Shown here piece after piece: positions 1 through 64,000 of a DNA stretch of 64,000 nt. A program made the position numbers and the translations under genes. The stretch is from positions 310,001-374,000 of the forward strand of contig JOEL01000002.1 of assembly GCA_000720995.1 (NCBI GenBank). The letters run 5' to 3'. The first letter of the stretch is position 1; the number at the start of each line of letters is the position of its first letter. This DNA comes from Streptomyces celluloflavus (lineage in GTDB: Bacteria; Actinomycetota; Actinomycetes; Streptomycetales; Streptomycetaceae). The notes under the pieces are model-generated. The model was given only the letters and a program-made list of their open reading frames with translations, was not told where the DNA came from and did not search any database.

Positions 1-2
1 AG

Positions 3-3000
3 CGGGACGCGCCGCTCCAGACGCCCTTCGAGGACCTCGCCCGCGCCCACCCCGACGCCCCCGCGATCCGGTACGGCGGCCACCTCCTGACCTACGGCCA
101 GGCCGACCGGCGCGCCAACCAGCTCGCCCACTGGCTCCGCCGGCTGGGCGTGCAGCAGGGCGTCCTGGTCGGCCTGTGCACCGACCGCACACCCGAGCGG
201 GCCATCGGCGCCCTGGCGGTGCTCAAGGCCGGCGGCACCCTCCTGCCGCTGGACCCCGCCGATCCGCCGCAGCGCCTGGCGCAGCAGCTCGACGACGCCC
301 GGCCGCCACTGCTCCTCACCCACAAAACCGCGCGTTCCGTCCTGCCGCCCGACGACGCCGAGGTGCTGGACCTCGACGACCTCGGCCCGGCCCTCGACGA
401 GGAACCCGAGGACGCCCCGCCGGCCGGCACCCACGGCACCCACCCCGCCTGCCTCGGCCACACCGCGGGCACCACGGGCCGGCCCAAGGGCGTCCAGACC
501 ACCCACGCCGCGCTCCGCCACCTGCTGCTGGGGCTGCGCGACCACTTCGCGCTCGGCGCCCGGGACCGGGTGCTGCACGCCGCATCGTTCTCCACCACCA
601 CCGGGCTGCGCGAGGTGCTCTGGCCGCTGCTGAGCGGCGCCGAACTCGTCCTCGCCCCGGAGCCGGCGACCGCGGACCCCGGGCGGCTGGCCGCGGTGAT
701 CCGGGGAACGGGCGTGACCACCGTCGACCTCACCCCGCCCCGGCTCCAGCGCTTCCTCCACGAACCGGACGCGGCCCACTGCACCACCCTGCGGCTGGTG
801 CTCAGCGGCGGCGAACCGCTGCCCCCGGCCCTCCCCGCACGCCTCCGCGCCCGGACGGCGGCCGAACTGCACCACCTGTACGGGTCCCGCGAGACCGGCG
901 GGCCCGCCCTGGCCCGGCACTGCCGCCCGGACGACACCGCCGCCCCGGTGCCGGCCGGCACGCCCCTCGCCGGCGCCCGCGTCCTCGTCCTGGACGCGGC
1001 CCGGCGGCCCGTGCCCACCGGCGTATCCGGCGAGCTGTACATCGGCGGGCCCGCCCTCGCCCAGGGCTACCCGGACCGGCCCGACCTCACCGCCGAGCAC
1101 TTCACCGACCACCCCGCCGTCCCCGGCGAACGGCTCCACCGGACCGGCGACCGGGCCCGGCTGCGCCCCGACGGCGGCCTGGAGATCCTCGGCCGCGTCG
1201 GCGAGGAGGCGACACTGCGCGGCTTCCGGATACCCGTGGACCGTGTCGAGGCCGAACTGGCCGCCCACCCTTCCGTAGGCGAGGCCGTGGCCACCGTGAC
1301 CGCCCGGTCCGGCGCGGAGCGACTCACCGACTACGTCACTGCCTACGTCACCGCTGACGACAAAGGAGCCCCCGATCCGGCCGAACTGACCGCGCACGCC
1401 AGGGAACGCCTGCCGGAGTACATGGTTCCGTCCGTCGTCGTCCTGCCCGCGCTCCCGCTGACCTTCGACGGCCGCACCGACCAGGCCGCCCTGCCCGCCC
1501 CCGAGACCGCCGCCCCCGGCGACGGGCCGCGCTGCACCGAGCCCAGCGGCGACCTGGAGCGCGCCATCGCCGAATCCTGGCGGGAGCTGCTGGGCGCCCC
1601 GCGGATCGGCGCCCACGACAACTTCTTCGAACTGGGCGGCCACTCCCTGCTCCTGACCAAGCTCGCCGCCCAGCTCTCCGCCGCCCACGGCATCGACGTC
1701 CCGCTGCGCATGCTGTTCGAGAACCTCACCGTGGCGCGGATGGCGGCCTGGATCGACGAGCACCGGGGCGACGGCGCCGCCAAGGCCACGGCCATCCCAC
1801 TCCTCGGCCGCGATGGCGGACTGCCGCTCTCCTTCGCCCAGGAAGAGCTGTACCTGCACCAGCCGGTGCCCGCCCAGGAACCGTTCCACAACGTCCTGAC
1901 CGCGGTCACCCTCCACGGCCCGCTCGACGAGGCGGCCCTGCGCCACACCCTGGACACCGTCGTCCGGCGCCACGAGGCGCTGCGCACCCGCATCGCGGAG
2001 CGCTCCGGAACCCCGGTCCAGTTCGTCGGGGACGACGCGGCCTGGCCGCTGGCCGTCGTCGACCTGCGGGCCCACCAACCGGCCGCGCGGCAGCAGGAGT
2101 TGCACCGGATCGTCTCGGCGGAGGAGCGCCGGCCCTTCAGGCTCGCCGAGGAGAATTTGGTACGCGCCACCCTCGTCCGGCTCGCCGACGACGAGCACGT
2201 ACTGGTCCAGGTGATGCACCACCTCGTCACGGACAACTGGTCCTACGGAGTCCTCTTCGACGAGATGCGCGAGCTGTACCGGGCCCGTGTCCACGGCACC
2301 GGGGCCCGGCTCCCGGAGCTCGTGGCGCAGTTCGCCGATGTGGCCGCCTGGCAGCAGCAGCGGCTCGCCGACGGTGAGCTCGACGCGCACCTGGACCACT
2401 GGCGGGACCGGCTCGCCGGGCTGCCGCCCACCCTGCGCTTCGCCGCCCCCGGGCACCAGGAGGTCCGGCCCGCCACCGGCAGCACCGCCGGCTTCGTGAT
2501 CGGCGCCCGGCCCGCCACGGCCCTCGCGGACCTCGGCAGGCACGAGGGCGCGACCCTGTTCATGGTGCTGCTGGCGGCCTTCGGCATCCTGCTGTCCGCG
2601 TACTCCGGCAGCGACGACATCCCCGTCGACTTCCCGGTGGCCGGCCGCGAACGGCCCGAGACCGAGCACCTGATCGGCTACTTCGTCAACCACCTCGTGG
2701 TCCGCTCCGACCTCACCGGCAACCCGACGTTCCGCGACCTCGTCCGCCAGGTCAGGGAGCGGACCCTGAGCGCCTACACCCACCAGGACGCCCCGCTGTG
2801 GGCGCTGGACGGAGCCGTCCCCGAGGGCCACGACCCCTCGGGCATCTCCTTCAACCTGCTCAACGCCACCGTCCCGGCCCTCGAACTGGCCGGGCTCACC
2901 ACCACCCCGCTGCACCTCGACGTCGGCGACGACTACGTCTTCCCCGAGGTCGTGGCCACCTTCACCGCGGACGCCGTCGACCTCGCCCTGATCATGCGCG

Positions 3001-3215
3001 AGGAGGACGCCGGAACCCTGCGCGGTATGTGGCTGTACGACCTGAAGGCCGTCGACGCGCGCGCGGTGGCCGCGATGTCGAGGCGGTGGCCGCACCTCAT
3101 CGCGGCCGTCGCGGCCGTCGCGGCCGCCCCGGACCGCCCGGTCGGCGAACTGCGGCAACTCCTCCTGGCCCCCCTGCCCGCCGGCGACGATGCCACGACC
3201 GTGGAACGGGGCTGA
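3..3215 (+). CDS. Non-ribosomal peptide synthetase, A(degenerate)-PCP-C, 5'-truncated by the window edge
   Basis: The frame is open from base 3, so the start lies upstream. Domains in order: adenylation domain (about 3-1500), carrier protein (about 1540-1760, core LGGHSLL with the phosphopantetheine Ser near 1643), and condensation domain (about 1790-3210, active site HHLVTDNWS matching HHxxxDxxS near 2218). The A domain keeps a TTGRPKG phosphate loop and RTGD, but several core positions are wrong. The A4 aspartate is replaced (SFSTTT instead of SFDxxx), A5 reads YGSRE instead of YGPTE, and A10 reads FDGRTDQ, so the catalytic Lys of NGK is gone. The A domain is therefore probably inactive, while PCP and C look active. 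No A domain or thioesterase follows the C domain. The exporter gene starts 2 bases after the stop. What precedes base 3 is unknown, so the product cannot be named. Confidence 0.92.
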   Translation, partial: RDAPLQTPFEDLARAHPDAPAIRYGGHLLTYGQADRRANQLAHWLRRLGVQQGVLVGLCTDRTPERAIGALAVLKAGGTLLPLDPADPPQRLAQQLDDARPPLLLTHKTARSVLPPDDAEVLDLDDLGPALDEEPEDAPPAGTHGTHPACLGHTAGTTGRPKGVQTTHAALRHLLLGLRDHFALGARDRVLHAASFSTTTGLREVLWPLLSGAELVLAPEPATADPGRLAAVIRGTGVTTVDLTPPRLQRFLHEPDAAHCTTLRLVLSGGEPLPPALPARLRARTAAELHHLYGSRETGGPALARHCRPDDTAAPVPAGTPLAGARVLVLDAARRPVPTGVSGELYIGGPALAQGYPDRPDLTAEHFTDHPAVPGERLHRTGDRARLRPDGGLEILGRVGEEATLRGFRIPVDRVEAELAAHPSVGEAVATVTARSGAERLTDYVTAYVTADDKGAPDPAELTAHARERLPEYMVPSVVVLPALPLTFDGRTDQAALPAPETAAPGDGPRCTEPSGDLERAIAESWRELLGAPRIGAHDNFFELGGHSLLLTKLAAQLSAAHGIDVPLRMLFENLTVARMAAWIDEHRGDGAAKATAIPLLGRDGGLPLSFAQEELYLHQPVPAQEPFHNVLTAVTLHGPLDEAALRHTLDTVVRRHEALRTRIAERSGTPVQFVGDDAAWPLAVVDLRAHQPAARQQELHRIVSAEERRPFRLAEENLVRATLVRLADDEHVLVQVMHHLVTDNWSYGVLFDEMRELYRARVHGTGARLPELVAQFADVAAWQQQRLADGELDAHLDHWRDRLAGLPPTLRFAAPGHQEVRPATGSTAGFVIGARPATALADLGRHEGATLFMVLLAAFGILLSAYSGSDDIPVDFPVAGRERPETEHLIGYFVNHLVVRSDLTGNPTFRDLVRQVRERTLSAYTHQDAPLWALDGAVPEGHDPSGISFNLLNATVPALELAGLTTTPLHLDVGDDYVFPEVVATFTADAVDLALIMREEDAGTLRGMWLYDLKAVDARAVAAMSRRWPHLIAAVAAVAAAPDRPVGELRQLLLAPLPAGDDATTVERG

Positions 3216-3216
3216 T

Positions 3217-4884
3217 ATGGGGCTGTTCGGCTATCTGCTGCGGACCTCACGCCGCCCGTTCCTGCTCGCCCTGGCCGCCAGCGTCATCAGCGGCGCCGCG
3301 GGTGCCTCCTTCATCGCGCTGGTCAACACGGCGCTGGGCCGGGCGGGGCACGTCCCGGCCGCCGTGGTCTGGGCCTTCGCCGGCCTGTGCGTGGCCACCG
3401 TCGTGACCCGCTTCCTCGCCCAGAACCTCCTCTTCCGCCTCTCCCAGGGCTTCATTTACCGCCTGCGCCGCCGCCTGGTCGACGGCATCCTCGACACGCC
3501 CCTGCGCAGCGTCGAGAAGCTCGGCACCCCGCGGCTGTACTCCGCGCTGGCCGACGACGTGGTGGTGATCGCGGACGCCCTGCCCGGTCTGCCGATGGTG
3601 TGCTTCAGCGCCACCTTCGCGGTGGTGTGCGTGGTCTACCTGGCCGTGGTGTCGCCCGCCGTGGCCCTCACCTCGCTCCTCGCCCTGGGCGTCGCCGTCG
3701 GCGTCTACCGGATGTTCTCCGCCTACGGGATGCGCCACCTGGGCGCGGCCCGCGAGGAACAGGACCGGCTCTTCGAGCACTTCCGGGCCGTCACCGAAGG
3801 CACCAAGGAACTCAAGCTCGACCGCGGCCGCCGGGAGGCCCTGGCCGGCGCCGCGCTCGACGCCACCGCCACCACCTACCGCCGGCGCAGCGTCCTGGGC
3901 CTGTCGGTCTTCGAAGGGGCCGCCGGCAGCGGACAGGCGATCTTCTTCGCGCTCATCGGCGTCCTGCTCTTCGTCTTCCCGGCCGTCTTCGCCCTCCCCG
4001 CCAGGACGCTGACGGACAGCATCATGGTGCTGCTCTTCATGGTCTCCAGCCTCCAGGGCGTCCTGACCTGGCTGCCCGTCCTGGGGCGGGCGACCGTCGC
4101 ACTGCACAAGATCGAGGAACGGCTGGAGTACCTGGAGGGCGCCGGCCGGGAGAAGCGCCACGACCACCCGGCCGCCCCGGCCGACTGGCAGCAGATCGGC
4201 TTCCGCGGCGTCGCCCACGCCTACCCGGGCGCCGCGGGCGAGCAGTTCGTCCTGGGGCCCCTCGATTTCACCTTCCGCCGGGGCGAGGTCCTCTTCGTCG
4301 TCGGCGGCAACGGCAGCGGGAAGACCACCCTGGCCAAGCTGCTCACCGGCCTGTACCTGCCCGAGAAGGGCGCGGTCCGGCTCGACGACCGCGAGGTCAC
4401 CGACGACAACCGCGACGCCTACCGCGCACTGTTCGGCGCCGTGTTCTCGGACTTCTTCCTCTTCGAGAGCCTCGGCGGCCTGCCCGGCGCCGACCGGACG
4501 GCGAAGGCCGAGCACTACCTGCGGCGCCTCCAGCTCGACCACAAGGTCTCCATCGTGGACGACCGCTTCTCCACGACCGCCCTGTCCCAAGGACAGCGCA
4601 AACGGCTGGCGTTGCTGACCGCCTGCCTCGCGGACCGCTCCTGCTACCTCTTCGACGAGTGGGCCGCCGACCAGGACCCGGTGTTCAAGGAGTTCTTCTA
4701 CACCGAGCTCCTGGCGGAGCTGAAGGCGAGGAACAAGACGGTCGTGGTCATCAGCCACGACGACCGGTACTTCGCCGTGGCCGACCGGATCGTACGGCTC
4801 GACTACGGCCAGATCCGTGCGGACCGGCCCGGCGAGGACCGCCGGGACCGCACTCCCGAAGAGGAGAACAGCGGTGGACGGTAA
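3217..4884 (+). CDS. Cyclic-peptide-type ABC exporter (PvdE/SyrD-like), fused membrane and ATPase domains
   Basis: 555 residues from ATG 3217, chosen because GGAACGGG lies just upstream and the start follows the NRPS stop directly. The N-terminal half (about 1-310) is a multi-helix membrane domain; the C-terminal half (about 335-540) is an ABC ATPase with Walker A GGNGSGKTT, signature LSQGQRKRLAL, and a Walker B region YLFDEWAADQDP in which Glu is present after the Asp. The single-chain TMD-NBD layout and the short LSQGQ signature match the cyclic-peptide transporter family of siderophore and syringomycin clusters, which move peptide intermediates or products across the cytoplasmic membrane. 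It overlaps the next gene by 11 bases, so it belongs to the same operon. Its cargo is inferred to be the peptide of this cluster. Confidence 0.88.
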   Translation: MGLFGYLLRTSRRPFLLALAASVISGAAGASFIALVNTALGRAGHVPAAVVWAFAGLCVATVVTRFLAQNLLFRLSQGFIYRLRRRLVDGILDTPLRSVEKLGTPRLYSALADDVVVIADALPGLPMVCFSATFAVVCVVYLAVVSPAVALTSLLALGVAVGVYRMFSAYGMRHLGAAREEQDRLFEHFRAVTEGTKELKLDRGRREALAGAALDATATTYRRRSVLGLSVFEGAAGSGQAIFFALIGVLLFVFPAVFALPARTLTDSIMVLLFMVSSLQGVLTWLPVLGRATVALHKIEERLEYLEGAGREKRHDHPAAPADWQQIGFRGVAHAYPGAAGEQFVLGPLDFTFRRGEVLFVVGGNGSGKTTLAKLLTGLYLPEKGAVRLDDREVTDDNRDAYRALFGAVFSDFFLFESLGGLPGADRTAKAEHYLRRLQLDHKVSIVDDRFSTTALSQGQRKRLALLTACLADRSCYLFDEWAADQDPVFKEFFYTELLAELKARNKTVVVISHDDRYFAVADRIVRLDYGQIRADRPGEDRRDRTPEEENSGGR

Positions 4885-5629
4885 GTGGTTGACCGGACCT
4901 GACGCCGGCCGGGACGCCGGAGCGCGGCTCTTCTGCCTGCCCTACGCGGGCGGGGGAGCGGCCGCCTACCGCGACTGGCCCGGTCTCTTCCCCGGCGGCA
5001 TCCAGGTGTGCCCGGTGGAACTCCCCGGCCGTGGACGCCGACTGGTGGAAACCCCGTACAGCCGCCTGCGGCCCCTGGTCGCGGCCCTCGCGGACGCCCT
5101 GCGACCGGCCATGGACCGCCCCTACGCGCTGTTCGGGCACAGCATGGGCGCACTCGTCGCCTACGAGCTGACCCGGGCCCTGCGCGACCGCGGGCTCCCC
5201 CAGCCGTCGCACCTGATCGTCTCCGGCGCGGCCGCCCCCGGCACCCGCCGCGCCCGCCCGGAGATGCACAACGCCACCGACGACGAGATGCGCGACGAAC
5301 TGCGGGTCCTGAACGGCACCCCCGGGGAACTCCTGGAGAACGCCGAACTCATGGAACTGATGCTGCCCACGCTGCGCGCCGACTTCTCCGTACTGGAGAC
5401 CTACGTGTACCGGGAGGCACCGCCGCTCGACGTCCCGCTCACCGTCCTGGGGGGAACGGCCGACCCCTCCGTCGAGATCTCCGCACTCCAGGGCTGGCGC
5501 GACCGGACCACCGCCGGCTCCCGGCTCCGGCTCATCGCCGGCGACCACTTCTTCCTGCACTCCGCCGCGGCCGAGGTCATCGCGGCCGTACGGGACGCCC
5601 TCGCCGCCGAACCGTCCACCACACCCTGA
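4874..5629 (+). CDS. Type II thioesterase (alpha/beta hydrolase) of the NRPS cluster
   Basis: 251 residues from GTG 4874, which overlaps the exporter stop and has AGGAGA about 8 bases upstream. The opening LFCLPYAGGGAAAYRDW is the standard type II thioesterase start. The nucleophile elbow is GHSMG, the acid Asp lies in GGTADPSV and the His in GDHFFLHS, so the catalytic triad is complete. Free-standing enzymes of this family clear misloaded acyl groups from carrier-protein arms of NRPS and PKS lines. A type I releasing role is less likely because it is not fused to a synthetase, although no release domain is visible in the window. Confidence 0.92.
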   Translation: MDGKWLTGPDAGRDAGARLFCLPYAGGGAAAYRDWPGLFPGGIQVCPVELPGRGRRLVETPYSRLRPLVAALADALRPAMDRPYALFGHSMGALVAYELTRALRDRGLPQPSHLIVSGAAAPGTRRARPEMHNATDDEMRDELRVLNGTPGELLENAELMELMLPTLRADFSVLETYVYREAPPLDVPLTVLGGTADPSVEISALQGWRDRTTAGSRLRLIAGDHFFLHSAAAEVIAAVRDALAAEPSTTP

Positions 5630-5640
5630 CGCCGCCGCCC

Positions 5641-5660
5641 CGCGGCACCACCGTGCCGCG
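5641..5660 (+). terminator. Small perfect hairpin between thioesterase and second NRPS gene
   Basis: CGCGGCAC and GTGCCGCG form an 8-bp stem around a CACC loop in the 71-base gap. There is no T-run. It may partly separate expression of the two halves of the operon or stabilise mRNA ends; the following gene has its own strong AAGGAGAGG site. Confidence 0.4.
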
Positions 5661-5700
5661 CCCGCCCGTCCCCGCCGCGCTTCTTCGTAAGGAGAGGTCC

Positions 5701-8700
5701 ATGACGCTGTCCGACCCGATGGCCCGCACACCGGAGCCAGGGGCCGCCGAACCCTTCGCGCTGATCGGCCGCGCCGACCGCGCCCGCCTGCCGGCCGGTG
5801 TCGTGGACGCGTATCCGCTCCACCGCGCCCGCACCGCGCCGCTCGCGGAACCGCCGCTCTCCGGCGACGGGGCACAGGTCACCGCCCGGCGCCTCACCGG
5901 CCGTCGGCCGCTGTCCGCCGGGGAGTTCACGGCCGGGGCCGAGGCCGTCGTCCACGCACACGAACTGCTGCGCACCTCCCTCGACCCGGCCGGCGCCTCC
6001 GGTCCGCTGCTGCGGGTGCACGACCGGGCCCGGCCGCCCCTGGAACTGCACGACCACCGCACCCTGGACCCGGCCACCCGCCGGACGCGGCTCGCCGCGC
6101 TCGCCGACGCCGAGCGCGGCACGCCCTTCGACGCCGGCGCCGCGCCCCTGCTGCGGATCGACGTCGTCCTGGAGCCGGACGACACCTGGGTGCTGCTGCT
6201 GACCCTGCACCGTGTGCTGGCGGCGGACCTCAGCGCGGACGCGGTCCTCACCGAACTGGCGGACGCCTGCGAACGGGCCCGCGACGGCGCCGACCCGGCC
6301 GCGCACCGGCCGGCGGTGCGGCACGCGCCGTGCGCGGCCGCCGAGCGGGCGGGCCGCCTCGACCGGGCCGGGCGCGCCCACTGGCGCCGGACCGCCGAAC
6401 GCACCGCGCCGTTCGTCCTGCCCAGGGCCTGGCGGGAGGACGACGGCGCACCGGAGCGGGAGCCCGCCGGGGAGCCGGCACCGGGCGGCGTCCCGGCCGT
6501 CACGGAACGGGCCGTGCCCTTCCACGACCTGCGCGCGGGACTCGACGCCCTGGCCGCCGCCGCCGAAGTCCCGCTGGGCACCGTGCTGTTGGCGGCCCAC
6601 CTGAAGGTGCTGGGCACCCTCACGGCGGAGAGGTCCTTCCGCTCGGACGTCGTGGCACGGGCCGACTGGGCCCCGGACGGCGAGCGCGACACCTGCGACG
6701 CCCGGCTGCACCGCGTGGCGCTGCCCTTCGCGTCGCCGGCCGCCGCCCCGACCTGGCGCGGGCTCGTCGCGCGGGTACGGGCGGAGGAGACGCTGGGCTG
6801 GCGCCACCGGTACGCCCCGCGCGGCACCGCCCAGGACGGCGGGGCCGGGGCCGAGCGGTTCGCCGCGGTGGTGTACGAGGCCGGGCGGTGGCGGACGGCG
6901 CCCGCGGGCGGCGGCGCCGACACGAGCACCGGCCCGGACGGCGGCGGACCGGCCGACGTCCCGCTGCCCGGCCGGGACGCCGCCGTCCACGGCGACGGCT
7001 ACGGTCTGCACGTCCTGGCCGACGCGGGCCACCTGCGGCTGCGCACCGCGGCCGTGGCGGTGCCCCCGGAGCGGGCCGAGCGCCTCGTCCACATGTACCG
7101 GGCCGTCCTGGAATCCATGGCGGCCGGCCCCGACGGCGACGCGCTCCGCGCCCATCTCGCCCCGGACGAGCGGAAGGCGGTGCTCGGTGCGTGGAGCTCC
7201 GGACCGTCCGCCGACCACGGCACCACCACCGTCGTCGGCCTCCTCCAGGAGCGGGCCGCGGCCGTTCCCGACGCCGTGGCGGTCCGCGTGGGCGAACAGA
7301 CCCTGACCTACCGGGAGCTGGACGAGCGCGCCAACCGGATCGCCCACCACCTGCTCGCGCGGGGAGCCGGGCCCGACACCCTCGTCGGCGTCAGCCTGCG
7401 GCGCACCCCGCACCTGCTGCCCGCACTGATCGGCGTGTGGCGGGCCGGTGCGGGATACCTGCCGCTCGACCCGGACCTCCCGGCCGAGCGGATCCGCGGG
7501 ATGCTCGACACCACCGGCCACCCCCCGGTGATCAGCACCGGGGACCGCCGGTCCGTTCTCGGCCCCCTCCACCAGGGCGCCTTCGTCATGCTGGACGAGG
7601 ACCGGGAGGCCATCGAGGCCCGCCCGGCGACGCCCACCGGCATCCGCGTCCACCCCGACCACCTCGCGTACGTCATCCACACCTCCGGCTCGACCGGTAC
7701 GCCCAAGGGCGTGCTGATCCGGCACGGCGGCCTGGTCAACTACCTGCTGTGGACGCTGGACGCCTACGTGGCCCAGGGCACCGGTGGCGCGCCCGTCTTC
7801 TCCTCCCTCTCCTTCGACCTGGGCATCCCCAACCTCTTCGCGCCGCTGCTCGCGGGCCGGGAGGTGCATCTGCTGCCCGAGCCGTTCGAGCCCGCGGACC
7901 TGGGCCGCCATCTCGCCGCCGGGGCGCCGTACAGCTTCATCAAGATGACCCCCGGCCACCTGGACCTGCTCACCCACCAGCTCGGCGCCGACCAGGTCCG
8001 CGGCCTCGCGGGCATCGTGATCGCCGCCGGGGACTCCTTCCCCGCGGCCCTGGCGGAGCGCTGGCACACCCTGGCGGGTCCCGGCGGCACCCGCGTCGCC
8101 ACCGAATACGGCCCGACCGAGATCACCATCGGCAACTCCGGGCAGCAGGTCCTCGCCACCCCCACGACGGAGCTGGTCCCGCTCGGCGCCCCGATACCCA
8201 ACACCACCATGTACGTCCTGACCGACCGTCTGGAGCCGGTGCCGGTCGGCGTCCCCGGGGAGGTCTTCGTCGGCGGCGCCGGAGTGGCCCGCGGCTATCT
8301 CGGCCGCCCCGCGCTGACCGCCGAGCGCTTCGTCCCCGATCCCTACGGGCCCGCCGGGGCACGGCTCTACCGCACCGGCGACCTGGCCCGGTGGCTGCCC
8401 GACGGGACCCTCGACTTCCTCGGCCGTATCGACAACCAGGTCAAGATCCGGGGCTACCGCGTCGAACTGGGCGAGGTCGAGGCGCGGTTGCGGCTGCACC
8501 CGGACGTCCGGGACGCCGTCGTCGTCGCCCGGGAACCGAGCCCCGGGAACGTACGCCTGGTCGCCTACACCGTGCCGGCCGGCCGGCCGGCACCGGACGC
8601 CGCCGTGCTCCGCGCCCACCTCGCCGACGCCCTGCCCGACTACATGGTCCCGGCGGACTTCGCCGCGGTCGACCGGATACCGCTGACCGCCAACGGCAAG

Positions 8701-8730
8701 GTCGACACCCGTGCCCTGCCGGCCCCTTGA
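5701..8730 (+). CDS. Stand-alone NRPS protein: degenerate C domain plus intact A domain, no carrier protein
   Basis: 1009 residues from ATG 5701, with AAGGAGAGG upstream. Residues about 20-490 look like a condensation domain (opening VDAYPLHRA), but the active-site motif reads HRVLAADLS, so the second His of HHxxxD is lost and the spacing is shifted; it is probably structural only. Residues about 503-1009 are a complete adenylation domain: AYVIHTSGSTGTPKGV, SFDLGIPNL, EYGPTE, YRTGDLARW, GRIDNQVKIRGYRVE and a final NGKVDTRAL with the catalytic Lys. Hand alignment to GrsA gives the code DLPKIAEIGK, closest to the Asp/Asn-type pattern DLTKxGExGK. The protein stops right after A10, so it must charge a carrier elsewhere; the partner with the broken A domain three genes upstream is the obvious candidate. 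Substrate assignment is tentative. Confidence 0.9.
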   Translation: MTLSDPMARTPEPGAAEPFALIGRADRARLPAGVVDAYPLHRARTAPLAEPPLSGDGAQVTARRLTGRRPLSAGEFTAGAEAVVHAHELLRTSLDPAGASGPLLRVHDRARPPLELHDHRTLDPATRRTRLAALADAERGTPFDAGAAPLLRIDVVLEPDDTWVLLLTLHRVLAADLSADAVLTELADACERARDGADPAAHRPAVRHAPCAAAERAGRLDRAGRAHWRRTAERTAPFVLPRAWREDDGAPEREPAGEPAPGGVPAVTERAVPFHDLRAGLDALAAAAEVPLGTVLLAAHLKVLGTLTAERSFRSDVVARADWAPDGERDTCDARLHRVALPFASPAAAPTWRGLVARVRAEETLGWRHRYAPRGTAQDGGAGAERFAAVVYEAGRWRTAPAGGGADTSTGPDGGGPADVPLPGRDAAVHGDGYGLHVLADAGHLRLRTAAVAVPPERAERLVHMYRAVLESMAAGPDGDALRAHLAPDERKAVLGAWSSGPSADHGTTTVVGLLQERAAAVPDAVAVRVGEQTLTYRELDERANRIAHHLLARGAGPDTLVGVSLRRTPHLLPALIGVWRAGAGYLPLDPDLPAERIRGMLDTTGHPPVISTGDRRSVLGPLHQGAFVMLDEDREAIEARPATPTGIRVHPDHLAYVIHTSGSTGTPKGVLIRHGGLVNYLLWTLDAYVAQGTGGAPVFSSLSFDLGIPNLFAPLLAGREVHLLPEPFEPADLGRHLAAGAPYSFIKMTPGHLDLLTHQLGADQVRGLAGIVIAAGDSFPAALAERWHTLAGPGGTRVATEYGPTEITIGNSGQQVLATPTTELVPLGAPIPNTTMYVLTDRLEPVPVGVPGEVFVGGAGVARGYLGRPALTAERFVPDPYGPAGARLYRTGDLARWLPDGTLDFLGRIDNQVKIRGYRVELGEVEARLRLHPDVRDAVVVAREPSPGNVRLVAYTVPAGRPAPDAAVLRAHLADALPDYMVPADFAAVDRIPLTANGKVDTRALPAP

Positions 8731-8775
8731 GAGAAACCCGAGGCATCCCTCGGACACCCCCTGAAAGGACACGCC

Positions 8776-9771
8776 ATGGCTACTGAACACCGCGCCGGCT
8801 TCCTGCCGGCGGACGCCGACGCCTACCGCCTGCGGCTGACCGGGGCCGAGCGCGACGAGGTCGCCGCGCTGGCCCGGCGGCTGGCCGGCACCGCGCCCGC
8901 CCTGGTCGACGACCCGGGCTGGCTGGCTACCGCCCGGCGGCTCGGCAACCGCCTGCCGGCCCGCCTGCTGGACACCGTCCGCGCCTTCCGGCACGACCCC
9001 GGCAAGGGCGGGGTCCTCCTGGTGTCGGGCCTGCCCCTCCACGAGGACGCGCTGCCCGAAACCCCGGGCGGCGCCGGGTCGGTGGAGCGCGCCGCCACCC
9101 TCCCCGCCGCCACCGCCGTACTGATCGGCCTGCAACTCGGCGAGATCGTCGCCTACCGCCAGGAGAAGTCCGGCGCCCTGGTGCAGAACGTCGTCCCGGT
9201 GCGGGGCCTGGAGGCGTCCCAGAGCAACGCCGGCTCGGTGCCGCTGGAGTTCCACATCGAAAACGCCTTCCACCCGTACCGCCCGGACTTCGTCGGCCTG
9301 AACTGCCTGCGGCAGGCGGTCGGGCAGAAGGCGGGGACGCTGGTCTCCTCCATCCGCCGGGCCCTGCCGGTGATCGAGGAGAGCGACCGCCGGGTGCTGC
9401 ACCAGGCGCGCTTCGTCACCGCCCCGCCGCCCTCGTTCCGCTCCGGCGGCAGCACCGAGGCGCACCCCGTCCTCGACGGCAGCCCCGACGACCCCAACAT
9501 CCGGGTCGACTTCAACGCCACGAGCGCGCTGGACGACGAGGCGAAGCAGGCCCTGGAGCGGCTGCGGGTGATCATGATGGACCTCTCCACGGCGGTGGAA
9601 CTGAGCCCGGGTGAGCTGGTGTTCGTCGACAACCGCGTGGTGTTGCACGGCCGGGCCCCCTTCACGCCCCGCTACGACGGCCGGGACCGCTGGCTCCAGC
9701 GGGTCTTCGTCCACCTCGACAACCGCCGCACCCGCGTCCACCGCACGGACAACGGCTCGGTCATGGGGTGA
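8776..9771 (+). CDS. Fe(II)/2-oxoglutarate-dependent amino-acid beta-hydroxylase (VioC/AsnO/clavaminate synthase-like)
   Basis: 331 residues from ATG 8776, with GAAAGGA upstream. Length and layout fit the clavaminate-synthase-like family. The metal ligands are visible: an HxE motif in FHIENAFHPYRPDFVGL (the Glu form used by VioC and AsnO rather than HxD), and a distal His with a 2-oxoglutarate-binding Arg in NRVVLHGRAPFTPRYDGRDRW. VioC acts on free arginine and AsnO on free asparagine before NRPS loading. With an Asp/Asn-like A-domain code next door, hydroxylation of a free Asn-type residue is a reasonable but unproven guess. The gene lies 45 bases after the NRPS in the same operon, with a small hairpin (8738-8753) in the gap. 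Confidence 0.85.
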   Translation: MATEHRAGFLPADADAYRLRLTGAERDEVAALARRLAGTAPALVDDPGWLATARRLGNRLPARLLDTVRAFRHDPGKGGVLLVSGLPLHEDALPETPGGAGSVERAATLPAATAVLIGLQLGEIVAYRQEKSGALVQNVVPVRGLEASQSNAGSVPLEFHIENAFHPYRPDFVGLNCLRQAVGQKAGTLVSSIRRALPVIEESDRRVLHQARFVTAPPPSFRSGGSTEAHPVLDGSPDDPNIRVDFNATSALDDEAKQALERLRVIMMDLSTAVELSPGELVFVDNRVVLHGRAPFTPRYDGRDRWLQRVFVHLDNRRTRVHRTDNGSVMG

Positions 9772-9862
9772 GCGGCGGCCCCGTGCGCACCACCTCGGAC
9801 CGACCCCGTCGCGCACCCCCGCACATACGCCACCACGGAAATCCGACAGAAAGGCAGCGGCC

Positions 9863-12301
9863 GTGCCCGGCACCACGCATGACCCCCTGCGGACCGGACG
9901 ACGCACCCGCCGCACCGGGCGGATGCTCGGCGCCCACCTCACCGCGATCCTGCTGACCGTCCTGCCCGGCGCCTCCGGTGCCGTGGCGGACGCCGGGCAG
10001 AGCACCGGCACGCCCAGGGCGACGCTCCGCTACACCGAGAGCGGCGTCCCGCACATCCTCGCCCGGAACTTCACGGACCTGGGCTACGGATACGGCTACG
10101 CGGTCGCCAAGGACAACATCTGCGTACTGGCCGACAACTTCCTCAGCGTGGGCGCCGAGCGCTCCCGGTACTTCGGTCCCGACGGCGCGGCCAACACCAC
10201 CCTCACCTCGGCGAGCGACAACCTCACCAGCGATCTGCACTTCCAGCGGATCAACGACTCCGGTGCGGTGGAGCGGCTGGCCGGCCGGCCCGCCCCCCAG
10301 GGCCCGCGCCAGGAGATGCGCGACATCGTCACCGGCTATGCCCAGGGCTACAACCGCTACCTCGCGCGGACCGGCCGCGACGGCATCACCGACCCCGCCT
10401 GCCACGGCGCCGCGTGGGTCCGGCCGATCACCGGGACCGACGTCTACCGGCTCTTTTACGCGCTGATGAACTGGACCGGCCAGGGCGCCCTCGCCGACGG
10501 CATCGTCGGCGCCGAGCCCACTCCCGGAGCCGCGCCGGCCCCGGCCGACACCCGGACCGCGGACCGCATCAAGGCCGGGCTCGACCGCACCCTGCGCGCG
10601 GACGGCAAGGGCAGCAACGGCATCGCCGTCGGCTCGGACGGCGCGGCCGGCAGCCACAGCGTCCTGCTCGGCAACCCGCACTTCCCCTGGCGCGGCGCCG
10701 GCCGCTTCTGGCAGGTGCAGCTGACCGTGCCCGGCAAGCTCGATGTCTCCGGCGCCGGGCTGCTCGGCACCCCGTTCGTCCAGAAGGGCTTCAACGACCA
10801 GGTCGCCTGGACGCACACCCTGGCCACGCCCCGGACCTTCGGCCTGTACGAGGTCCACCTGGTACCCGGCGACCCGACCAGCTATCTCGTGGACGGCGTC
10901 AAGGAGAAGATGACCCCGCGGACGGTGCGGGTGCGGGCCGAACAGCCCGACGGCTCCCTCACCGAGGTCCGGCGGACGCTGTACGAGACCCGCTACGGCC
11001 CCATGATCAACCGCGCGGTGGGCGTCGGCCTGCCGTGGAACGCCGCGACCGGCTACGCCCTGCGCGACGCCAACGACACCAACCTGCGCGGGCTCAACAC
11101 CTGGTTCGGCTTCGCCACCGCGCGCAGCACCGCCGACATCGAGAGGTCGCTGTCCGCCACCCAGGGCGCGCCGTGGATCAACACCATGGCGACGGACCGC
11201 GCGGGCCACGCCTTCTACGGCGACATCCAGGTCGTCCCGCACGTCACCGACGCGCAGGCGGAGTCCTGCGGCACCCCGCTCGGCAAGGAACTCTTCCCCA
11301 AGACCGGCCTGCCCGTCCTGGACGGGTCGAAGTCGTCCTGCGCCTGGGGCTCGGATCCCGACTCGGTGGAGCCCGGACTGTTCTCGCCGAAGCGGCTGCC
11401 GTCGCTGACGCGCCAGGACTACGTGCTCAACTCCAACGACAGTCCCTGGCTGGCCAATCCGCACGCACCGCTCACCGGCTACCCGCGGATCGTCGGCGAC
11501 GTCGGCACCCCGCGGTCGGCCCGCACCCGCGAGTCGCTGGCCACCGTCGAGGAGACCCTCCAGGGCAAGGGCTTCACCAAGGAGTCCATGCAGCGCATGC
11601 TCTTCACCGACCGCAGCCGGACGGCCGTGCTCGCGGCGGCCGACACCGCCACGATGTGCGGGGCCTTCCCCGACGGCAAGGCCCCGTCCGGCAACGGGCC
11701 GGTCGATGTCGGCCGGGCGTGCCGGGCGCTGGCCGACTGGGACCACACCTACTCCCTCACCAGCCGCGGCTCGCTGCTCTTCGAGCGCTTCGTGCTCAAA
11801 CTGGCCACCGTGCCCGGCGGGCTGTGGAACGTCCCGTTCGACCCGGCCGACCCGGTCGGCACCCCGAACTCGCTGAAGACCACGAGCCCCGACGTCCAAC
11901 GCGCCTTCGGTGACGCGGCGGCCGAACTGCACGCCGCGGGCATCCCGCTCGACGCCGCGCTGGGCGACCACCAGTACGTCGTCCGCGGCACGGACCGCAT
12001 CCCGATGCACGGCGCCCCGGAAGCCCTGGGCGTGCTCGATCTGATCACCCCCGTCTGGGACCCCGGGCGCGGCAACGTCGATGTCCGCACCGGCTCCAGC
12101 TACCTCCAGGTCGTCTCCTTCACCGACGCCCCCTGCCCCGACGTCTCGACGCTGGTGACCACCTCACAGTCCGCCGACCCGGGCTCCCCGTACTACGCGG
12201 ACCAGACGAAGCTCTACTCGTCCGGTGAGTGGCTCCCCGGCCGCTTCTGCGAGAAGGACATCCTGGCCTCCCCCGACCTGGAGGTCACCGAGCTCTCGTG
12301 A
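9863..12301 (+). CDS. Secreted penicillin-acylase-family Ntn hydrolase (PvdQ/aculeacin acylase-like)
   Basis: 812 residues from GTG 9863, which has an AAAGGCAG site upstream and opens with an Arg-rich stretch then a hydrophobic core (AHLTAILLTVLPGASGAVADA), that is, a signal peptide. The mature part starts with the alpha-subunit pattern (RATLRYTESGVPHILARNF and GYGYAVAKDNICVLADNF). A spacer of about 60 residues precedes GSNGIAVGSDG, where autocatalytic cleavage should expose the Ser nucleophile of the beta subunit; LLGNPHFPW follows as in acyl-homoserine-lactone and aculeacin acylases. Such enzymes remove acyl chains from lipopeptides and siderophore precursors outside the cytoplasm. Gene order suggests that it matures or detoxifies the peptide made and exported by this operon. 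A stand-alone quorum-quenching acylase is the main alternative. Confidence 0.87.
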   Translation: MPGTTHDPLRTGRRTRRTGRMLGAHLTAILLTVLPGASGAVADAGQSTGTPRATLRYTESGVPHILARNFTDLGYGYGYAVAKDNICVLADNFLSVGAERSRYFGPDGAANTTLTSASDNLTSDLHFQRINDSGAVERLAGRPAPQGPRQEMRDIVTGYAQGYNRYLARTGRDGITDPACHGAAWVRPITGTDVYRLFYALMNWTGQGALADGIVGAEPTPGAAPAPADTRTADRIKAGLDRTLRADGKGSNGIAVGSDGAAGSHSVLLGNPHFPWRGAGRFWQVQLTVPGKLDVSGAGLLGTPFVQKGFNDQVAWTHTLATPRTFGLYEVHLVPGDPTSYLVDGVKEKMTPRTVRVRAEQPDGSLTEVRRTLYETRYGPMINRAVGVGLPWNAATGYALRDANDTNLRGLNTWFGFATARSTADIERSLSATQGAPWINTMATDRAGHAFYGDIQVVPHVTDAQAESCGTPLGKELFPKTGLPVLDGSKSSCAWGSDPDSVEPGLFSPKRLPSLTRQDYVLNSNDSPWLANPHAPLTGYPRIVGDVGTPRSARTRESLATVEETLQGKGFTKESMQRMLFTDRSRTAVLAAADTATMCGAFPDGKAPSGNGPVDVGRACRALADWDHTYSLTSRGSLLFERFVLKLATVPGGLWNVPFDPADPVGTPNSLKTTSPDVQRAFGDAAAELHAAGIPLDAALGDHQYVVRGTDRIPMHGAPEALGVLDLITPVWDPGRGNVDVRTGSSYLQVVSFTDAPCPDVSTLVTTSQSADPGSPYYADQTKLYSSGEWLPGRFCEKDILASPDLEVTELS

Positions 12302-12310
12302 GCGGCGGCG

Positions 12311-12367
12311 GGCCCCGCACCGACGATCCACCCACGGGCGCAACGGGTGGCTCACCGGCGCGGGGCC
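12311..12367 (+). terminator. Branched stem-loop after the acylase gene
   Basis: GGCCCCGC (12311-12318) pairs with GCGGGGCC (12360-12367), and an inner CCACCC/GGGTGG stem (12328-12333 and 12345-12350) sits inside. It starts 10 bases after the acylase stop and is probably the end of the NRPS operon transcript. No T-run, as is common in streptomycetes. Confidence 0.55.
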
Positions 12368-12562
12368 ATGACAGTGGTGCCGATGAGGCTCGCGGCGACA
12401 ACGCGCCGGAGCAAGACGGGAGTTGGGGACGCGGATGCCGAGGCGGGCGTGGTCACCACTTCCTGGGGCCGGGGTGGATCAGATGCCGCCACACCGCAGG
12501 CTGGCCTCCGGGCCTGCGCGCGGCAACCGTGCCGGACGCCACACGGTCGCGGACAGCCGAGA

Positions 12563-12625
12563 GCCCCCGCTCGCCGGGCGAGCGGGGGCCGGGGGCGGCG
12601 GGTCCGGCTGTCCGCCGGACCCGCC
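12563..12625 (-). terminator. Two tandem GC hairpins downstream of the helicase gene
   Basis: Hairpin one has 12-bp arms at 12597-12608 and 12614-12625 (GGCGGGTCCGGC type); hairpin two has 12-bp arms at 12563-12574 and 12578-12589 with a 3-base loop. Both lie within 81 bases of the helicase stop and can stop converging transcripts from either side. The rest of the 12302-12643 gap shows no gene. Confidence 0.65.
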
Positions 12626-12643
12626 TTCCGGATACGTCCTCGG

Positions 12644-14284
12644 TTACGAGGCTTCCCTGCGCGGCGCCGCCGAGCGGCGGGACGCCGTACGGTCGCCGTT
12701 GCCCGAACGGGCGGTCCCGCGCTCGCCGTTGGCCGAGCGGGAGCCCGAACCCGTGCCGGTGCGCTCGCCGTTCGCCGAGCGGCGCGCCTGGGCCGGGCGG
12801 CTGCGGCGGCCGCGGGACGACGACGCGCTGCGCTTGGGGCGCTCGACGACGGGTGCCGCGATGGTGACGGGGATACCGGAGGGGGCCTGGGCGCCGGTGA
12901 TGCGGGTGAGTTCGGCGTCACCGGAGCGGACCTGCGCGGTCTGCGGGGTGATCCCGGCGGTGGCCATCAGCCGGGACATCTCGCGGCGCTGGTTGGGCAG
13001 CACCAGGGTCACGACGCTGCCGGACTCGCCGGCCCGCGCGGTGCGGCCGCCGCGGTGCAGGTAGTCCTTGTGGTCGGTCGGCGGATCGACGTTCACGACG
13101 AGGTCGAGGTTGTCGACGTGGATACCGCGGGCCGCGACATTGGTGGCCACCAGCACATTGACATGCCCGGTCTTGAACTGCGTGAGCGTGCGGTTGCGCT
13201 GCGGCTGGGACTTGCCGCCGTGCAGTGCGGCCGCCCGGACACCGCTGGCGAGCAGGTCCTTGGTGAGGCGGTCGACGGCGTGCTTGGTGTCCAGGAACAT
13301 GATCACCCGGCCGTCGCGGGCCGCGATCTCGACGGTCGTGGCGTGCTTGTCCGGACCCTGCACATGCAGGACGTGGTGCTCCATCGTGGTGACCGCGCCC
13401 GCCGACGGGTCGACGGAGTGCACCACCGGGTCGGAGAGGAACCGCCGGACCAGCTTGTCGACATTCCGGTCCAGCGTGGCCGAGAACAGCATCCGCTGGC
13501 CGTCCTCGCGCACCTGGTTGAGCAGCTCGGTGACCTGCGGCATGAAGCCCATGTCGGCCATCTGGTCGGCCTCGTCCAGGACGGTGATCGCCACCTCGTC
13601 CAGACGGCAGTCGCGGCGCTCGATGAGGTCCTTGAGCCGGCCCGGCGTGGCGACGACGACCTCGACGCCGCCGCGCAGCGCACTGGCCTGGCGGCCGATG
13701 GACATACCGCCGACGACGGTCGCCAGACGCAGGTGCAGCGCCTGGGCGTAGGGGGTGAGGGCGTCGGTGACCTGCTGGGCCAGTTCGCGGGTGGGGACCA
13801 GTACCAGGGCGAGCGGCTCACGCGGCTCGGCCCGCCGGCCGGCCGTACGGGCCAGCATCGCGAGGCCGAAGGCGAGCGTCTTGCCCGATCCGGTGCGGCC
13901 GCGGCCGAGGACGTCACGGCCCGCGAGGGAGTTCGGCAGCGTCGCGGCCTGGATGGGGAACGGCTCGGTCACGCCGAGGCGTGTCAGGGTGGCGAGCAGC
14001 GCGGCGGGCATGTCCAGCTCGTCGAAGGCCGCCACGGCGGGCAGTGCCGGGGTGGTGCTCACCGGCAGCGCGAACTCGCCCTGCGGGGCCGCGGCCCGCG
14101 GTCGGCGCGGTGCCTGGGAGCGGAAACGGCCGCCGCCGCCCCCGGAGCTGTTGCCACCGGAGCGGCTGCCGAAGCCACCGCCGCCGGAGCCGTTGCCGCC
14201 CGAGCGGCCGGCGAAGCCACCGGAGCGGTTGCCGGAGCCGCCGGAACGGGAGTTGCGGTCAAAAGAACGGGTGCTGCGGTTCAT
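12644..14284 (-). CDS. Cold-shock-type DEAD-box RNA helicase with Gly/Ser/Arg-rich N-terminus and basic C-terminus
   Basis: 546 residues from ATG 14284. The N-terminal 60 or so residues are Gly-Ser-Arg-Asn rich. The RecA-like core follows in order: motif I GRTGSGKT, Ia PTRELAQQ, Ib ATPGRL, II VLDEAD, III FSATLD, IV IMFLDT, V ARGIHVDN and VI HRGGRTARAG. The C-terminal ~80 residues are rich in Arg, Ser and Gly, which suits RNA binding. ATP-driven unwinding of structured RNA, for example during cold adaptation or ribosome assembly, is the expected role. A csp gene lies upstream on the same strand, 360 bases away. The GAGGAAGG site is good but is buried in a 9-bp hairpin (see 14291-14320), which suggests translational control. 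Confidence 0.95.
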   Translation of the reverse strand: MNRSTRSFDRNSRSGGSGNRSGGFAGRSGGNGSGGGGFGSRSGGNSSGGGGGRFRSQAPRRPRAAAPQGEFALPVSTTPALPAVAAFDELDMPAALLATLTRLGVTEPFPIQAATLPNSLAGRDVLGRGRTGSGKTLAFGLAMLARTAGRRAEPREPLALVLVPTRELAQQVTDALTPYAQALHLRLATVVGGMSIGRQASALRGGVEVVVATPGRLKDLIERRDCRLDEVAITVLDEADQMADMGFMPQVTELLNQVREDGQRMLFSATLDRNVDKLVRRFLSDPVVHSVDPSAGAVTTMEHHVLHVQGPDKHATTVEIAARDGRVIMFLDTKHAVDRLTKDLLASGVRAAALHGGKSQPQRNRTLTQFKTGHVNVLVATNVAARGIHVDNLDLVVNVDPPTDHKDYLHRGGRTARAGESGSVVTLVLPNQRREMSRLMATAGITPQTAQVRSGDAELTRITGAQAPSGIPVTIAAPVVERPKRSASSSRGRRSRPAQARRSANGERTGTGSGSRSANGERGTARSGNGDRTASRRSAAPRREAS

Positions 14285-14290
14285 GGGGAA

Positions 14291-14320
14291 CCTTCCTCGA
14301 TGCGGCGCGTGTCGAGGAAG
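14291..14320 (-). promoter_or_regulatory. Leader hairpin that sequesters the helicase Shine-Dalgarno
   Basis: On the minus strand CTTCCTCGA (14320-14312) pairs perfectly with TCGAGGAAG (14300-14292) around an 11-base loop. The second arm contains the GAGGAAGG ribosome binding site, six bases before the ATG. Folding would therefore block initiation until the stem is melted, for example by the helicase, by Csp, or by a temperature shift. The effect is inferred; the pairing is read directly. Confidence 0.6.
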
Positions 14321-14597
14321 ACCCGGCGGTGTATGAGCCGCACGAAGAATCGCAAGAACGAGCCGGAAAACGGAGAGCGGTGCGGGACGGAGAGCCGTGG
14401 CGCCCGGAATCTCGGAGAACGGCCGGCGCCGGCCGCGCGGTGGCGGTCGGAAAAGCCGGACCGTGGGAGCCGGTCAGCCGTGGTCGTGCGCTGCCGGCGG
14501 GTGAGCGGACGGTCGTCGCCGCTGCCGGATGGTGCCGGGCCCTTCGGGCGGCGCCCGGCGGGCCGGGGGCTCCGGAGTGCCGGAGGCCCGGGAGGGC

Positions 14598-14624
14598 GGG
14601 GTCCGCACCGCGAGGTGCGGCCCC
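14598..14624 (-). terminator. Hairpin between csp and the helicase gene
   Basis: CCGCACC/GGTGCGG with a GCGA loop, extended by GGGG/CCCC across a single bulged T, 20 bases after the csp stop. It would end most csp transcripts and leave the helicase on read-through or its own promoter. Nothing resembling a gene was seen in the rest of 14285-14644. Confidence 0.6.
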
Positions 14625-14644
14625 CTGTCCTACTGCGTCCCAGA

Positions 14645-14848
14645 TCAGGCGGGGACGATGTTCTCCGCCTGGGGGCCCTTCTGGCCCTGCGTGACGTCGA
14701 AGCTGACCTTCTGGCCCTCCTGGAGCTCACGGAAGCCCTGGGTGGCGATGTTCGAGTAGTGCGCGAAGACGTCGGCGCCGCCGCCGTCCTGCTCGATGAA
14801 GCCGAAGCCCTTTTCGGCGTTGAACCACTTCACGGTGCCGGTGGCCAT
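14645..14848 (-). CDS. Cold-shock domain protein (CspA family)
   Basis: 67 residues, the usual length for the family, from ATG 14848 with GAAAGAG upstream. It opens [21 protein letters not shown] and carries both nucleic-acid-binding motifs, RNP1 (KGFGFIEQ) and an RNP2 variant (DVFAHYSNI in place of VFVHFSAI). It is a single OB-fold that binds single-stranded RNA or DNA and acts as an RNA chaperone or antiterminator. The upstream leader contains a U-tract hairpin (14936-14974), and the next gene on the strand is a DEAD-box helicase, so the pair may act together on structured RNA. Confidence 0.96.
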
Positions 14849-14935
14849 GTGAAATCTCTTTCGGTAAAGGGAAAAACCAGGATCCGCACGGTGCGAACCC
14901 CGCGTCGCTGATGAGCCCATCCGGAGATGACCGGC

Positions 14936-14974
14936 AAACAAAAATGCGCCTGCGGGTCACTGCCCGTCAGGCGC
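14936..14974 (-). promoter_or_regulatory. Terminator-like hairpin with U-tract in the csp leader (putative attenuator)
   Basis: Read on the minus strand, GCGCCTG and CAGGCGC flank an inner CGGG/CCCG stem with one unpaired A, followed at once by ATTTTTGTTT. That is a textbook intrinsic terminator, rare in this GC-rich DNA. The csp gene and the NUDIX gene are divergent, so no upstream minus-strand gene was seen that would need terminating. It lies about 90 bases before the csp ATG, so it probably sits in the csp leader. The remainder of 14975-15430 holds no convincing gene. Confidence 0.6.
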
Positions 14975-15430
14975 ACACAAAGTCATGGGTACCAAAACTG
15001 CAACTGACATGAACGTAGCACGGATATCGCTGCGACGAGTGATTCCGGCCTCACGGACCGGCCCCACGGCCCCGCGGATGCGGTGGTGGCGGCCCGCCGG
15101 GCGGCGCTCTGTGAAGGACGTCACACCCGGACCGGTCGCGGAAGCCCGCGGGGCCGGCGCCGCCGGAGTACTCGCGCGGGCGGGGGCGGCGGCACGGGGG
15201 CGCGATGGCCGTATGTCGCCGGCCGAGGTCGCCCGGGTCTCCCGGGAGGTCGCCGCGGAGCCGGCACGGTCCCGGAAGGTCTCGCCGCCGGCCGCGGTCT
15301 TCCGGGCCGCCGGGCCGCCGGAGGGGCCGACGGTCATCCCGTACCCGGCCGGCCGGCTGCCGCAGGGCCGGCTCGGGGTCGGGGCCCGCGCCGTCCGGCG
15401 GCCCCCGGGCGGCGCGGGCACACTGAGGGC

Positions 15431-15961
15431 ATGGCGGGAAAGCGGAGCGCCGGACTGCTGCTGTTCCGCGGCTCCGGCGCCGGCCCGGAGGTGCTGCTGG
15501 CCCATATGGGCGGGCCGCTCTGGGCCCGGCGGGACGCGGGCGCCTGGTCCGTGCCCAAGGGCGAGTACGTCCCGCCGGAGGAACCGCTGGCCGCCGCCCG
15601 GCGGGAGTTCGAGGAGGAGCTCGGGCTGCCCGCCCCGGACGGCCCCTACCTGCCGCTGGGCGACACCCGCCAGGCGGGCGGCAAGACCGTGACGGTCTGG
15701 GCGGTCGCGGGCGATCTCGACCCGGCACGGATCGTGCCCGGCACCTTCCGCATGGAATGGCCGCGCGGCTCCGGCGCCGTGCGCAGCTTCCCCGAGATCG
15801 ACCGGGTGGCGTGGTACGTCCCGGACGAGGCCCGGCCCCGGCTGGTGACCGGCCAGCGGGTCTTCCTGGACCGGCTGGCCGCGCGGCTGCGGGCGGCCGG
15901 CGGGCCCGGCCCGGGTACGTCCGCGGACCGGACCGGTGATGCGCCCGCGGACGGCGCTTAG
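15431..15961 (+). CDS. NUDIX hydrolase (predicted NTP pyrophosphohydrolase, COG4119-like)
   Basis: 176 residues from ATG 15431. The NUDIX box is complete at about residues 42-64: G, five residues, E, seven residues, REFEEELGL. The opening SAGLLLFR and the phrase WSVPKGEY are typical of this small family, which cleaves nucleoside-diphosphate-linked substrates with Mg2+ bound by the box glutamates; the exact substrate cannot be told. There is no clear ribosome binding site. CACACT sits six bases before the ATG, so a leaderless start is possible. The stop codon overlaps the -10-like element of the next gene. Confidence 0.88.
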   Translation: MAGKRSAGLLLFRGSGAGPEVLLAHMGGPLWARRDAGAWSVPKGEYVPPEEPLAAARREFEEELGLPAPDGPYLPLGDTRQAGGKTVTVWAVAGDLDPARIVPGTFRMEWPRGSGAVRSFPEIDRVAWYVPDEARPRLVTGQRVFLDRLAARLRAAGGPGPGTSADRTGDAPADGA

Positions 15962-15971
15962 GCTGGACGCC

Positions 15972-16379
15972 ATGAGCTCGGAGACGCGGCCGCTGGCGGT
16001 CACCGCCATCGTGCGGGAGGAAGAGTGCGCGGTCCTGCGGGTCAGCGGGGAGCTGGACCTCCGCACCGAGCAGGCGTTTCTCGCCGAGGCACGGTCGCTG
16101 GTCTCGGCCGGGCACCGCTTCCTCGTACTCGATCTGACCGCGCTGCGCTTCTGCGACTCACGGGGTCTGAGCTGCCTGCTCGCCCTGGAGTGGCTGTGCC
16201 GGCGCCTGGCGGGCCGCCTGCTGCTGGCGTCGCTCGGCGGACGGATGCTGCGGCTGCTGGCCGGCACCCAGTCCATCGGCGTCTTCTCCTGCTTTCCCAC
16301 GGTCGGCCACGCACTGGCCGCCGTCCCCGACGGCAGCCGCCCGTCCTGGCCGCCGGTCACCGAGGCCCCTTCCGTGTGA
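15972..16379 (+). CDS. STAS-domain anti-anti-sigma factor
   Basis: 135 residues from ATG 15972. Residues about 10-105 form a STAS fold with the phosphorylation loop LDLTALRFCDSRGLSCLL, in which the Ser after Asp is the expected target of a partner anti-sigma kinase. Proteins of this type bind the anti-sigma factor when unphosphorylated and so release a sigma factor. No anti-sigma kinase lies next door, so the partner is encoded elsewhere. There is no Shine-Dalgarno; TAGGCT at 15959-15964 lies seven bases before the ATG, the spacing of a leaderless promoter, and it shares its TAG with the NUDIX stop codon. A hairpin at 16400-16415 (CCGGCC/GGCCGG) may end the transcript. Confidence 0.85.
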   Translation: MSSETRPLAVTAIVREEECAVLRVSGELDLRTEQAFLAEARSLVSAGHRFLVLDLTALRFCDSRGLSCLLALEWLCRRLAGRLLLASLGGRMLRLLAGTQSIGVFSCFPTVGHALAAVPDGSRPSWPPVTEAPSV

Positions 16380-16505
16380 CGGACGTGGTGATGACGTGGC
16401 CGGCCCCCTGGCCGGGGAGCGTGACCGGGGCGGGCGGCGGGGCGGCGGGCCGCGGTCCCGCGCCCGCGCGGCGATCTGCCGGGACGCCGCGCCCGGTGGA
16501 TAGCC

Positions 16506-16537
16506 TCGTGGCTGTCGTGGCTGTCGTGGCTGTCGTG
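16506..16537. repeat. 9-bp tandem repeat TCGTGGCTG, 3.5 copies
   Basis: Perfect copies at 16506, 16515 and 16524, then a partial TCGTG at 16533. Length changes here would keep frame, which matters only if the small reading frame over it is real. Confidence 0.85.
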
Positions 16538-16663
16538 ACCGGAGTCGCCGTGGCGCTCCGGGCCGGCTCCGGCGGCGTCGGCCGAACCCCGGCACCTTTC
16601 GGCCGGAACTCCGCGGCGGATCCGTCACCCCGGCGCGGCCCGGAACCCCTGTCCAGCCCCTGA
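16508..16663 (+). CDS. Possible small membrane peptide encoded by a 9-bp repeat
   Basis: A 51-codon frame with GTG starts at 16508, 16517, 16526 or 16535. It opens VAVVAVVAVVTGVAVALRAG, a plausible single hydrophobic helix, then a short Arg/Pro/Gly-rich tail. The hydrophobic stretch is encoded by TCGTGGCTG repeated about 3.5 times (16506-16537). No clear ribosome binding site is present. It may equally be a chance frame over a simple repeat. The rest of the 16380-16842 gap shows no other candidate. Confidence 0.2.
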   Translation: MAVVAVVAVVTGVAVALRAGSGGVGRTPAPFGRNSAADPSPRRGPEPLSSP

Positions 16664-16842
16664 CCAGCCCCGGAAGAAACCCCCGCAGGACCGCGCCGGG
16701 AACGGCGCATGGACGCGGCGCGCCCCGGCCGTCACCATCGGAGGAACCGGTGGTCCCCCCACCCACCGGGACCGATCACCCGCACCCCGCACCGCTCCGT
16801 CCGGCACCACCCCCGGCACCAGCAGACCGGAAGGCGGCCCCG

Positions 16843-18018
16843 ATGGCTCCCACCGCGGATTCCGTCCCCCTCCCCGAACAGGCCGACGTCGTGATCATCG
16901 GCGGCGGTGTCATCGGGGCGAGCATCGCGTTCCACCTGGCCGAGGCGGACGCCGGGCAGGTGCTCCTGCTGGAGCGCGACGAGCCCGCGTCCGGTTCGTC
17001 CGGCAAACCCATCGGCGGCGTCCGCGCCCAGTTCTCCGACCCGCTCAACATCCGGCTCGGCCTGCGCAGCCTGGACGCCTGGCGCGGTTTCGCCCGCCGC
17101 CCCGGCGCCGACATCGGACTGGACCGGGTCGGCTACCTCTTCCTGCTCGCGGACGAGAGCGAGCTGGCCACCTTCACCCAGGGCGTCGAGATACAGAACG
17201 CGCTCGGTGTGCCCAGCCGGATCATCTCCCCGCGCGCCGCCCGGGACCTGTGCCCGTATGTCGACCCGCACACCATCGTCGCGGCCGCGTACTCGCCCGC
17301 CGACGGCTACGCGCTGCCCGGGGCCGCGGTGGCGGGCTATCTGCGCGCCGCCCGGCGGCTGGGCGCGACCGTCCGCACCCACTGCCCGGTCACCGCCATC
17401 GACACCGCGGACGGCACCGTCCAGGCGGTCCGCACCCCGTACGGCACGGTGCGCACCCACACCGTCGTCTGCTGCGCGGGCGCCTGGTCCGGCGCCGTCG
17501 GCGCGCTGGCCGGTGTCGAACTCCCCGTCACGCCGCTGCGCCGGCAGATCGCCTTCACCGGACCGCTGCGCCCGGCCCCGCCCCGCATCCCCTTCACCCT
17601 CGACTTCGGCTCCACCCTCTACTTCCACAACGACGGCGCGGACGGTCTGCTCATGGGCCTGTCCGACCCGGCCCAGCAGCCCGGATTCGAGCGCCGGTTC
17701 ACCCGGGAATGGCTGCGCCCCTTCCGTACGGCGGCGGCCCGCCGGACACCGGAACTCGCCCGGGTACCGGTCACCGGCGGCTGGGCGGGGCTGTACGAGA
17801 TGACGCCCGACCGCAATGCGCTGATAGGCGAGGCCGGGCATCCGGACCGGTTCCTGTACGCCACCGGCTTCTCCGGCCACGGCTTCCTCCAGGCCCCCGC
17901 CGTCGGCGAACTCGTCCGCGACCTCTGCCTCGGCCGGGAACCGTTCCTCGACGTCGGCCCGCTCGCCGCCACCCGCTTCGACGGCCGGGTCAACCGCCCC
18001 GAGGCGCACATCATCTGA
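16843..18018 (+). CDS. FAD-dependent amine oxidoreductase, probable pipecolate/sarcosine oxidase-type (DAO family)
   Basis: 391 residues from ATG 16843 (GGAAGG upstream). An N-terminal Rossmann motif VIIGGGVIGASIAFHLAE binds FAD; the GGVRAQFSDPLNIRL segment and the C-terminal GLYEMTPDRNALIGE and TGFSGHGFLQAPAVGELV are typical of the glycine/sarcosine oxidase-like DAO family. Two genes downstream encode an HglS-like 2-oxoadipate dioxygenase and an aminoadipate-semialdehyde-dehydrogenase-like ALDH. That context, matching Pseudomonas lysine breakdown where AmaA oxidises L-pipecolate, makes pipecolate the likely substrate. Sarcosine or proline-type substrates cannot be excluded from sequence alone. 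Confidence 0.8.
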   Translation: MAPTADSVPLPEQADVVIIGGGVIGASIAFHLAEADAGQVLLLERDEPASGSSGKPIGGVRAQFSDPLNIRLGLRSLDAWRGFARRPGADIGLDRVGYLFLLADESELATFTQGVEIQNALGVPSRIISPRAARDLCPYVDPHTIVAAAYSPADGYALPGAAVAGYLRAARRLGATVRTHCPVTAIDTADGTVQAVRTPYGTVRTHTVVCCAGAWSGAVGALAGVELPVTPLRRQIAFTGPLRPAPPRIPFTLDFGSTLYFHNDGADGLLMGLSDPAQQPGFERRFTREWLRPFRTAAARRTPELARVPVTGGWAGLYEMTPDRNALIGEAGHPDRFLYATGFSGHGFLQAPAVGELVRDLCLGREPFLDVGPLAATRFDGRVNRPEAHII

Positions 18019-18103
18019 CCCGCCCGCACCGCGGCGGTCGACCCCGGAGCCCTGGAGCGCGCCCGCCGCCCCCGTCCCCACCGTCCACCACCCGGAGGCC
18101 CGT

Positions 18104-19546
18104 ATGGTCCCCACCTGGCGGCTGCGCGCCGCGTTCGCCCGTCGGCTGTCCGAGATGTACGGCACCGAAGTCCCCGCCTACACCACGCTGCTGGAGGTGA
18201 CCGGGCAGATCAACGACGAGGCCGTGGCCCGGGACCCGGACGCCGGCCGGCTCGGCGGAATCGACCGGGTGACGGCCGAACGGCACGGCGCGATCCGCGT
18301 CGGCACCCCCGGGGAACTGCGCCAGGCCGCCCAGATCTTCGCCGCGCTCGGCATGCGGCCGGTCGGCTTCTACGACCTGCGGGACGGCCCCGGCGCCGTC
18401 CCGGTCGTCTCCACCGCCTTCCGGCCGACCGGCACCGAGGAACTGGACCGCAACCCCTTCCGGGTCTTCACCTCGCTGCTGACCACCGCCGACCGCCGTT
18501 TCTTCGACGCCGGACTGGAGGCCCGCCTCGACGCCTTCCTCGCCCGCCGGCAGCTCTTCCCACCGGAACTCCTCACCCTCGCCGAACGTGCCGAGGAGCG
18601 GGCCGGGCTCCCCGAAGAACAGGCCGAACGCTTCCTCACCCTCGCCGTCGCCGCGCTCGAACTCTCCCCGGAACCCGTCGACCGCGCCTGGTACGCCGAA
18701 CTGGAGCGGATCTCCGCCGTCGCGGCCGACATCGGCGGGGTGGCGGCCACCCACATCAACCACCTCACCCCGCGCGTCCTGGACATCGACGCCCTCTACC
18801 GGCGGATGGGGGAGCGCGGGATCACCATGATCGACCGGATCCAGGGACCGCCGCGCTGGGACGGCCCGGACGTGCTGCTGCGCCAGACCTCGTTCCGGGC
18901 GCTGGCCGAACCGCGGGCGTTCCGCGAGCCCGACGGCAGCGTCACCGGCGGTGCGCTGCGGGTCAGGTTCGGCGAGGTCGAGGCGCGCGGGATCGCGCTG
19001 ACCCGGGCGGGCCGCGCCCACTACGACGCGCTGATGGCCGAGACGGACCGGCAGACGGCGGAGCGGCCGGACACCGTACGGCAGGAGACGGCCCGCGCCC
19101 TGTGGGAGGGCCGCTTCCCGCGCACCGAACACCGGCTCGCCGCCGGACAGTTGGCGTACTTCACCTTCCGGCCCGGGACCGGTCGGCCCGCCGACGGACG
19201 GCGCCCGCCCGCGGACCTCGCCGGTCTCCTCGCCCAGGGCTGGCTCACCGCCCACCCCATCGTCTACGAGGACTTCCTGCCCCGCTCCGCCGCCGGCATC
19301 TTCCGCTCCAACCTGACCGGCGACGGCACCCGCGCCGCGGACCGCACCGGCACCCCCTTCGACGCGGACCGGCTCGCCGCGGCGATCGGCCGCCCGGTGC
19401 TCGACCCGTTCGCCCTCTACGCCGACCCGCACGACCGCTCGCTGCGCCAGGCGCTGACCACCCTGCGCGCCGACGACGCGCTCCGCGCCCTGGACGGCGC
19501 CGGACAGCCGGGGCCCGGCGCCGCACCACCGCCCGCCGAGGGCTGA
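18104..19546 (+). CDS. hglS: 2-oxoadipate dioxygenase/decarboxylase (HglS, DUF1338 family)
   Basis: 480 residues from ATG 18104 (CCGGAGG upstream). The protein matches the DUF1338 family: TLLEVTGQINDEAV with the first metal-region residues, the THINHLTPRVLDIDALY segment, and the RFGEVEARGIALTRAGRAHYDAL segment carrying the Glu ligand. Characterised members convert 2-oxoadipate to D-2-hydroxyglutarate with Fe(II) and O2, the last special step of the pipecolate route of lysine breakdown. It lies between the amine oxidase and the semialdehyde dehydrogenase in a co-directional group. An aminotransferase making 2-oxoadipate from aminoadipate is not in the group and must come from elsewhere. Confidence 0.85.
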   Translation: MVPTWRLRAAFARRLSEMYGTEVPAYTTLLEVTGQINDEAVARDPDAGRLGGIDRVTAERHGAIRVGTPGELRQAAQIFAALGMRPVGFYDLRDGPGAVPVVSTAFRPTGTEELDRNPFRVFTSLLTTADRRFFDAGLEARLDAFLARRQLFPPELLTLAERAEERAGLPEEQAERFLTLAVAALELSPEPVDRAWYAELERISAVAADIGGVAATHINHLTPRVLDIDALYRRMGERGITMIDRIQGPPRWDGPDVLLRQTSFRALAEPRAFREPDGSVTGGALRVRFGEVEARGIALTRAGRAHYDALMAETDRQTAERPDTVRQETARALWEGRFPRTEHRLAAGQLAYFTFRPGTGRPADGRRPPADLAGLLAQGWLTAHPIVYEDFLPRSAAGIFRSNLTGDGTRAADRTGTPFDADRLAAAIGRPVLDPFALYADPHDRSLRQALTTLRADDALRALDGAGQPGPGAAPPPAEG

Positions 19547-19730
19547 CACCACCGCCCGGCCCGAAGCCCGTTCGCCCGCGTGCCCACCCCCTTCCCGACG
19601 CCCCCATACCCCCGAGGAGAGCCGGACGGCGATTCCTCGGGAGCCACCGAAGGCAAGACCGCATCCCCCGTATTCGCCGCATCCGCCACATCCGGCCCTC
19701 CCGGGCCGTCCGACACCTCACGGAGACCCC

Positions 19731-21356
19731 ATGGACCCCGAGCCCGCCACCGGCCGCAGCCTTCCCGGCACCGACTCCCTGCGCCGCCGCGCCGAGGCGG
19801 CCCTGCGCCGCTGCGGCGCAGGCCCCGCCGCGGACGCCGTCATGGAAGAGATCCACCGGGCAACCGGCACCGACGCGCCCCGCACAGCTGACGACCCCGC
19901 CAACCCCGATGGCCCCGCCGTCATCCGTGCCCGTACGCCGCTCACCGGCGGCACCCTCGGACTGCTGCCCGCCGCCACCGCGGAGCAGACCGAGGCGGCC
20001 GTCGCCGAGGCGCACCGGACGTTCGAGCGGTGGCGCACCGTGCCCGCCCCGCGGCGCGGGGCACTGGTCAAGCGGCTCGGCGAACTCCTCACCGCGCACA
20101 AGGAGGACCTCGCCGACCTGGTCACCCTCGAAGCCGGCAAGATCCGGTCCGAGGCGCTCGGCGAAGTGCAGGAAATGATCGACATCTGCGATTTCGCGGT
20201 CGGCCTCTCCCGGCAGCTCTACGGCCGCACGATCGCCGGTGAACGCCCCGGCCACCGGCTCGCCGAAACCTGGCACCCGCTCGGCGTGGTCGGCGTCATC
20301 TCCGCCTTCAACTTCCCGGTGGCCGTCTGGTCCTGGAACACCACCATCGCCCTCGTCTGCGGCGACACCGTCGTCTGGAAGCCGTCCGAACGCACCCCGC
20401 TCACCGCCCTCGCCTGCGACGGACTGCTCGCCAGGGCGGCCGCGGACACCGGTGCGCCGCCCGGGGTGCACCAGCTGCTGCTCGGCGCGCGGGAGTGCGG
20501 GCAGCGGCTGGCCGACGATCCACGGGTGGCGCTGGTCAGCGCGACCGGATCGGTGCGGATGGGACGGCACCTCGCCCCGCGGGTGGCCGCCCGGTTCGGC
20601 CGCTGCCTGCTCGAACTCGGCGGCAACAACGCCGCCGTCGTCACACCCTCGGCCGACCTCGACCTCACCGTCCGCGCCGTCGTCTTCTCCGCCGCCGGAA
20701 CCGCCGGCCAGCGCTGCACCTCACTGCGCCGGCTGATCGTCCACGAGGAGCTCGCCGACCGCCTCGTGGCGCGGCTGGTGCGCGCCTACCGCCAACTGCC
20801 GCTCGGTGACCCCTTCGACGCCACGACGCTGGTCGGCCCGCTGGTGGACACCGCCGCGCACACCGCGCTGACGGCGGCCCTGGCCACCGCGGAGCGCGAC
20901 GGCGGCAAGCTGCTGACCGGCGGCGACCGCTGTTTCACGACGGAGGCACCGGACGCCGCGTACGTACGGCCGGCGATCGTCCGGATGCCGGCCCAGACCG
21001 GGATCGTCCGCACGGAGACCTTCGGACCCGTCCTGTACGTCCTGACCTACCGGACCCTCGACGAGGCCATCGCCCTGCACAACGACGTCCCGCAGGGACT
21101 GTCGTCCAGCATCTTCACCCGCGATCAGCGGGAGGCCGAGCGGTTCCTCGCCGCCGACGGGTCCGACTGCGGTATCGCCAACGTCAACATCGGCACCTCC
21201 GGGGCGGAGATCGGCGGCGCGTTCGGCGGGGAGAAGGAGACCGGCGGCGGCCGCGAGTCGGGCTCCGACGCCTGGCGCGCCTATATGCGGCGGGCCACCA
21301 ACACCGTGAACTACTCCGCGGATCTGCCGCTCGCCCAGGGCGTCAACTTCCTGTGA
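19731..21356 (+). CDS. amaB: L-aminoadipate-semialdehyde dehydrogenase (AmaB/ALDH7 type)
   Basis: 541 residues from ATG 19731 with CGGAGA upstream. The aldehyde-dehydrogenase core is complete: cofactor region VISAFNFPVAVWSWN, catalytic Glu in LELGGNNAAV, catalytic Cys in GTAGQRCTSLRR, and the C-terminal GGEKETGGGRESGSDAW typical of the ALDH7 (antiquitin/AmaB) branch. The expected reaction is aminoadipate semialdehyde to aminoadipate with NAD(P)+, directly after pipecolate oxidation. The N-terminal ~35 residues extend beyond some relatives. It follows hglS by 184 bases, which hold no gene. Confidence 0.88.
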   Translation: MDPEPATGRSLPGTDSLRRRAEAALRRCGAGPAADAVMEEIHRATGTDAPRTADDPANPDGPAVIRARTPLTGGTLGLLPAATAEQTEAAVAEAHRTFERWRTVPAPRRGALVKRLGELLTAHKEDLADLVTLEAGKIRSEALGEVQEMIDICDFAVGLSRQLYGRTIAGERPGHRLAETWHPLGVVGVISAFNFPVAVWSWNTTIALVCGDTVVWKPSERTPLTALACDGLLARAAADTGAPPGVHQLLLGARECGQRLADDPRVALVSATGSVRMGRHLAPRVAARFGRCLLELGGNNAAVVTPSADLDLTVRAVVFSAAGTAGQRCTSLRRLIVHEELADRLVARLVRAYRQLPLGDPFDATTLVGPLVDTAAHTALTAALATAERDGGKLLTGGDRCFTTEAPDAAYVRPAIVRMPAQTGIVRTETFGPVLYVLTYRTLDEAIALHNDVPQGLSSSIFTRDQREAERFLAADGSDCGIANVNIGTSGAEIGGAFGGEKETGGGRESGSDAWRAYMRRATNTVNYSADLPLAQGVNFL

Positions 21357-21384
21357 AGTCCTGGAAGTTGGGTCACCGGCCCGG

Positions 21385-22170
21385 TCAGTGGCCGCCGCGC
21401 AGGTCCCGGACCAGGGTGGGCGACGGGCGGGGGATCTCGCCGAAGTCCTCGTCGTCACTGTCCACGACGAGGCGGTTGATCACGCTCTCCAGTGCGGCGG
21501 GCAGGGCCGGGGCGAGCCCGCTGTGCCACTGGACGAGGAGGTTGTGCCGGGCGGTGTCCGGCAGCAGCTGCCCCTCGTCGAAGGCGGCGGCGGCCGGGCG
21601 CGCCTCGTCGGGCTCGTGCGCGGCCTGCTCGCGCCAGTACGCGGCGTCCCGGAACTCGCCGCTGCGCCGGTGGGAGAGGTAGAGGCAGTAGGCCGCGGTC
21701 CGGCTGCCGGCGCCCGCGCCGAAGTGCCACCAGAAGTGCGCCGCGTCGGTCCGCCCGGTGATGTGCAGCAGACAGGCGAAGATCAGCGCGCCCTCGGGGT
21801 CGATGCGGTGGTCGTCGACCAGCCCCTCCAGGCTGGCGGCGGCCGCCGCGGCGTTCACCACCAGCGCGCAGGCCAGGTCGAGTTCGTGGGTGGCCTCGTC
21901 GCGGGCGGTGGCGTAGGAGCTCGGCGCGCCCCGGTCGGCGCGGTCCGGCGCCGGCGCCGGGGGCCCGGCGGTGCCCTCCCCGGCCGGCACCCAGGTCTCC
22001 CGGTCCGTGCCGAGCCCGGGAAAGGCGGCGCCGAAGCAGCCGGGATCGTCGAGTACCGGGACGTCCTCCAGTTCACCGAATCCGGCGAAACCGTCGAACG
22101 CGACCCCGGCGGCGGCGCTGAGCAGCGTCTCGACGGTGTCCTGGCGGCCGGCGTGCTGGGCGGATGACAT
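21385..22170 (-). CDS. Conserved-type partner protein translationally coupled to a sigma factor; function unknown
   Basis: 261 residues from ATG 22170 with GAGGGGGAAC upstream. I do not recognise a named domain. It is acidic, has a Pro/Ala-rich linker at about residues 75-95, and a helical middle-to-C-terminal part with paired-helix phrases such as EGALIFACLLHITGRTDAAHFWWHFGAGAG and RTAAYCLYLSHRRSGEFRDAAYWREQA, which look TPR-like. No membrane segment. The start codon lies two bases after the sigma-factor stop, so the two are made together. It could be a cytoplasmic regulator of that sigma factor; this is inference from position only. Confidence 0.75.
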   Translation of the reverse strand: MSSAQHAGRQDTVETLLSAAAGVAFDGFAGFGELEDVPVLDDPGCFGAAFPGLGTDRETWVPAGEGTAGPPAPAPDRADRGAPSSYATARDEATHELDLACALVVNAAAAAASLEGLVDDHRIDPEGALIFACLLHITGRTDAAHFWWHFGAGAGSRTAAYCLYLSHRRSGEFRDAAYWREQAAHEPDEARPAAAAFDEGQLLPDTARHNLLVQWHSGLAPALPAALESVINRLVVDSDDEDFGEIPRPSPTLVRDLRGGH

Positions 22171-22172
22171 GG

Positions 22173-22772
22173 TCAGTTCCCCCTCGTGGTTCCTTGGTCG
22201 ATGCCGAGCGCGGCGGCCAGTTTGCGTTTGCCCCGGCTCGCATGGGAGCGGACGGTGACTTCGTCGACGCCGAGCAGCGCGGCGATCTGCCCGTCGCTGT
22301 ACCCGATGACATGGCGCAGCACGATCACGTCGCACTGCCGCTCGGGCAGCCGTGAGATGGCCGCGTACAGACCCAACTGGCTCTCCAGCAGGGCGAACTG
22401 CTGCTGGCATTCGCGCAGCAGTGCCTGGGTGACGACGGCGAAGGCGGCGGTCTCGGTGAGCGCGGTGGGCTGCTGGTGGTCGTAGAGCCAGTCCACGACA
22501 TGCTCCTTGAGCACCGACCAGGCGAACGCCTCCACCGACGCCTGACGCAGCGCGTGCGGCCACAGCAGGCGCAGTTGCCGGAAGGCGGACCGGGTGACCT
22601 CGCGGGCCGCCGCCTCGCCGCCCGTGTGCAGATAGGCGTAGGTCACCCACTTCCGGGCGTGCGTCCCGTGAAACGCCTCGAAGGTGATCGACAGCTGATG
22701 CTGCGACGCTCCGGCGGGGGCGGGCCGGGACGGCGGCGCGCCGGCCGCCCGGGAGGTGCCGTACCCGGTCAT
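22173..22772 (-). CDS. ECF-like sigma-70 family factor
   Basis: 199 residues from ATG 22772 (GAGAGGCG upstream). The C-terminal part is a clear sigma region 4: LPERQCDVIVLRHVIGYSDGQIAALLGV followed by VTVRSHASRGKRKLA, a helix-turn-helix. The N-terminal region 2 is weakly conserved (residues about 30-100), with Trp-rich helices in place of the usual DLVQE core. It therefore fits a divergent ECF factor or a LuxR/sigma-4-type regulator. It is coupled to the downstream unknown gene. The 779-base region upstream (22773-23551) holds no convincing gene, only an AT-richer patch at about 23096-23180 that may carry promoters. Confidence 0.8.
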   Translation of the reverse strand: MTGYGTSRAAGAPPSRPAPAGASQHQLSITFEAFHGTHARKWVTYAYLHTGGEAAAREVTRSAFRQLRLLWPHALRQASVEAFAWSVLKEHVVDWLYDHQQPTALTETAAFAVVTQALLRECQQQFALLESQLGLYAAISRLPERQCDVIVLRHVIGYSDGQIAALLGVDEVTVRSHASRGKRKLAAALGIDQGTTRGN

Positions 22773-23551
22773 GTCCGCCTCTCGTCGCCGTGCGGGCCGC
22801 GGAGGTGCGACGGGCGGCCGGCAGTGTGCCGCGGACCGCTCCGCGCCCGGCGCGGGCCGGGCGCGTACCGCAGCCCGGTGTGCGCCCGGGATATGCCGGC
22901 GGGCGCCCGGTACGGCGCGACGGCCGGGAGCGGGCGACGGGGGCGCGCGGTCACCTCCGCCATGACGATGTGCGCCTCCGCGCACGCCGGTAGGAGCCGG
23001 TCCCGGTCTGCGCTCACGAACCGTCCTCGTTCCGGTTGCCGTGCGCCGCTGCTGCCGCGCCGGAGGCCCGCGCAGCGGGAGGGCTGTCTGCCCTCTCCTC
23101 CAATCAACCGGAAAGGGGGCCCATTTGTGGCACCTGGGTGCAAGAAATCTTCCGCAGCGTATTCATATGACTACGCGTGACACGGGCATGGGTCGCCGTC
23201 ATGCCCCCGTGCCGGGCCCGCGGCCGGCACCTGACGAGGCGTCTGCGCCCCGTATGCGCCTCATATGCGCGGGGAACGCCCCGTGTGCGTCCCCCGCCAA
23301 TGGTCCGGGCCCGGACCACCGCGGCATCGGGCGGATACCCGGCGGCCGCCGGATGGGGCGCACGCGTCGCGGCGCATGCCACCTGGCGGGTACCGGCACC
23401 GCGTGCGGTGCGGCATGATCCGGAGCGTACGGGGCAGTGGTCCCCCCAGCCGGGCGGGCGGCGGTACCGGGTGCGCCGTGGGCCCGGCCGAAGGACCGTC
23501 ACCGGCCGCCGGGGAGCGGCGGGGGCGGCGTGCCGCACCAGGAGACAGAGG

Positions 23552-24376
23552 ATGCCGAGCGACCGCGACAAGCCCGTGGTGGACCTGCAGCTGGACCGCG
23601 CCCATTCGGCCCGCATCTACGACTACTTCCTGGGCGGCAAGACCAATTTCCTGGCCGACCGGCTGGCGGCCGGCAGCGTTCTGGGCGTCTTCCCCGCCGC
23701 TCTGGTCGCCGCGCGCGTCAACCGAGAGTTCATGCATCGCGCGACGCGTTTCCTCGCGGCGTCGGGGATGCGGCAGTTCCTCGACATCGGCACCGGCATC
23801 CCCACCCCGCCGAACCTCCACGACATCGCCCAGGCCATCGCCCCCGACGCCCGCATCGTCTACACCGACAACGATCCGATCGTCCTCGCGCACGCCGCGG
23901 CCCTGCTGCGGAGCACCCCCGAGGGCCGCACCGCCTACGTCCAGGCCGATGTCACCGACCCGGGGGGCATCTGCACGGCGCCGCAGCTCCTGCGCACCCT
24001 CGACCTGACCCGGCCGGTCGCCCTCAGCCTGAACGCCCTGATGCACTTCGTCACCGACGACGGACACGACCGCGCGCACACCATCGTCGAGACCCTCAAG
24101 GACGCGCTGCCCAGCGGCAGCACCCTGGCCGTCTCGCACGCGACACCGGACTTCGCCCCCGAGGCCATGGGCGAGATCATCAAGATCTACGCCGACGCCG
24201 GGACCTCCCTCCAGTTCCGCTCCCGGGCGGAGTTCGCCCGCTTCTTCGACGGCTGGGACCTGCTGGAGCCGGGCATCACCCTCTCCCACCAGTGGCGCCC
24301 CGCCGACCCCGCCGACGCCACCCACGTCACCGACGCCGAGGCCGCCTGCTACGCGGCCGTGGCCCGCAAACCCTGA
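23552..24376 (+). CDS. SAM-dependent methyltransferase, DUF574/PF04672 family
   Basis: 274 residues from ATG 23552 with CAGGAGA upstream. The protein shows the family hallmarks: ARIYDYFLGGKTNFLADR at residues about 16-33, the SAM-binding FLDIGTGIPTPPNLHDIAQ, the acidic end of strand two VYTDNDPIV, and AAYVQADVTDP-like spacing in TAYVQADVTDPGG. Many copies of this family occur in each streptomycete genome; the methyl acceptor is generally unknown. It is monocistronic here and converges on the dha operon; hairpins at 24384-24404 and 24429-24460 lie between them. Confidence 0.9.
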   Translation: MPSDRDKPVVDLQLDRAHSARIYDYFLGGKTNFLADRLAAGSVLGVFPAALVAARVNREFMHRATRFLAASGMRQFLDIGTGIPTPPNLHDIAQAIAPDARIVYTDNDPIVLAHAAALLRSTPEGRTAYVQADVTDPGGICTAPQLLRTLDLTRPVALSLNALMHFVTDDGHDRAHTIVETLKDALPSGSTLAVSHATPDFAPEAMGEIIKIYADAGTSLQFRSRAEFARFFDGWDLLEPGITLSHQWRPADPADATHVTDAEAACYAAVARKP

Positions 24377-24383
24377 CGGGGGA

Positions 24384-24404
24384 GGCGGGCACCCCGCGCC
24401 CGCC
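24384..24404. terminator. Hairpin between the convergent methyltransferase and dhaM genes
   Basis: GGCGGGC pairs with GCCCGCC across a 7-base loop, seven bases after the methyltransferase stop. A second weaker pairing GGTCCGC (24429-24435) with GCGGACC (24454-24460) lies nearer dhaM. Confidence 0.5.
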
Positions 24405-24475
24405 CCGCCCCGCCGTTCCCCGCCGACGGGTCCGCGGCGCCACCGCCTCGCGGGCGGACCGCGGCCCCTGCGGGC

Positions 24476-24916
24476 CTACGCCTTGCGGTAGCCGTACGCC
24501 TCCTCGGCCGCCGCCGTGACCTCGGACAGCGCCGCACCGGCCGAGGCGGTGACCACGGCGGCCACCGCGCCCTCCACGAACGGCGCGTCCACCAGCCGGG
24601 CGCCCTCGGGGAGTTCATCGCCCTCGGCCATCAGGGCCTTGACGGTCAGCACGGCGCTGCCGAGGTCGACGAGGATCGCCACCCCCGCGCCCCGGTCCAC
24701 CCGCCGTGCCGCCGCGGCGATCAGCTCGGCGCTCGTCCCGAGCCCGCCGTCCGGCGTACCGCCCGCGGCGGCGACCGGCGCCTGGATACCGCCCCCGGCC
24801 AGCCCGGTGGCCATCGCCGCGACGGACTCGGCGACCGGCCCGCTGTGCGACACCAGCACGACCCCGACCAGCGACGCCCGGTCACCCGCCGCACCGGCGA
24901 CCGTCCCGCCGCTCAT
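24476..24916 (-). CDS. dhaM: DhaM, phosphotransfer subunit of PTS-dependent dihydroxyacetone kinase
   Basis: 146 residues from ATG 24916, whose ATGA overlaps the dhaL stop. It is the EIIA-like (mannose-type) domain alone; LVGVVLVSHSGPVAESVAAM contains the His that receives phosphate from HPr, and GVAILVDLGSAVLTVKAL is the second signature. No fused HPr or EI domain is present, so general PTS proteins elsewhere must supply phosphate. It passes phosphate to the ADP bound on DhaL. Confidence 0.93.
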   Translation of the reverse strand: MSGGTVAGAAGDRASLVGVVLVSHSGPVAESVAAMATGLAGGGIQAPVAAAGGTPDGGLGTSAELIAAAARRVDRGAGVAILVDLGSAVLTVKALMAEGDELPEGARLVDAPFVEGAVAAVVTASAGAALSEVTAAAEEAYGYRKA

Positions 24917-25518
24917 TTCGCCGCCTCCGGGAGCGCGGCGAACAGCAGGGCCGAGGACGTCGCCCCTGGATCCTGGTGCCCGATGCTCCGTTCCCCCAGA
25001 TAGCTCGCCCGCCCCTTCCGCGCCTGCAGCGGTACCGTCGCCAGCGCGCCCTCCGCGGCGGCGGCCGCCGCCGCGTCGAAGGCGGCCCCCGCCCCGACCG
25101 CGGGCACCAGCGCGTCGAGCATCGTCTTGTCACCCGGTGCCGCGCCGCCGAGCTGGGCCACCGCGTCCACGCCCGCGGCGAGCGCCGCGTTCAGCTCCGC
25201 GGGCGTCACGCGCTCCGCGTCGCCGAGCACCTTCCCGGCGCGCCGCAGCAAGGTCCCGTAGAGCGGCCCGGACGCGCCGCCCACGGTCGAGATCAACTGC
25301 CGTCCGGCGGCGGTCAGTACGGCGCCGGGCGTCTGCGGCGCCGCCGTCTCCAGCAGTTTTCGGACGGCGGCGAAACCGCGCTGCATATTGCTGCCGTGGT
25401 CGGCGTCGCCGATCGGCGAGTCCAGCTCGGTGAGCCGGTCGGCCTCCCGGTCTATGGAGGCGGCGGCCGCCGTCATCCAGCGGATGAAGAACGCGGCATC
25501 CAGGGCCGTTTCGGACAC
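24913..25518 (-). CDS. dhaL: DhaL, nucleotide-binding subunit of dihydroxyacetone kinase
   Basis: 201 residues if started at GTG 25518. A longer GTG at 25524 lies inside the AAGGAG ribosome site itself, so the inner start, five bases after AAGGAG, is preferred. The motif LDSPIGDADHGSNMQRG supplies the Asp residues that hold ADP-Mg; GGASGPLYGTLLRRAG is the second conserved loop. It forms a permanently bound ADP cofactor that is re-phosphorylated by DhaM and passes phosphate to the DhaK-bound substrate. Middle gene of dhaKLM. Confidence 0.92.
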   Translation of the reverse strand: MSETALDAAFFIRWMTAAAASIDREADRLTELDSPIGDADHGSNMQRGFAAVRKLLETAAPQTPGAVLTAAGRQLISTVGGASGPLYGTLLRRAGKVLGDAERVTPAELNAALAAGVDAVAQLGGAAPGDKTMLDALVPAVGAGAAFDAAAAAAAEGALATVPLQARKGRASYLGERSIGHQDPGATSSALLFAALPEAAK

Positions 25519-25596
25519 GTTCACTCCTTGGTTCGTGCACTGCGCGTGCGGGACGGGGCGGGTGGAGCTGCGGGCGGTGGCTGCCGCGCCGGGGGC

Positions 25597-26589
25597 TCAG
25601 CGGCCCCAGCGCAGCCCCGGTGTCTGCACCGGCGCGTCCCACAGCCGCAGCAGCTCCTCGTCGATCTGGCAGAGCGTCACCGAGCAGCCCGCCATGTCCA
25701 GCGATGTCACGTAGTTGCCGACGAGCGTACGGACCACCGCCACCCCGCGCCCGGCCAGCGCCCGCTGCACCTCGGCGTTGAAGCCGTACAGCTCCAGCAG
25801 CGGTGTCGCACCCATGCCGTTGACCAGTGCGAGCACCGGCGCGTCCGGCCGCAGGTCCGCCAGGATCGCGTCCACCGCGACGTCCGCGATCTCGTGCGAG
25901 GTCATCATCGGGCGGCGCTCACGCCCCGGCTCGCCGTGGATACCGATACCCAACTCCAGCTCACCCGCAGGCAGTTCGAAGGTCGGGGTGCCCTTCGCCG
26001 GAGTGGTGACGGGGGCGAGCGCGACACCGAAGCTGCGGGTGCCGGTGACGACCTGCCGGGCCACCGCCTCGACCCGCTCCAGCGGCGCCCCCTCCTCGGC
26101 CGCGGCCCCGGCGATCTTCTCGACGAAGAGCGTCGCCCCCGTGCCGCGCCGCCCCGCCGTGAACAGCGAGTCGGTCACCGCCACATCGTCGTCGACGAGC
26201 ACGCTGGCGACCCGCAGGCCCTCCTCCTCGGCCAGGTCCGCCGCCATCGCGAAGTTCAGCACGTCGCCGGTGTAGTTCTTCACCACGAACAGCACACCGC
26301 TGCCACTGTCCACCGCCGCCGCGGCCCGCACCATCTGATCGGGCACGGGGGAGGTGAAGACCTCGCCGGGACAGGCGGCGTCCAGCATGCCGGGGCCGAC
26401 GAATCCGCCGTGCAGCGGCTCGTGCCCGCTGCCGCCGCCGGAGACCAGCCCCACCTTGCCCGCGACCGGCGCGTCCCGCCGCACGATGACCCGGTTCTCC
26501 GCATCCACCACCAGCTCGGGATGGGCCGCCGCCATACCGCGCAGCGCGTCCGCCACGACGGTCCCGGCGGTGTTGATGAGCATATTCAT
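25597..26589 (-). CDS. dhaK: DhaK, dihydroxyacetone-binding subunit of PTS-dependent dihydroxyacetone kinase
   Basis: 330 residues from ATG 26589 with CAGGAGG upstream. GLVSGGGSGHEPLHGGFVG contains the substrate-contacting His, VKNYTGDVLNFAMA the glycine-rich loop, and ELGIGIHGEPG the His that covalently holds dihydroxyacetone as a hemiaminal. The product is dihydroxyacetone phosphate, feeding glycolysis. First gene of a three-gene operon; the gap to dhaL is 78 bases. Confidence 0.95.
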   Translation of the reverse strand: MNMLINTAGTVVADALRGMAAAHPELVVDAENRVIVRRDAPVAGKVGLVSGGGSGHEPLHGGFVGPGMLDAACPGEVFTSPVPDQMVRAAAAVDSGSGVLFVVKNYTGDVLNFAMAADLAEEEGLRVASVLVDDDVAVTDSLFTAGRRGTGATLFVEKIAGAAAEEGAPLERVEAVARQVVTGTRSFGVALAPVTTPAKGTPTFELPAGELELGIGIHGEPGRERRPMMTSHEIADVAVDAILADLRPDAPVLALVNGMGATPLLELYGFNAEVQRALAGRGVAVVRTLVGNYVTSLDMAGCSVTLCQIDEELLRLWDAPVQTPGLRWGR

Positions 26590-26735
26590 CCGAACCTCCT
26601 GTCGTATGCCGATCAGTATTCAGGCAACGCCGCTCCGCGGCACGGACGGCGGCACGGACAGCGACACGGAGACGGGGGAGCGGGGTGTCCCGGCGCCGCG
26701 GGCGGCGGCGGGCGGGACGGTCCGGTACCGGCCGC

Positions 26736-27530
26736 TCAGGGGGTGGAGACGGTGAAGAGTCCGCCGTCCGGGTCGCGGATGACGGCCTGGCACCCCGTGC
26801 CACCCGTCACCGGCGCGACCGGCGCCACGGACCCGCCGGCCGCCACGGCGGCCGCGGTCACCGCCTCGATGTCGCGTACCGGGAAATGGACGTGCCACCG
26901 GGGGCGGATATGCGGGTCCGGCGCGGCCTCGACGCCGCCGCTGCGCAGCGCGGCCACCACGTTGTCCCGGCCGTCGCGCACGATGACCTGGTCGTGTTCG
27001 TAGGTCACATCGCAGACGCCCGGCTGCCCGGAAGCCCAGTCGAAGACCTGGGCGTAGAAGATGGCGGCGGCGAACGCGTCCCGGGTCCGCAGCTCCAGAA
27101 TGGCCGGGGCGCTGCCCCGTCCGACCGTCCAGGCCAGGGTCTGCCCCTCCCAGAAGCCGAACGTCGCGCCGTCCGGGTCGGCGGCGAGGGCCGCGCGTCC
27201 GGGCCCGAGCCGGAGCGGGCCGACCGCGACCGTCGCACCGCGCTCCCGGACGCGGGAGGCGGTGTCGTCCGCGCTCTCCACGGTGAAGTACGGCGTCCAG
27301 GACACGGCGATCTGGAGGCTCGGCGCCAGCGCCCCGATACCGGCGACCGGCTGGCCGCCGGCCAGCGCGACGGAGAACTCGTCCCCCAGCCGGGCGGGCC
27401 GGAACGTCCAGCCGAGGACCGCGCCGTAGAAGTCCTGCGCGGCCCGGAGATCGCGGGCCATCAGACTGACCCAGCACGGTGCGCCGCGTACGGGAACGGC
27501 GGCGTCCACGGTCGTCATGGGATCGCGCAT
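26736..27530 (-). CDS. VOC-superfamily protein with two glyoxalase-like modules
   Basis: 264 residues from ATG 27530, preferred over the inner ATG 27518 because GGAGG lies five bases upstream. Two repeats of the VOC fold are visible: residues about 10-125 (PCWVSLMARDLRAAQDFYGAVLGW) and 135-260 (ILELRTRDAFAAAIFYAQVFDW), each ending in DPDGA or DPDGG. Metal-ligand positions are not complete in the first module, so an enzyme role is uncertain. Relatives are often listed as hydroxylase or bleomycin-resistance-like proteins. No operon partner. Confidence 0.85.
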   Translation of the reverse strand: MRDPMTTVDAAVPVRGAPCWVSLMARDLRAAQDFYGAVLGWTFRPARLGDEFSVALAGGQPVAGIGALAPSLQIAVSWTPYFTVESADDTASRVRERGATVAVGPLRLGPGRAALAADPDGATFGFWEGQTLAWTVGRGSAPAILELRTRDAFAAAIFYAQVFDWASGQPGVCDVTYEHDQVIVRDGRDNVVAALRSGGVEAAPDPHIRPRWHVHFPVRDIEAVTAAAVAAGGSVAPVAPVTGGTGCQAVIRDPDGGLFTVSTP

Positions 27531-27704
27531 CCTCACCTCCGATGCCCTTCTCCACTCTGCCAGCGACCGGTCACCGACGCACCCAGGGGCCGCCGGGGGC
27601 CCGCCCCGGCCGTCGCGCACCGGATGCCGTGGCGTGGCGGCCCGGATGCCCGCTGGCTACGCTCGTCCGGGGGACACCGAGGATCCGACCCACGGAGGTT
27701 CGCC

Positions 27705-28169
27705 ATGACGCAGCTGCCCGAACCGCGCGATGTGGCCCCGCGCCTCGCCACCGGCGCGTTCATCCTGAACTCCGGGCTGAGCAAGCTCTCGGCGGACGAG
27801 GCGACCGCGCACGGCGTGCACGGCATGGCCTGTACGGCCTACCCGTTCCTGCGGAACATCGAGGCCGAGCGGTTCACCCGGTTGCTGGCCTGGAGCGAGA
27901 TCGCGATAGGCGGGGCGCTGCTCAACCCCTTCGTACCGACCCGGCTGGCCGGGCTCGCCCTGACCGGGTTCGCCGGCGGACTGGTCGGCCTGTACCTGCG
28001 GCTGCCCGGGATGCGGGAGTCCGGCAGCCTGCGCCCGACCCAGGACGGCATCCCGCTGGCCAAGGACGCCTGGATGCTGGGCATCGGCCTGGGCTTCCTG
28101 AGCGCCGGCCGGCGGCGGGGGAACGCCGGCGCGGCCCACCGCCGGTGCCGGTGCCGCCGGCGCGGCTGA
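27705..28169 (+). CDS. DoxX-like small membrane protein
   Basis: 154 residues from ATG 27705 (ACGGAGG upstream). Four hydrophobic segments are visible (ATGAFILNSGLSKL, WSEIAIGGALLNPFVP, LAGLALTGFAGGLVGLYL, DAWMLGIGLGFLSA), and the phrase GAFILNSGLSKL resembles the DoxX family start. The C-terminus is Arg-rich and cytosolic by the positive-inside rule. Function of this family in actinomycetes is not settled. Confidence 0.75.
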   Translation: MTQLPEPRDVAPRLATGAFILNSGLSKLSADEATAHGVHGMACTAYPFLRNIEAERFTRLLAWSEIAIGGALLNPFVPTRLAGLALTGFAGGLVGLYLRLPGMRESGSLRPTQDGIPLAKDAWMLGIGLGFLSAGRRRGNAGAAHRRCRCRRRG

Positions 28170-28313
28170 GCACCCGCCGAAGACGGCCGCGCGCCCGGTC
28201 CGCCGCCTCGCGAAGGCCACGGTGGTAAGGGGCACTCCCCGGGTGTGGCGCAAACCGCTGCGGAGATCATCCGATGTCTGGACGCTGATCGGTCCGGCCG
28301 GACAGGGTGAATC

Positions 28314-29255
28314 ATGCTCCTACGCCAACTCGAGTACCTGGTCGCCCTCGCCCGTGAGCGGCACTTCACCCGTGCCGCCGACGCCTGCTTCGTCTCGCAG
28401 CCCTCACTGTCCGCCGCGATCCGCAAGCTGGAGCACGAACTGGACGTCCCCATCGTGCGGCGCGGACGGCGGTACGAGGGGCTGACCCCCGAGGGCGAGC
28501 GCGTACTGGCGTGGGCGCACCGGATCCTCGCCGAGCGCGACGCGCTGCGCCAGGAACTGTCCGCCCTGCGCGGCGGGCTGACCGGGACCCTGCGCCTGGG
28601 CGCGATCCCCACCGCGCTCACCGCCGCCTCGCTGCTGACGACGCCGTTCTGCGCGAAACACCCGATGGCACGGGTGAGCCTGGAGTCGCTGTCGTCGCGG
28701 GAGATCACCGACGGTCTCGCGGAGTTCGAACTCGACGCGGCGATGACGTACCTGGACGAGGACACCCTGCGTCATATCCGCACGATCCCGCTGTACGAGG
28801 AGCGGTATGTGCTGCTCACCCCGGACGAGGGCCCGCTCGCCGGGCAGCGGAGCGCACGGTGGTCCCAGGCCGCGGCGCTGCCGCTCTGCCTGCTGTCCCC
28901 GCGGATGCGCAACCGCCGCATCATGGACGGCTGTTTCGCCGCCGACGGCGTGGCCGCGACACCGGCGGTCGAGTCGGACACCGTGGCCGGGCTCTACGCG
29001 CATCTGGCCGACGGCAACTGGTCCAGCGTGATCTCCCATGCCTGGCTGCACATGTTCGGCGTGCCGGAGGGGATGCGGGTACTGCCGCTGGAGGGGCCCG
29101 CGCACGGCCCCCGGGTCGGCCTGGTGCTCGGCGACCGCGACCCGGAATCCGTACTGGCCCGTGAACTGTGGGAGACCGCCCGCCAGGCGGGGGTGCGCGA
29201 CACCCTCGACGACGTGCTGCGCCGGCACCTGGGCGGCCGCGCGGGCACGCGGTGA
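28314..29255 (+). CDS. LysR-type transcriptional regulator, probably controls the adjacent formate dehydrogenase
   Basis: 313 residues from ATG 28314. The N-terminal winged helix is typical (QLEYLVALARERHFTRAADACFVSQPSLSAAIRKLE), then a linker helix and a periplasmic-binding-like effector domain from about residue 90. It lies 123 bases upstream of the formate dehydrogenase gene in the same direction, and the space between them holds ATAG/CTAT half-sites (29254-29282). A perfect 12-bp palindrome GTCCGGCCGGAC at 28292-28303 lies just before its own start and could be an autoregulatory site. Confidence 0.92.
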   Translation: MLLRQLEYLVALARERHFTRAADACFVSQPSLSAAIRKLEHELDVPIVRRGRRYEGLTPEGERVLAWAHRILAERDALRQELSALRGGLTGTLRLGAIPTALTAASLLTTPFCAKHPMARVSLESLSSREITDGLAEFELDAAMTYLDEDTLRHIRTIPLYEERYVLLTPDEGPLAGQRSARWSQAAALPLCLLSPRMRNRRIMDGCFAADGVAATPAVESDTVAGLYAHLADGNWSSVISHAWLHMFGVPEGMRVLPLEGPAHGPRVGLVLGDRDPESVLARELWETARQAGVRDTLDDVLRRHLGGRAGTR

Positions 29256-29282
29256 TAGATCCGGGCTATCTCGTCATAGCGA
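29254..29282 (+). promoter_or_regulatory. Three ATAG/CTAT half-sites upstream of formate dehydrogenase
   Basis: GATAG (29254-29258) and CTATC (29266-29270) form an inverted repeat spaced by seven bases; ATAG recurs at 29276-29279 in the opposite sense to CTATC. Alternating half-sites between a LysR gene and its target fit a LysR operator. The first repeat overlaps the LysR stop codon. Confidence 0.45.
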
Positions 29283-29378
29283 GGTTCGCTTTGACGGTGA
29301 CGAGCGGCGGCGAGCACCGTGGTGATCGGCGGAAGTCACCTTCCGTACCACCACATTCCAGGATGAGGAGCCACTGCC

Positions 29379-30554
29379 ATGGCCAAGGTGCTGTGCGTGC
29401 TGTTCGACGACCCCAAGGACGGATTCCCGACGTCCTACGCCCGCGACGACCTGCCCCGTATCGACAGTTACCCCGGCGGCCAGACCACGCCCACCCCGCA
29501 GGGCATCGACTTCACCCCCGGCGAGCTGCTCGGCAGCGTCTCCGGCGAACTGGGCCTGCGGTCCTTCCTGGAGAGCCGCGGCCACACGCTCGTCGTCACC
29601 TCCGACAAGGACGGCGCGGACTCGGTCTTCGACCGCGAACTCCCGGACGCGGACATCGTCATCTCCCAGCCGTTCTGGCCCGCCTACCTCACCCCCGAGC
29701 GCATCGCCGTGGCGAAGCGGCTCAAGCTGGCGGTCACCGCGGGCATCGGCTCCGACCACGTCGACCTCGACGCCGCCATCGCGCACGGCATCACCGTCGC
29801 CGAGGTCACCTACTCCAACAGCATCAGCGTCGCCGAACACGTGGTGATGATGATCCTGTCGCAGGTGCGCAACTACCTCCCCGCCCACCGCACGGTCCTG
29901 GAGGGCGGCTGGGACGTCGCCGACTGCGTGGCCCGTGCGTACGACCTGGAGGGCATGCACGTCGGCTCGGTCGCCGCCGGGCGCATCGGCCTCGCCGTGG
30001 CGCGCCGGCTCGCCCCCTTCGGTGTCACACTGCACTACACCGACCGCCACCGGCTCCCCGCCGACGTCGAGGCCGAACTCGGGCTGGTCTTCCACCCCAC
30101 GGTCGAGGACATGCTCCCGCACTGCGATGTCGTCACCGTCAACGTGCCCCTGCACCCGGAGACCGAGGGGCTCTTCGACGACGAGCTGATCGCCGGGATG
30201 AAGCGCGGCACGTATCTGATCAACACCGCGCGGGCCCGGATATGCGACGAGGGGGCCGTGCAACGCGCCCTGGAGAGCGGACAGTTGGCGGGTTACGCGG
30301 GCGACGTCTGGTACCCGCAGCCGGCCCCCGCCGACCACCCGTGGCGCACCATGCCGCATCACGGTATGACCCCGCACATCTCCGGGGCGACCCTCTCCGC
30401 CCAGGCCCGCTACGCCGCGGGCACCCGGGAGATCCTCGAATCCTGGCTGGACGGCACCCCCATCCGCGATGAGTACCTCATCGTCCGGGGCGGCGCCCTC
30501 GCCGGCACCGGCGCGCACTCCTACTCGGCCGGTGCGACGGCCGCCAAGCGGTAG
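29379..30554 (+). CDS. fdh: NAD-dependent formate dehydrogenase
   Basis: 391 residues from ATG 29379 (AGGATGAGGAG upstream). It belongs to the D-2-hydroxyacid dehydrogenase fold and carries the formate-dehydrogenase set: substrate Asn in YSNSISVAEHVVMM, nucleotide loop VGSVAAGRIGLAVAR, NAD-selecting Asp in LHYTDRHRLP, catalytic Arg in NTARARICDEGAV and catalytic His in MTPHISGATLSAQARYAAG. The reaction is formate plus NAD+ to CO2 plus NADH in the cytosol, giving detoxification or extra reducing power. No metal or selenocysteine is needed. An upstream LysR gene and operator-like half-sites suggest formate- or C1-responsive control. Confidence 0.95.
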   Translation: MAKVLCVLFDDPKDGFPTSYARDDLPRIDSYPGGQTTPTPQGIDFTPGELLGSVSGELGLRSFLESRGHTLVVTSDKDGADSVFDRELPDADIVISQPFWPAYLTPERIAVAKRLKLAVTAGIGSDHVDLDAAIAHGITVAEVTYSNSISVAEHVVMMILSQVRNYLPAHRTVLEGGWDVADCVARAYDLEGMHVGSVAAGRIGLAVARRLAPFGVTLHYTDRHRLPADVEAELGLVFHPTVEDMLPHCDVVTVNVPLHPETEGLFDDELIAGMKRGTYLINTARARICDEGAVQRALESGQLAGYAGDVWYPQPAPADHPWRTMPHHGMTPHISGATLSAQARYAAGTREILESWLDGTPIRDEYLIVRGGALAGTGAHSYSAGATAAKR

Positions 30555-30588
30555 CGGACACCGTCCGTCGGTGCACACGCCGGGGCGC

Positions 30589-30630
30589 AGGGGGCGGGAC
30601 CCGCGGTACGCGCCGCGGGTCCCGCCCCCT
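30589..30630. terminator. Strong perfect hairpin between convergent fdh and flavoprotein genes
   Basis: 18-bp arms, AGGGGGCGGGACCCGCGG (30589-30606) and its exact complement (30613-30630), around a 6-base TACGCG loop. It sits between stops on opposite strands, so it can terminate transcripts from both sides. Confidence 0.8.
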
Positions 30631-30654
30631 GTGCCCCGCCGCCGTCGGTGCCCC

Positions 30655-31908
30655 TCACGCCGTCGCGTCCGGGGGCCGGGCGGCCAGTTCGGCCAACGGG
30701 ACCGCGGGGTCCGCGAGCGTGGCCGCGTCGACCGGGTGCCGGCCGGCCACGAGGGCGCGGACCTGGTCGGTGACGTCCCAGACATTGACGTTCATACCGG
30801 CCAGCACCCGGCCGTCGGCGAGCCAGAAGGCGAGGTACGCGCCGGAGCCGGGGTCACCGCGGAAGACGACCCGGTCGTAGGCGCCCGGGATGACGTAGCC
30901 GGTGTACTCCATGCCCAGGTCGTACTGGTCGGTGAAGAAGTACGGCAGCCGGTCGTAGGCCACGTCCCGGCCGAGCATCGCCCTGGCCGCGGTCTGCGGC
31001 TGATGGAGGGCGTTGGCCCAGTGCTCGACGCGGACATGGATGCCCAGCCGGGGATGGAAGGCGCAGGCGACATCGCCGGCGGCGTGGATGTCCGGGGCGG
31101 AGGAGCGCAGTTGGGCGTCGACGCGGACGCCGTCACCGACGTCGAGACCGGCCGCGGCGGCCAGTTGGCTGTTGGGGGAGACACCGACGCCGACGATGAC
31201 GGCGTCCGCCGCGATACGGGTGCCGTCGGCCAGCAGCACCCCGTCCGCGCGACCGCCGGTGCCGGTGATCTCGGTAAGCCGGGCGCCGCACCGGAGGTCG
31301 ACCCCGTGGGCGGTGTGCAGATCGGCGAAGAGTTGGGCGACCTCGCGGCCCAGCACCCGCAGCAGGGGCAGCTCCGCCGCCTCCAGCACGGTCACCTCGA
31401 CGCCGGCGGCGCGGGCGGCGGCGGTGGTCTCCAGGCCGATCCAGCCGCCGCCGATCACCACCACCCGGGACGCGGACCGGAACGTCTCCTTGAGGCGGTC
31501 GCTGTCCGCGAGCCGCCGTAGGTAGTACACCCCGTCCAGCTCCGCGCCGGGCACCGGCAGCCGGCGCGGGGTGGCGCCGGTGGCCAGCAGCAGCTTGGCG
31601 TAGCCCAGGCGACTGCCGTCGCCGAGGGACACCGCACGGGCGGCCGGGTCGACGGCGGTGACCGCGGTGCCCAGGCGCAGATCGATGTCGTGCTCGGCGT
31701 ACCACTCCGGGGGATGGACGTAGGCGTCCTCCCGCGGGGACGTGCCCAGCAGATAGCCCTTGGACAGCGGCGGCCGCTCGTACGGCCGGTCGTGCTCGTC
31801 ACCGACCAGCACGACCGGCCCGTCGAAACCCTCCGTACGCAGGGTCTCCGCGGCCTTCGCACCGGCCAGCCCCGCTCCGGCGATCACGAATGCTGTGTTC
31901 CCGGCCAT
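30655..31908 (-). CDS. Ferredoxin/rubredoxin-NAD(P)+ reductase-like FAD flavoprotein
   Basis: 417 residues from ATG 31908 with GGAGGAG upstream. Two dinucleotide folds are visible: FAD motif VIAGAGLAGAKAAE at the start and NAD motif VVIGGGWIGLETTAAA near residue 150; RPYERPPLSKGYLLG and the DIHAAGDVACAFHPRLG FAD-contact segment match the oxygenase-coupled ferredoxin reductase family. The C-terminal ~90 residues form the reductase C-terminal domain. Such enzymes pass electrons from NAD(P)H to a ferredoxin or rubredoxin serving a P450 or dioxygenase, but no partner lies nearby. The 445-base gap upstream (31909-32353) holds no gene; it should contain the promoters of both divergent genes. Confidence 0.88.
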   Translation of the reverse strand: MAGNTAFVIAGAGLAGAKAAETLRTEGFDGPVVLVGDEHDRPYERPPLSKGYLLGTSPREDAYVHPPEWYAEHDIDLRLGTAVTAVDPAARAVSLGDGSRLGYAKLLLATGATPRRLPVPGAELDGVYYLRRLADSDRLKETFRSASRVVVIGGGWIGLETTAAARAAGVEVTVLEAAELPLLRVLGREVAQLFADLHTAHGVDLRCGARLTEITGTGGRADGVLLADGTRIAADAVIVGVGVSPNSQLAAAAGLDVGDGVRVDAQLRSSAPDIHAAGDVACAFHPRLGIHVRVEHWANALHQPQTAARAMLGRDVAYDRLPYFFTDQYDLGMEYTGYVIPGAYDRVVFRGDPGSGAYLAFWLADGRVLAGMNVNVWDVTDQVRALVAGRHPVDAATLADPAVPLAELAARPPDATA

Positions 31909-32353
31909 CTTCGGCTCCTCCTCCGGCGCCGTCGCGGCGCCTCGAACAGGTCGCACCGCGGCGCGGCGGACCCGGTGTCGCGCGCGTCCCGCGTCCGGCC
32001 CGCCCACGGTGGCGGCGCACTGCGCGCGTGTCCCGGCCACCAAGCAAGTACCCGCCGGGCGGCGGCGCCGGTACCGCCGATGGTGTGGCCCGGCCGCGCG
32101 CGCGGGCGGCCCCGGGCGTGCGACGCGCCGGACCGCCGCGCGTCTTCGGTCCCGGCGCGGCGTTCGCCGTCCGCCGCGCCGGGGGGCGCCACGGAGCGGC
32201 GGCCGGGCGGCGCGCCCCCGTCGTGCGGCCCCGCGGGCCTTGTCACACGATCGGCTCCCCGGTCGTCGTTTCAGCACATCGCACGGGCTTTTTGCGCGTA
32301 ATGTCCCCCTCGCGCCAATGGGCGGCATCGCGTTCAAGAACAGGAGACCCCTT

Positions 32354-32929
32354 ATGTCGACGACCGACATCCTCGTGGCCCGAAGCCGGAAGTTCGCAGC
32401 CGGCGCGGGCGCGCTGACCGCTGCTGTCGCCCTTGGCGCGACGCTGCTCGGCGCGGCGCCGGCCCAGGCCGTCACCCCCGAGCGTCCCTATGGCACCGTC
32501 ATGACCAAGGCCGGTGTGGCGGAGCGTCAGTACCCCAGCACGGACTCCGCCGTGAAGGGTTCCCTCAGCCACCGCCACGCGTTCGGTCTGCGGTGCAAGG
32601 TCCGCGCCGAGAGCGTCGGGGGCAACAACATCTGGTACATGCTCCGGGAGCGGGACACCTGGGTCTCGGCGAAGTACGTGAACAACACCAGCGCGGTGCC
32701 CTTCTGCAAGGACGCGTCGCACGGCCGCGCCGAGCCGAAGGCCACGGTGAAGCACGCCGCCGAGCCGAAGACCGCTGCCAAGCACGCTGCCGAACCGAAG
32801 ACCGCGGCCAAGCACGCAGTGGAGCCCAAGACCACGGCGAAGCACGCCGTGGAGCCGAAGACCGGGTCGAAGCAGGCCGTGGAGCCCAAGACCGTGACGA
32901 AGCACCCCGCGACCCCGGTCACCGACTGA
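32354..32929 (+). CDS. Secreted SH3-like protein with a Lys-rich decapeptide repeat tail
   Basis: 191 residues from ATG 32354 (CAGGAGA upstream). A signal peptide ends near AAPAQA/VTP (residue about 39). The next ~80 residues resemble a bacterial SH3 fold seen in small secreted actinomycete proteins (AGVAERQYPSTDSAV and WVSAKYVNNT), with two Cys residues that could form a disulfide. The tail, residues about 126-185, is six copies of a 10-residue unit of the form AEPKTAAKHA. The basic repeats suit binding to anionic wall polymers. No enzyme motif is present. Confidence 0.8.
   Translation: MSTTDILVARSRKFAAGAGALTAAVALGATLLGAAPAQAVTPERPYGTVMTKAGVAERQYPSTDSAVKGSLSHRHAFGLRCKVRAESVGGNNIWYMLRERDTWVSAKYVNNTSAVPFCKDASHGRAEPKATVKHAAEPKTAAKHAAEPKTAAKHAVEPKTTAKHAVEPKTGSKQAVEPKTVTKHPATPVTD
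32729..32908 (+). repeat. Six in-frame 30-bp repeats encoding xEPKxxxKHA units
   Basis: Units start at 32729, 32759, 32789, 32819, 32849 and 32879. Units two and three are identical at protein level; later units change Ala to Val at the first position. Copy number is likely to vary between strains by slippage or recombination. Confidence 0.85.
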
Positions 32930-33119
32930 CCGGGCGGGCGGCCGGGCGGCCGATGCGCACACCCGGTGGAGTAATCGGCAGGCCCGGTTCCGGTACCCGT
33001 GGGTACGGAGACCGGGCCTGCCGCATGCGCGGGCCCGCCCGAGGCGGCCGGCCCCCGTACGGCGCGGACGGCGGACGGCCGGGCATGCGGGTGCGGATAC
33101 CGGCGGCTACGTTGGCGAA

Positions 33120-34856
33120 ATGGATGTCCGGCAGGCATCGAAAAGCCATGGCTTCCGCCGCGCGGCGGTGGCCATGGCCGTGTGCGCGAGCGCGACGGCG
33201 GCCGTGCTGGTGCCGGCCGTGCTGACACCGGCCGCCGAGGAGGCCGTGCCGTCCGCGGTCTCCCCGCCAGGACGGACGGCCTCGAAACCGGTCCGGGCCC
33301 GCACCCCGGGCACCGGCCTCGGACCGTACTACCGCCAGCGGATCCACTGGAGCCCCTGCGCCGGCACGCTGAACGTCCAGGGGACCGACACGTACCGGCG
33401 GCGGTTCGAGTGCGGCACGGTGACCGTCCCGCTCGACTACGGCCACCCCGGGAGCGGCGAGATCCGGCTCGCGGTGAACCGGATGAGGACGACGGGCCCC
33501 GGCAGACGGCTCGGCTCCCTCCTGCTGAACTTCGGCGGCCCCGGCGAACCGGTGGTCGCCGTGCTGCCGGACATGGCCGGGTTCTTCCCCGGACCGGCCG
33601 CGAGCTACGACCTCGTCGGCGTCGATCCCCGTGGTACGGGCGGCAGTTCACCGGTCGTCTGCGGTCCGGGCGTCGCGATGACGGTGAACATCGCCGAACC
33701 GCCCACCCAGGTGGCCGCGGACCAGCGCGCGAAGAACGCCACCTGCGGTACGTACTCCGGCAAGCTGCTGCCCTGGGTCGGCACCCCCGACGCGGCGCGC
33801 GACATGGACGTGGTGCGCGCCGCGCTCGGTGAGCAGAAGCTCAACTACATGGGGTTCTCGTACGGAACCACCCTAGGCGCCAACTACGCGCACCAATTCC
33901 CCACCAGGGTCGGCCGGTTCGTCCTGGACAGCGTGGTCGACCCGACGCACGACCCCGAGCAGGAGGCGCTCGCCCAGACCGCGTCCGAGCAGGCCGTGCT
34001 GGACGACTTCCTCGCGGACTGCGCCGCACGCGGCGCCGACTGTCCGCTGGGCGGCACCGGACAGTCGGCGGCCGACGAGCTCACCGCCCTCTACCAGGAC
34101 GCCAAGGCGCAGGGCGGGGCGGGCGAATTCGTCCAGGCGATCCGCAACGGCCTGTACTCCGAGGCGAGCTGGCCCGCGATCCGGCAGGCGCTGGCCCAGC
34201 TCGAACAGGGTGACACCACGGGCATCGCGCGGCTGGCCGGCGGCGGCGGGGCGAGCGGTCTGCCGGCGGCGGTCGCGCCCCACCGGTCCGCGCCGGCCGA
34301 CGGTCCCGGCCGGTACGACGACCCCGGCGGCGCCGACGACCCCGGCCGGCCCGCCGGGTCCGACCGGTCGGGCCGGTCCGGTCCGGCCGACCGGAACCGT
34401 TCCGGTCCGGCCCGCTCCGACCCGGACCCCGACGCCGTCCAGGCCGGCGTATCCATGCGGGCCATCGCCTGCCGGGACACCTCCGCCCGCTACGACGCCG
34501 ACGCCTTCACCCGGGCACTGCCCGCCTTCCTCAAGGCGTCGCCCCTCTTCGGCGAGGCCAATGCCACCGGGCTGCTCTCCTGCGCCGGCTGGCCGGTCGC
34601 CGGTGACGACACCTCCCGGCAGGTCCGCGCGGCCCAGGCGCCGCCCATGCTGCTGGTCGCCACCACCGACGACCCGGCCACCCCGTACGACGGCGCGGCG
34701 CATATGGCGCGGGCGCTCGGCAACGGCAGCACCGTGCTCACCCTCCGCGGCTCGGGGCACGGCGCGTACGTCACCCCCAGCGCCTGTGTGCACCGGAACG
34801 TCGACGCCTTCCTCCTCCACGGTGTGCTGCCCCCCAAGGGCACCACCTGTAGCTGA
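33120..34856 (+). CDS. Secreted tripeptidyl-aminopeptidase-like alpha/beta hydrolase (SlpD/SlpE/Tap family)
   Basis: 578 residues from ATG 33120. A signal sequence spans about residues 1-40. The hydrolase core shows the oxyanion region LLNFGGPGEP, YDLVGVDPRGTGGSSP, the nucleophile elbow GFSYGTTLG, an acid Asp in ATTDDPATPYDGA and the His in RGSGHGAYV, followed by the C-terminal Cys-containing TAP-like domain. Relatives remove tripeptides from extracellular peptides. There is no ribosome site; TACGTT lies six bases before the ATG, the layout of a leaderless promoter. Odd: residues about 387-440 are a low-complexity Gly/Pro/Asp/Arg/Ser insert inside the cap region. Confidence 0.88.
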   Translation: MDVRQASKSHGFRRAAVAMAVCASATAAVLVPAVLTPAAEEAVPSAVSPPGRTASKPVRARTPGTGLGPYYRQRIHWSPCAGTLNVQGTDTYRRRFECGTVTVPLDYGHPGSGEIRLAVNRMRTTGPGRRLGSLLLNFGGPGEPVVAVLPDMAGFFPGPAASYDLVGVDPRGTGGSSPVVCGPGVAMTVNIAEPPTQVAADQRAKNATCGTYSGKLLPWVGTPDAARDMDVVRAALGEQKLNYMGFSYGTTLGANYAHQFPTRVGRFVLDSVVDPTHDPEQEALAQTASEQAVLDDFLADCAARGADCPLGGTGQSAADELTALYQDAKAQGGAGEFVQAIRNGLYSEASWPAIRQALAQLEQGDTTGIARLAGGGGASGLPAAVAPHRSAPADGPGRYDDPGGADDPGRPAGSDRSGRSGPADRNRSGPARSDPDPDAVQAGVSMRAIACRDTSARYDADAFTRALPAFLKASPLFGEANATGLLSCAGWPVAGDDTSRQVRAAQAPPMLLVATTDDPATPYDGAAHMARALGNGSTVLTLRGSGHGAYVTPSACVHRNVDAFLLHGVLPPKGTTCS

Positions 34857-34935
34857 CCGGCGCCGGTCGCCGCCGTACGCCGGGCCGCGACCGCAGCCAC
34901 CGCCGCCGTCACGGTCGCGCACCCTTCCGTATTAC

Positions 34936-34949
34936 TGGAACAAGTTCTA
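34936..34949 (+). promoter_or_regulatory. KstR-like palindrome upstream of the acyl-CoA dehydrogenase
   Basis: TGGAACAAGTTCTA fits the published KstR operator pattern TnnAACnnGTTnnA at every fixed position. It lies 74 bases before the acyl-CoA dehydrogenase start. KstR represses steroid-catabolic genes in actinomycetes. Confidence 0.5.
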
Positions 34950-35023
34950 CTGTGCTGCCCCTCGGTCCGCTGTCCGACGGACCGTCAGAAACGCCCGACA
35001 GCCGCGGACGAACTGGAGGGGCC

Positions 35024-36208
35024 GTGCACCTCGAATACACCCCCGAGCAGCAGCGGTTGCGCGCCGAGCTGCGCAGGTACTTCGCCGGACTGGTGCCGGG
35101 CGGTACCGCGCCCCCGGACCCCGCGGACCGGAAGCGGTTCTACCGCGCGACCATCCGACGGCTGGGCACCGACGGCTGGCTCGGTGTCGGCTGGCCCGAG
35201 GAGTTCGGCGGGCGCGGGCTGAGCACCATGGAGCAGTTCATCTTCTTCGACGAGGCGGCGCAGGCGGGCGTGCCGCTGCCGCTGATGGCGCTGAACACCG
35301 TCGGTCCGACGATCATGAAGTTCGGCACGGCCGGGCAGAAGGCGTACTTCCTGCCCAGGATCCTCTCCGGCGAGATCGACTTCGCCATCGGCTACAGCGA
35401 ACCGGACGCCGGCACCGACCTGGCCGCCCTCAAGACCCGCGCCGTACGCGAGGGCGACGAGGACACCGGCCACTACGTCGTCAACGGCCAGAAGATCTGG
35501 ACCACCAACGGCGACACCGCGGACTGGGTCTGGCTCGCGGTCCGCACCGACCCCGACGCCCCGCCCCACAAGGGCATCACCCTGCTGCTGGTGCCCACCA
35601 CCGATCCCGGCTACTCCTGCACCCTCATCAACACCCTCGCCTCCCACGACACCACCGCCAGCTACTACGAGAACATCACCGTCCCGGCCACCCACCGCAT
35701 CGGCCGGGAGAACCAGGGCTGGCGGATCATCACCAACCAGCTCAACCACGAACGGGTCACCCTCGCCGCCCACGGCACCATGGCCATCCGGGCGCTGCAC
35801 GATGTCCAGCGCTGGGCCGCCGCCACGAAACTCGCCGACGGCCGCCGGGTCATCGACCTCGGCTGGGTACGCGGCCGGCTGGCCCGTACGCACACCAGGC
35901 TGGACGCGATGAAACTGCTCAACTGGCGGATGGTCGACGCCCTCCAGCACGGCGGACTCACCCCGCAGGACGCCTCCGCCGTCAAGGTCTACGGCTCGGA
36001 GGCCCGGCGCGACGCGTACGCCTGGCTGATGGAGGTCGTCGGAACCGCCGGCCCCCTCAAGGAGGGATCGGCGGGCGAGGTGCTCCACGGCGAACTGGAA
36101 CGCGGCTACCGCTCGGCCGTCATCTTCACCTTCGGCGGCGGCAACAACGAGATCCAGCGCGAGATCATCTCGTGGATCGGGCTGGGGATGCCCCGGGTAC
36201 GGCGGTGA
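35024..36208 (+). CDS. Acyl-CoA dehydrogenase
   Basis: 394 residues from GTG 35024, chosen over an upstream ATG because CTGGAGGGG lies directly before it and the protein then starts with the usual EYTPEQQRLRAELR. FAD and substrate motifs are visible: GYSEPDAGTDLAALKT, NGQKIWTTNGDTADW, and the C-terminal FGGGNNEIQREIISWIGL. The Gly-Gly-Asn-Asn variant near the C-terminus is common in steroid-type heteromeric dehydrogenases, but no second subunit is adjacent. The expected step is alpha-beta dehydrogenation of an acyl-CoA. A KstR-like site upstream suggests steroid side-chain or ring breakdown; ordinary fatty-acid oxidation is the alternative. Confidence 0.88.
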   Translation: MHLEYTPEQQRLRAELRRYFAGLVPGGTAPPDPADRKRFYRATIRRLGTDGWLGVGWPEEFGGRGLSTMEQFIFFDEAAQAGVPLPLMALNTVGPTIMKFGTAGQKAYFLPRILSGEIDFAIGYSEPDAGTDLAALKTRAVREGDEDTGHYVVNGQKIWTTNGDTADWVWLAVRTDPDAPPHKGITLLLVPTTDPGYSCTLINTLASHDTTASYYENITVPATHRIGRENQGWRIITNQLNHERVTLAAHGTMAIRALHDVQRWAAATKLADGRRVIDLGWVRGRLARTHTRLDAMKLLNWRMVDALQHGGLTPQDASAVKVYGSEARRDAYAWLMEVVGTAGPLKEGSAGEVLHGELERGYRSAVIFTFGGGNNEIQREIISWIGLGMPRVRR

Positions 36209-36224
36209 CGGGTTGCGGCGCACG

Positions 36225-36500
36225 GTGGAACTCTGGAACGAGCACGGCCTGGTGATGCGCACGGCGATCGACCTGTCGCTGACCGTTCCCCGGAATCGGT
36301 GAGCTGTGGAGCCGCACGGCCAAACTGTTCGTCACGGCCATCACCGCCGTCCTGGAGCGCGCGGGGGTCGGGGCCGGCCCGGGGCCGCGGGACGCTCCGG
36401 CGATGGCGCACGCCCTGTGCTGCTGGTCAGGCAGGGGCTGGCTCGGATTGAGGGAGGCAGGGCGCCACGGCGGCGAGGGCCGGCTGTGCTACGTCGGGAA
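36225..36500 (+). pseudogene. Decayed TetR-family regulator, C-terminal part only
   Basis: In one frame 36225-36299 reads VELWNEHGLVMRTAIDL, then a stop; one base on, the next frame from 36301 continues ELWSRTAKLFVTAITAVLER and AMAHALCCWSG. Both pieces match the effector domain of TetR repressors, and the break looks like a single-base deletion near 36290. No DNA-binding N-terminus is present, because the acyl-CoA dehydrogenase ends directly upstream. The frame then runs on without TetR character. Assignment rests on pattern only. Confidence 0.45.
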
Positions 36501-36588
36501 GACGACCGAGATCTTCACCACGGCCGCCCGGCGGATCGCGTCGACACAGCCCAGGATCGCAGGGTCCGGCGGCACCCTGTCCGGCCCG

Positions 36589-37584
36589 TCACCTGTTGGG
36601 TGCGTCCAGCCGGCCAGGCTTGGTGGTCGTGGCGGCGGCGTAGCGGCGGGCGAGTGTGGCGCAGGCTTCGTGGAGGGCTGGTGGGCCGATGACGTGCAGG
36701 TTCGCGTCAAATCGGCCAAGGCCGGCAGCAAGGGCGGCCCAGGACCAGGATCCCGTGATCACGCGGCATCGTGTGGGCCCGAGCGGTTCCACGATGCCGT
36801 CGGCGGTGTGGGGTACGACTTCTGAGGCGGGTAGATCCAGGATGGCCTCGCCTTGGCAGGGCCAGGCGGCTTCAGTTCCGTCGGAGCCCCGGAACCGGCT
36901 GGTGACGAACGTGGAGACGTCCCCGCCAGGCAGCTGACGTACGGTGAAGCGCGGACCGGTCGGCGTGCGTGGGGTCATGCGGTCGGTGCGGAAGGCGCGC
37001 CAGTCGTCGCGGTCGATGTCCCAGGCCAGCAGGTACCAGTGGGTGCGCCAGGCCACGAGGTGATGGGGCTCCACGCAGCGTCGCTGTGGTGCGGCCTCCT
37101 GGTATGGGGTGTAGTCCAGGCGCAGTACTTCACGGCGCTGGATCGCGGTGCTCACGGTGGTCAGCAGATCCAGGGCCTGGGCCGGTGGGGCGCCGGGATC
37201 AGGTGGGCGCACGGTGGCGACATGGAGCGCGTCCATGCGCTGCCGCAGGCGCGGCGGGAGGACGTTCCGGATCGTCGCGAGCGCCCGGTCGGCGTCCTCC
37301 GCGATCGCAGGGTGGGCGGTGCTCTGCAGCGCGACGGCCAGAGCGATGACCTGCTCGTCGTCGAAAAGCAGCGGTGGCATCTGCGATCCGGGACGTAGAC
37401 GATATCCGCCGCCCGGGCCCTTGTCCGTGGCGACCGGGTAGCCCAGCGCGCGAAGGCGGCCGATGTCACGGCGCACGGTGCGCACGGTGACCTGCAGTCG
37501 CTCGGCCAGGTCGTCTCCGCTCCACTCCGGTCGCGCCTGGAGCAGGGAGAGCAGGGCCAGGAGCCGCGAGGACGTTTTCTGCAT
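36589..37584 (-). CDS. WYL-domain transcriptional regulator (YafY/DeoR-like)
   Basis: 331 residues from ATG 37584. N-terminal winged helix (SSRLLALLSLLQARPEWSGDDLAERLQVTVRTVRRDIGRLRALGYPV), then a WYL effector domain (residues about 140-215, with HHLVAWRTHWYLLAWDIDRDDWRAFRTDRM) and the C-terminal WCX extension. GGAGG lies only one base before the ATG, an unusually tight spacing. A 10-bp inverted repeat (37603-37627) lies 18 bases upstream, so autoregulation is likely, and the divergent VOC and aldo-keto reductase genes are probable targets. Confidence 0.9.
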   Translation of the reverse strand: MQKTSSRLLALLSLLQARPEWSGDDLAERLQVTVRTVRRDIGRLRALGYPVATDKGPGGGYRLRPGSQMPPLLFDDEQVIALAVALQSTAHPAIAEDADRALATIRNVLPPRLRQRMDALHVATVRPPDPGAPPAQALDLLTTVSTAIQRREVLRLDYTPYQEAAPQRRCVEPHHLVAWRTHWYLLAWDIDRDDWRAFRTDRMTPRTPTGPRFTVRQLPGGDVSTFVTSRFRGSDGTEAAWPCQGEAILDLPASEVVPHTADGIVEPLGPTRCRVITGSWSWAALAAGLGRFDANLHVIGPPALHEACATLARRYAAATTTKPGRLDAPNR

Positions 37585-37602
37585 GCCTCCATCATGCGGC
37601 AA

Positions 37603-37627
37603 GTACAGGACACAACCTGTCCTGTAC
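37603..37627. promoter_or_regulatory. Inverted repeat GTACAGGACA-N5-TGTCCTGTAC, probable WYL-regulator operator
   Basis: Perfect 10-bp arms with a CAACC spacer, lying between the divergent WYL and VOC genes. The symmetry and place fit a dimer binding site that could control both directions. Confidence 0.7.
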
Positions 37628-37720
37628 GGGTGCCATGCTCCCTCACAGATTCCTGAGAAGGGCATTTCGCCCGTCATTCGCATGTGCCTCATCCGGTGCA
37701 TTTCAAGGTAGGAGCAGACC

Positions 37721-38143
37721 ATGTCCGTCACCACCACCACGCATCTGAACTTCCGCGGCTCGGCCCGTGAGGCGCTGGACTTCTACCAGTCCGTCTTCGG
37801 CGGGCACACCGTCGCGGTGACCTACAAGGACGCCGGCAACGTTCAGAACGAGAGCGAGGCGGACTGGGTGATGTGGGGCCAGGTCATCGCCGGCAACGGC
37901 TTCCACGTCATGGCCTACGACGTGCCCTCGGCGATGCCGTACGAGCAGGGCACCAACCCGTTCTTCGTGTCCGTGCGCAGCGAGGACGCCGACGAGATCA
38001 GCACCCTGTGGCAGCGACTGGCCGACGGCTCGAACGTGCTGCGCCCGCTGGAGCCCGCGGCATGGGCCCCGCTGTACGGCATGCTGACCGACCGCTTCGG
38101 CGTGACCTGGGTCCTGGACGTCACCGCCCCCTACAACGGCTGA
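37721..38143 (+). CDS. VOC-family protein, PhnB/YjdN-like
   Basis: 140 residues from ATG 37721 with GTAGGAGC upstream. It opens THLNFRGSAREALDFYQSVFGG and includes ADWVMWGQV, FFVSVRSEDADEISTLWQRLADG and a C-terminal GMLTDRFGVTWVLDV, all typical of the PhnB-like branch of the glyoxalase/bleomycin-resistance fold. Biochemical role in this branch is unclear. First gene of a three-gene group with an aldo-keto reductase and an AlkZ-like protein, opposite the WYL regulator. Confidence 0.9.
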   Translation: MSVTTTTHLNFRGSAREALDFYQSVFGGHTVAVTYKDAGNVQNESEADWVMWGQVIAGNGFHVMAYDVPSAMPYEQGTNPFFVSVRSEDADEISTLWQRLADGSNVLRPLEPAAWAPLYGMLTDRFGVTWVLDVTAPYNG

Positions 38144-38242
38144 CCCACCCCGGGGCGGGCACCCCGCAATGGTTGCCCGCCCCGTTCATCTTCGCCATCA
38201 GCACGCCGACGGCAGTCGGCCCACATGGAAGCGGACCCTGTG

Positions 38243-39274
38243 ATGCGCATGCGTCAGCTCGGCCGGACCGGCATCGAAGTCAGCACCTACTGCCTGGGCA
38301 CCATGATGTTCGGCCCGAACGGCAACCCGGATCACGACGCATGTACCCGCATCGTGCACCGGGCCCTGGACGGCGGCATCAACTTCATTGACACGGCAGA
38401 CGTCTACGGACACAGCGAGACCGAGCACATCCTCGGCCGCGCCCTCAAGGGCCGCCGCGAGGACGTGGTTCTGGCGACCAAGTTCAACGGCCCCATGGGC
38501 GAGGGCCCCCTTCACAGCGGCAGCTCACGCCGCTGGATCATGAAAGCGGTCGAAGGCTCACTACGCCGCCTGAACACCGACTACATCGACCTCTACCAGA
38601 TCCACCACCCCGACCCGCACACCGACATCGAAGAGACACTGTCCGCCCTCACCGATCTGGTCCGGTCCGGCAAGGTACGCGCAATCGGCTCCACCAACCT
38701 CCCCGCGAGCGAAATCGTGCAGGCTCACTGGGTCAGTGAACGCCGGGGCCTGCACCGGCTGCGCACCGAGCAGCCCACCTACTCCATCCTCAACCGGGCG
38801 ATCGAGCGCGAGATCCTCCCCGTCGCCCGTCGCTTCGGCATGGGCGTGCTCGTATGGAGCCCGCTGGCCATGGGCCTGCTCACCGGCCGCTACCGCAAGA
38901 ACGAGGCCCCGAGCAGCAACGCCCGCATGCACTGGGTCCCCAGGCACATGACCGATCCCCGCAAGCTCGACGCCGTCGAGCAGTTGATGCCCCTCGCCGA
39001 ACAGGCCGGCCTGCAGCTCACTCACCTGGCCATGGCCTTCGCCACCACCCACCCGGACGTCACCTCGGCCATCATCGGCCCCCGCACCCTCGACCAGCTC
39101 GATGACCTGCTGGCAGGCGCCGCAACCGTGCTCGACGACGGCGTCCTGGACCGGATCGACGACATCGTCCCGCCGGGCATCGACATCGGCCCGCTCGACG
39201 TGGCCTACCAGCCCCCCTCCCTTACCGACATCGGCCGGCGGCGCCGCCCCAGCTTCGAGCGTGCGGCGGCCTGA
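38243..39274 (+). CDS. Aldo-keto reductase
   Basis: 343 residues from ATG 38243 (an in-frame ATG at 38225 would add six residues; the ribosome site is weak for both). The (beta/alpha)8 reductase tetrad is present: Asp in NFIDTADVYGHSE, Tyr in the same motif, Lys in VLATKFNG, and His in YQIHHPDP. The C-terminal GPRTLDQLDDLLA binds the NADPH phosphate region. The substrate is an unknown aldehyde or ketone. It follows the VOC gene by about 100 bases and is four bases from the next gene. Confidence 0.92.
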   Translation: MRMRQLGRTGIEVSTYCLGTMMFGPNGNPDHDACTRIVHRALDGGINFIDTADVYGHSETEHILGRALKGRREDVVLATKFNGPMGEGPLHSGSSRRWIMKAVEGSLRRLNTDYIDLYQIHHPDPHTDIEETLSALTDLVRSGKVRAIGSTNLPASEIVQAHWVSERRGLHRLRTEQPTYSILNRAIEREILPVARRFGMGVLVWSPLAMGLLTGRYRKNEAPSSNARMHWVPRHMTDPRKLDAVEQLMPLAEQAGLQLTHLAMAFATTHPDVTSAIIGPRTLDQLDDLLAGAATVLDDGVLDRIDDIVPPGIDIGPLDVAYQPPSLTDIGRRRRPSFERAAA

Positions 39275-39278
39275 GACC

Positions 39279-40373
39279 ATGCGTGTCTTGACCCAGCGCG
39301 ACCTCAACCGGGCCACTCTCGCCCGCCAGTACCTCCTTGAGCGCGAGGACTGCACCGCCCTCGATGCCGTGTCCCACCTGGCCGGACTGCAGGCCCAGGC
39401 CCCGCAGGAACCGTTCACCGGCCTGTGGTCGCGCGTCAGGGCATTCACCCCGGCCGACCTGGACAACCTGGTCAGTGGCCGCCAGGTTGTGCGAACCCAC
39501 CTCATGCGCCGCACCGTCCACCTCGTCACCGCCACCGACGCGCTCGCCTGGCGCGCCCGCCACGACGCCATGCTGCGGCAACGCGTCCTGTCCACCTACC
39601 GCAGCGAACTCGACGGAATCGACCTGGACGAACTGAGCACAGCGGGCCGGGCCGTGATGGCCGACCACCAGCCACGCGCAATGGGCGAACTCGTAGGCGC
39701 ACTCCGTGACCGCTGGCCCACGCCGCCCAGCCGGGTACTGGGCGAACTTCTCGTCGCCGCGCTCATCCCCATGGCCCAACTACCCCCCAGAGGACTGTGG
39801 AAGAGGACCGCAGGCGTCCACAACCTCCCCCTGTCCACTTGGCTGCACCAGCCCGTCCCCCAGCTGCCCGCGGACCCGGACGATCCGATCGGACAGCGAC
39901 TCGTCCTGCGCTATCTGGCCGCCTACGGCCCCGCCACCACCGCGGACATCCGCGCCTGGAGCGGCCTGGCCGGACTGCCCGCCGCGGTCAATGCCCTCCG
40001 CGGCGACCTCATCACCTACCGCGACGAACGCGGCCGGCTACTCCTCGACCTGACCGACGCACCCCGCCCACACGCCGACACCCCCGCGCCCATCCGCTTC
40101 CTGCCCGCCTTCGACAACGCGATCCTCGGCTACCAGGACCGCAGCCGCATCATCGACGACCCACACCTCGGCCTCTCCGTCGCCGGACAGCGCGCCGTTC
40201 TCATCGACGGCCGCGTCGCCGCCACCTGGACCACCGGCGACCGCCGCCTCACGATCAGCCTCCTGCGCAACCTCACTCGGACCGAAGAGCGAGAACTGGA
40301 GGCGGAGGGCCAGAACCTGGCCACCTTCATGGACCAGGGCATCGACACGATCCATATCGCCGAATCCACCTGA
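39279..40373 (+). CDS. HTH_42/AlkZ-like winged-helix protein, putative DNA glycosylase family
   Basis: 364 residues from ATG 39279, four bases after the reductase stop. The protein fits the winged-helix family of AlkZ/YcaQ: LNRATLARQYLLER start, the LQAQAPQEPFTGLWSR segment holding the QxQ motif that is catalytic in AlkZ, RTHLMRRTVHLVTATDALAW, and a C-terminal FLPAFDNAILGYQDRSRI. AlkZ proteins unhook interstrand crosslinks and are often found with antibiotic genes. Here the neighbours are a VOC protein and a reductase, so the damage it might repair is unknown. A non-glycosylase role is possible, as most actinomycete homologues are untested. Confidence 0.82.
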   Translation: MRVLTQRDLNRATLARQYLLEREDCTALDAVSHLAGLQAQAPQEPFTGLWSRVRAFTPADLDNLVSGRQVVRTHLMRRTVHLVTATDALAWRARHDAMLRQRVLSTYRSELDGIDLDELSTAGRAVMADHQPRAMGELVGALRDRWPTPPSRVLGELLVAALIPMAQLPPRGLWKRTAGVHNLPLSTWLHQPVPQLPADPDDPIGQRLVLRYLAAYGPATTADIRAWSGLAGLPAAVNALRGDLITYRDERGRLLLDLTDAPRPHADTPAPIRFLPAFDNAILGYQDRSRIIDDPHLGLSVAGQRAVLIDGRVAATWTTGDRRLTISLLRNLTRTEERELEAEGQNLATFMDQGIDTIHIAEST

Positions 40374-40448
40374 ACCGCAGCACCCTGCCTGCAGGGGTGC
40401 CGCGGCTGGACGCTGCGTGATCCTTGTCGTTGACCAGTTGCGAGAGGT

Positions 40449-40559
40449 GAAGCCCGCTCCTTCCTGGAGAACTCGCCCTTCACCGACGAGCAGAAGGCCG
40501 ACATCGGCCACCGCAACCGGGAACGCCTCACCGCCCGCGCCAAGCGCCCGTCACCCTGA
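40449..40559 (+). pseudogene. C-terminal remnant of an amidohydrolase
   Basis: The frame ending at TGA 40557 reads SFLENSPFTDEQKADIGHRN then RERLTARAKRPSP. The FTDEQKADIGHRNRERL tail is the usual end of metal-dependent amidohydrolases (PF04909 type, NAERLLGL ending). Stops lie just upstream in this frame, and no body of the enzyme is present. The rest of 40374-40780 shows nothing else. Confidence 0.45.
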
Positions 40560-40780
40560 ACCGCCAACGGGCGGCGGGCCCGGCCCAGGCGCCCGACCGC
40601 GACGCCCCGCCGGGGCGCAGGGAACGCTCCACGCGCCGGCCGGGGTTCGCCCCTGACCGACAGGTCGTCCGATGCCGACCACGAGGGCCCCTCTTCCCAT
40701 CGACCCGCTCAGCGGGCCGATGGGCGAAAGGACGTGGACGTCAAGCGGTTCTGAAAGGCCCTGGCTCTTCTCTGAAAGCC

Positions 40781-41809
40781 CTAGCTCTTCCGAGCCGAGG
40801 CCCCCGTCCCGTGAGGCTGCTGGTCCAGGGGATGCACGGCGATGGAGATCTTGCCGCGGGGGCGTCTGCGGCCCTCGCTGGTGGAGCCGCCTTCCAGCAG
40901 TGTGTGCGCCTCCGCGATGTCGGCCAGCGGCAGCACGGCGCCGATCACCGGTCGCAGTTCTCCCCGGTCGACCAATCGGCCGAGGGCCTCAAGCTTCGCC
41001 CGGCCGGGGCTGGCGAAGACGAAGTGGTACGTCGCGTTCACGCCCCACGCGGCGAGCAGGTTCTGGGGTTCGGGGATGTCCACGATGGACACCACGCGGC
41101 CTCGGTCGGCGAGGACCTCCGGACTGCGGGTGAGGGTGTCCCCGCCGACCGTGTCCAGTACGACGTCCACGCCGCCCAGTGCGCGGACCTGTGGCACGTA
41201 GTCGCCGGTCGAGAAGTCGATCGCGATGTCGGCTCCCAGTCCTTTGACGAACTCGTGGTCCTTCGACCGCGCGGTGGTGACCACCTCGGCTCCCAGGGCG
41301 CCGGCGAGCTGGATGGCGGCGGAGCCGACGCCGCCCGCTCCGCCGTGCACCAGGACCCGTTCCCCGACCCGCACCGCTGCTCGTTCGACCAGTGCTTCCC
41401 ACACGGTCACGCCCACGAGTGCGAGGCCGGCGGCCTCGACGTGCGACAGCCGGGCGGGCTTGCGGGCCGCCAGGGCCTGGTCGACCACGTGGTACTCGGC
41501 GTAGGTGCCCTGCCCGGCGAAGATCGGCGCCAGGTACCAGACCTCGTCGCCCGGCTGGAAGTCGTCCGCCCCGGGGCCGGTCTCGACCACCACGCCGGAC
41601 ACGTCGTTGCCGATCACCGCGGGCAGCGCTACCTGGTCGCGGTAGTCGCCGCGCCGGGTCTGGAGGTCGAGCGGGTTCACGGACGTGGCCAGCACGCGCA
41701 CCAGCACCTGGCCGGGTCCGGGGGTGGGTCTTGGCAGTTCTCGGGCGGCGAACGCGGTGTCCGCGGCACCGAAGCGGACGAGTTCCATCACACGCATCGA
41801 AGTGGACAT
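40781..41809 (-). CDS. Quinone-oxidoreductase-like NADPH-dependent medium-chain dehydrogenase
   Basis: 342 residues from ATG 41809. Zinc-free MDR family features: SVNPLDLQTRRGDY, VIGNDVSGVVVETGPGADDFQPGDEVWYL, and the nucleotide motif VLVHGGAGGVGSAAIQLAGALGAEVVTT. The start is set by a leaderless-type promoter: TTGACA, 18 bases, TATGGT, six bases, ATG. The -35 lies inside an inverted repeat shared with the divergent ArsR gene, so ArsR is its likely repressor. Typical reactions are reduction of quinones or activated alkenes; the substrate is unknown. Confidence 0.9.
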   Translation of the reverse strand: MSTSMRVMELVRFGAADTAFAARELPRPTPGPGQVLVRVLATSVNPLDLQTRRGDYRDQVALPAVIGNDVSGVVVETGPGADDFQPGDEVWYLAPIFAGQGTYAEYHVVDQALAARKPARLSHVEAAGLALVGVTVWEALVERAAVRVGERVLVHGGAGGVGSAAIQLAGALGAEVVTTARSKDHEFVKGLGADIAIDFSTGDYVPQVRALGGVDVVLDTVGGDTLTRSPEVLADRGRVVSIVDIPEPQNLLAAWGVNATYHFVFASPGRAKLEALGRLVDRGELRPVIGAVLPLADIAEAHTLLEGGSTSEGRRRPRGKISIAVHPLDQQPHGTGASARKS

Positions 41810-41814
41810 GCGGC

Positions 41815-41870
41815 GACCATAGATTGACATATTCCAAAGTGTCAATATGTGGCTGAGCTAGGATGAGCGC
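41815..41870. promoter_or_regulatory. Divergent leaderless promoters with shared inverted repeat ATTGACA-N10-TGTCAAT
   Basis: The repeat lies at 41824-41830 and 41841-41847. Minus strand: its TTGACA acts as -35 with -10 TATGGT (41820-41815) six bases from ATG 41809. Plus strand: -10 TAGGAT (41860-41865) lies six bases from GTG 41871, with no Shine-Dalgarno. A repressor on the repeat would block the reductase promoter directly. Confidence 0.65.
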
Positions 41871-42179
41871 GTGTTCTCGGAGGCGGAGTTGCTGGCTGTG
41901 TTCCGGGCCCTGTCCAACCCAGCCCGCCGCCAGATGCTGGTGTGGCTCAAGGAGCCGATGAGCTTCCCCGGCCAGGAGCCCGACGATGTCGAGATCGGCG
42001 TCTGTGTGACCGACATCCAGCAGCGCGCAGGTCTGAGTCAGCCAACCACCTCGCAGTACCTCACGACCTTGCGGCAAGCAGGGCTGGTGGTCGCCACCCG
42101 GCGGGGCAAGTGGACCTACTACCGCCGCGACGAGGCGAACATCGCCCGCCTCCTGGAGACCCTGCGCGACGTCTTCTAG
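41871..42179 (+). CDS. ArsR-family winged-helix repressor
   Basis: 102 residues from GTG 41871, apparently leaderless. Layout: ELLAVFRALSNPARRQMLVWL, then the recognition helix in RAGLSQPTTSQYLTTLRQAGLVVATRRGKWTYYRRDE, the standard ArsR fold. The Cys in EIGVCVTDIQQ is single, so the classic CxC metal site is absent and the signal is probably not arsenite. It is divergent from the reductase gene across the shared inverted repeat. Confidence 0.9.
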   Translation: MFSEAELLAVFRALSNPARRQMLVWLKEPMSFPGQEPDDVEIGVCVTDIQQRAGLSQPTTSQYLTTLRQAGLVVATRRGKWTYYRRDEANIARLLETLRDVF

Positions 42180-42222
42180 GCCGCGCGTCGAAAGCGGATC
42201 CTGAGCTGGGAATGATCACAGT

Positions 42223-42474
42223 TCATGGTCGAGTCCGTGCGTGGGCCGCGGCCCTTTCGCATGCGTCGGCGTCAGGCGGCTCCCTCTCCCACAGCGGTCG
42301 GCCGAACCAGGACCGCATCTGCTCCAGGTGCCCGACGCCCCCGGGGATCGTGCCGTCCGCCAGCCCCGCCGAGGCCCGCGCCAGCACGAACCCCGGCCAC
42401 GAGGTGGAGGACTCAGGGAGGCTCAGAGCAACCCACGGAGTGTCGCACAGGCGTTCCCGGGTCGGAGGGTGTCA
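42223..42474 (-). other. Unassigned coding-like remnant
   Basis: On the minus strand, a frame with no start but a sensible-looking tail ends at 42223. It reads LCDTPWVALSLPESS, later GTIPGGVGHLEQMRSWFGRP and LWEREPPDADACERAAAHA. Composition is protein-like, unlike the shadows around it. I do not recognise the family. It may be the 3' end of a deleted gene. The rest of 42180-42532 shows nothing else. Confidence 0.25.
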
Positions 42475-42532
42475 AGGGGGCTGATGGCGAGCCGGACGTC
42501 TCGCTCCGCTCGCACCAGGGTCCCGGGACGAG

Positions 42533-43012
42533 TCAGCGGGTGCGCTCATGGTGGCGGCGCGCTTTCTCGCGGTTGCCGCAGACGGCCATCGAGCACCAGC
42601 GGGCGCGGTTGGCGCGGCTGCGGTCGAGCAGGAACAACCGGCACTCGGCGTTGGCGCAGGGGCGTAGCCGGCCGGGTATCCGCTCCTCGGTGGCGGCCCA
42701 AGCGAGGACCGTCTCGACGGTCAGCCGGGCGTGCGGTGGAGTCTTGACCGTCCACCGAAGGCCGTCCGAAGTGATCTCAGGGACCTGGTGGACCCCTTCG
42801 AGCAGCGGGCCCAACGCGGCGGGCGAGCTTTCTCCGCGCACCACGTCCCGCAGGATGTCCCGTGTCTCACGCAGCAGCGCCAGCTCCGCGAGACTGCCGT
42901 CCCCGCCGTGCTCCCGCGCCCAGCGCCTGCCTCCGGCCGGGTCGCCGAGCGCGTCCCGCTCCTCGCCGTTGACCAGCGGCCTGCTGTTGAGCAGGTCCAG
43001 TAGCGCATCCAT
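42533..43012 (-). CDS. CGNR zinc-finger protein (stress-induced/ABATE-type regulator)
   Basis: 159 residues from ATG 43012. The C-terminal 45 residues form the CGNR zinc finger: CANAECRLFLLDRSRANRARWCSMAVCGNREKARRH with four Cys ligands, a proposed DNA-binding fold. The N-terminal part (RPLVNGEERDALGDPAGGRRW) matches the ABATE domain thought to sense ligands. It is divergent from an epoxide-hydrolase-like gene, and the shared upstream region carries a palindrome and a direct repeat, so it probably controls both. Confidence 0.88.
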   Translation of the reverse strand: MDALLDLLNSRPLVNGEERDALGDPAGGRRWAREHGGDGSLAELALLRETRDILRDVVRGESSPAALGPLLEGVHQVPEITSDGLRWTVKTPPHARLTVETVLAWAATEERIPGRLRPCANAECRLFLLDRSRANRARWCSMAVCGNREKARRHHERTR

Positions 43013-43028
43013 CGAGCACTTCCCTCTC

Positions 43029-43097
43029 TAACCAGATTGAGTCATTTGACAGGTTAGCCTGTCCGTGCTTGCATGGCGAACGGGTAACCAGATTGGG
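43029..43097. promoter_or_regulatory. Operator-like elements between CGNR and hydrolase genes
   Basis: TAACCAGATTGAG (43029-43041) and TAACCAGATTGGG (43085-43097) are direct repeats 56 bases apart. Between them GACAGG-TTAG-CCTGTC (43048-43063) is a perfect 6-bp inverted repeat. The second direct repeat lies just before the hydrolase ribosome site. The elements suit binding by the CGNR protein with a loop, but this is inference. Confidence 0.5.
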
Positions 43098-43115
43098 CAA
43101 GCAAAGGGGTTAGAT

Positions 43116-43982
43116 ATGAGCTCGGTGCACCATCGGACCGCCACCGTCGACGGCCATGAGATCTTCTACCGCGAGGCCGGCCCCGCCGACGCCCCCGCGA
43201 TCGTCCTGCTGCACGGCTACCCGACCAGCTCGTTCATGTTCCGCGAACTCATCCCGCTGCTGGCCGACAGCTACCACCTCATCGCGCCGGACCACCTCGG
43301 CTTCGGCCACTCGGACGCCCCTCCCGTGGGGGAGTTCACCTACACCTTCGACGCCCTCGCCGAACTCACCTCCGGACTGCTCGAACAGCTGGGCCTGGAC
43401 CGCTACGCCCTCTACGTCCAGGACTACGGCGCCCCCATCGGATGGCGCCTCGCGCTCAAGCACCCCGAACGGATCTCCGCCCTCGTCACCCAGAACGGCA
43501 ACGGCTACGAGGACGGCTTCGTCGAGTCGTTCTGGAGCGACGTCTGGGCCTACGGAGCGCACCCCGGCCCCGACACCGAACCGGCCGTCCGCGCCGCGCT
43601 GGGCATCGACGCCATCCGCTGGCAGTACCTGCACGGCGTGCCCGACCCGAGCCTGGTCAGCCCGGACACCTGGGAGCACGACCATGCCCTCGTCTCCCGC
43701 GAGGGCAACGACGAGGTCCAGCTGGCACTGTTCCGCGACTACCGGAACAACCGCCCGCTCTACCCGCTGCTGCACGAGTTCCTGCGCACCAGCGAGGTTC
43801 CGGTGCTCGCCGTGTGGGGTCGCAACGACGAGATCTTCGGCCCGGCCGGCGCGCGGGCCTTCGCCCGCGACGCCAAGGACGCGGAGGTGCACCTGATCAA
43901 CGGCGGCCACTTCCTGCTGGAAAGCCACCTGGGCGTCGTCGCCGGCTACCTGCGCGGCTTCCTCGGGAGAGTGCTGGGATAG
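43116..43982 (+). CDS. Alpha/beta hydrolase, epoxide-hydrolase/haloalkane-dehalogenase-like
   Basis: 288 residues from ATG 43116 (AAAGGGG upstream). HGYPTSSFMFRELIP supplies the oxyanion region, and the nucleophile is an Asp in YVQDYGAPIGWRLA rather than Ser, as in epoxide hydrolases and dehalogenases. The acid lies in WGRNDEIFGPAGA and the His in INGGHFLLESH. The expected chemistry is attack of Asp on an epoxide or C-halogen bond through an alkyl-enzyme ester; the substrate is unknown. Divergent from the CGNR gene. Confidence 0.88.
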   Translation: MSSVHHRTATVDGHEIFYREAGPADAPAIVLLHGYPTSSFMFRELIPLLADSYHLIAPDHLGFGHSDAPPVGEFTYTFDALAELTSGLLEQLGLDRYALYVQDYGAPIGWRLALKHPERISALVTQNGNGYEDGFVESFWSDVWAYGAHPGPDTEPAVRAALGIDAIRWQYLHGVPDPSLVSPDTWEHDHALVSREGNDEVQLALFRDYRNNRPLYPLLHEFLRTSEVPVLAVWGRNDEIFGPAGARAFARDAKDAEVHLINGGHFLLESHLGVVAGYLRGFLGRVLG

Positions 43983-44476
43983 AAGCGACGGGGGGCAGGT
44001 ACGAGCCGCGCGCGGGGCGACTCAGAGATTTGTACAGACGGGCACTGGCGTGACTGGAGAGTCGCCAACCAGGTCTGCGCTTACTGAGCGCCGCGCGGGA
44101 AGGGCGGTGGACACCCTGCGTATCCAAGTCGGCCCCCGCCTGAGCCGCAGCGGATTCGGCCCTGGGGCACGCCTACGGGCGGGCGCCGACGTCACACCGG
44201 ACACGGCACAGCATGCAGCATGGCTGGAAGATCACTTCGGGGACAGAACGGTCCTTTGAACCTGCCGGGACCAGGTCACCCCACCTCTGAATCGTGGCAA
44301 GCCCGCTGGTCAGCACGCCCCGCGAGCCTCCCCGGGAAACGCGGGCCCCTGGCGGTTGGTCATCCGCCACCCTGTTCTCCGGTCGGCCGTTGGCGTGGCT
44401 CTTGCGGGGTGGCGATGCTGCTCGGCGGGAATGCCGAACTCCTGCTGGAGGATCGGACCGAGTCCACCGGATGGCA
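43983..44476. other. Intergenic stretch without a supported gene
   Basis: About 490 bases. A 69-codon plus frame at 44050-44259 and long minus-strand frames run through it, but none shows a recognisable domain or a good ribosome site. It may hold decayed sequence and the promoter region of the GlxA-type gene. Confidence 0.5.
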
Positions 44477-44527
44477 TAGCCTGCCCCCATGTCCATTCGG
44501 CCACGAGCGCCACAGATGCAGACATGA
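44477..44527 (+). promoter_or_regulatory. Leaderless promoter and 12-codon leader peptide coupled to the GlxA-type gene
   Basis: TAGCCT (44477-44482) lies six bases before ATG 44489. That ATG opens the frame MSIRPRAPQMQT, whose TGA (44525-44527) overlaps the regulator ATG (44524) as ATGA. The regulator has no Shine-Dalgarno, so ribosomes finishing the leader would supply initiation. Confidence 0.5.
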
Positions 44528-45477
44528 CGCAGCGGGTCGCTTTCCTGGTTTTCGACGGGGTGACCATGCTCGACGTCAGCGGCCCCGTGGAGGTGGTGCA
44601 CCAGGCGGTGCGGCTCGGCTGCCCGTACCAGCTGACGCTGGTGTCGCCACGCGGCGGCCAGGTGGCCACGTCCTCGGGGCTCGCCCTGGCCGGGGCGATC
44701 GCGGTGGTCGATGCCGGCCCCTTCGACACGGTCGTGGTCGCCGGCGCCGACCGGCTGGCCGACCGGCCCGTCGAGGAGGAGCTGCTGGCAGCCGCCGGCA
44801 CCCTCGCCGAGCGGGCCACCCGCGTCGCCTCGGTCTGCAGCGGTGCCTTCGTCCTGGGCGCTCTCGGTCTGCTCGACGGGCGCCGGGCGACCACGCACTG
44901 GCGGCACGCCGAAGCGCTCGCCCGCCGCTATCCGAAGGTCCGCGTGGAGCCGGACGCCCTCTACATCCGCGACGGGCGGTACCTCACCTCCGCGGGGATC
45001 AGCGCAGGCATCGATCTGACCCTCGCACTGGTGGAGGACGACCACGGAGCGGAGACCGCCCGGGAAATCGCCCGCGAACTGGTCGTGTTCATGCAGCGAC
45101 CGGGCGGGCAATCGCAGTTCTCCACGGCCCTCACGACCCCGCCGGCGCGCAACGACCTGCTGCGCTCGTTGCTCTCGTCCGTGGTCGCCGACCCGGCCGG
45201 TGAGCACACCCTGTCCGCCATGGCCGCATCCGCGGCCGTCAGCACCCGGCACCTGACCCGGCTGTTCCGGACCGCACTGGACACCACACCCGCCCGCTGG
45301 GTCGAACGCGTCCGCCTCGACCGCGCCCGGCAACTCCTCCTGGACGGACACAGCATCACCTCGGCGGCGCAGCACAGCGGCCTCGGCAGCGACGAAACCC
45401 TCCGCCGCGCCTTCGCCCGCCACCTGGGCACCACACCGACCGAGTACCGCAGACGCTTCACCACCACACACGGCTGA
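44524..45477 (+). CDS. GlxA-type AraC regulator (DJ-1/PfpI domain plus AraC helix-turn-helix)
   Basis: 317 residues from ATG 44524. Residues about 1-170 form a DJ-1/PfpI-like domain with the nucleophile-elbow Cys in ASVCSGAFVLGALGLL; residues about 215-315 hold two AraC helix-turn-helices (HTLSAMAASAAVSTRHLTRLFRTAL and SITSAAQHSGLGSDETLRRAFARHLG). Such proteins are usually activators responding to small metabolites. There is no ribosome site; translation is probably coupled to the leader peptide. Its target is not evident. The gap to 45703 holds GC hairpins (for example CCCCGGG pairs at 45672-45688) and no gene. Confidence 0.9.
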   Translation: MTQRVAFLVFDGVTMLDVSGPVEVVHQAVRLGCPYQLTLVSPRGGQVATSSGLALAGAIAVVDAGPFDTVVVAGADRLADRPVEEELLAAAGTLAERATRVASVCSGAFVLGALGLLDGRRATTHWRHAEALARRYPKVRVEPDALYIRDGRYLTSAGISAGIDLTLALVEDDHGAETAREIARELVVFMQRPGGQSQFSTALTTPPARNDLLRSLLSSVVADPAGEHTLSAMAASAAVSTRHLTRLFRTALDTTPARWVERVRLDRARQLLLDGHSITSAAQHSGLGSDETLRRAFARHLGTTPTEYRRRFTTTHG

Positions 45478-45703
45478 GCAGACCTGCGGGTTCGGGGGTG
45501 TTTCCGAGGCGCGGGCCTCGGCTGGCCGAAGTGGTCAACCTCCTTGTGCTGTCTGCTCGTTGCCGTGCCCGTGCTGTGACAGGTCGGATACGGGTCTTCG
45601 GGCCAAGCGGCGGGCTCGTCGCACCGAAGCGGCCGGGCCCCCGAGAACGGCCGGCCCGACCGGCGTCCGGACCCCGGGCAGCCCCGGGCCGTGCCGGAAC
45701 CGC

Positions 45704-47038
45704 CTACTCGGACTTGGGCGAGAACCGCAGCCGGGTCGCCGCCAGCGCGCCGAGCGCCAGCAGGGCGACGGACACCCACAGCCCCGACAGATGGCTGCCG
45801 GTGGCGTCCTCGGCGTAGCCCATGAGGTACGGGCCGACGAAACCGCCCGTGATGCCCACGGTGTTGAGCAGGGCCAGGCCGCCCGCGAGGGTCTTGCCCG
45901 CCAGCCGGGTGGCGGGGAAGTTGAACAGGAGCGGCTGGACGACGAAGAACGCCAGGCCGGTGAAGCAGAACCCGAGCAGCGCGATCACCGGCCCGGCGAC
46001 CGCGCCGACGATGAGCCCGGTGAACATCATCAGCAGCCCGGCCACCACGAAGTTGCGGGAGCGGCGGGGCGTCGTGGCGCGGGGCGGTACCACCACGGCG
46101 CCGACGGCCGCGGTGACCCAGGGCAGCCCGGTCAGCAGGCCGATGGTGAACGGTGACAGATGGCCCCAGCCGCCGATGATGCCGGGCAGGAAGTAGACGA
46201 CGGAGTACAGCGCGACCTGGTGCGTCCAGTTGGCGAAGATGGCCAGCAGCATCTGCTTGTCGCGCAGCACCGTCCGCAGGGTGCCGGAACCGTTGCCGGC
46301 CGCCGCGGCGCCCTCGCGCTGCTCGCGGGCGACCTCGTCCTGGACCAGCCGGGCCTCCTCGGCCGTCAGCCACGGTGCCTTGGCCGGGCCGTCGGGCAGG
46401 TACCGGAAGACGGCGACCGCCAGGAAGAGGCAGGGGATGCCCTCGATGAGGAACATCCACTGCCAGCCGTGCCAGCCGCCGATCCCGTCCATCTCCAGGA
46501 GCAGTCCGCCCAGCGGGTTGCCGACGACGCTGGCGATGGAGGCACCGAGCAGCAGCAGCCCGATGGCCTTGCCGCGGGTCTCGGAACGGAACCAGTACGT
46601 GAAGTAGAGCAGGATGCCCGGCAGCAGCCCGGCCTCGGCGGCGCCGAGCAGCAGCCGCATGGCGTAGAAGGACTTCTCGCCCTGGACGAAGGCCATACAG
46701 GCGGAGATGACGCCCCAGGTCAGCATGATCCGGGTGATCCACCAGCGGGCCCCCACCCGGTGCATGATCAGGTTGCTGGGGACTTCGGAGACGGCGTAGG
46801 TGAGGAAGAACAGGCCCGCGCCCAGCCCGTAGGCCGCGGCGGAGATACCGAGGTCGACCTCCAGGCGTTCCTTGGCCAGGCCGATGTTGGTCCGGTCCAG
46901 GAACGACATGATGTAGGCGGCCAGCAGCAGGGGCATCAGCCGCCGCAGATTGCGGCTGTCCAGCTCGCCGAGCGGGTCGGGCGGGGTGGCAGGCGGGGTG
47001 GCCGCACCGGGGGTGCGGGAACCGCGGATCAAAGACAT
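45704..47038 (-). CDS. MFS transporter, anion:cation symporter (ACS) family
   Basis: 444 residues from ATG 47038 with CTTGAGG upstream. Twelve hydrophobic segments are visible. The first helix phrase LLLAAYIMSFLDRTNIGLAKERLEVDLGIS and AEAGLLPGILLYFTYWFRSETRGKAIG are signatures of the ACS group that imports organic anions such as tartrate, phthalate, hexuronates and 4-hydroxyphenylacetate. Last gene of the E1-E2-MFS group, 104 bases after E2. It probably brings in the acid that this locus breaks down. Confidence 0.9.
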   Translation of the reverse strand: MSLIRGSRTPGAATPPATPPDPLGELDSRNLRRLMPLLLAAYIMSFLDRTNIGLAKERLEVDLGISAAAYGLGAGLFFLTYAVSEVPSNLIMHRVGARWWITRIMLTWGVISACMAFVQGEKSFYAMRLLLGAAEAGLLPGILLYFTYWFRSETRGKAIGLLLLGASIASVVGNPLGGLLLEMDGIGGWHGWQWMFLIEGIPCLFLAVAVFRYLPDGPAKAPWLTAEEARLVQDEVAREQREGAAAAGNGSGTLRTVLRDKQMLLAIFANWTHQVALYSVVYFLPGIIGGWGHLSPFTIGLLTGLPWVTAAVGAVVVPPRATTPRRSRNFVVAGLLMMFTGLIVGAVAGPVIALLGFCFTGLAFFVVQPLLFNFPATRLAGKTLAGGLALLNTVGITGGFVGPYLMGYAEDATGSHLSGLWVSVALLALGALAATRLRFSPKSE

Positions 47039-47142
47039 CGGTGTCCTCAAGGAGTGCTCAGGCGGCCGTTGCTGCGGGTGCGGCCGAGGGGGAGGGGCCG
47101 GGGCACGCGGTGGTGGCGCGTACCCCGGCCGCCGGGGTGGGG

Positions 47143-48456
47143 TCAGACGACGAGCCGGACCGGGTTCTCCACGGCCTCGGTGAAGGCCGCGAGCCAGCGC
47201 GCCGCGACGGCGCCGTCCACCGGACGGTGGTCCACGGACAGGACCACGCCGAGCACCCTGGCCACGGTGACCGCGCCGTCGTGGACCACCGCCTCGTCGC
47301 GTGCGGCGCCGACGGCCAGGATGGCGGCCTGCGGCGGGTTGATGATGGCGGCGAACTCCTCGACCCCGTACATCCCGAGGTTCGAGACGGTGATGGAGCC
47401 GCCTTCGAGATCGGCGGGGTGCAGCGCACCGGCGCGTGCCCGCTCCGCGAACGCCCGGGTCCGGGTGGCGATCGCCGAGACCGACAGGTTCTCGACGCCG
47501 CGCAGGACCGGGGTCACCAGGCCCTTGTCGGTGGCGACGGCGACCGAGACATCGACCGCGTCGAACCGGCGGACGGCCTCCGGCCGCCATACGGCGTTCA
47601 TCTCCGGCACCTGCGTGTGCGCCGTGGCGACGGCCTTGACCAGCAGGTCGTTGACCGAGACCTTCACCGGGCTGACGGCGTTGATCCGCTCCCGCAGTGC
47701 GAGCAGCTCGGCCACGGCGCAGGTCGCCCGCAGATAGAAGTGCGGGGTGTGCTGCTTGCTCTCGGTCAGGCGGGTGGCGATGGCCCGGCGCATCCGGCTG
47801 TGCGGAATGTCCGTGTGAGCGCCGGTGTCCGCCGGGGTGGTGGCGGTGGGCGCCGGCGCGGCGGTGGCCGGGGCGGTCGCCAGGGGGGCCGGTGCCTGGG
47901 GCGCCGCCCCGGCCGTGTCCCGGGCGGCGGCCGCGGCCTCGACGTCGCGCCGCACGATGCGGCCGCCGGGCCCGGTGCCGGTGAGCGCCGTGACGTCCAG
48001 ACCGGCTTCACGGGCCAGCCTGCGGGCCAGCGGGCTGCTGAAGACGCGCCCCTCGTGCTCCGGTCCGGCGGGTGCCGGGCCTGTCGGGGCCGGGGCGGTC
48101 CGCGGGCGGTCCGCGGCCGGGTCCTCCGGTACGTCCCGGCGCACGGCGCGACCGGCCGCGGCGGGCGCGTCGACGCCCAGCTCCGCCAGCAGCGCGCCGA
48201 GATCGCCGGGCCGCTCGCCGGCGGCGCCGAGCACGGCGATCGGGGTGCCCGCCTCGATCTCCGCGCCGGCCTCGTACAACGTCGTGAGCAGGACGCCGTC
48301 GCGGTCGGCCGCGACGTCCACCTCCGCCTTGTCGGTCTCGATGGAGACCAGTGCGTCGTCCTTCGTGAACGGCGCGCCCGGTGCCACCTGCCAGGCGGAC
48401 AGCACCGCTGTCGCCGTATCGGCGGCCACGGCGGGCATAAGGAACAGTTCGGCCAT
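47143..48456 (-). CDS. Dihydrolipoamide acyltransferase (E2) of a 2-oxoacid/acetoin dehydrogenase complex
   Basis: 437 residues from ATG 48456 (CAGGAGGG upstream). One lipoyl domain (residues 1-78, lipoyl Lys in ETDKAEVDV near 43), a peripheral-subunit-binding domain (SSPLARRLAREAGLDVTALTGTGPGGRI, about 140-170), an Ala/Pro-rich linker, and a catalytic domain ending VLSVDHRPVDGAVAARWL with the HxxxDG active site. It transfers the acyl group made by E1 to CoA. The gene follows E1 by 38 bases. No E3 gene lies in the locus. Confidence 0.93.
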   Translation of the reverse strand: MAELFLMPAVAADTATAVLSAWQVAPGAPFTKDDALVSIETDKAEVDVAADRDGVLLTTLYEAGAEIEAGTPIAVLGAAGERPGDLGALLAELGVDAPAAAGRAVRRDVPEDPAADRPRTAPAPTGPAPAGPEHEGRVFSSPLARRLAREAGLDVTALTGTGPGGRIVRRDVEAAAAARDTAGAAPQAPAPLATAPATAAPAPTATTPADTGAHTDIPHSRMRRAIATRLTESKQHTPHFYLRATCAVAELLALRERINAVSPVKVSVNDLLVKAVATAHTQVPEMNAVWRPEAVRRFDAVDVSVAVATDKGLVTPVLRGVENLSVSAIATRTRAFAERARAGALHPADLEGGSITVSNLGMYGVEEFAAIINPPQAAILAVGAARDEAVVHDGAVTVARVLGVVLSVDHRPVDGAVAARWLAAFTEAVENPVRLVV

Positions 48457-48494
48457 GATCAACCCTCCTGGGTGTGCTGATGTACGGGGGAGGG

Positions 48495-50681
48495 TCAGTT
48501 CTCGGTGACCCGCTGGAGCGCGGCCACGACCTCTTCGGTCCGCGCGATGGCCGCCCGTTCCAGCACCTTGCTGATGCTGGGGGAGGACTCCCCGGCGTGG
48601 ACGCGCTGGACCGGCTGGTCGAGGTGGTCGAAGAAGCGGCGCTGGATCTCGTCGGACAGCCAGCCGCCGTAGGAGGTGCCGACGGGGCCCTGCTCGGCGA
48701 TGAGCACATTGTTGGTCTTGCGGATGCTCGCGCCGACGGTGTCCCAGTCCAGACTGGCCCGGTCCAGCCACCGCAGGTCGATGACCTCGGCGTCCAGGCC
48801 CAGTTGCTCGACGGCGTCCAGGACATGGCCGGTCATCGCGAGGTACGTCACGACGGTGATCCGCGATCCGGTGCGGCGCACGGCCGCCCGGCCCACCGGC
48901 AGGCAGTAGTCGAGGTCGTCCACCGGGCCCGGACCGACCGAGCCGTACAGATCGGTGTGCTCCAGTACGACGACGGGGTCCTTGCAGGTCAGTGCCGTGT
49001 TCATCAGGCCCACGTAGTCGAAGGGCGTGGACGGTGCGACGATCCGCCAGCCGGGGGCCGTGGCGAAGACACCGGCCGGGTCCATGGAGTGCTGGGAGCC
49101 GTAGCCGGTGCCCATGGCGACCTTGCTGCGCAGCACCAGGGGCACGCCGGAGCCCTGTCCGTCGCCGCCGAACATGTGCCGGGCCTTGCCGATCTGGTTG
49201 AAGATCTGGTCGGCCGCGACCCACATGAAGTCCGCGTACATGAACTCCACCACCGGCTTGTACCGGCCGTCGAGCGCGATGCCGCCGCCGAGCCCGGCGA
49301 AGGCGTTCTCGCTGATGGGCGTGCCCAGGACGCGGTCCGGGTGGGCCTCCGCCAGGCCCTTGGTCGCGCCGTTGGTGCCGCCCTTGAGGCGGTGCACGTC
49401 CTCGCCCATGACCACGACCGACTCGTCCTCGGCCATCCGGCGGACCATCACCTCGGCCACCATGTCGATGAACTTCCGCTGTTCCAGGCGCCCTTCGAAG
49501 GCGTCGCCGTCGACGAGGCGGACGCCCTCGAACTCGCTGAGGTCGCCCCGTACGCCGACGTCGCGGAAGGACGGGTCGGGCCATTCGGCGGGCTTGATGC
49601 GGCGGGTGCCCGGCTTGCCCTCGGGGTCGGGCTCCAGCAGTTCGTCGCCTACGGAGGCCAGCAGCGCCTTGGCGCGTGCGGTGCACTCCTCGATCGCCTC
49701 GGCGGTGAGGATGCCGCGCTCGACGAGCTGCCGGGAGACCAGGGCCAGCGGGTCGCGGGCCCGCCACTCCCGCTCCTCGTCCTTGGTGCGGTAGCCGAAG
49801 GCGCTGCCGGGGAACGGGCCGTTCTGGTGGAAGTAGCGGTAGACCTCGGCCTCGACGATGGTGGGTCCCCGGCCGGCGCGCATATGGTCCACGGCCTCGG
49901 ACATGGCCAGGTGCACGGCGAGCGGATCCATCCCGTCCACCCGCCAGCTGGGGATGTTGAAGCCCAGACCGCGCGCCGAGAGCCGGGGCTCGGCCGTCGC
50001 CTCGTCCACATGCGTGGAGACGGCGTACTTGTTGTTCTCGATGAAGAAGCAGACCGGCAGCCGCCAGGCCGCGGCGAGGTTCATCGTCTCCAGCACGGAG
50101 CCGATGTTGACCGCGCCGTCCCCGAAGTAGCTGACGGAGACGGCGTCGGTGCCCGCCTGCCGGGCCGACCAGGCGAACCCGGCGGCCTGCGGTACGCCGC
50201 CGCCGACGATCGCGTTGGTGCCCATGGCCCCGGCCGCGCGCCACTGAAGATGCATGGAGCCGCCCCGGCCCCGGCAGAAGCCCCTGGCCAGACCGCAGAT
50301 CTCGGCCAGGCTGCGCAGCAGCACGGTGCGTACCTCAGCGTCCACGGGCTGCCGCAGATCGATGCCGCCGGGGGCGACGTACGCCAGCGCCTTGGCCAGG
50401 AACTGGTGGTGCCCCCGGTGCGAGCCGCCGACGAAGTCGGCACCGGTCAGCGGGGACACGGAGCCGACCGCGCCGCCCTCCTGGCCGATGCTGGAGTGCG
50501 CCGGGCCGTGCACCAGCCCCTGCCCCGCGAGGTCGAGGACGTACTCCTCGAAGGTCCTGATCAGCAGGATCTGGGCGAACATCGAGGTCAGCAGCCCCGG
50601 GTCGGCGCCGTGCCAGTCCTTCTTGGCCGCGCTCACCTCGGTCCAGGGCGACGTGGGGGCCAGTTTCCGGTGTGTGGGCAT
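48495..50681 (-). CDS. Fused alpha-beta thiamine-diphosphate dehydrogenase E1 component
   Basis: 728 residues from ATG 50681, chosen over GTG 50687 because AGGAG then sits seven bases upstream. The first half (residues about 1-350) is an E1 alpha subunit with the ThDP/Mg motif GDGAVNIGSVLETMNLAAAW ending in IENNKYAVST. The second half (about 395-728) is an E1 beta subunit (VVVMGEDVHRLKGGTNGATKGL, PISENAFAGLGGGIALDG, HSMDPAGVFATAPGWRIVAPS). Classical complexes encode these separately; here a linker of about 45 residues joins them. It decarboxylates a 2-oxoacid, or cleaves acetoin, onto the lipoyl group of E2. The exact substrate is not clear from sequence. Confidence 0.93.
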   Translation of the reverse strand: MPTHRKLAPTSPWTEVSAAKKDWHGADPGLLTSMFAQILLIRTFEEYVLDLAGQGLVHGPAHSSIGQEGGAVGSVSPLTGADFVGGSHRGHHQFLAKALAYVAPGGIDLRQPVDAEVRTVLLRSLAEICGLARGFCRGRGGSMHLQWRAAGAMGTNAIVGGGVPQAAGFAWSARQAGTDAVSVSYFGDGAVNIGSVLETMNLAAAWRLPVCFFIENNKYAVSTHVDEATAEPRLSARGLGFNIPSWRVDGMDPLAVHLAMSEAVDHMRAGRGPTIVEAEVYRYFHQNGPFPGSAFGYRTKDEEREWRARDPLALVSRQLVERGILTAEAIEECTARAKALLASVGDELLEPDPEGKPGTRRIKPAEWPDPSFRDVGVRGDLSEFEGVRLVDGDAFEGRLEQRKFIDMVAEVMVRRMAEDESVVVMGEDVHRLKGGTNGATKGLAEAHPDRVLGTPISENAFAGLGGGIALDGRYKPVVEFMYADFMWVAADQIFNQIGKARHMFGGDGQGSGVPLVLRSKVAMGTGYGSQHSMDPAGVFATAPGWRIVAPSTPFDYVGLMNTALTCKDPVVVLEHTDLYGSVGPGPVDDLDYCLPVGRAAVRRTGSRITVVTYLAMTGHVLDAVEQLGLDAEVIDLRWLDRASLDWDTVGASIRKTNNVLIAEQGPVGTSYGGWLSDEIQRRFFDHLDQPVQRVHAGESSPSISKVLERAAIARTEEVVAALQRVTEN

Positions 50682-50721
50682 GAGCACTCTCCTGTGGATT
50701 CGGTGAGCACTGTCGCAGTGA

Positions 50722-50731
50722 ATGGATCCAT
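50722..50731. promoter_or_regulatory. Palindrome ATGGATCCAT, copy 1, probable GntR operator
   Basis: Perfect 10-bp palindrome 41 bases upstream of the E1 start codon. An identical copy lies at 50830-50839, and a half-like TATCCAT at 50776-50782. Two identical palindromes bracketing a divergent promoter region next to a GntR gene suggest operators. Confidence 0.55.
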
Positions 50732-50818
50732 AACCAATACCTCGTTACCGGAACGTTATCTTCAGGTTTGGGCTATATCCATTGACTGCGGCACTTATGG
50801 CGGCGCAGGGTAATTGCC

Positions 50819-51373
50819 ATGGCGGAACGATGGATCCATTCAGCGGATGAGCGGAGTCATGGGCTCCCCGGCCTCGCCGGGGTCGAGCACATCGGCTTCA
50901 CCGTCCCCGACCTCGAAGTGGCGACCCGGTTCTTCGTCGAGGTGATCGGCTGCGAGCACGTCTACTCGCTCGGCCCCTTCCGGTCCGACGGCACCTGGAT
51001 GCGCGACCACCTCGGCGTCCACCCCCGCGCCGTCATGCGCGAACTGCGCTTCTTCCGCTGCGCCGGCGGCCCCAACTTCGAGATCTTCGAGTACGAGGCA
51101 CCCGAGCGGACCACGCGGCCGCCCCGCAACAGCGATATCGGCGGTCACCATCTGGCCTTCTACGTCACCGACCTCGACGCCGCCGTCGCCCATCTGCGGC
51201 GGCACGGCGTACGGATCCTGGGCGAGCCCACCGCCAGCTCGGGCCCGAGCGAAGGGCAGCGGTGGGTCTACTTCCTGACGCCCTGGGGGATGCAGCTGGA
51301 GCTGGTCTCCTACCCCGGCGGCAAGCGGTACGCGGCCGACTCCCCGGTGCTGCTGTGGCAGCCTTCCGCCTGA
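50819..51373 (+). CDS. VOC-superfamily metal-site protein (glyoxalase/epimerase-like)
   Basis: 184 residues from ATG 50819 (weak GCAGGG site). One polypeptide with two half-modules and a full metal set: His in GVEHIGFTVPD, Glu in FEIFEYEAP, His in IGGHHLAFYVTD and Glu in MQLELVSYPGG. That H-E-H-E pattern supports an enzyme, for example an epimerase, isomerase or lyase acting on an oxygenated acid. Divergent from the E1 gene and followed by GntR. A copy of the ATGGATCCAT palindrome overlaps codons 4-7. Confidence 0.85.
   Translation: MAERWIHSADERSHGLPGLAGVEHIGFTVPDLEVATRFFVEVIGCEHVYSLGPFRSDGTWMRDHLGVHPRAVMRELRFFRCAGGPNFEIFEYEAPERTTRPPRNSDIGGHHLAFYVTDLDAAVAHLRRHGVRILGEPTASSGPSEGQRWVYFLTPWGMQLELVSYPGGKRYAADSPVLLWQPSA
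50830..50839. promoter_or_regulatory. Palindrome ATGGATCCAT, copy 2, inside the start of the VOC gene
   Basis: Identical to the copy at 50722-50731, with centres 108 bases apart. It lies in the fourth to seventh codons of the VOC gene; a repressor here would act as a roadblock. Confidence 0.5.
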
Positions 51374-51399
51374 ACACGTCCGCCGTACCGGGAAGAGCC

Positions 51400-52197
51400 A
51401 TGCCACAGAAGCCGACCACCGGATCCAGTACCTCCGGATCCAGCATCATCGGATCCACCGCCACCGGATCCGGTACCCCCGGGTCCGGCACCACCGGATC
51501 CAGCGCCTCCGCCGTCGCCAGCCAGCGCGTCGCCGACCATCTGCGGACCGCCATCCTCAGCGGTGAACTGCGCCCCGGTGCGCGGATCAGGCAGGAGGAG
51601 GTCGCGGCCCGGCTCGGCGCCAGCCGGCTGCCGGTACGCGAGGCCCTGCGGATACTGGCGGCCGAGGGCCTGACCGTCGTGAAGTCCAACAGCGGTGCCT
51701 GGGTCTCCAAGATGGACATGGCGGAGTGCGAAGGCGTCTACAAGATCCGCGAACGCCTCGAACCGCTCGCCCTCAGCGAGAGCATTCCGCATCTGACCGC
51801 CGGGCAGATCGCCGAACTGGCGGCGATCGCGCGGCAGATCGAGCAGACCACCGACGTGGACCGCTTCCTGACCCTCGACCGCCGTCTGCACCTGCTCACC
51901 TACGCCGGCTGCCGTGTCGGCCAGCTGACCGCCCTCGTCGACCGGTTCTGGAACACCACACAGCACTATCGGCGCGCCTTCGCCCGGCTCGCGGGCGACA
52001 GCGGCTGGGAGCTGATCCACGCCGAACACCGCCTGATCATCGAGGCGATCAGGCGCGCCGACACCGTCGACGCCGAACGATTTCTCACCGGCCACATCCG
52101 CCGCACCCGGCTGGAACTGGGCCAGCACCCCGAACTCTTCACCGAGGAAGACCATGACAGCGCAGACACCGCAGACACCGCAGACACCGGGCGCTGA
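51400..52197 (+). CDS. GntR-family (FCD type) transcriptional regulator with a repeat-built N-terminal extension
   Basis: 265 residues from ATG 51400 (GGGAAGAG upstream). Residues about 8-37 are six 5-residue units starting GS or GSG, encoded by a 15-bp repeat. The winged helix follows (VADHLRTAILSGELRPGARIRQEEVAARLGASRLPVREALRILAAEGL), then an FCD ligand domain (about 115-245) with metal/ligand residues such as LDRRLHLLTYAG and AEHRLIIEAI. It probably controls the divergent VOC-SDR and E1-E2-MFS operons in answer to an organic acid. Its last 44 bases overlap the next gene. Confidence 0.9.
   Translation: MPQKPTTGSSTSGSSIIGSTATGSGTPGSGTTGSSASAVASQRVADHLRTAILSGELRPGARIRQEEVAARLGASRLPVREALRILAAEGLTVVKSNSGAWVSKMDMAECEGVYKIRERLEPLALSESIPHLTAGQIAELAAIARQIEQTTDVDRFLTLDRRLHLLTYAGCRVGQLTALVDRFWNTTQHYRRAFARLAGDSGWELIHAEHRLIIEAIRRADTVDAERFLTGHIRRTRLELGQHPELFTEEDHDSADTADTADTGR
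51421..51510 (+). repeat. Six 15-bp repeats beginning GGATCC in the gntR coding region
   Basis: Units start at 51421, 51436, 51451, 51466, 51481 and 51496; five start GGATCC and one GGGTCC. The repeats encode a flexible Gly-Ser-Thr linker. GGATCC is also the core of the two ATGGATCCAT palindromes upstream. Confidence 0.85.
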
Positions 52198-52936
52198 CGC
52201 CCACGCCTTCCAGGGCCGGACCCTCCTCCTGTCCGGCGCGAGCGGCGGCATCGCCCGCGAGGTGGCCCGCCAGTTCCACGCCGCCGGCGCCAACCTGGTC
52301 CTCGGCGACCTGGACGCCGGCGCCCTGACGGAGTTCGCCGCCACCCTCGACCCCACCGGTACGCGTGTGCTCACCCGCACCCTGGACGCGGCCTCCTCGG
52401 AGAGCAACAACGCGTTCGTCGCCGCCGCGGTCGAGAGGTTCGGCGCGGTGGACTTCCTCGTACCGGCCGCCGGAATCTACCCCGAACAGACTGTCGCCGA
52501 GATGACCGACGAGGAGTGGAACACCGTCATCTCGGTCAACCTCAACGGTGTCTTCTACCTCACCCGCGCCGTCCTGCCCCACCTCAACGAGGGCGGCAGC
52601 ATCGTCAACCTGACCTCCATGGCGGGCCACCGCGGCAGCATCCGGCATGCGCACTACGCGGCGACCAAGGGTGCCCTGCTCGCCTTCTCCCGCAGCCTCG
52701 CCTGGGAACTGGGCTCCCGGGCGCGGATCAACATGGTCTCGCCCGGCATCATCGAGACCCCCATGACCCGAGACTACGTCGCCACCCGCGGCGACACCGC
52801 GCTGGCCACCACCCCCATGGGCCGCCTGGGCAGGCCCGCGGAGGTCGCCTCCGTCGTCACCTTCCTCTGCTCGCCCGCGGCGAGCTTCGTACAGGGCGAG
52901 GTCATCCACGTCAACGGCGGCATGCACATGGCCTGA
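52154..52936 (+). CDS. Short-chain dehydrogenase/reductase
   Basis: 260 residues from ATG 52154 (CGAGGAAG upstream), starting 44 bases inside gntR. Classical SDR motifs: cofactor loop SGASGGIAREVA, PAAGIYPE in place of NNAG, catalytic Ser in VNLTSMAGH, and YxxxK in HYAATKGALLAFSRS. The acidic residue after strand two (LGDLD) favours NAD. It probably oxidises or reduces a hydroxy/oxo group of the compound handled by this locus. Confidence 0.9.
   Translation: MTAQTPQTPQTPGADAHAFQGRTLLLSGASGGIAREVARQFHAAGANLVLGDLDAGALTEFAATLDPTGTRVLTRTLDAASSESNNAFVAAAVERFGAVDFLVPAAGIYPEQTVAEMTDEEWNTVISVNLNGVFYLTRAVLPHLNEGGSIVNLTSMAGHRGSIRHAHYAATKGALLAFSRSLAWELGSRARINMVSPGIIETPMTRDYVATRGDTALATTPMGRLGRPAEVASVVTFLCSPAASFVQGEVIHVNGGMHMA
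52161..52187 (+). repeat. Three 9-bp repeats CGCAGACAC read in two frames
   Basis: Perfect copies at 52161, 52170 and 52179 in the gntR/SDR overlap. The gntR frame reads ADTADTADT and the SDR frame QTPQTPQTP. Confidence 0.85.
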
Positions 52937-53037
52937 GCACCCGCGCACACCGGGACGGCCAGGGGAGAACCAGGGACGGCCGGGGCCAGGAGAGGAATTA
53001 CCCGGCTCAATCCATGACGAGAGACAGGGAACGGAAC

Positions 53038-53841
53038 ATGACGACCGAAGCGGCGAGCTACCCCGACCTGCGCGGCAGGTCCGTGTGCGTCACCGGCGCG
53101 GCGCGCGGCCTGGGCCTGGCGATGGCCACCGCCTTCGCGCACGCCGGCTGCCATGTGCTGCTGCTCGACATCGACGGCGGCGAACTGGACCGCGTACGGC
53201 CCCCACTGGCGGCCTGCCACCCGGACCGGGTGATCGCGACGGCCACCGCCCCGGTGAACGACGAGGACGCCGTGGCCGCGGCGCTCGCGGACTTCACCGC
53301 GCGCACCGGGGAGCTGTCCGTCATGGTCGGCAACGCCGGACTGTCCGCCAACGCGCCCTCCCTCGACCTCGAACTGGGGCGCTGGCAGGCCGCGTTGGAC
53401 ACCAACCTCACCGGCGTCTTCGTCTGCGCGCGGGCGGCCGCCCGCCTCATGCGCGACGGCGACGGGGGCGTCATCCTCACCACCTCGTCGATGTACGGGG
53501 TGACCGCGGGGCCCGAACGCGCGGCGTACTGCGCGACCAAGGCCGCCGTCGCCTCCCTCACCAAGGTGCTGGCCGTCGAATGGGCCCCGCACGGCATCCG
53601 CGTCAACGCGCTGGCGCCCGGCTATGTCGAGACCGACCTGGTGGCCGGGCTCGCCGCGGCCGGCCGGCTGGACACGGCGGCACTGCGCCGCCGCACCCCG
53701 CGCGGCGTCCTCGGCCGCCCGGCGGACATCGCCCACCTCGCCCTCTTCCTGGCCTCCGACGTGTCCGCGAACATCACCGGCCAGGTGATGGTCAGCGACG
53801 GCGGCTGGACGGCCGACGGTTACGCCGTGACACCCGGTTAG
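53038..53841 (+). CDS. Short-chain dehydrogenase/reductase, second copy type
   Basis: 267 residues from ATG 53038 (CAGGGA upstream; an in-frame ATG at 53014 has a poorly spaced site). Motifs: VTGAARGLGLAMATAFA, GNAGLSANAPSLDL, catalytic Ser in LTTSSMYGVTA and YxxxK in YCATKAAVASLTKV; LLDIDGG favours NAD(H). It is clearly different from the preceding SDR, so the two probably catalyse successive steps. Last gene of the plus-strand group VOC-GntR-SDR-SDR. Confidence 0.9.
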   Translation: MTTEAASYPDLRGRSVCVTGAARGLGLAMATAFAHAGCHVLLLDIDGGELDRVRPPLAACHPDRVIATATAPVNDEDAVAAALADFTARTGELSVMVGNAGLSANAPSLDLELGRWQAALDTNLTGVFVCARAAARLMRDGDGGVILTTSSMYGVTAGPERAAYCATKAAVASLTKVLAVEWAPHGIRVNALAPGYVETDLVAGLAAAGRLDTAALRRRTPRGVLGRPADIAHLALFLASDVSANITGQVMVSDGGWTADGYAVTPG

Positions 53842-54028
53842 GGCGGCGACGGCCCGCCACGCGGGTCCCGCCCGCCCCGGCGCACCCCGCGCACCGCCGA
53901 CCGGATCGGCACCGGCCGCCGCCGAGTCCCCTACAAGCTCCGCCGCCGCGCCGCCATACTGGACGGGCAGGACACGCAGGGGGAGCTGCGCGACGGAACG
54001 GAGTCGGCGACGGGGGCGGCGGTACGCG

Positions 54029-56278
54029 ATGGTGGAGAGCAGGCTGATCCAGGGACGCTACCGGCTGCTCGAACGGATCGGACGCGGCGGGATGGGCGAG
54101 GTGTGGCGCTCCCGCGACGAATCGCTGGGCCGCCAGGTCGCCGTCAAATGTCTCAAGCCCGTGGGGCCGCAGCACGACGCGTCGTTCCTGCGGGTGCTGC
54201 GCGAGCGGTTCCGCCGGGAGGCCCGGGTCGCGGCCGCGCTCCAGCACCGCGGTATCACCGTCGTCCATGACTTCGGCGAGGACGGCGACACCCTCTTCCT
54301 CGTCATGGAGCTGCTGACCGGCCGCAACCTCAGCCAGCTGCTGGACGACAACCGGCGCGAGCCGCTGCCCGTCACGGACATCGTCGAGATCGCCGAACAG
54401 CTCACCGCCGCGCTCGCCTACACCCACGAACAGGCCGTCGTGCACCGCGATCTGAAACCGGCCAACATCGTGCGGACCGCCGACGGCACGGTCAAGATCT
54501 GCGACTTCGGCATTGCCCGCCTCGGCGACGACATCGGCTTCACCGCCCGGCTGACCGGCACCGGTATGGCCATGGGCACCCCGCACTACATGTCCCCCGA
54601 GCAGATCGGCGCCGGCACCGTCGACCACCGCAGCGACCTCTACTCCCTGGGCTGTGTGCTGTACGAGATCACCACCGGGGTCCCGCCGTTCGACCTGGGG
54701 GACGCCTGGGCGGTGCTCATCGGGCACCGCGACACCGCCCCGGAACCCCCGCGCAACCGGCGTCCCGACCTGCCCGAGGCGTACGAACGGATCGTGCTGG
54801 ACCTGCTCGCCAAGGACCCGGACGACCGGCCGCGGGACGCCGCCGAACTGGGCAAGCGCCTCGCCGACGCCCGCCGGCCGCAGGGCGGCCACCCCACCGG
54901 GGCGGCGGCATCCACCGACGGCGCTCCCGGCGCGGACGGTCCGGAGTCCGCCCCGACGCAGCGGCTGCCCTCGTGGACGCGGGGGATGACCGGCGGTTCC
55001 CCGGCGAACGGCGCCCGCCCGGCCGGTTCCGGGCCGCCGGGCCACGGCCTCGACGCCCTGGACGCCCTCACCGACGCCTGGACCCGCGGGCCCGCGACAC
55101 GTGGCGAGGCGTCCGGCCCCCCGGCCGGCCCGGCCGGGGGGCCGCGCACCACCCTCGCCGCCCGGCACGCCGCCGGGCTCGCCCTCGGCGGGCAGGGCCG
55201 CTGGGCGGCGGCGGCCGACGTACACCGCGCCGTCGCCGCCGAACGCGCGCGGCTCCTCGGCCCCGACCACCCCGACACCCTCACCAGCCACTTCGAGGAG
55301 GCCCGCGCCCTCGACCGGTCGGGGCACCCCGCCGCGGCACTGACCGGGTACGAGCGGGTCGCCGCGGCCCGTACCCGCAGCCTGGGCGCGGACCACCCCG
55401 ACACCCTCACCGCCCGGCTGGAGACCGGCCATGCGCTCGGCCGGCTCGGCCGGCACTTCGAGGCGCACCAGGTCTGCGCCGCCGTACTGTCCGGGCGGAC
55501 GCGTGCGCTGGGCCCCGACCACCCCGACACCCTCAGCTGCCGCCACCACCTCGCGTTCAACCTCCGCCGGCTGGGGCGGCTGGAGGACTGCCACGCGATG
55601 GCCCGGGAGGTGGCCGAGGCGCGCGCCCGGGTACTCGGCGAACGGCACCCCGACACCCTCCGCACCCGCTATGAAATCGCCGGCGTACTGGGGCAGTTGG
55701 GGAGGTGGGAGGAGGCGCTGCGGGGCTACCGCGAGGTGGCGGACGCACGGGCCGGGACGCTCGGCCCCGACCACCCCGACACCCTCGCCGCCTGCTACGA
55801 GGTCGGCATCGGTCTGGGCCGGCTGGGCCGCAGCGCGGAGGCCCTGGCGCTCTACCGAGACCTGGCGGCGGCCCGTACCCGCGTCCAGGGCGCCGATGAT
55901 CCGGAGACGCTCCGGGCCCGGCACGGCCTGGGCGTCAACCTGGGGCGGCTCGGCTGCTGGGAGGAGGCGCTGGCCGAGGCCGGCGAGGTGGCGGCGGCGC
56001 GCGGGCGCGTGCTGGGCGCCGACCACCCCGACACCCTGGTCAGCCGCCGGGAGGTCGCCGTGGCGCTGGGCTGGCTGGGCCGCTGGGCCGACGCGCTGGG
56101 CGGCTACCGCCAGGTCGCCGACGCCCGCGAACGGGTCCTGGGCGCGGCCCATCCGGACGCGCTGGCCAGCCGCGGCGACCAGGCCCAGTGCCTGGAGCAG
56201 CTGGGCCGCACGGCCGAGGCCGTCGCCCTCTACCGCCGGGTCGCGACGCTGCGTCAGGAGCGTGCGGCCCGGCGGTAG
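54029..56278 (+). CDS. Soluble Ser/Thr protein kinase with eight kinesin-light-chain-type TPR repeats
   Basis: 749 residues from ATG 54029. Kinase domain at about 10-270: GRGGMGEVW glycine loop, VAVKCLK lysine, VVHRDLKPANIV catalytic loop, CDFGIAR, and APE-equivalent MSPEQ. A Pro/Gly/Ala-rich linker (about 275-370) follows, then eight TPR units of about 42 residues marked by LGxDHPDTL (the sixth reads GADDPETL, the eighth AAHPDAL). No transmembrane helix is seen, unlike PknB-type receptors, so it acts in the cytosol, with TPRs probably choosing substrates. It ends in a palindrome shared with the convergent galactosidase gene. Confidence 0.93.
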   Translation: MVESRLIQGRYRLLERIGRGGMGEVWRSRDESLGRQVAVKCLKPVGPQHDASFLRVLRERFRREARVAAALQHRGITVVHDFGEDGDTLFLVMELLTGRNLSQLLDDNRREPLPVTDIVEIAEQLTAALAYTHEQAVVHRDLKPANIVRTADGTVKICDFGIARLGDDIGFTARLTGTGMAMGTPHYMSPEQIGAGTVDHRSDLYSLGCVLYEITTGVPPFDLGDAWAVLIGHRDTAPEPPRNRRPDLPEAYERIVLDLLAKDPDDRPRDAAELGKRLADARRPQGGHPTGAAASTDGAPGADGPESAPTQRLPSWTRGMTGGSPANGARPAGSGPPGHGLDALDALTDAWTRGPATRGEASGPPAGPAGGPRTTLAARHAAGLALGGQGRWAAAADVHRAVAAERARLLGPDHPDTLTSHFEEARALDRSGHPAAALTGYERVAAARTRSLGADHPDTLTARLETGHALGRLGRHFEAHQVCAAVLSGRTRALGPDHPDTLSCRHHLAFNLRRLGRLEDCHAMAREVAEARARVLGERHPDTLRTRYEIAGVLGQLGRWEEALRGYREVADARAGTLGPDHPDTLAACYEVGIGLGRLGRSAEALALYRDLAAARTRVQGADDPETLRARHGLGVNLGRLGCWEEALAEAGEVAAARGRVLGADHPDTLVSRREVAVALGWLGRWADALGGYRQVADARERVLGAAHPDALASRGDQAQCLEQLGRTAEAVALYRRVATLRQERAARR

Positions 56279-56298
56279 CGGCGCCGCTACCGCCGGGC
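56267..56298. terminator. 32-bp perfect palindrome spanning both stop codons of convergent genes
   Basis: The half-site GCCCGGCGGTAGCGGC is followed without a spacer by its exact complement. It contains the TAG stop of the kinase gene (56276-56278) and, on the other strand, the TAG of the galactosidase gene (56287-56289). Each gene therefore ends in the codons for Ala-Arg-Arg. It would fold into a strong hairpin on either transcript. Confidence 0.75.
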
Positions 56299-57591
56299 GG
56301 GTCGGCGTGCGGTGATCCGGTAGAGCACCGTGGCGTGCGGCGGTACGTCCTTCGCGACGATGTCCCGCCCGGCGGACGTGGTGCGGCCGGTGACCAGCTC
56401 GCGCAGCCGGTAGGAGGCGGCGGGCGGCAGCCCGGCCGCGGCGGCCGTGGTGGCGAGCGTGCGCCGGGAGTCGCCGGAGTTGAACAGGGCGACGGCCCGG
56501 TCACCGTTCTTCAGCGGCTTGGACAGCACCGTGAAACCGTCACCCTGCGCCACGATCCGGCCCTGGACGCCGAGCGGGTCCTGGTCGACGGCGATGACGT
56601 CCCTGTTGCCCAGCGCCCGGCGCGCCGTCGCGCCGATCCGGGTCAGGTCCGTACTGGAGATCAGCGGCGCGGCCATCATCGACCACAGCGACATCTGGCT
56701 GCGCGTCTCGTCCGCCGTCAGCCCCGGGTCGCCGGTCAGCAGGAAGTCGGGGTCGTTCCAGCGGCCGGGCCGCTGAAGGGGGGCCAGCTTGGCGTTGTAG
56801 TCGAAGTTGTAGACGATCGAGGACCATTTCGCGGCCGGATCCTGCTCCCGGGTCGCGATGTCCGCCCCGCCCCGCCACAGATTGCCGAGCCGGGCGGACC
56901 AGTCGATGACCTGGTGCCAGACGCTGTCGCCGCTGTACTGGAAATAGGCCGGCGCGGACACCGAGAAGGTGATGGGTCGGCCGGTGGCGGTCAGCGCGCG
57001 GCTCATCTTCCCGTACGCCTCGCGGTACGCCTGCTCCTTGGTCTGCCCGGCGGGCACGGGCACATGGCAGCCGTCGGCCTTGAGGTAGTCGACCTTCCAG
57101 CGCGCGAACTGCTCGGCGTCCTGCCGGAAATGGCCGAGACTGCCCGGGAACTTGCCGCAGGTGGCGGTGCCGACATCCTCGTAGATGCCGAACTTCAGTC
57201 CCATCGCGTGCAGTTGGCGGCCCACGTACGCCATGCCGTGCGGGAACTTCACCGGGTCCGCGACCAGCTCGCCGTCGGGCCCGCGCTGCTTGGTCATCCA
57301 GCAGTCGTCGACGGTGACGGTGCGGTAGCCCCGCCTCGCGAGCCCCGTGCGCACCAGGGCCCGCGCGTTGTCCAGGATGACCTTCTCGTTGATGTCGCAC
57401 ATGTAGTAGGACCAGTTGTTCCAGCCCATCGGGGGTGTCGGGGCCAGGTTCGGATACGGTGCGACGGCGCCTGCCGGGTCCGCGTCGGCGGCCGCCGGGC
57501 CGGTGGCCGAGAGCAGTCCCGCCGTACAGGCGGCCACGGCCGCCAGCCCGGCGACGGTGCGGCCGATGCGGGATACCGGAAAGTGGGACAC
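56287..57591 (-). CDS. Secreted alpha-galactosidase, glycoside hydrolase family 27
   Basis: 434 residues from GTG 57591 (GTGAGGTGA upstream). A signal peptide covers about residues 1-36. The GH27 barrel opens APTPPMGWNNWSYYMCDINEK; the nucleophile Asp is in VDYLKADGCH (about residue 173) and the acid/base Asp in GRWNDPDFLLTG (about 279). A short beta-sandwich follows from about 340. No carbohydrate-binding module is attached, unlike several streptomycete members. It releases terminal alpha-galactose from oligosaccharides or galactomannan outside the cell. Confidence 0.93.
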   Translation of the reverse strand: MSHFPVSRIGRTVAGLAAVAACTAGLLSATGPAAADADPAGAVAPYPNLAPTPPMGWNNWSYYMCDINEKVILDNARALVRTGLARRGYRTVTVDDCWMTKQRGPDGELVADPVKFPHGMAYVGRQLHAMGLKFGIYEDVGTATCGKFPGSLGHFRQDAEQFARWKVDYLKADGCHVPVPAGQTKEQAYREAYGKMSRALTATGRPITFSVSAPAYFQYSGDSVWHQVIDWSARLGNLWRGGADIATREQDPAAKWSSIVYNFDYNAKLAPLQRPGRWNDPDFLLTGDPGLTADETRSQMSLWSMMAAPLISSTDLTRIGATARRALGNRDVIAVDQDPLGVQGRIVAQGDGFTVLSKPLKNGDRAVALFNSGDSRRTLATTAAAAGLPPAASYRLRELVTGRTTSAGRDIVAKDVPPHATVLYRITARRPARR

Positions 57592-57770
57592 GGGTCACCT
57601 CACGGGTGGGCGGGACGGCCGGAGCGGCGCACGGGCCGGGTGGTGCCGGTGCGGCGCACGGCCGGACGCTAAGAGGCGGTCCGGACCCGGTCAAGAAGCC
57701 TCGCTGCCCGGGACGGCGGATTCAGCCGCCTGCGCCTGGCGACCCCGGTCACCCCGTGCTACCAAGAGAC

Positions 57771-59399
57771 ATGCCGGAACGGACTTCGTACGACGTGGTC
57801 ATCGTCGGCGGCGGGCACAACGGACTGGTCGCCGCCGCCTATCTCGCACACGCCGGGCGCAGCGTGCTCGTGCTGGAACGCCTGGCGCACACCGGTGGCG
57901 CCGCGGTCTCGACCCGGGTGTTCGCCGGGGTCGACGCCCGGCTCTCCCGCTACTCCTACCTGGTCAGCCTGGTGCCGCCGAAGATCGTCCAGGATCTCGG
58001 CCTGCGCTTCGCGGTCCGCAAACGCACCGTCTCCTCCTACACCCCCGCCGTCCGCGACGGCCGCCCCACCGGTCTCCTGGTCGGCGGCGGAGCGGCACGG
58101 ACCCGCCGGGCGTTCGCCGAACTCACCGGCTCGGACCGGGAGTTCACCGCCTGGGAGCGCTTCTACGGACGCATGCGGCGGCTCGCCGAACGGGTCTTCC
58201 CCACGCTCACCGAACCGCTTCCCAGCCGCGCCGCACTGCGCGCCGGGATCGATGACGACGCCACCTGGCACGCGCTCTTCGAACGCCCCCTGGGCGAGGC
58301 GGTCGAGGAAGCCTTCACCGACGACCTGGTGCGCGGCGTGGTGCTCACCGACGCCCTGATCGGCACCTTCGCCGCCGCCCACGACCCCTCGCTGCGGCAG
58401 AACCGCTGCTTCCTCTACCACGTCATCGGCGGCGGCACCGGCGACTGGGACGTGCCGATCGGCGGTATGGGCGCGCTCACCGACGCGCTGGCCGACGCCG
58501 CCCGCGGCGCCGGGGCGGAGCTCGTCACGGACTGCGCGGTGACCGGTATCGCGACGGACGGCCGGACGGCGGAGGTGACGTGCGCGGCGGGCACGGTCGG
58601 CGCCCGCCGGGTGCTGGTCAACGCCGCGCCGCGGGAGCTCGCCCGGCTGCTGGGCGAAGCGCCGCCACCGCCCGCCGAGGGCGCCCAGCTCAAGGTCAAC
58701 ATGCTGCTCACCCGGCTGCCGCGGCTGCGCGATCCGCGGGTGGACGCGCGGGAGGCGTTCTCCGGGACGTTCCATGTCGCCGAGGGCTACCGGCAGTTGG
58801 AGACCGCCTACCGGCAGGCCGCGGCCGGTGAGCTGCCCGCCACGCCGCCCAGCGAGATCTACTGCCACTCCCTGACCGACCCCTCGATCCTCGGTCCGGA
58901 GCTGGTCCGCCGGGGCTACCACACGCTCACCCTCTTCGGGCTGCACACCCCGGCCGGGCTGTTCGCCGCCGACACCCCCGGGCAGCCCGCCGCCCGCGAC
59001 CGGCTGCTCGCCGCCACCCTCGCGGAGCTGGACACCCACCTCGCCGAACCGCTCGCCGACTGCCTGGCCCGCGACGCCGACGGCCGGCCCTGTATCGAGG
59101 CCCGCAGCCCGCTGGACCTGGACCGCGAACTGGGGCTGCCCGGCGGCAACATCTTCCACCGCGAGCTGGCGTTCCCGTACGCGGACCCGGACGGCGCGGC
59201 GACCGCACCGGGCCGCTGGGGTGTGGCGACCGGGCACGCCAACGTCCTGCTGTGCGGGGCGGGCGCGGTGCGCGGCGGGGGAGTGAGCGGCATCCCCGGG
59301 CACAACGCGGCGATGGCGGTGCTGGAGGAGGACCGGGAGCGGCCGCGGGGCGGGAGTGTCGACGACCGGCCGGGAAGCGGGCAGATGGCCGCCGGGTGA
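57771..59399 (+). CDS. Phytoene-desaturase-like FAD oxidoreductase (PYROXD2-type)
   Basis: 542 residues from ATG 57771 (weak AGAGA site). The N-terminal FAD loop DVVIVGGGHNGLVAAAYLAHAGRSVLVLER and the late GVSGIPGHNAAMAVL FAD contact are typical of the carotenoid-desaturase/PYROXD2 superfamily. YHVIGGGTGDWDVPIGGMGALTDALADAA is the conserved middle motif. No other carotenoid gene is nearby, so a pigment role is doubtful; the substrate is unknown. The 59400-59619 gap downstream has no gene. Confidence 0.85.
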   Translation: MPERTSYDVVIVGGGHNGLVAAAYLAHAGRSVLVLERLAHTGGAAVSTRVFAGVDARLSRYSYLVSLVPPKIVQDLGLRFAVRKRTVSSYTPAVRDGRPTGLLVGGGAARTRRAFAELTGSDREFTAWERFYGRMRRLAERVFPTLTEPLPSRAALRAGIDDDATWHALFERPLGEAVEEAFTDDLVRGVVLTDALIGTFAAAHDPSLRQNRCFLYHVIGGGTGDWDVPIGGMGALTDALADAARGAGAELVTDCAVTGIATDGRTAEVTCAAGTVGARRVLVNAAPRELARLLGEAPPPPAEGAQLKVNMLLTRLPRLRDPRVDAREAFSGTFHVAEGYRQLETAYRQAAAGELPATPPSEIYCHSLTDPSILGPELVRRGYHTLTLFGLHTPAGLFAADTPGQPAARDRLLAATLAELDTHLAEPLADCLARDADGRPCIEARSPLDLDRELGLPGGNIFHRELAFPYADPDGAATAPGRWGVATGHANVLLCGAGAVRGGGVSGIPGHNAAMAVLEEDRERPRGGSVDDRPGSGQMAAG

Positions 59400-59619
59400 C
59401 CGGTGGCGCACGCGGGCGCCGGGCGGGGTGGCCGGGCGGTCCGCGCCGGTGGCCGCGGTGCGCGGTGCGGCGCCCGTCCGGCCCGACGGGCGTGTGCCGG
59501 GCCCGCGGTGCCGTGTGCCGCGCGCCGGACCTCCCGGCCGGGGCCGGCGCCGTCCGGAAATCTGACGTGGCATCAGAAACCCTCTTCCCTCGTACGGCAC
59601 GCTGCGGCATCCTGCGCCC

Positions 59620-60723
59620 ATGCAGACGGAGTTGAGCAACACGCTGGGAGCCGAATACGCCGTCTTCGGGTTCACCCCCTTCCCCGCGGTCGCCGCCGCG
59701 ATCACCCGGGCCGGTGGCTTCGGGGTGCTCGGCGCGGTCCGCTACACCGCGCCGGACGACCTCGCCCGCGACCTCGACTGGATGCAGGACCACACCGGGG
59801 GACTGCCGTACGGCCTCGACGTGGTGATGCCCGCCAAGAAGGTGGCGGGCGTCAGCGAGGCCGAGGTCGAGGCGATGATCCCCGAGGGGCACCGCCGCTT
59901 CGTCGACGGCCTCCTCGACCGCCACCAGGTGCCGCGGCTCGCCGCGGGCGAGGCGTCCGGCTGGCGGATCACCGGCTGGATGGAGCAGGTCGCCCGCGAC
60001 CAGCTCGACGTGGCGTTCGGCTATCCGATCAAGCTGCTCGCCAACGCGCTGGGCTCCCCGCCCGCCGATATCGTCCGCCGCGCTCACGACCACGGCGTCC
60101 TCGTCGCCGCACTTGCCGGCAGCCCCCGGCACGCCCGGCACCACCGGGACGCCGGTATCGACATCGTCGTCGCGCAGGGCTACGAGGCCGGCGGGCACAC
60201 CGGCGAGATCGCCACCATGGTGCTCACCCCCGAAGTGGTGGCCGCCGTCGATCCGCTGCCGGTGCTCGCCGCGGGCGGTATCGGCACCGGCGAGCAGATC
60301 GCCGCCGGACTGGCCCTCGGCGCGCAGGGCGTCTGGCTCGGCTCGATCTGGCTCACCACCGAGGAGGCCGAACTGCACTCCCGGCGGCTGACCCGGAAAC
60401 TGCTAGCCGCCGGGCCCGGCGACACCGTCCGCTCCCGCGCCCTGACCGGCAAACCCGCCCGCCAGCTGCGCACCGAGTGGACCGACGCCTGGGACGACCC
60501 GGGCGGCCCCGGCGCCCTGCCCATGCCGTTGCAGGGCCTGCTGGTCGCCGAGGCCAACTCCCGTATCCAGCGGTACGAGGTGGAACCGCTGCTCGGCACG
60601 CCCGTCGGCCAGATCGTCGGCCGGATGAACAGCGAACGCAGTGTGCAGGCCGTCTTCGACGACCTGACCCGCGGCTTCGAGCGGGCCATCGACCGCATCA
60701 ACCGCATCGCCGGACGCGCCTGA
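59620..60723 (+). CDS. Nitronate-monooxygenase-like FMN protein
   Basis: 367 residues from ATG 59620. A TIM-barrel FMN enzyme: ITRAGGFGVLGAVRYT near the start, AQGYEAGGHTGEI (the conserved substrate His region) and VLAAGGIGTGEQIAAGLALGAQGVWLGS for phosphate binding. Class-I nitronate monooxygenases share these motifs, but in actinomycetes related proteins often sit beside fatty-acyl or steroid genes and may act as enoyl reductases or on propionate-3-nitronate. It lies 19 bases before an acyl-CoA synthetase, so a lipid-linked role is plausible. Confidence 0.85.
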   Translation: MQTELSNTLGAEYAVFGFTPFPAVAAAITRAGGFGVLGAVRYTAPDDLARDLDWMQDHTGGLPYGLDVVMPAKKVAGVSEAEVEAMIPEGHRRFVDGLLDRHQVPRLAAGEASGWRITGWMEQVARDQLDVAFGYPIKLLANALGSPPADIVRRAHDHGVLVAALAGSPRHARHHRDAGIDIVVAQGYEAGGHTGEIATMVLTPEVVAAVDPLPVLAAGGIGTGEQIAAGLALGAQGVWLGSIWLTTEEAELHSRRLTRKLLAAGPGDTVRSRALTGKPARQLRTEWTDAWDDPGGPGALPMPLQGLLVAEANSRIQRYEVEPLLGTPVGQIVGRMNSERSVQAVFDDLTRGFERAIDRINRIAGRA

Positions 60724-60742
60724 TCCCGAGGAGGAGAGCGCC

Positions 60743-62302
60743 ATGACCCACGACTCACCGCCCAAGGGCTTCTGGGCGCAGGCCGCCGCCGACCCGGACC
60801 GGGTGGTGCTGACCGCCCCGGACGGCACGGAGTGGACCGCGGGGCGGCTGCACGCCGCGAGCAACCAGCTCGTGCACGGACTGCGCGCCGCGGGACTGGC
60901 GCGCGGCGACGCGTTCGCCGCCGTCCTCCCCAACGGCGTGGAGTTCTTCACCGCCTATCTCGCCGCGTCCCAGGCCGGCTTCTACCTCGTCCCCGTCAAC
61001 CACCACCTGGTCGGACCGGAGATCGCCTGGATCGTCGCCGACTCCGGCGCGAAGGTGCTGATCGCCCATGAGCGGTTCGCCGACGCCGCACGCCGCGCCG
61101 CCGACGAGGCGCACCTCCCGGCGGACCGGCGCTACGCCGTCGGCGGCGCCGTCGACGGCTTCCGCCCGTACGACCGGCTCCTGGACGGCGCACCGCGGTC
61201 CGCACCCGCCGACCGCACCCTCGGCTGGGTCATGAACTACACCTCGGGCACCACCGGACGCCCCCGCGGCATCCGCCGCCCGCTGCCCGGCACACCCCCG
61301 GAGGAGAGCCATCTCGGCGGCTTTCTCGCCATCTTCGGCATCACCCCGTTCGACGGCAACGTCCATCTCGTCTGCTCGCCGCTCTACCACACCGCGGTGC
61401 TCCAGTTCGCGGCCGCCGCCCTGCACCTCGGGCACCGGATCGTCGTGATGGACAAGTGGACGCCACAGGACATGCTCGCCCTGATGGACACTCACCGCTG
61501 TACCCACACCCACATGGTGCCCACCCAGTTCCACCGCCTTCTCGCGCTCCCCGCGGAGATCCGGACGGCATACGACGTCAGCGCGATGCGGCACGCCATC
61601 CACGGCGCCGCGCCCTGCCCCGACCACGTCAAACGCGCGATGATCGACTGGTGGGGCGGCTGCGTGGAGGAGTACTACGCGGCGAGCGAGGGCGGCGGCG
61701 CCTTCGCCACCGCACAGGACTGGCTGGAGAAGCCGGGGACGGTCGGCAGAGCCTGGCCGATCAGCGAACTGGCCGTCTTCGACGAAGAAGGCAACCGGCT
61801 GCCCGCCGGCGAGGTGGGCACCGTCTACATGAAGATGGCCACCGGCGGCTTCAGCTACCACAAGGACGAGGGCAAGACGCGCAAGAACCGGATCGGTGAC
61901 TTCTTCACCGTCGGCGACCTCGGCCACCTGGACCGGGACGGCTACCTCTTCCTCCACGACCGCAAGATCGACATGATCATCTCGGGCGGGGTCAACATCT
62001 ACCCCGCCGAGATCGAGTCGGTGCTGCTCGGCCACCCCGCCGTCGCCGACGCGGCCGCCTTCGGCATCCCGCACGACGACTGGGGCGAGGAGGTCAAGGC
62101 CGTGGTGGAGCCCGCCGACGGCCACCCGCCGGGCCCCGGCCTGGCCGCGGAGATCCTGGCGCACTGCGCACGCCACCTCGCGGACTACAAACGGCCCAAG
62201 TCCGTCGACTTCCTCGCGGACATGCCCCGCGACCCCAACGGCAAGCTCTACAAACGGCGGCTGCGCGACCCGTACTGGGCGGGCCGCGACCGCGCCGTGT
62301 AG
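60743..62302 (+). CDS. Acyl-CoA synthetase (FadD-like), first of two
   Basis: 519 residues from ATG 60743 with GAGGAGAG upstream. ANL-family motifs: phosphate loop NYTSGTTGRPRGI, aromatic-specificity region SPLYHTAVLQFAAAAL, EYYAASEGGG, GDFFTVGDLGHLDRDGYLFLHDRKIDMIISGG and the A10-type Lys in DPNGKLYKRRL. It makes acyl-CoA from a carboxylic acid through an acyl-adenylate. It is close to the nitronate-monooxygenase-like gene (19 bases) and is followed by a second, different synthetase. The acid used is not known. Confidence 0.92.
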   Translation: MTHDSPPKGFWAQAAADPDRVVLTAPDGTEWTAGRLHAASNQLVHGLRAAGLARGDAFAAVLPNGVEFFTAYLAASQAGFYLVPVNHHLVGPEIAWIVADSGAKVLIAHERFADAARRAADEAHLPADRRYAVGGAVDGFRPYDRLLDGAPRSAPADRTLGWVMNYTSGTTGRPRGIRRPLPGTPPEESHLGGFLAIFGITPFDGNVHLVCSPLYHTAVLQFAAAALHLGHRIVVMDKWTPQDMLALMDTHRCTHTHMVPTQFHRLLALPAEIRTAYDVSAMRHAIHGAAPCPDHVKRAMIDWWGGCVEEYYAASEGGGAFATAQDWLEKPGTVGRAWPISELAVFDEEGNRLPAGEVGTVYMKMATGGFSYHKDEGKTRKNRIGDFFTVGDLGHLDRDGYLFLHDRKIDMIISGGVNIYPAEIESVLLGHPAVADAAAFGIPHDDWGEEVKAVVEPADGHPPGPGLAAEILAHCARHLADYKRPKSVDFLADMPRDPNGKLYKRRLRDPYWAGRDRAV

Positions 62303-62357
62303 CCACCGGGCCGCCGGATGCCTTGACCCGCGCCGGGGCGCGGCCGAGGATCACGCC

Positions 62358-63908
62358 ATGACCCGAGCGCGGAGCAACACGGTCGACGACGTCCTGCGGC
62401 GCAGCGCGCGCCGGGTGCCGCGGCGGACGGCGGTGCGGTACGCGGACCGGTCCTGGACCTACCGCGAACTGGACGACGCGGTGAGCGCCGCGGCCCGCGT
62501 CCTGCTGGCGGACGGGCTCCGCCCCGGCGACCGGGTCGCCTCCTACGGCCACAACTCCGACGCGTACCTCATCGGCTTTTTGGCCTGCGCCCGCGCCGGC
62601 CTGGTGCATGTGCCGGTCAACCACGGCCTCACCGGCGAGGACCTGCGCTACATCCTGGCGCAGTCGGGCAGCACGCTGGTGCTCACCGATCCCGCACTCG
62701 CCGGCCGGCTGCCGGGCACGGTGCGCAGCATGCCGCTGCGCGACGACCCGGACGGGCTGCTGGAGCGGCTGGCCGGGGCCGCCGCGGCGCCCGGCGGACC
62801 GGATCCGGCCGGGGTGCGGGCCGACGGGGCGCCGGCCGACGAGGCGCTCGTGCAGCTCCTCTACACCTCCGGCACCACCGCGCTGCCGAAGGGCGCCATG
62901 ATGACGCACCGCGCGCTGGTGCACGCCTACACCAGCGCCGTCGTCGCCCTGGACCTGCGGGAGACGGACCGGCCGGTGCACTCGCTGCCCCTCTACCACG
63001 CCGCGCAGCTGCACGTCTTCCTGCTGCCCTACCTGGCGGTCGGCGCGGAGAACCTCATCCTGGACGGCCCCGACCCGGCGCATCTCCTCGAACTGGTGGC
63101 GGCGGGCCGGGCGGACAGCCTGTTCGCGCCGCCGACCGTGTGGATCGGACTGTCGGACCATCCGGACTTCGCGGTCCGCGATCTGCGCGGTCTGCGCAAG
63201 GCGTACTACGGCGCCTCGATCATGCCGGTTCCGGTACTGGCCCGGCTGCGCGCCCGGTTGCCGCAACTCGCCTTCTACAACTGCTTCGGGCAGAGCGAGA
63301 TCGGGCCGCTGGCCATGGTGCTGGGCCCGGACGAACACGCGGACCGGCCGGACTCCTGCGGGCGGCCGGTGCTGTTCGTGGAGGCGCGGCTGGTGGACGA
63401 GGCGGACCGGGAGGTGCCGGCCGGCACCCGGGGCGAGATCGTCTACCGCTCCCCGCAGCTGTGCACCGGCTACTGGGACAAGCCGGCGGAGACCGCCGAG
63501 GCGTTCCGGGACGGCTGGTTCCACTCCGGGGACCTGGCCGTCCAGGACGCCGACGGCTATGTCACGGTCGTCGACCGGATCAAGGACGTCATCAACTCCG
63601 GCGGTGTGCTGGTCGCCTCGCGCCAGGTGGAGGACGTGCTCTACGAGCATCCCCAGGTGGCGGAGGTGGCCGTCATCGGGCTGCCGGACGAGCGCTGGAT
63701 CGAGGCGGTGACCGCCGTCGTCGTACTGCGTACGGGCGAGGACAGCGATGGCGACGGGGTGGGGGAGCAGGAGCTGATCGACGCGGCCCGCGCGCGCCTC
63801 GCGGCGTTCAAGGCGCCCAAACGGGTGCTGTTCGTGGACGCGCTGCCGCGCAACGCCAGCGGCAAGGTCCTCAAGCGGGAGCTGCGCGACCGGTTCGGCG
63901 CTGCCTGA
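62358..63908 (+). CDS. Acyl-CoA synthetase (FadD-like), second of two
   Basis: 516 residues from ATG 62358. Motifs: LLYTSGTTALPKGAMMTHRAL, SLPLYHAAQLHVFLLPYL, YNCFGQSEIGPLAMVL, GWFHSGDLAVQDADGYVTVVDRIKDVINSGGVLVASRQVE and the catalytic Lys in NASGKVLKREL. It follows the first synthetase by 55 bases and probably shares its transcript. Only the general fold is shared with its neighbour, so the two are not a recent duplication and likely use different acids. After 63908 only 92 bases remain, without a gene. Confidence 0.92.
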   Translation: MTRARSNTVDDVLRRSARRVPRRTAVRYADRSWTYRELDDAVSAAARVLLADGLRPGDRVASYGHNSDAYLIGFLACARAGLVHVPVNHGLTGEDLRYILAQSGSTLVLTDPALAGRLPGTVRSMPLRDDPDGLLERLAGAAAAPGGPDPAGVRADGAPADEALVQLLYTSGTTALPKGAMMTHRALVHAYTSAVVALDLRETDRPVHSLPLYHAAQLHVFLLPYLAVGAENLILDGPDPAHLLELVAAGRADSLFAPPTVWIGLSDHPDFAVRDLRGLRKAYYGASIMPVPVLARLRARLPQLAFYNCFGQSEIGPLAMVLGPDEHADRPDSCGRPVLFVEARLVDEADREVPAGTRGEIVYRSPQLCTGYWDKPAETAEAFRDGWFHSGDLAVQDADGYVTVVDRIKDVINSGGVLVASRQVEDVLYEHPQVAEVAVIGLPDERWIEAVTAVVVLRTGEDSDGDGVGEQELIDAARARLAAFKAPKRVLFVDALPRNASGKVLKRELRDRFGAA

Positions 63909-64000
63909 TCCGGCTGCGTGATCCGGCACTGCCCGGTTCGGTACCGCCCGAGCCGTCACCGCGGGTGCGGCGCCGGCTCCGGGGCACGGCCCCCGGGGTG

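Follow-up and report, generated by a model that had tools for sequence, protein, structure and literature searches.

A PvdQ-family acylase at the end of a rakicidin-type gene cluster in Streptomyces celluloflavus: protection or clean-up as a likelier role than pyoverdine-like activation

Introduction

Does the pairing of a PvdE-type exporter with a secreted PvdQ-family acylase in one NRPS operon signify that, as in pyoverdine synthesis, an acyl-peptide is exported and then activated by removal of its acyl chain outside the cell? This question was raised by an earlier note on a 64,000-nucleotide stretch of Streptomyces celluloflavus DNA (contig JOEL01000002.1, positions 310,001 to 374,000; hereafter the window). 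With the operon identified, the proposal can be weighed against a product whose structure has been determined rather than a guess.

Results

Gene content and identity of the cluster

A run of genes on one strand (3190-12301), situated 3' of NRPS genes, encodes an ABC exporter, a type II thioesterase, an NRPS protein of C*-A architecture (i.e. RakN), an Asn-oxygenase-like enzyme (i.e. RakO) and a secreted PvdQ-family acylase (Table 1). All of the genes named in the earlier note were intact ORFs reading in the same direction. Pfam and NCBIfam matches confirmed the co-directional arrangement of exporter, NRPS, hydroxylase and acylase genes, whilst the presence of an exporter and a secreted acylase in one operon was borne out by matches to TIGR01194 and PF01804 on a shared strand, with the signal peptide read by eye. 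The exporter passes the TIGR01194 cut-off and exhibits 87% amino acid identity to that of Streptomyces sp. MWW064; its gene may begin not at 3217 but at ATG 3190, where it overlaps the stop codon of RakH.

Table 1. Features of the 3' part of the cluster (window coordinates)
Feature	Position	Strand	Basis
RakH-like NRPS, C-terminal part (C-A*-T-C)	3..3215	+	Pfam; gene start 5' of window, likely GTG ~-1494
RakH degenerate A domain	~27-1463	+	Pfam
RakH T domain	1563-1754	+	Pfam
RakH second C domain	1821-3089	+	Pfam
Cyclic-peptide export ABC transporter (PvdE/SyrD-type family)	3190..4884	+	TIGR01194, 431 bits vs cut-off 286
Type II thioesterase (RakL)	4874..5629	+	PF00975; 86% to MWW064
RakN: degenerate condensation and intact adenylation (~7243-8700), no T domain	5701..8730	+	Pfam, AMP-binding and a weak Condensation match
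RakO, Fe(II)/2-oxoglutarate oxygenase, TauD fold	8776..9771	+	PF02668; 82% to MWW064 RakO
Predicted secreted PvdQ-family N-terminal-nucleophile acylase, 812 aa	~9863..12301	+	PF01804, 1.5e-121; PvdQ and MacQ alignments
Probable acylase signal peptide (...GAVA|D)	9863..9988	+	Basic, then hydrophobic stretch; read by eye, no predictor
Nucleophile codon Ser251 (Ser beta-1 in PvdQ), after Gly250 at self-cleavage site	10613..10615	+	Alignment, PvdQ beta chain

Together with the DNA upstream, this region is, as judged from its sequence, a rakicidin-type (i.e. 4-amido-2,4-pentadienoate, APD) cyclolipodepsipeptide cluster, the 3' part of which lies within the window. Over the ~14 kb compared, the DNA was 88% identical to that of the rakicidin D producer MWW064, and the order of genes (FabH-like, ACP, FabF-like, epimerase-like, RakAB through RakO, acylase) is that of Table 6 of PMC5073741. 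Collinearity reaches base 12302, directly after the acylase gene, and stops there though both sequences run on, indicating that the arrangement is not due to chance. A LuxR gene follows the amidase in MWW064, and no counterpart was found in the 124 kb examined here. The cluster type has already been described, and the published MWW064 gene table (PMC5073741) already includes the acylase, as a 'penicillin amidase' with no function assigned; a phrase search of the literature found no pairing of rakicidin with an acylase, and rakicidin with penicillin amidase led to that same paper. A siderophore pathway was unsupported, the gene set being rakicidin-type.

Assembly line and last residue

A lipoinitiation domain of the kind that the pyoverdine-like proposal called for is present upstream, as a fatty acyl-AMP ligase (FAAL)-ACP at the N-terminus of RakAB. 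Domain matches placed this loading unit and PKS modules (FAAL-ACP-KS-AT-DH-ER-KR, then KS-AT-KR) before the Ser module; for N2 the scan began after residue 129, and the ACP was identified by eye. RakD has a C-A-T architecture and, by manual reading at the GrsA positions, a Ser code (DVWHFSLIDK); it is followed by RakEF (KS-AT-KR-DH-ACP, with an unusual KR-DH order) and RakG (C-A-MT-T, with an N-methyltransferase and a Gly-like code read by hand). A fatty acid would be loaded by the FAAL of RakAB and extended by RakAB and RakC, the pentadienoate unit would be made from Ser and malonate by RakD and RakEF, and N-methyl-Gly would be added by RakG and the last residue by RakH, whose terminal condensation domain presumably closes the ring.

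RakH, RakN and the Asn oxygenase RakO were all present, with 79, 81 and 82% amino acid identity, respectively, to their MWW064 counterparts. The adenylation motifs of RakH were lost in all five rakicidin clusters compared and the adenylation domain of RakN is intact and Asn-like; from this domain content, RakN probably activates Asn and loads it onto RakH in trans, a step not claimed here as unreported. If so, a swap of one small protein might change the last residue of rakicidins. RakO, whose best NCBIfam relatives (i.e. GntD, clavaminate synthase and VioC) all scored below their cut-offs, is a probable Asn beta-hydroxylase. Family membership suggests that RakO would hydroxylate the Asn, with editing by the thioesterase and export by the ABC transporter.

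Acylase gene and active site

The acylase gene is the last that is collinear with MWW064. The listed ORF start (9611) is too early, and the likely start is GTG 9863, which has GAAAGG upstream and matches the MWW064 ATG. The product exhibits 86% amino acid identity to the MWW064 acylase at the same position. Ser251 aligns to the first residue of the PvdQ beta chain, and the active-site residues of PvdQ (Ser beta-1, His beta-23 and Asn beta-269) were kept in 53 of 53 aligned acylase relatives. Position beta-70 is Leu in the two rakicidin-cluster acylases, Val in 50 of the 53 and Ile in one. The NCBIfam PvdQ model scored 632.5 bits, below the equivalog cut-off of 950. Comparison of the window with MWW064 gave dN/dS values of 0.52 for the acylase, 0.51 for RakN and 0.53 for RakO, indicating a similar level of constraint.

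Distribution and relatives of the acylase

An acylase adjoins RakO in two of the five rakicidin clusters (i.e. the window and MWW064), and an MmpL transporter does so in the other three, all from Micromonospora. Among the latter is Micromonospora chalcea DSM 43026, which makes rakicidins A and B (PMC12916061) and carries MmpL in the position that the acylase occupies in Streptomyces. Genes matching PF01804 occur elsewhere in the M. chalcea and M. yasonensis genomes, and a putative acylase from outside the cluster may act in these species.

Relatives of 47-51% identity were found in 131 of 295 Streptomyces genomes at E <= 1e-100, the window's own included. As such relatives are common in Streptomyces without a rakicidin cluster, the family has further roles. 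Sixteen neighbourhoods of related acylases were considered, and 14 of the 15 fetched had no NRPS modules or a lone acyl-ligase-like gene only, a setting that would be normal for this family; a divergent acyl-ligase-like gene lay within ~300 bases of the related Streptomyces acylase in seven of these 15. Related clusters were probed with a 341-aa piece of RakEF, and the acylase was absent from all 18 other RakEF-type stretches among the best five to seven candidates scored per genome, which makes the counts lower bounds. Probing of the 295 Streptomyces with the ABC transporter detected, besides the window, only G145 (39%), a result that says little because scoring covered the best four of ~108-244 candidates for each genome listed.

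An acylase tree of 53 rows was built by a quick method with SH-aLRT support only. Two sequences from the window's own genome, of other subfamilies and outside the motif (L001 and L003), and one with a broken frame (L181) were left out, and the L159 row was added by hand from L161. The two rakicidin-cluster acylases paired with a support of 100. A 12-row group of these two, G521, G292, Actinoplanes utahensis and seven Streptomyces had a support of 82, a value at which the acylases of biosynthetic clusters cannot be taken as one clade. The nearest relatives from outside rakicidin clusters (i.e. G292, A. utahensis and G521) likewise each sit at the end of a peptide biosynthetic cluster.

Discussion

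Role of the acylase

The acylase would be secreted and not needed for maturation, and most likely acts outside the cell, hydrolysing acyl-amide bonds of shunt acyl-peptides or of the product after its export. For rakicidin, such hydrolysis would open the ring and destroy the compound, in self-protection or turnover. Self-protection or turnover is the best remaining reading, self-protection being preferred; the proposal as a whole (i.e. a rakicidin cluster, trans-loading by RakN and a hydrolase secreted for self-protection or turnover) is put forward tentatively, at somewhat short of even confidence. Passages of PMC10587159 suggest that Tem25, also a cluster acylase, may act in detoxification or self-resistance. 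Against self-protection, the Micromonospora producers do without this form of it, and it is not evident that a PvdQ-type enzyme would accept the acyl amide of rakicidin, which is alpha-methylated and inside the ring. The antibiotic activity of rakicidin D, moreover, is weak: concentrations of up to 32 ug/ml had no effect in air, and in the absence of oxygen the MIC for S. aureus was 4 ug/ml. Were the acylase to destroy rakicidin, it would offer a way to study how producers tolerate hypoxia-selective toxins and would explain losses of titre. A further version, possible and rather doubtful, treats the position after RakO as a self-protection slot, filled by an MmpL pump in Micromonospora and in Streptomyces by a secreted acylase that destroys exported rakicidin by cleaving its acyl-pentadienoate amide; in this version, too, the last residue became Asn when the adenylation domain of RakH degenerated and its task passed to RakN. 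Such a slot would represent cluster-encoded hydrolytic resistance for APD cyclolipodepsipeptides.

There is an appreciable chance that the acylase is instead a passenger or general-purpose enzyme, acting on N-acyl-homoserine lactones (AHLs), as in quorum quenching, on foreign lipopeptides or on beta-lactams, with no direct role in the pathway. According to passages of PMC8388760, the best characterised relative (likely AuAHLA of A. utahensis, 57% identity) hydrolyses AHLs and penicillins. The wide distribution of the family in Streptomyces, the predominance of neighbourhoods without NRPS modules or with a lone acyl-ligase-like gene, and the absence of the acylase from the other RakEF-type stretches all favour this reading, but the gene ends the block conserved with MWW064, under constraint similar to its neighbours, and the nearest relatives share the position at the ends of peptide clusters.

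FAALs use free fatty acids, and fatty acids freed outside the cell by the acylase could feed the FAAL starter step, a form of salvage hinted at by the divergent acyl-ligase-like genes. This is very improbable: in the Micromonospora clusters a loading PKS of the FAAL type occurs with no acylase at this place, and fatty acids are already available inside the cell.

Pyoverdine-like maturation, for which the sharing of one operon by FAAL lipoinitiation, a PvdE-type exporter and a PvdQ-family acylase had spoken, is scarcely credible and was rejected for rakicidin on the published structures and the Micromonospora clusters, because MWW064 has an 86% identical acylase at this position and yet its rakicidin D retains the aliphatic chain (PMC5073741), the three Micromonospora clusters lack the acylase although one such strain makes rakicidins A and B, and removal of the acyl group, which undergoes extension by two PKS modules and bears the ring ester, would destroy the skeleton. 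The earlier suggestion of an inactive acyl-peptide activated by deacylation is thus not supported, and a protective or clean-up function is likelier for the acylase than such an activation step.

Comparison with known systems

AuAHLA and AuAAC of A. utahensis are secreted, belong to the family of the acylase described here and, like it, are encoded in NRPS clusters; according to passages of PMC8388760, they were tested on AHLs, penicillins and echinocandin-type compounds, with rakicidin not among the substrates. The A. utahensis clusters, unlike the window, are not rakicidin-like; the likely AuAHLA (L159) has 808 aa. Telomycin itself is found without an acyl chain, and the host of its cluster is presumably a Streptomyces. 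In passages of PMC10587159, which cite Fu 2015, that cluster appears, like the one in the window, as a lipopeptide cluster with its own PvdQ-like acylase, Tem25. The pyoverdine system of Pseudomonas (i.e. PvdE/PvdQ) shares with the window an exporter of the cyclic peptide export family and a PvdQ-family acylase, but the acylase here reaches 632 against the 950 bits of the PvdQ cut-off, the rakicidin product keeps its chain and the pathway is not that of a siderophore. The Micromonospora rakicidin A/B clusters (DSW705, PMC5075396; L039/L137, L040 and L060) exhibit the same order of RakH, ABC transporter, type II thioesterase, RakN and RakO, and differ in having an MmpL transporter, not an acylase, after RakO. 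Streptomyces sp. MWW064 (i.e. NBRC 110611, L038) matches the present cluster gene for gene and in order, from the ketosynthases through to the acylase, and its RakN has 1,013 aa, its RakO 331 aa and its 'penicillin amidase' 809 aa (PMC5073741); it is a different strain, in which these three proteins are 81, 82 and 86% identical, respectively, to those of the window.

Cluster identity and gene layout

Following the addition of 60 kb of upstream DNA to the window (negative coordinates denote bases upstream of window base 1), all cluster genes, from a FabH-like gene through to the acylase, were found one after another on the plus strand of an 8.68 Mb Streptomyces-type genome (G000:C2:310001-374000). 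The earlier note had described an exporter and an acylase co-directional with NRPS genes; this was borne out, the order behind the NRPS genes being RakH, ABC exporter, thioesterase, RakN, RakO and acylase. An upstream fatty-acyl ligase, which the note proposed looking for, is present as FAAL-ACP at the start of RakAB, where fatty acyl-AMP ligase models are nearest to the first AMP ligase with scores below curated cut-offs.

Cluster genes and their domains
Gene	Position	Strand	Domains or family (basis)
FabH-like	-32689 to -31478	+	ACP_syn_III
ACP, 79-residue-class	between FabH-like and FabF-like genes	+	by eye
FabF-like ketosynthase	ends -29938	+	by eye
Glyoxalase-fold, methylmalonyl-CoA-epimerase-like	-29848 to -29336	+	family scan
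RakAB	-29154 to -20389	+	FAAL-ACP-KS-AT-DH-ER-KR (Pfam); final ACP (by eye)
RakC	ends -15542	+	KS-AT-KR (Pfam); ACP (by eye)
RakD	ends -12189	+	C-A-T (Pfam)
RakEF	ends -6361	+	KS-AT-KR-DH-ACP (Pfam)
RakG	ends -1670	+	C-A-MT-T (Pfam)
RakH	ends 3215	+	C-A-T-C (Pfam)
ABC exporter	3190-4884	+	
Type II thioesterase	4874-5629	+	
RakN	5701-8730	+	
RakO	8776-9771	+	
Acylase	9863-12301	+	

The cluster is a further member of an already described system. Table 6 of PMC5073741 lists an identical gene set and order for rakicidin D in Streptomyces sp. MWW064, with an 809-aa 'penicillin amidase' of function listed as unknown after RakO. Identity to MWW064 was 88% across the ~14 kb compared. Collinearity stops at window base 12302, where the acylase ends, and both sequences continue beyond, indicating that the acylase is the final gene of the common block. 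No match better than E = 0.05 to the LuxR-type regulator that follows the amidase in MWW064 was observed in the 124 kb examined. Ten more scanned window genes (12644-63908, from a DEAD-box helicase at 12644 onward) resemble ordinary metabolism, e.g. FAD oxidoreductase, aldehyde dehydrogenase, acyl-CoA dehydrogenase, E1 dehydrogenase and two AMP-binding ligases.

Adenylation domains of RakH and RakN

In all five rakicidin clusters (window, MWW064 and three from Micromonospora), the RakH A domain (window 3-1463) has lost the pocket Asp and the A10 catalytic Lys and the RakH T and C motifs are retained, while the RakN A domain (window 7243-8700) is intact, its pocket being nearly identical among the five (DLPKIAEIGK in the window, read by hand). 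RakN lacks a T domain, and its condensation domain is without HHxxxDG. The simplest reading of these motifs is that RakN probably loads Asn onto RakH in trans. Komaki and colleagues (PMC5073741) gave Asn condensation to RakH, with no prediction for the substrate of its A domain.

A search with a RakEF piece, excluding the own genome and one repeat, gave matches in at least 18 further genomes (at least 3 among 295 Streptomyces, at least 2 among 394 genomes of the class and at least 13 others among 297 of the family), all counts being lower bounds. Two A domains were visible in 13 of 18 RakEF stretches; the second had intact A3, A4 and A5 in all 13, and A10 in six by strict pattern. In five non-rakicidin loci (L041, L044, L058, L059 and L096), a relative of the RakN A domain and a RakO-like gene are no more than ~3.5 kb apart.

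The acylase and rakicidin maturation

Of the five compared clusters that carry both RakN and RakO, the two from Streptomyces (window and MWW064) have the acylase directly after RakO, and the three from Micromonospora (L039 with L137, L040 and L060) have an MmpL-family gene in its place; the DSW705 cluster, already published (PMC5075396), shows the MmpL arrangement too. L060 is from M. chalcea DSM 43026, for which production of rakicidins A and B was confirmed by HPLC-MS (PMC12916061). In MWW064, rakicidin D keeps its aliphatic chain, with label at carbons C18, C20 and C22 (PMC5073741). Judged from these related strains, the earlier note's pyoverdine-like removal of the acyl chain is unlikely in the rakicidin pathway, because the MWW064 product keeps its chain despite the acylase, and the Micromonospora clusters, including that of the rakicidin A/B producer, have no acylase after RakO. 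An acylase encoded outside the cluster may act in M. chalcea and M. yasonensis, whose genomes hold two and three other PF01804 matches, respectively; none was found elsewhere in the M. solifontis genome. The earlier observation is confirmed and its interpretation partly supported.

The 18 RakEF-end stretches, which cover one side of each cluster (20 kb in 16 cases, 18 kb in one and 5.4 kb in one), all lacked an acylase match at 1e-5. PF01804 genes occur in 17 of these 18 genomes, on RakEF's contig in only five, at a smallest distance of 148 kb. One RakEF-type cluster outside the host's family (L122, genome G446) has an ABC exporter 65% identical and a thioesterase; RakN, RakO and acylase are all absent within the fetched 20 kb.

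Relatives of the acylase

The window acylase matches the MacQ and PvdQ structures (5c9i 1.7e-151; PvdQ 1.3e-140). Nucleophile Ser, His and Asn are kept in all 53 aligned relatives; at beta-70, the two rak acylases have Leu, 50 sequences have Val and one has Ile. Matches at E <= 1e-100 occur in 131 of 295 Streptomyces genomes, the window's own included, at ~42-51% identity (one at 35%), G292 aside. NRPS modules were found in one of 15 neighbourhoods fetched from these relatives (G292); seven (L142, L144, L145, L146, L147, L149 and L150) have a lone divergent acyl-ligase-like gene beside the acylase, which hints at fatty-acid salvage, and seven have neither.

Relatives of >54% identity lie within peptide biosynthetic clusters: the one in G292 follows an NRPS gene and an MbtH-like gene, the one in A. 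utahensis follows an NRPS gene, and the one in G521 (contig C21, L186-L187; 54% identical) comes immediately after an ABC exporter, with a RamC/LanC-type synthetase ~10 kb away. The G521 region also holds an AMP-ligase/aldehyde-dehydrogenase fusion. A further Actinoplanes utahensis gene (L163-L164, C79:80008-102545), which from its N-terminus we take to be aculeacin A acylase, is the final gene of an operon that, as judged by eye, also includes NRPS genes, genes for two ABC exporters and iron-uptake-like genes. Judged from its 808 residues and context, the A. utahensis relative is probably the published AuAHLA; acylases within NRPS clusters of this species were already described (PMC8388760).

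Likely role of the acylase

Acyl-amide hydrolysis would destroy rakicidin, because the acyl group forms part of the ring. The secreted acylase may limit exported rakicidin or clear aborted acyl-peptides, which fits its slot after RakO, occupied by an MmpL transporter in Micromonospora. Against S. aureus, rakicidin D is active only in the absence of oxygen (4 ug/ml, compared with more than 32 ug/ml in air), and rakicidin A is the stronger inhibitor. Almost as likely, the acylase is a quorum-quenching enzyme or a passenger. The limiting or clearing role agrees with the detoxification or self-resistance suggested for the cluster acylase Tem25 and for GdnD (PMC10587159).
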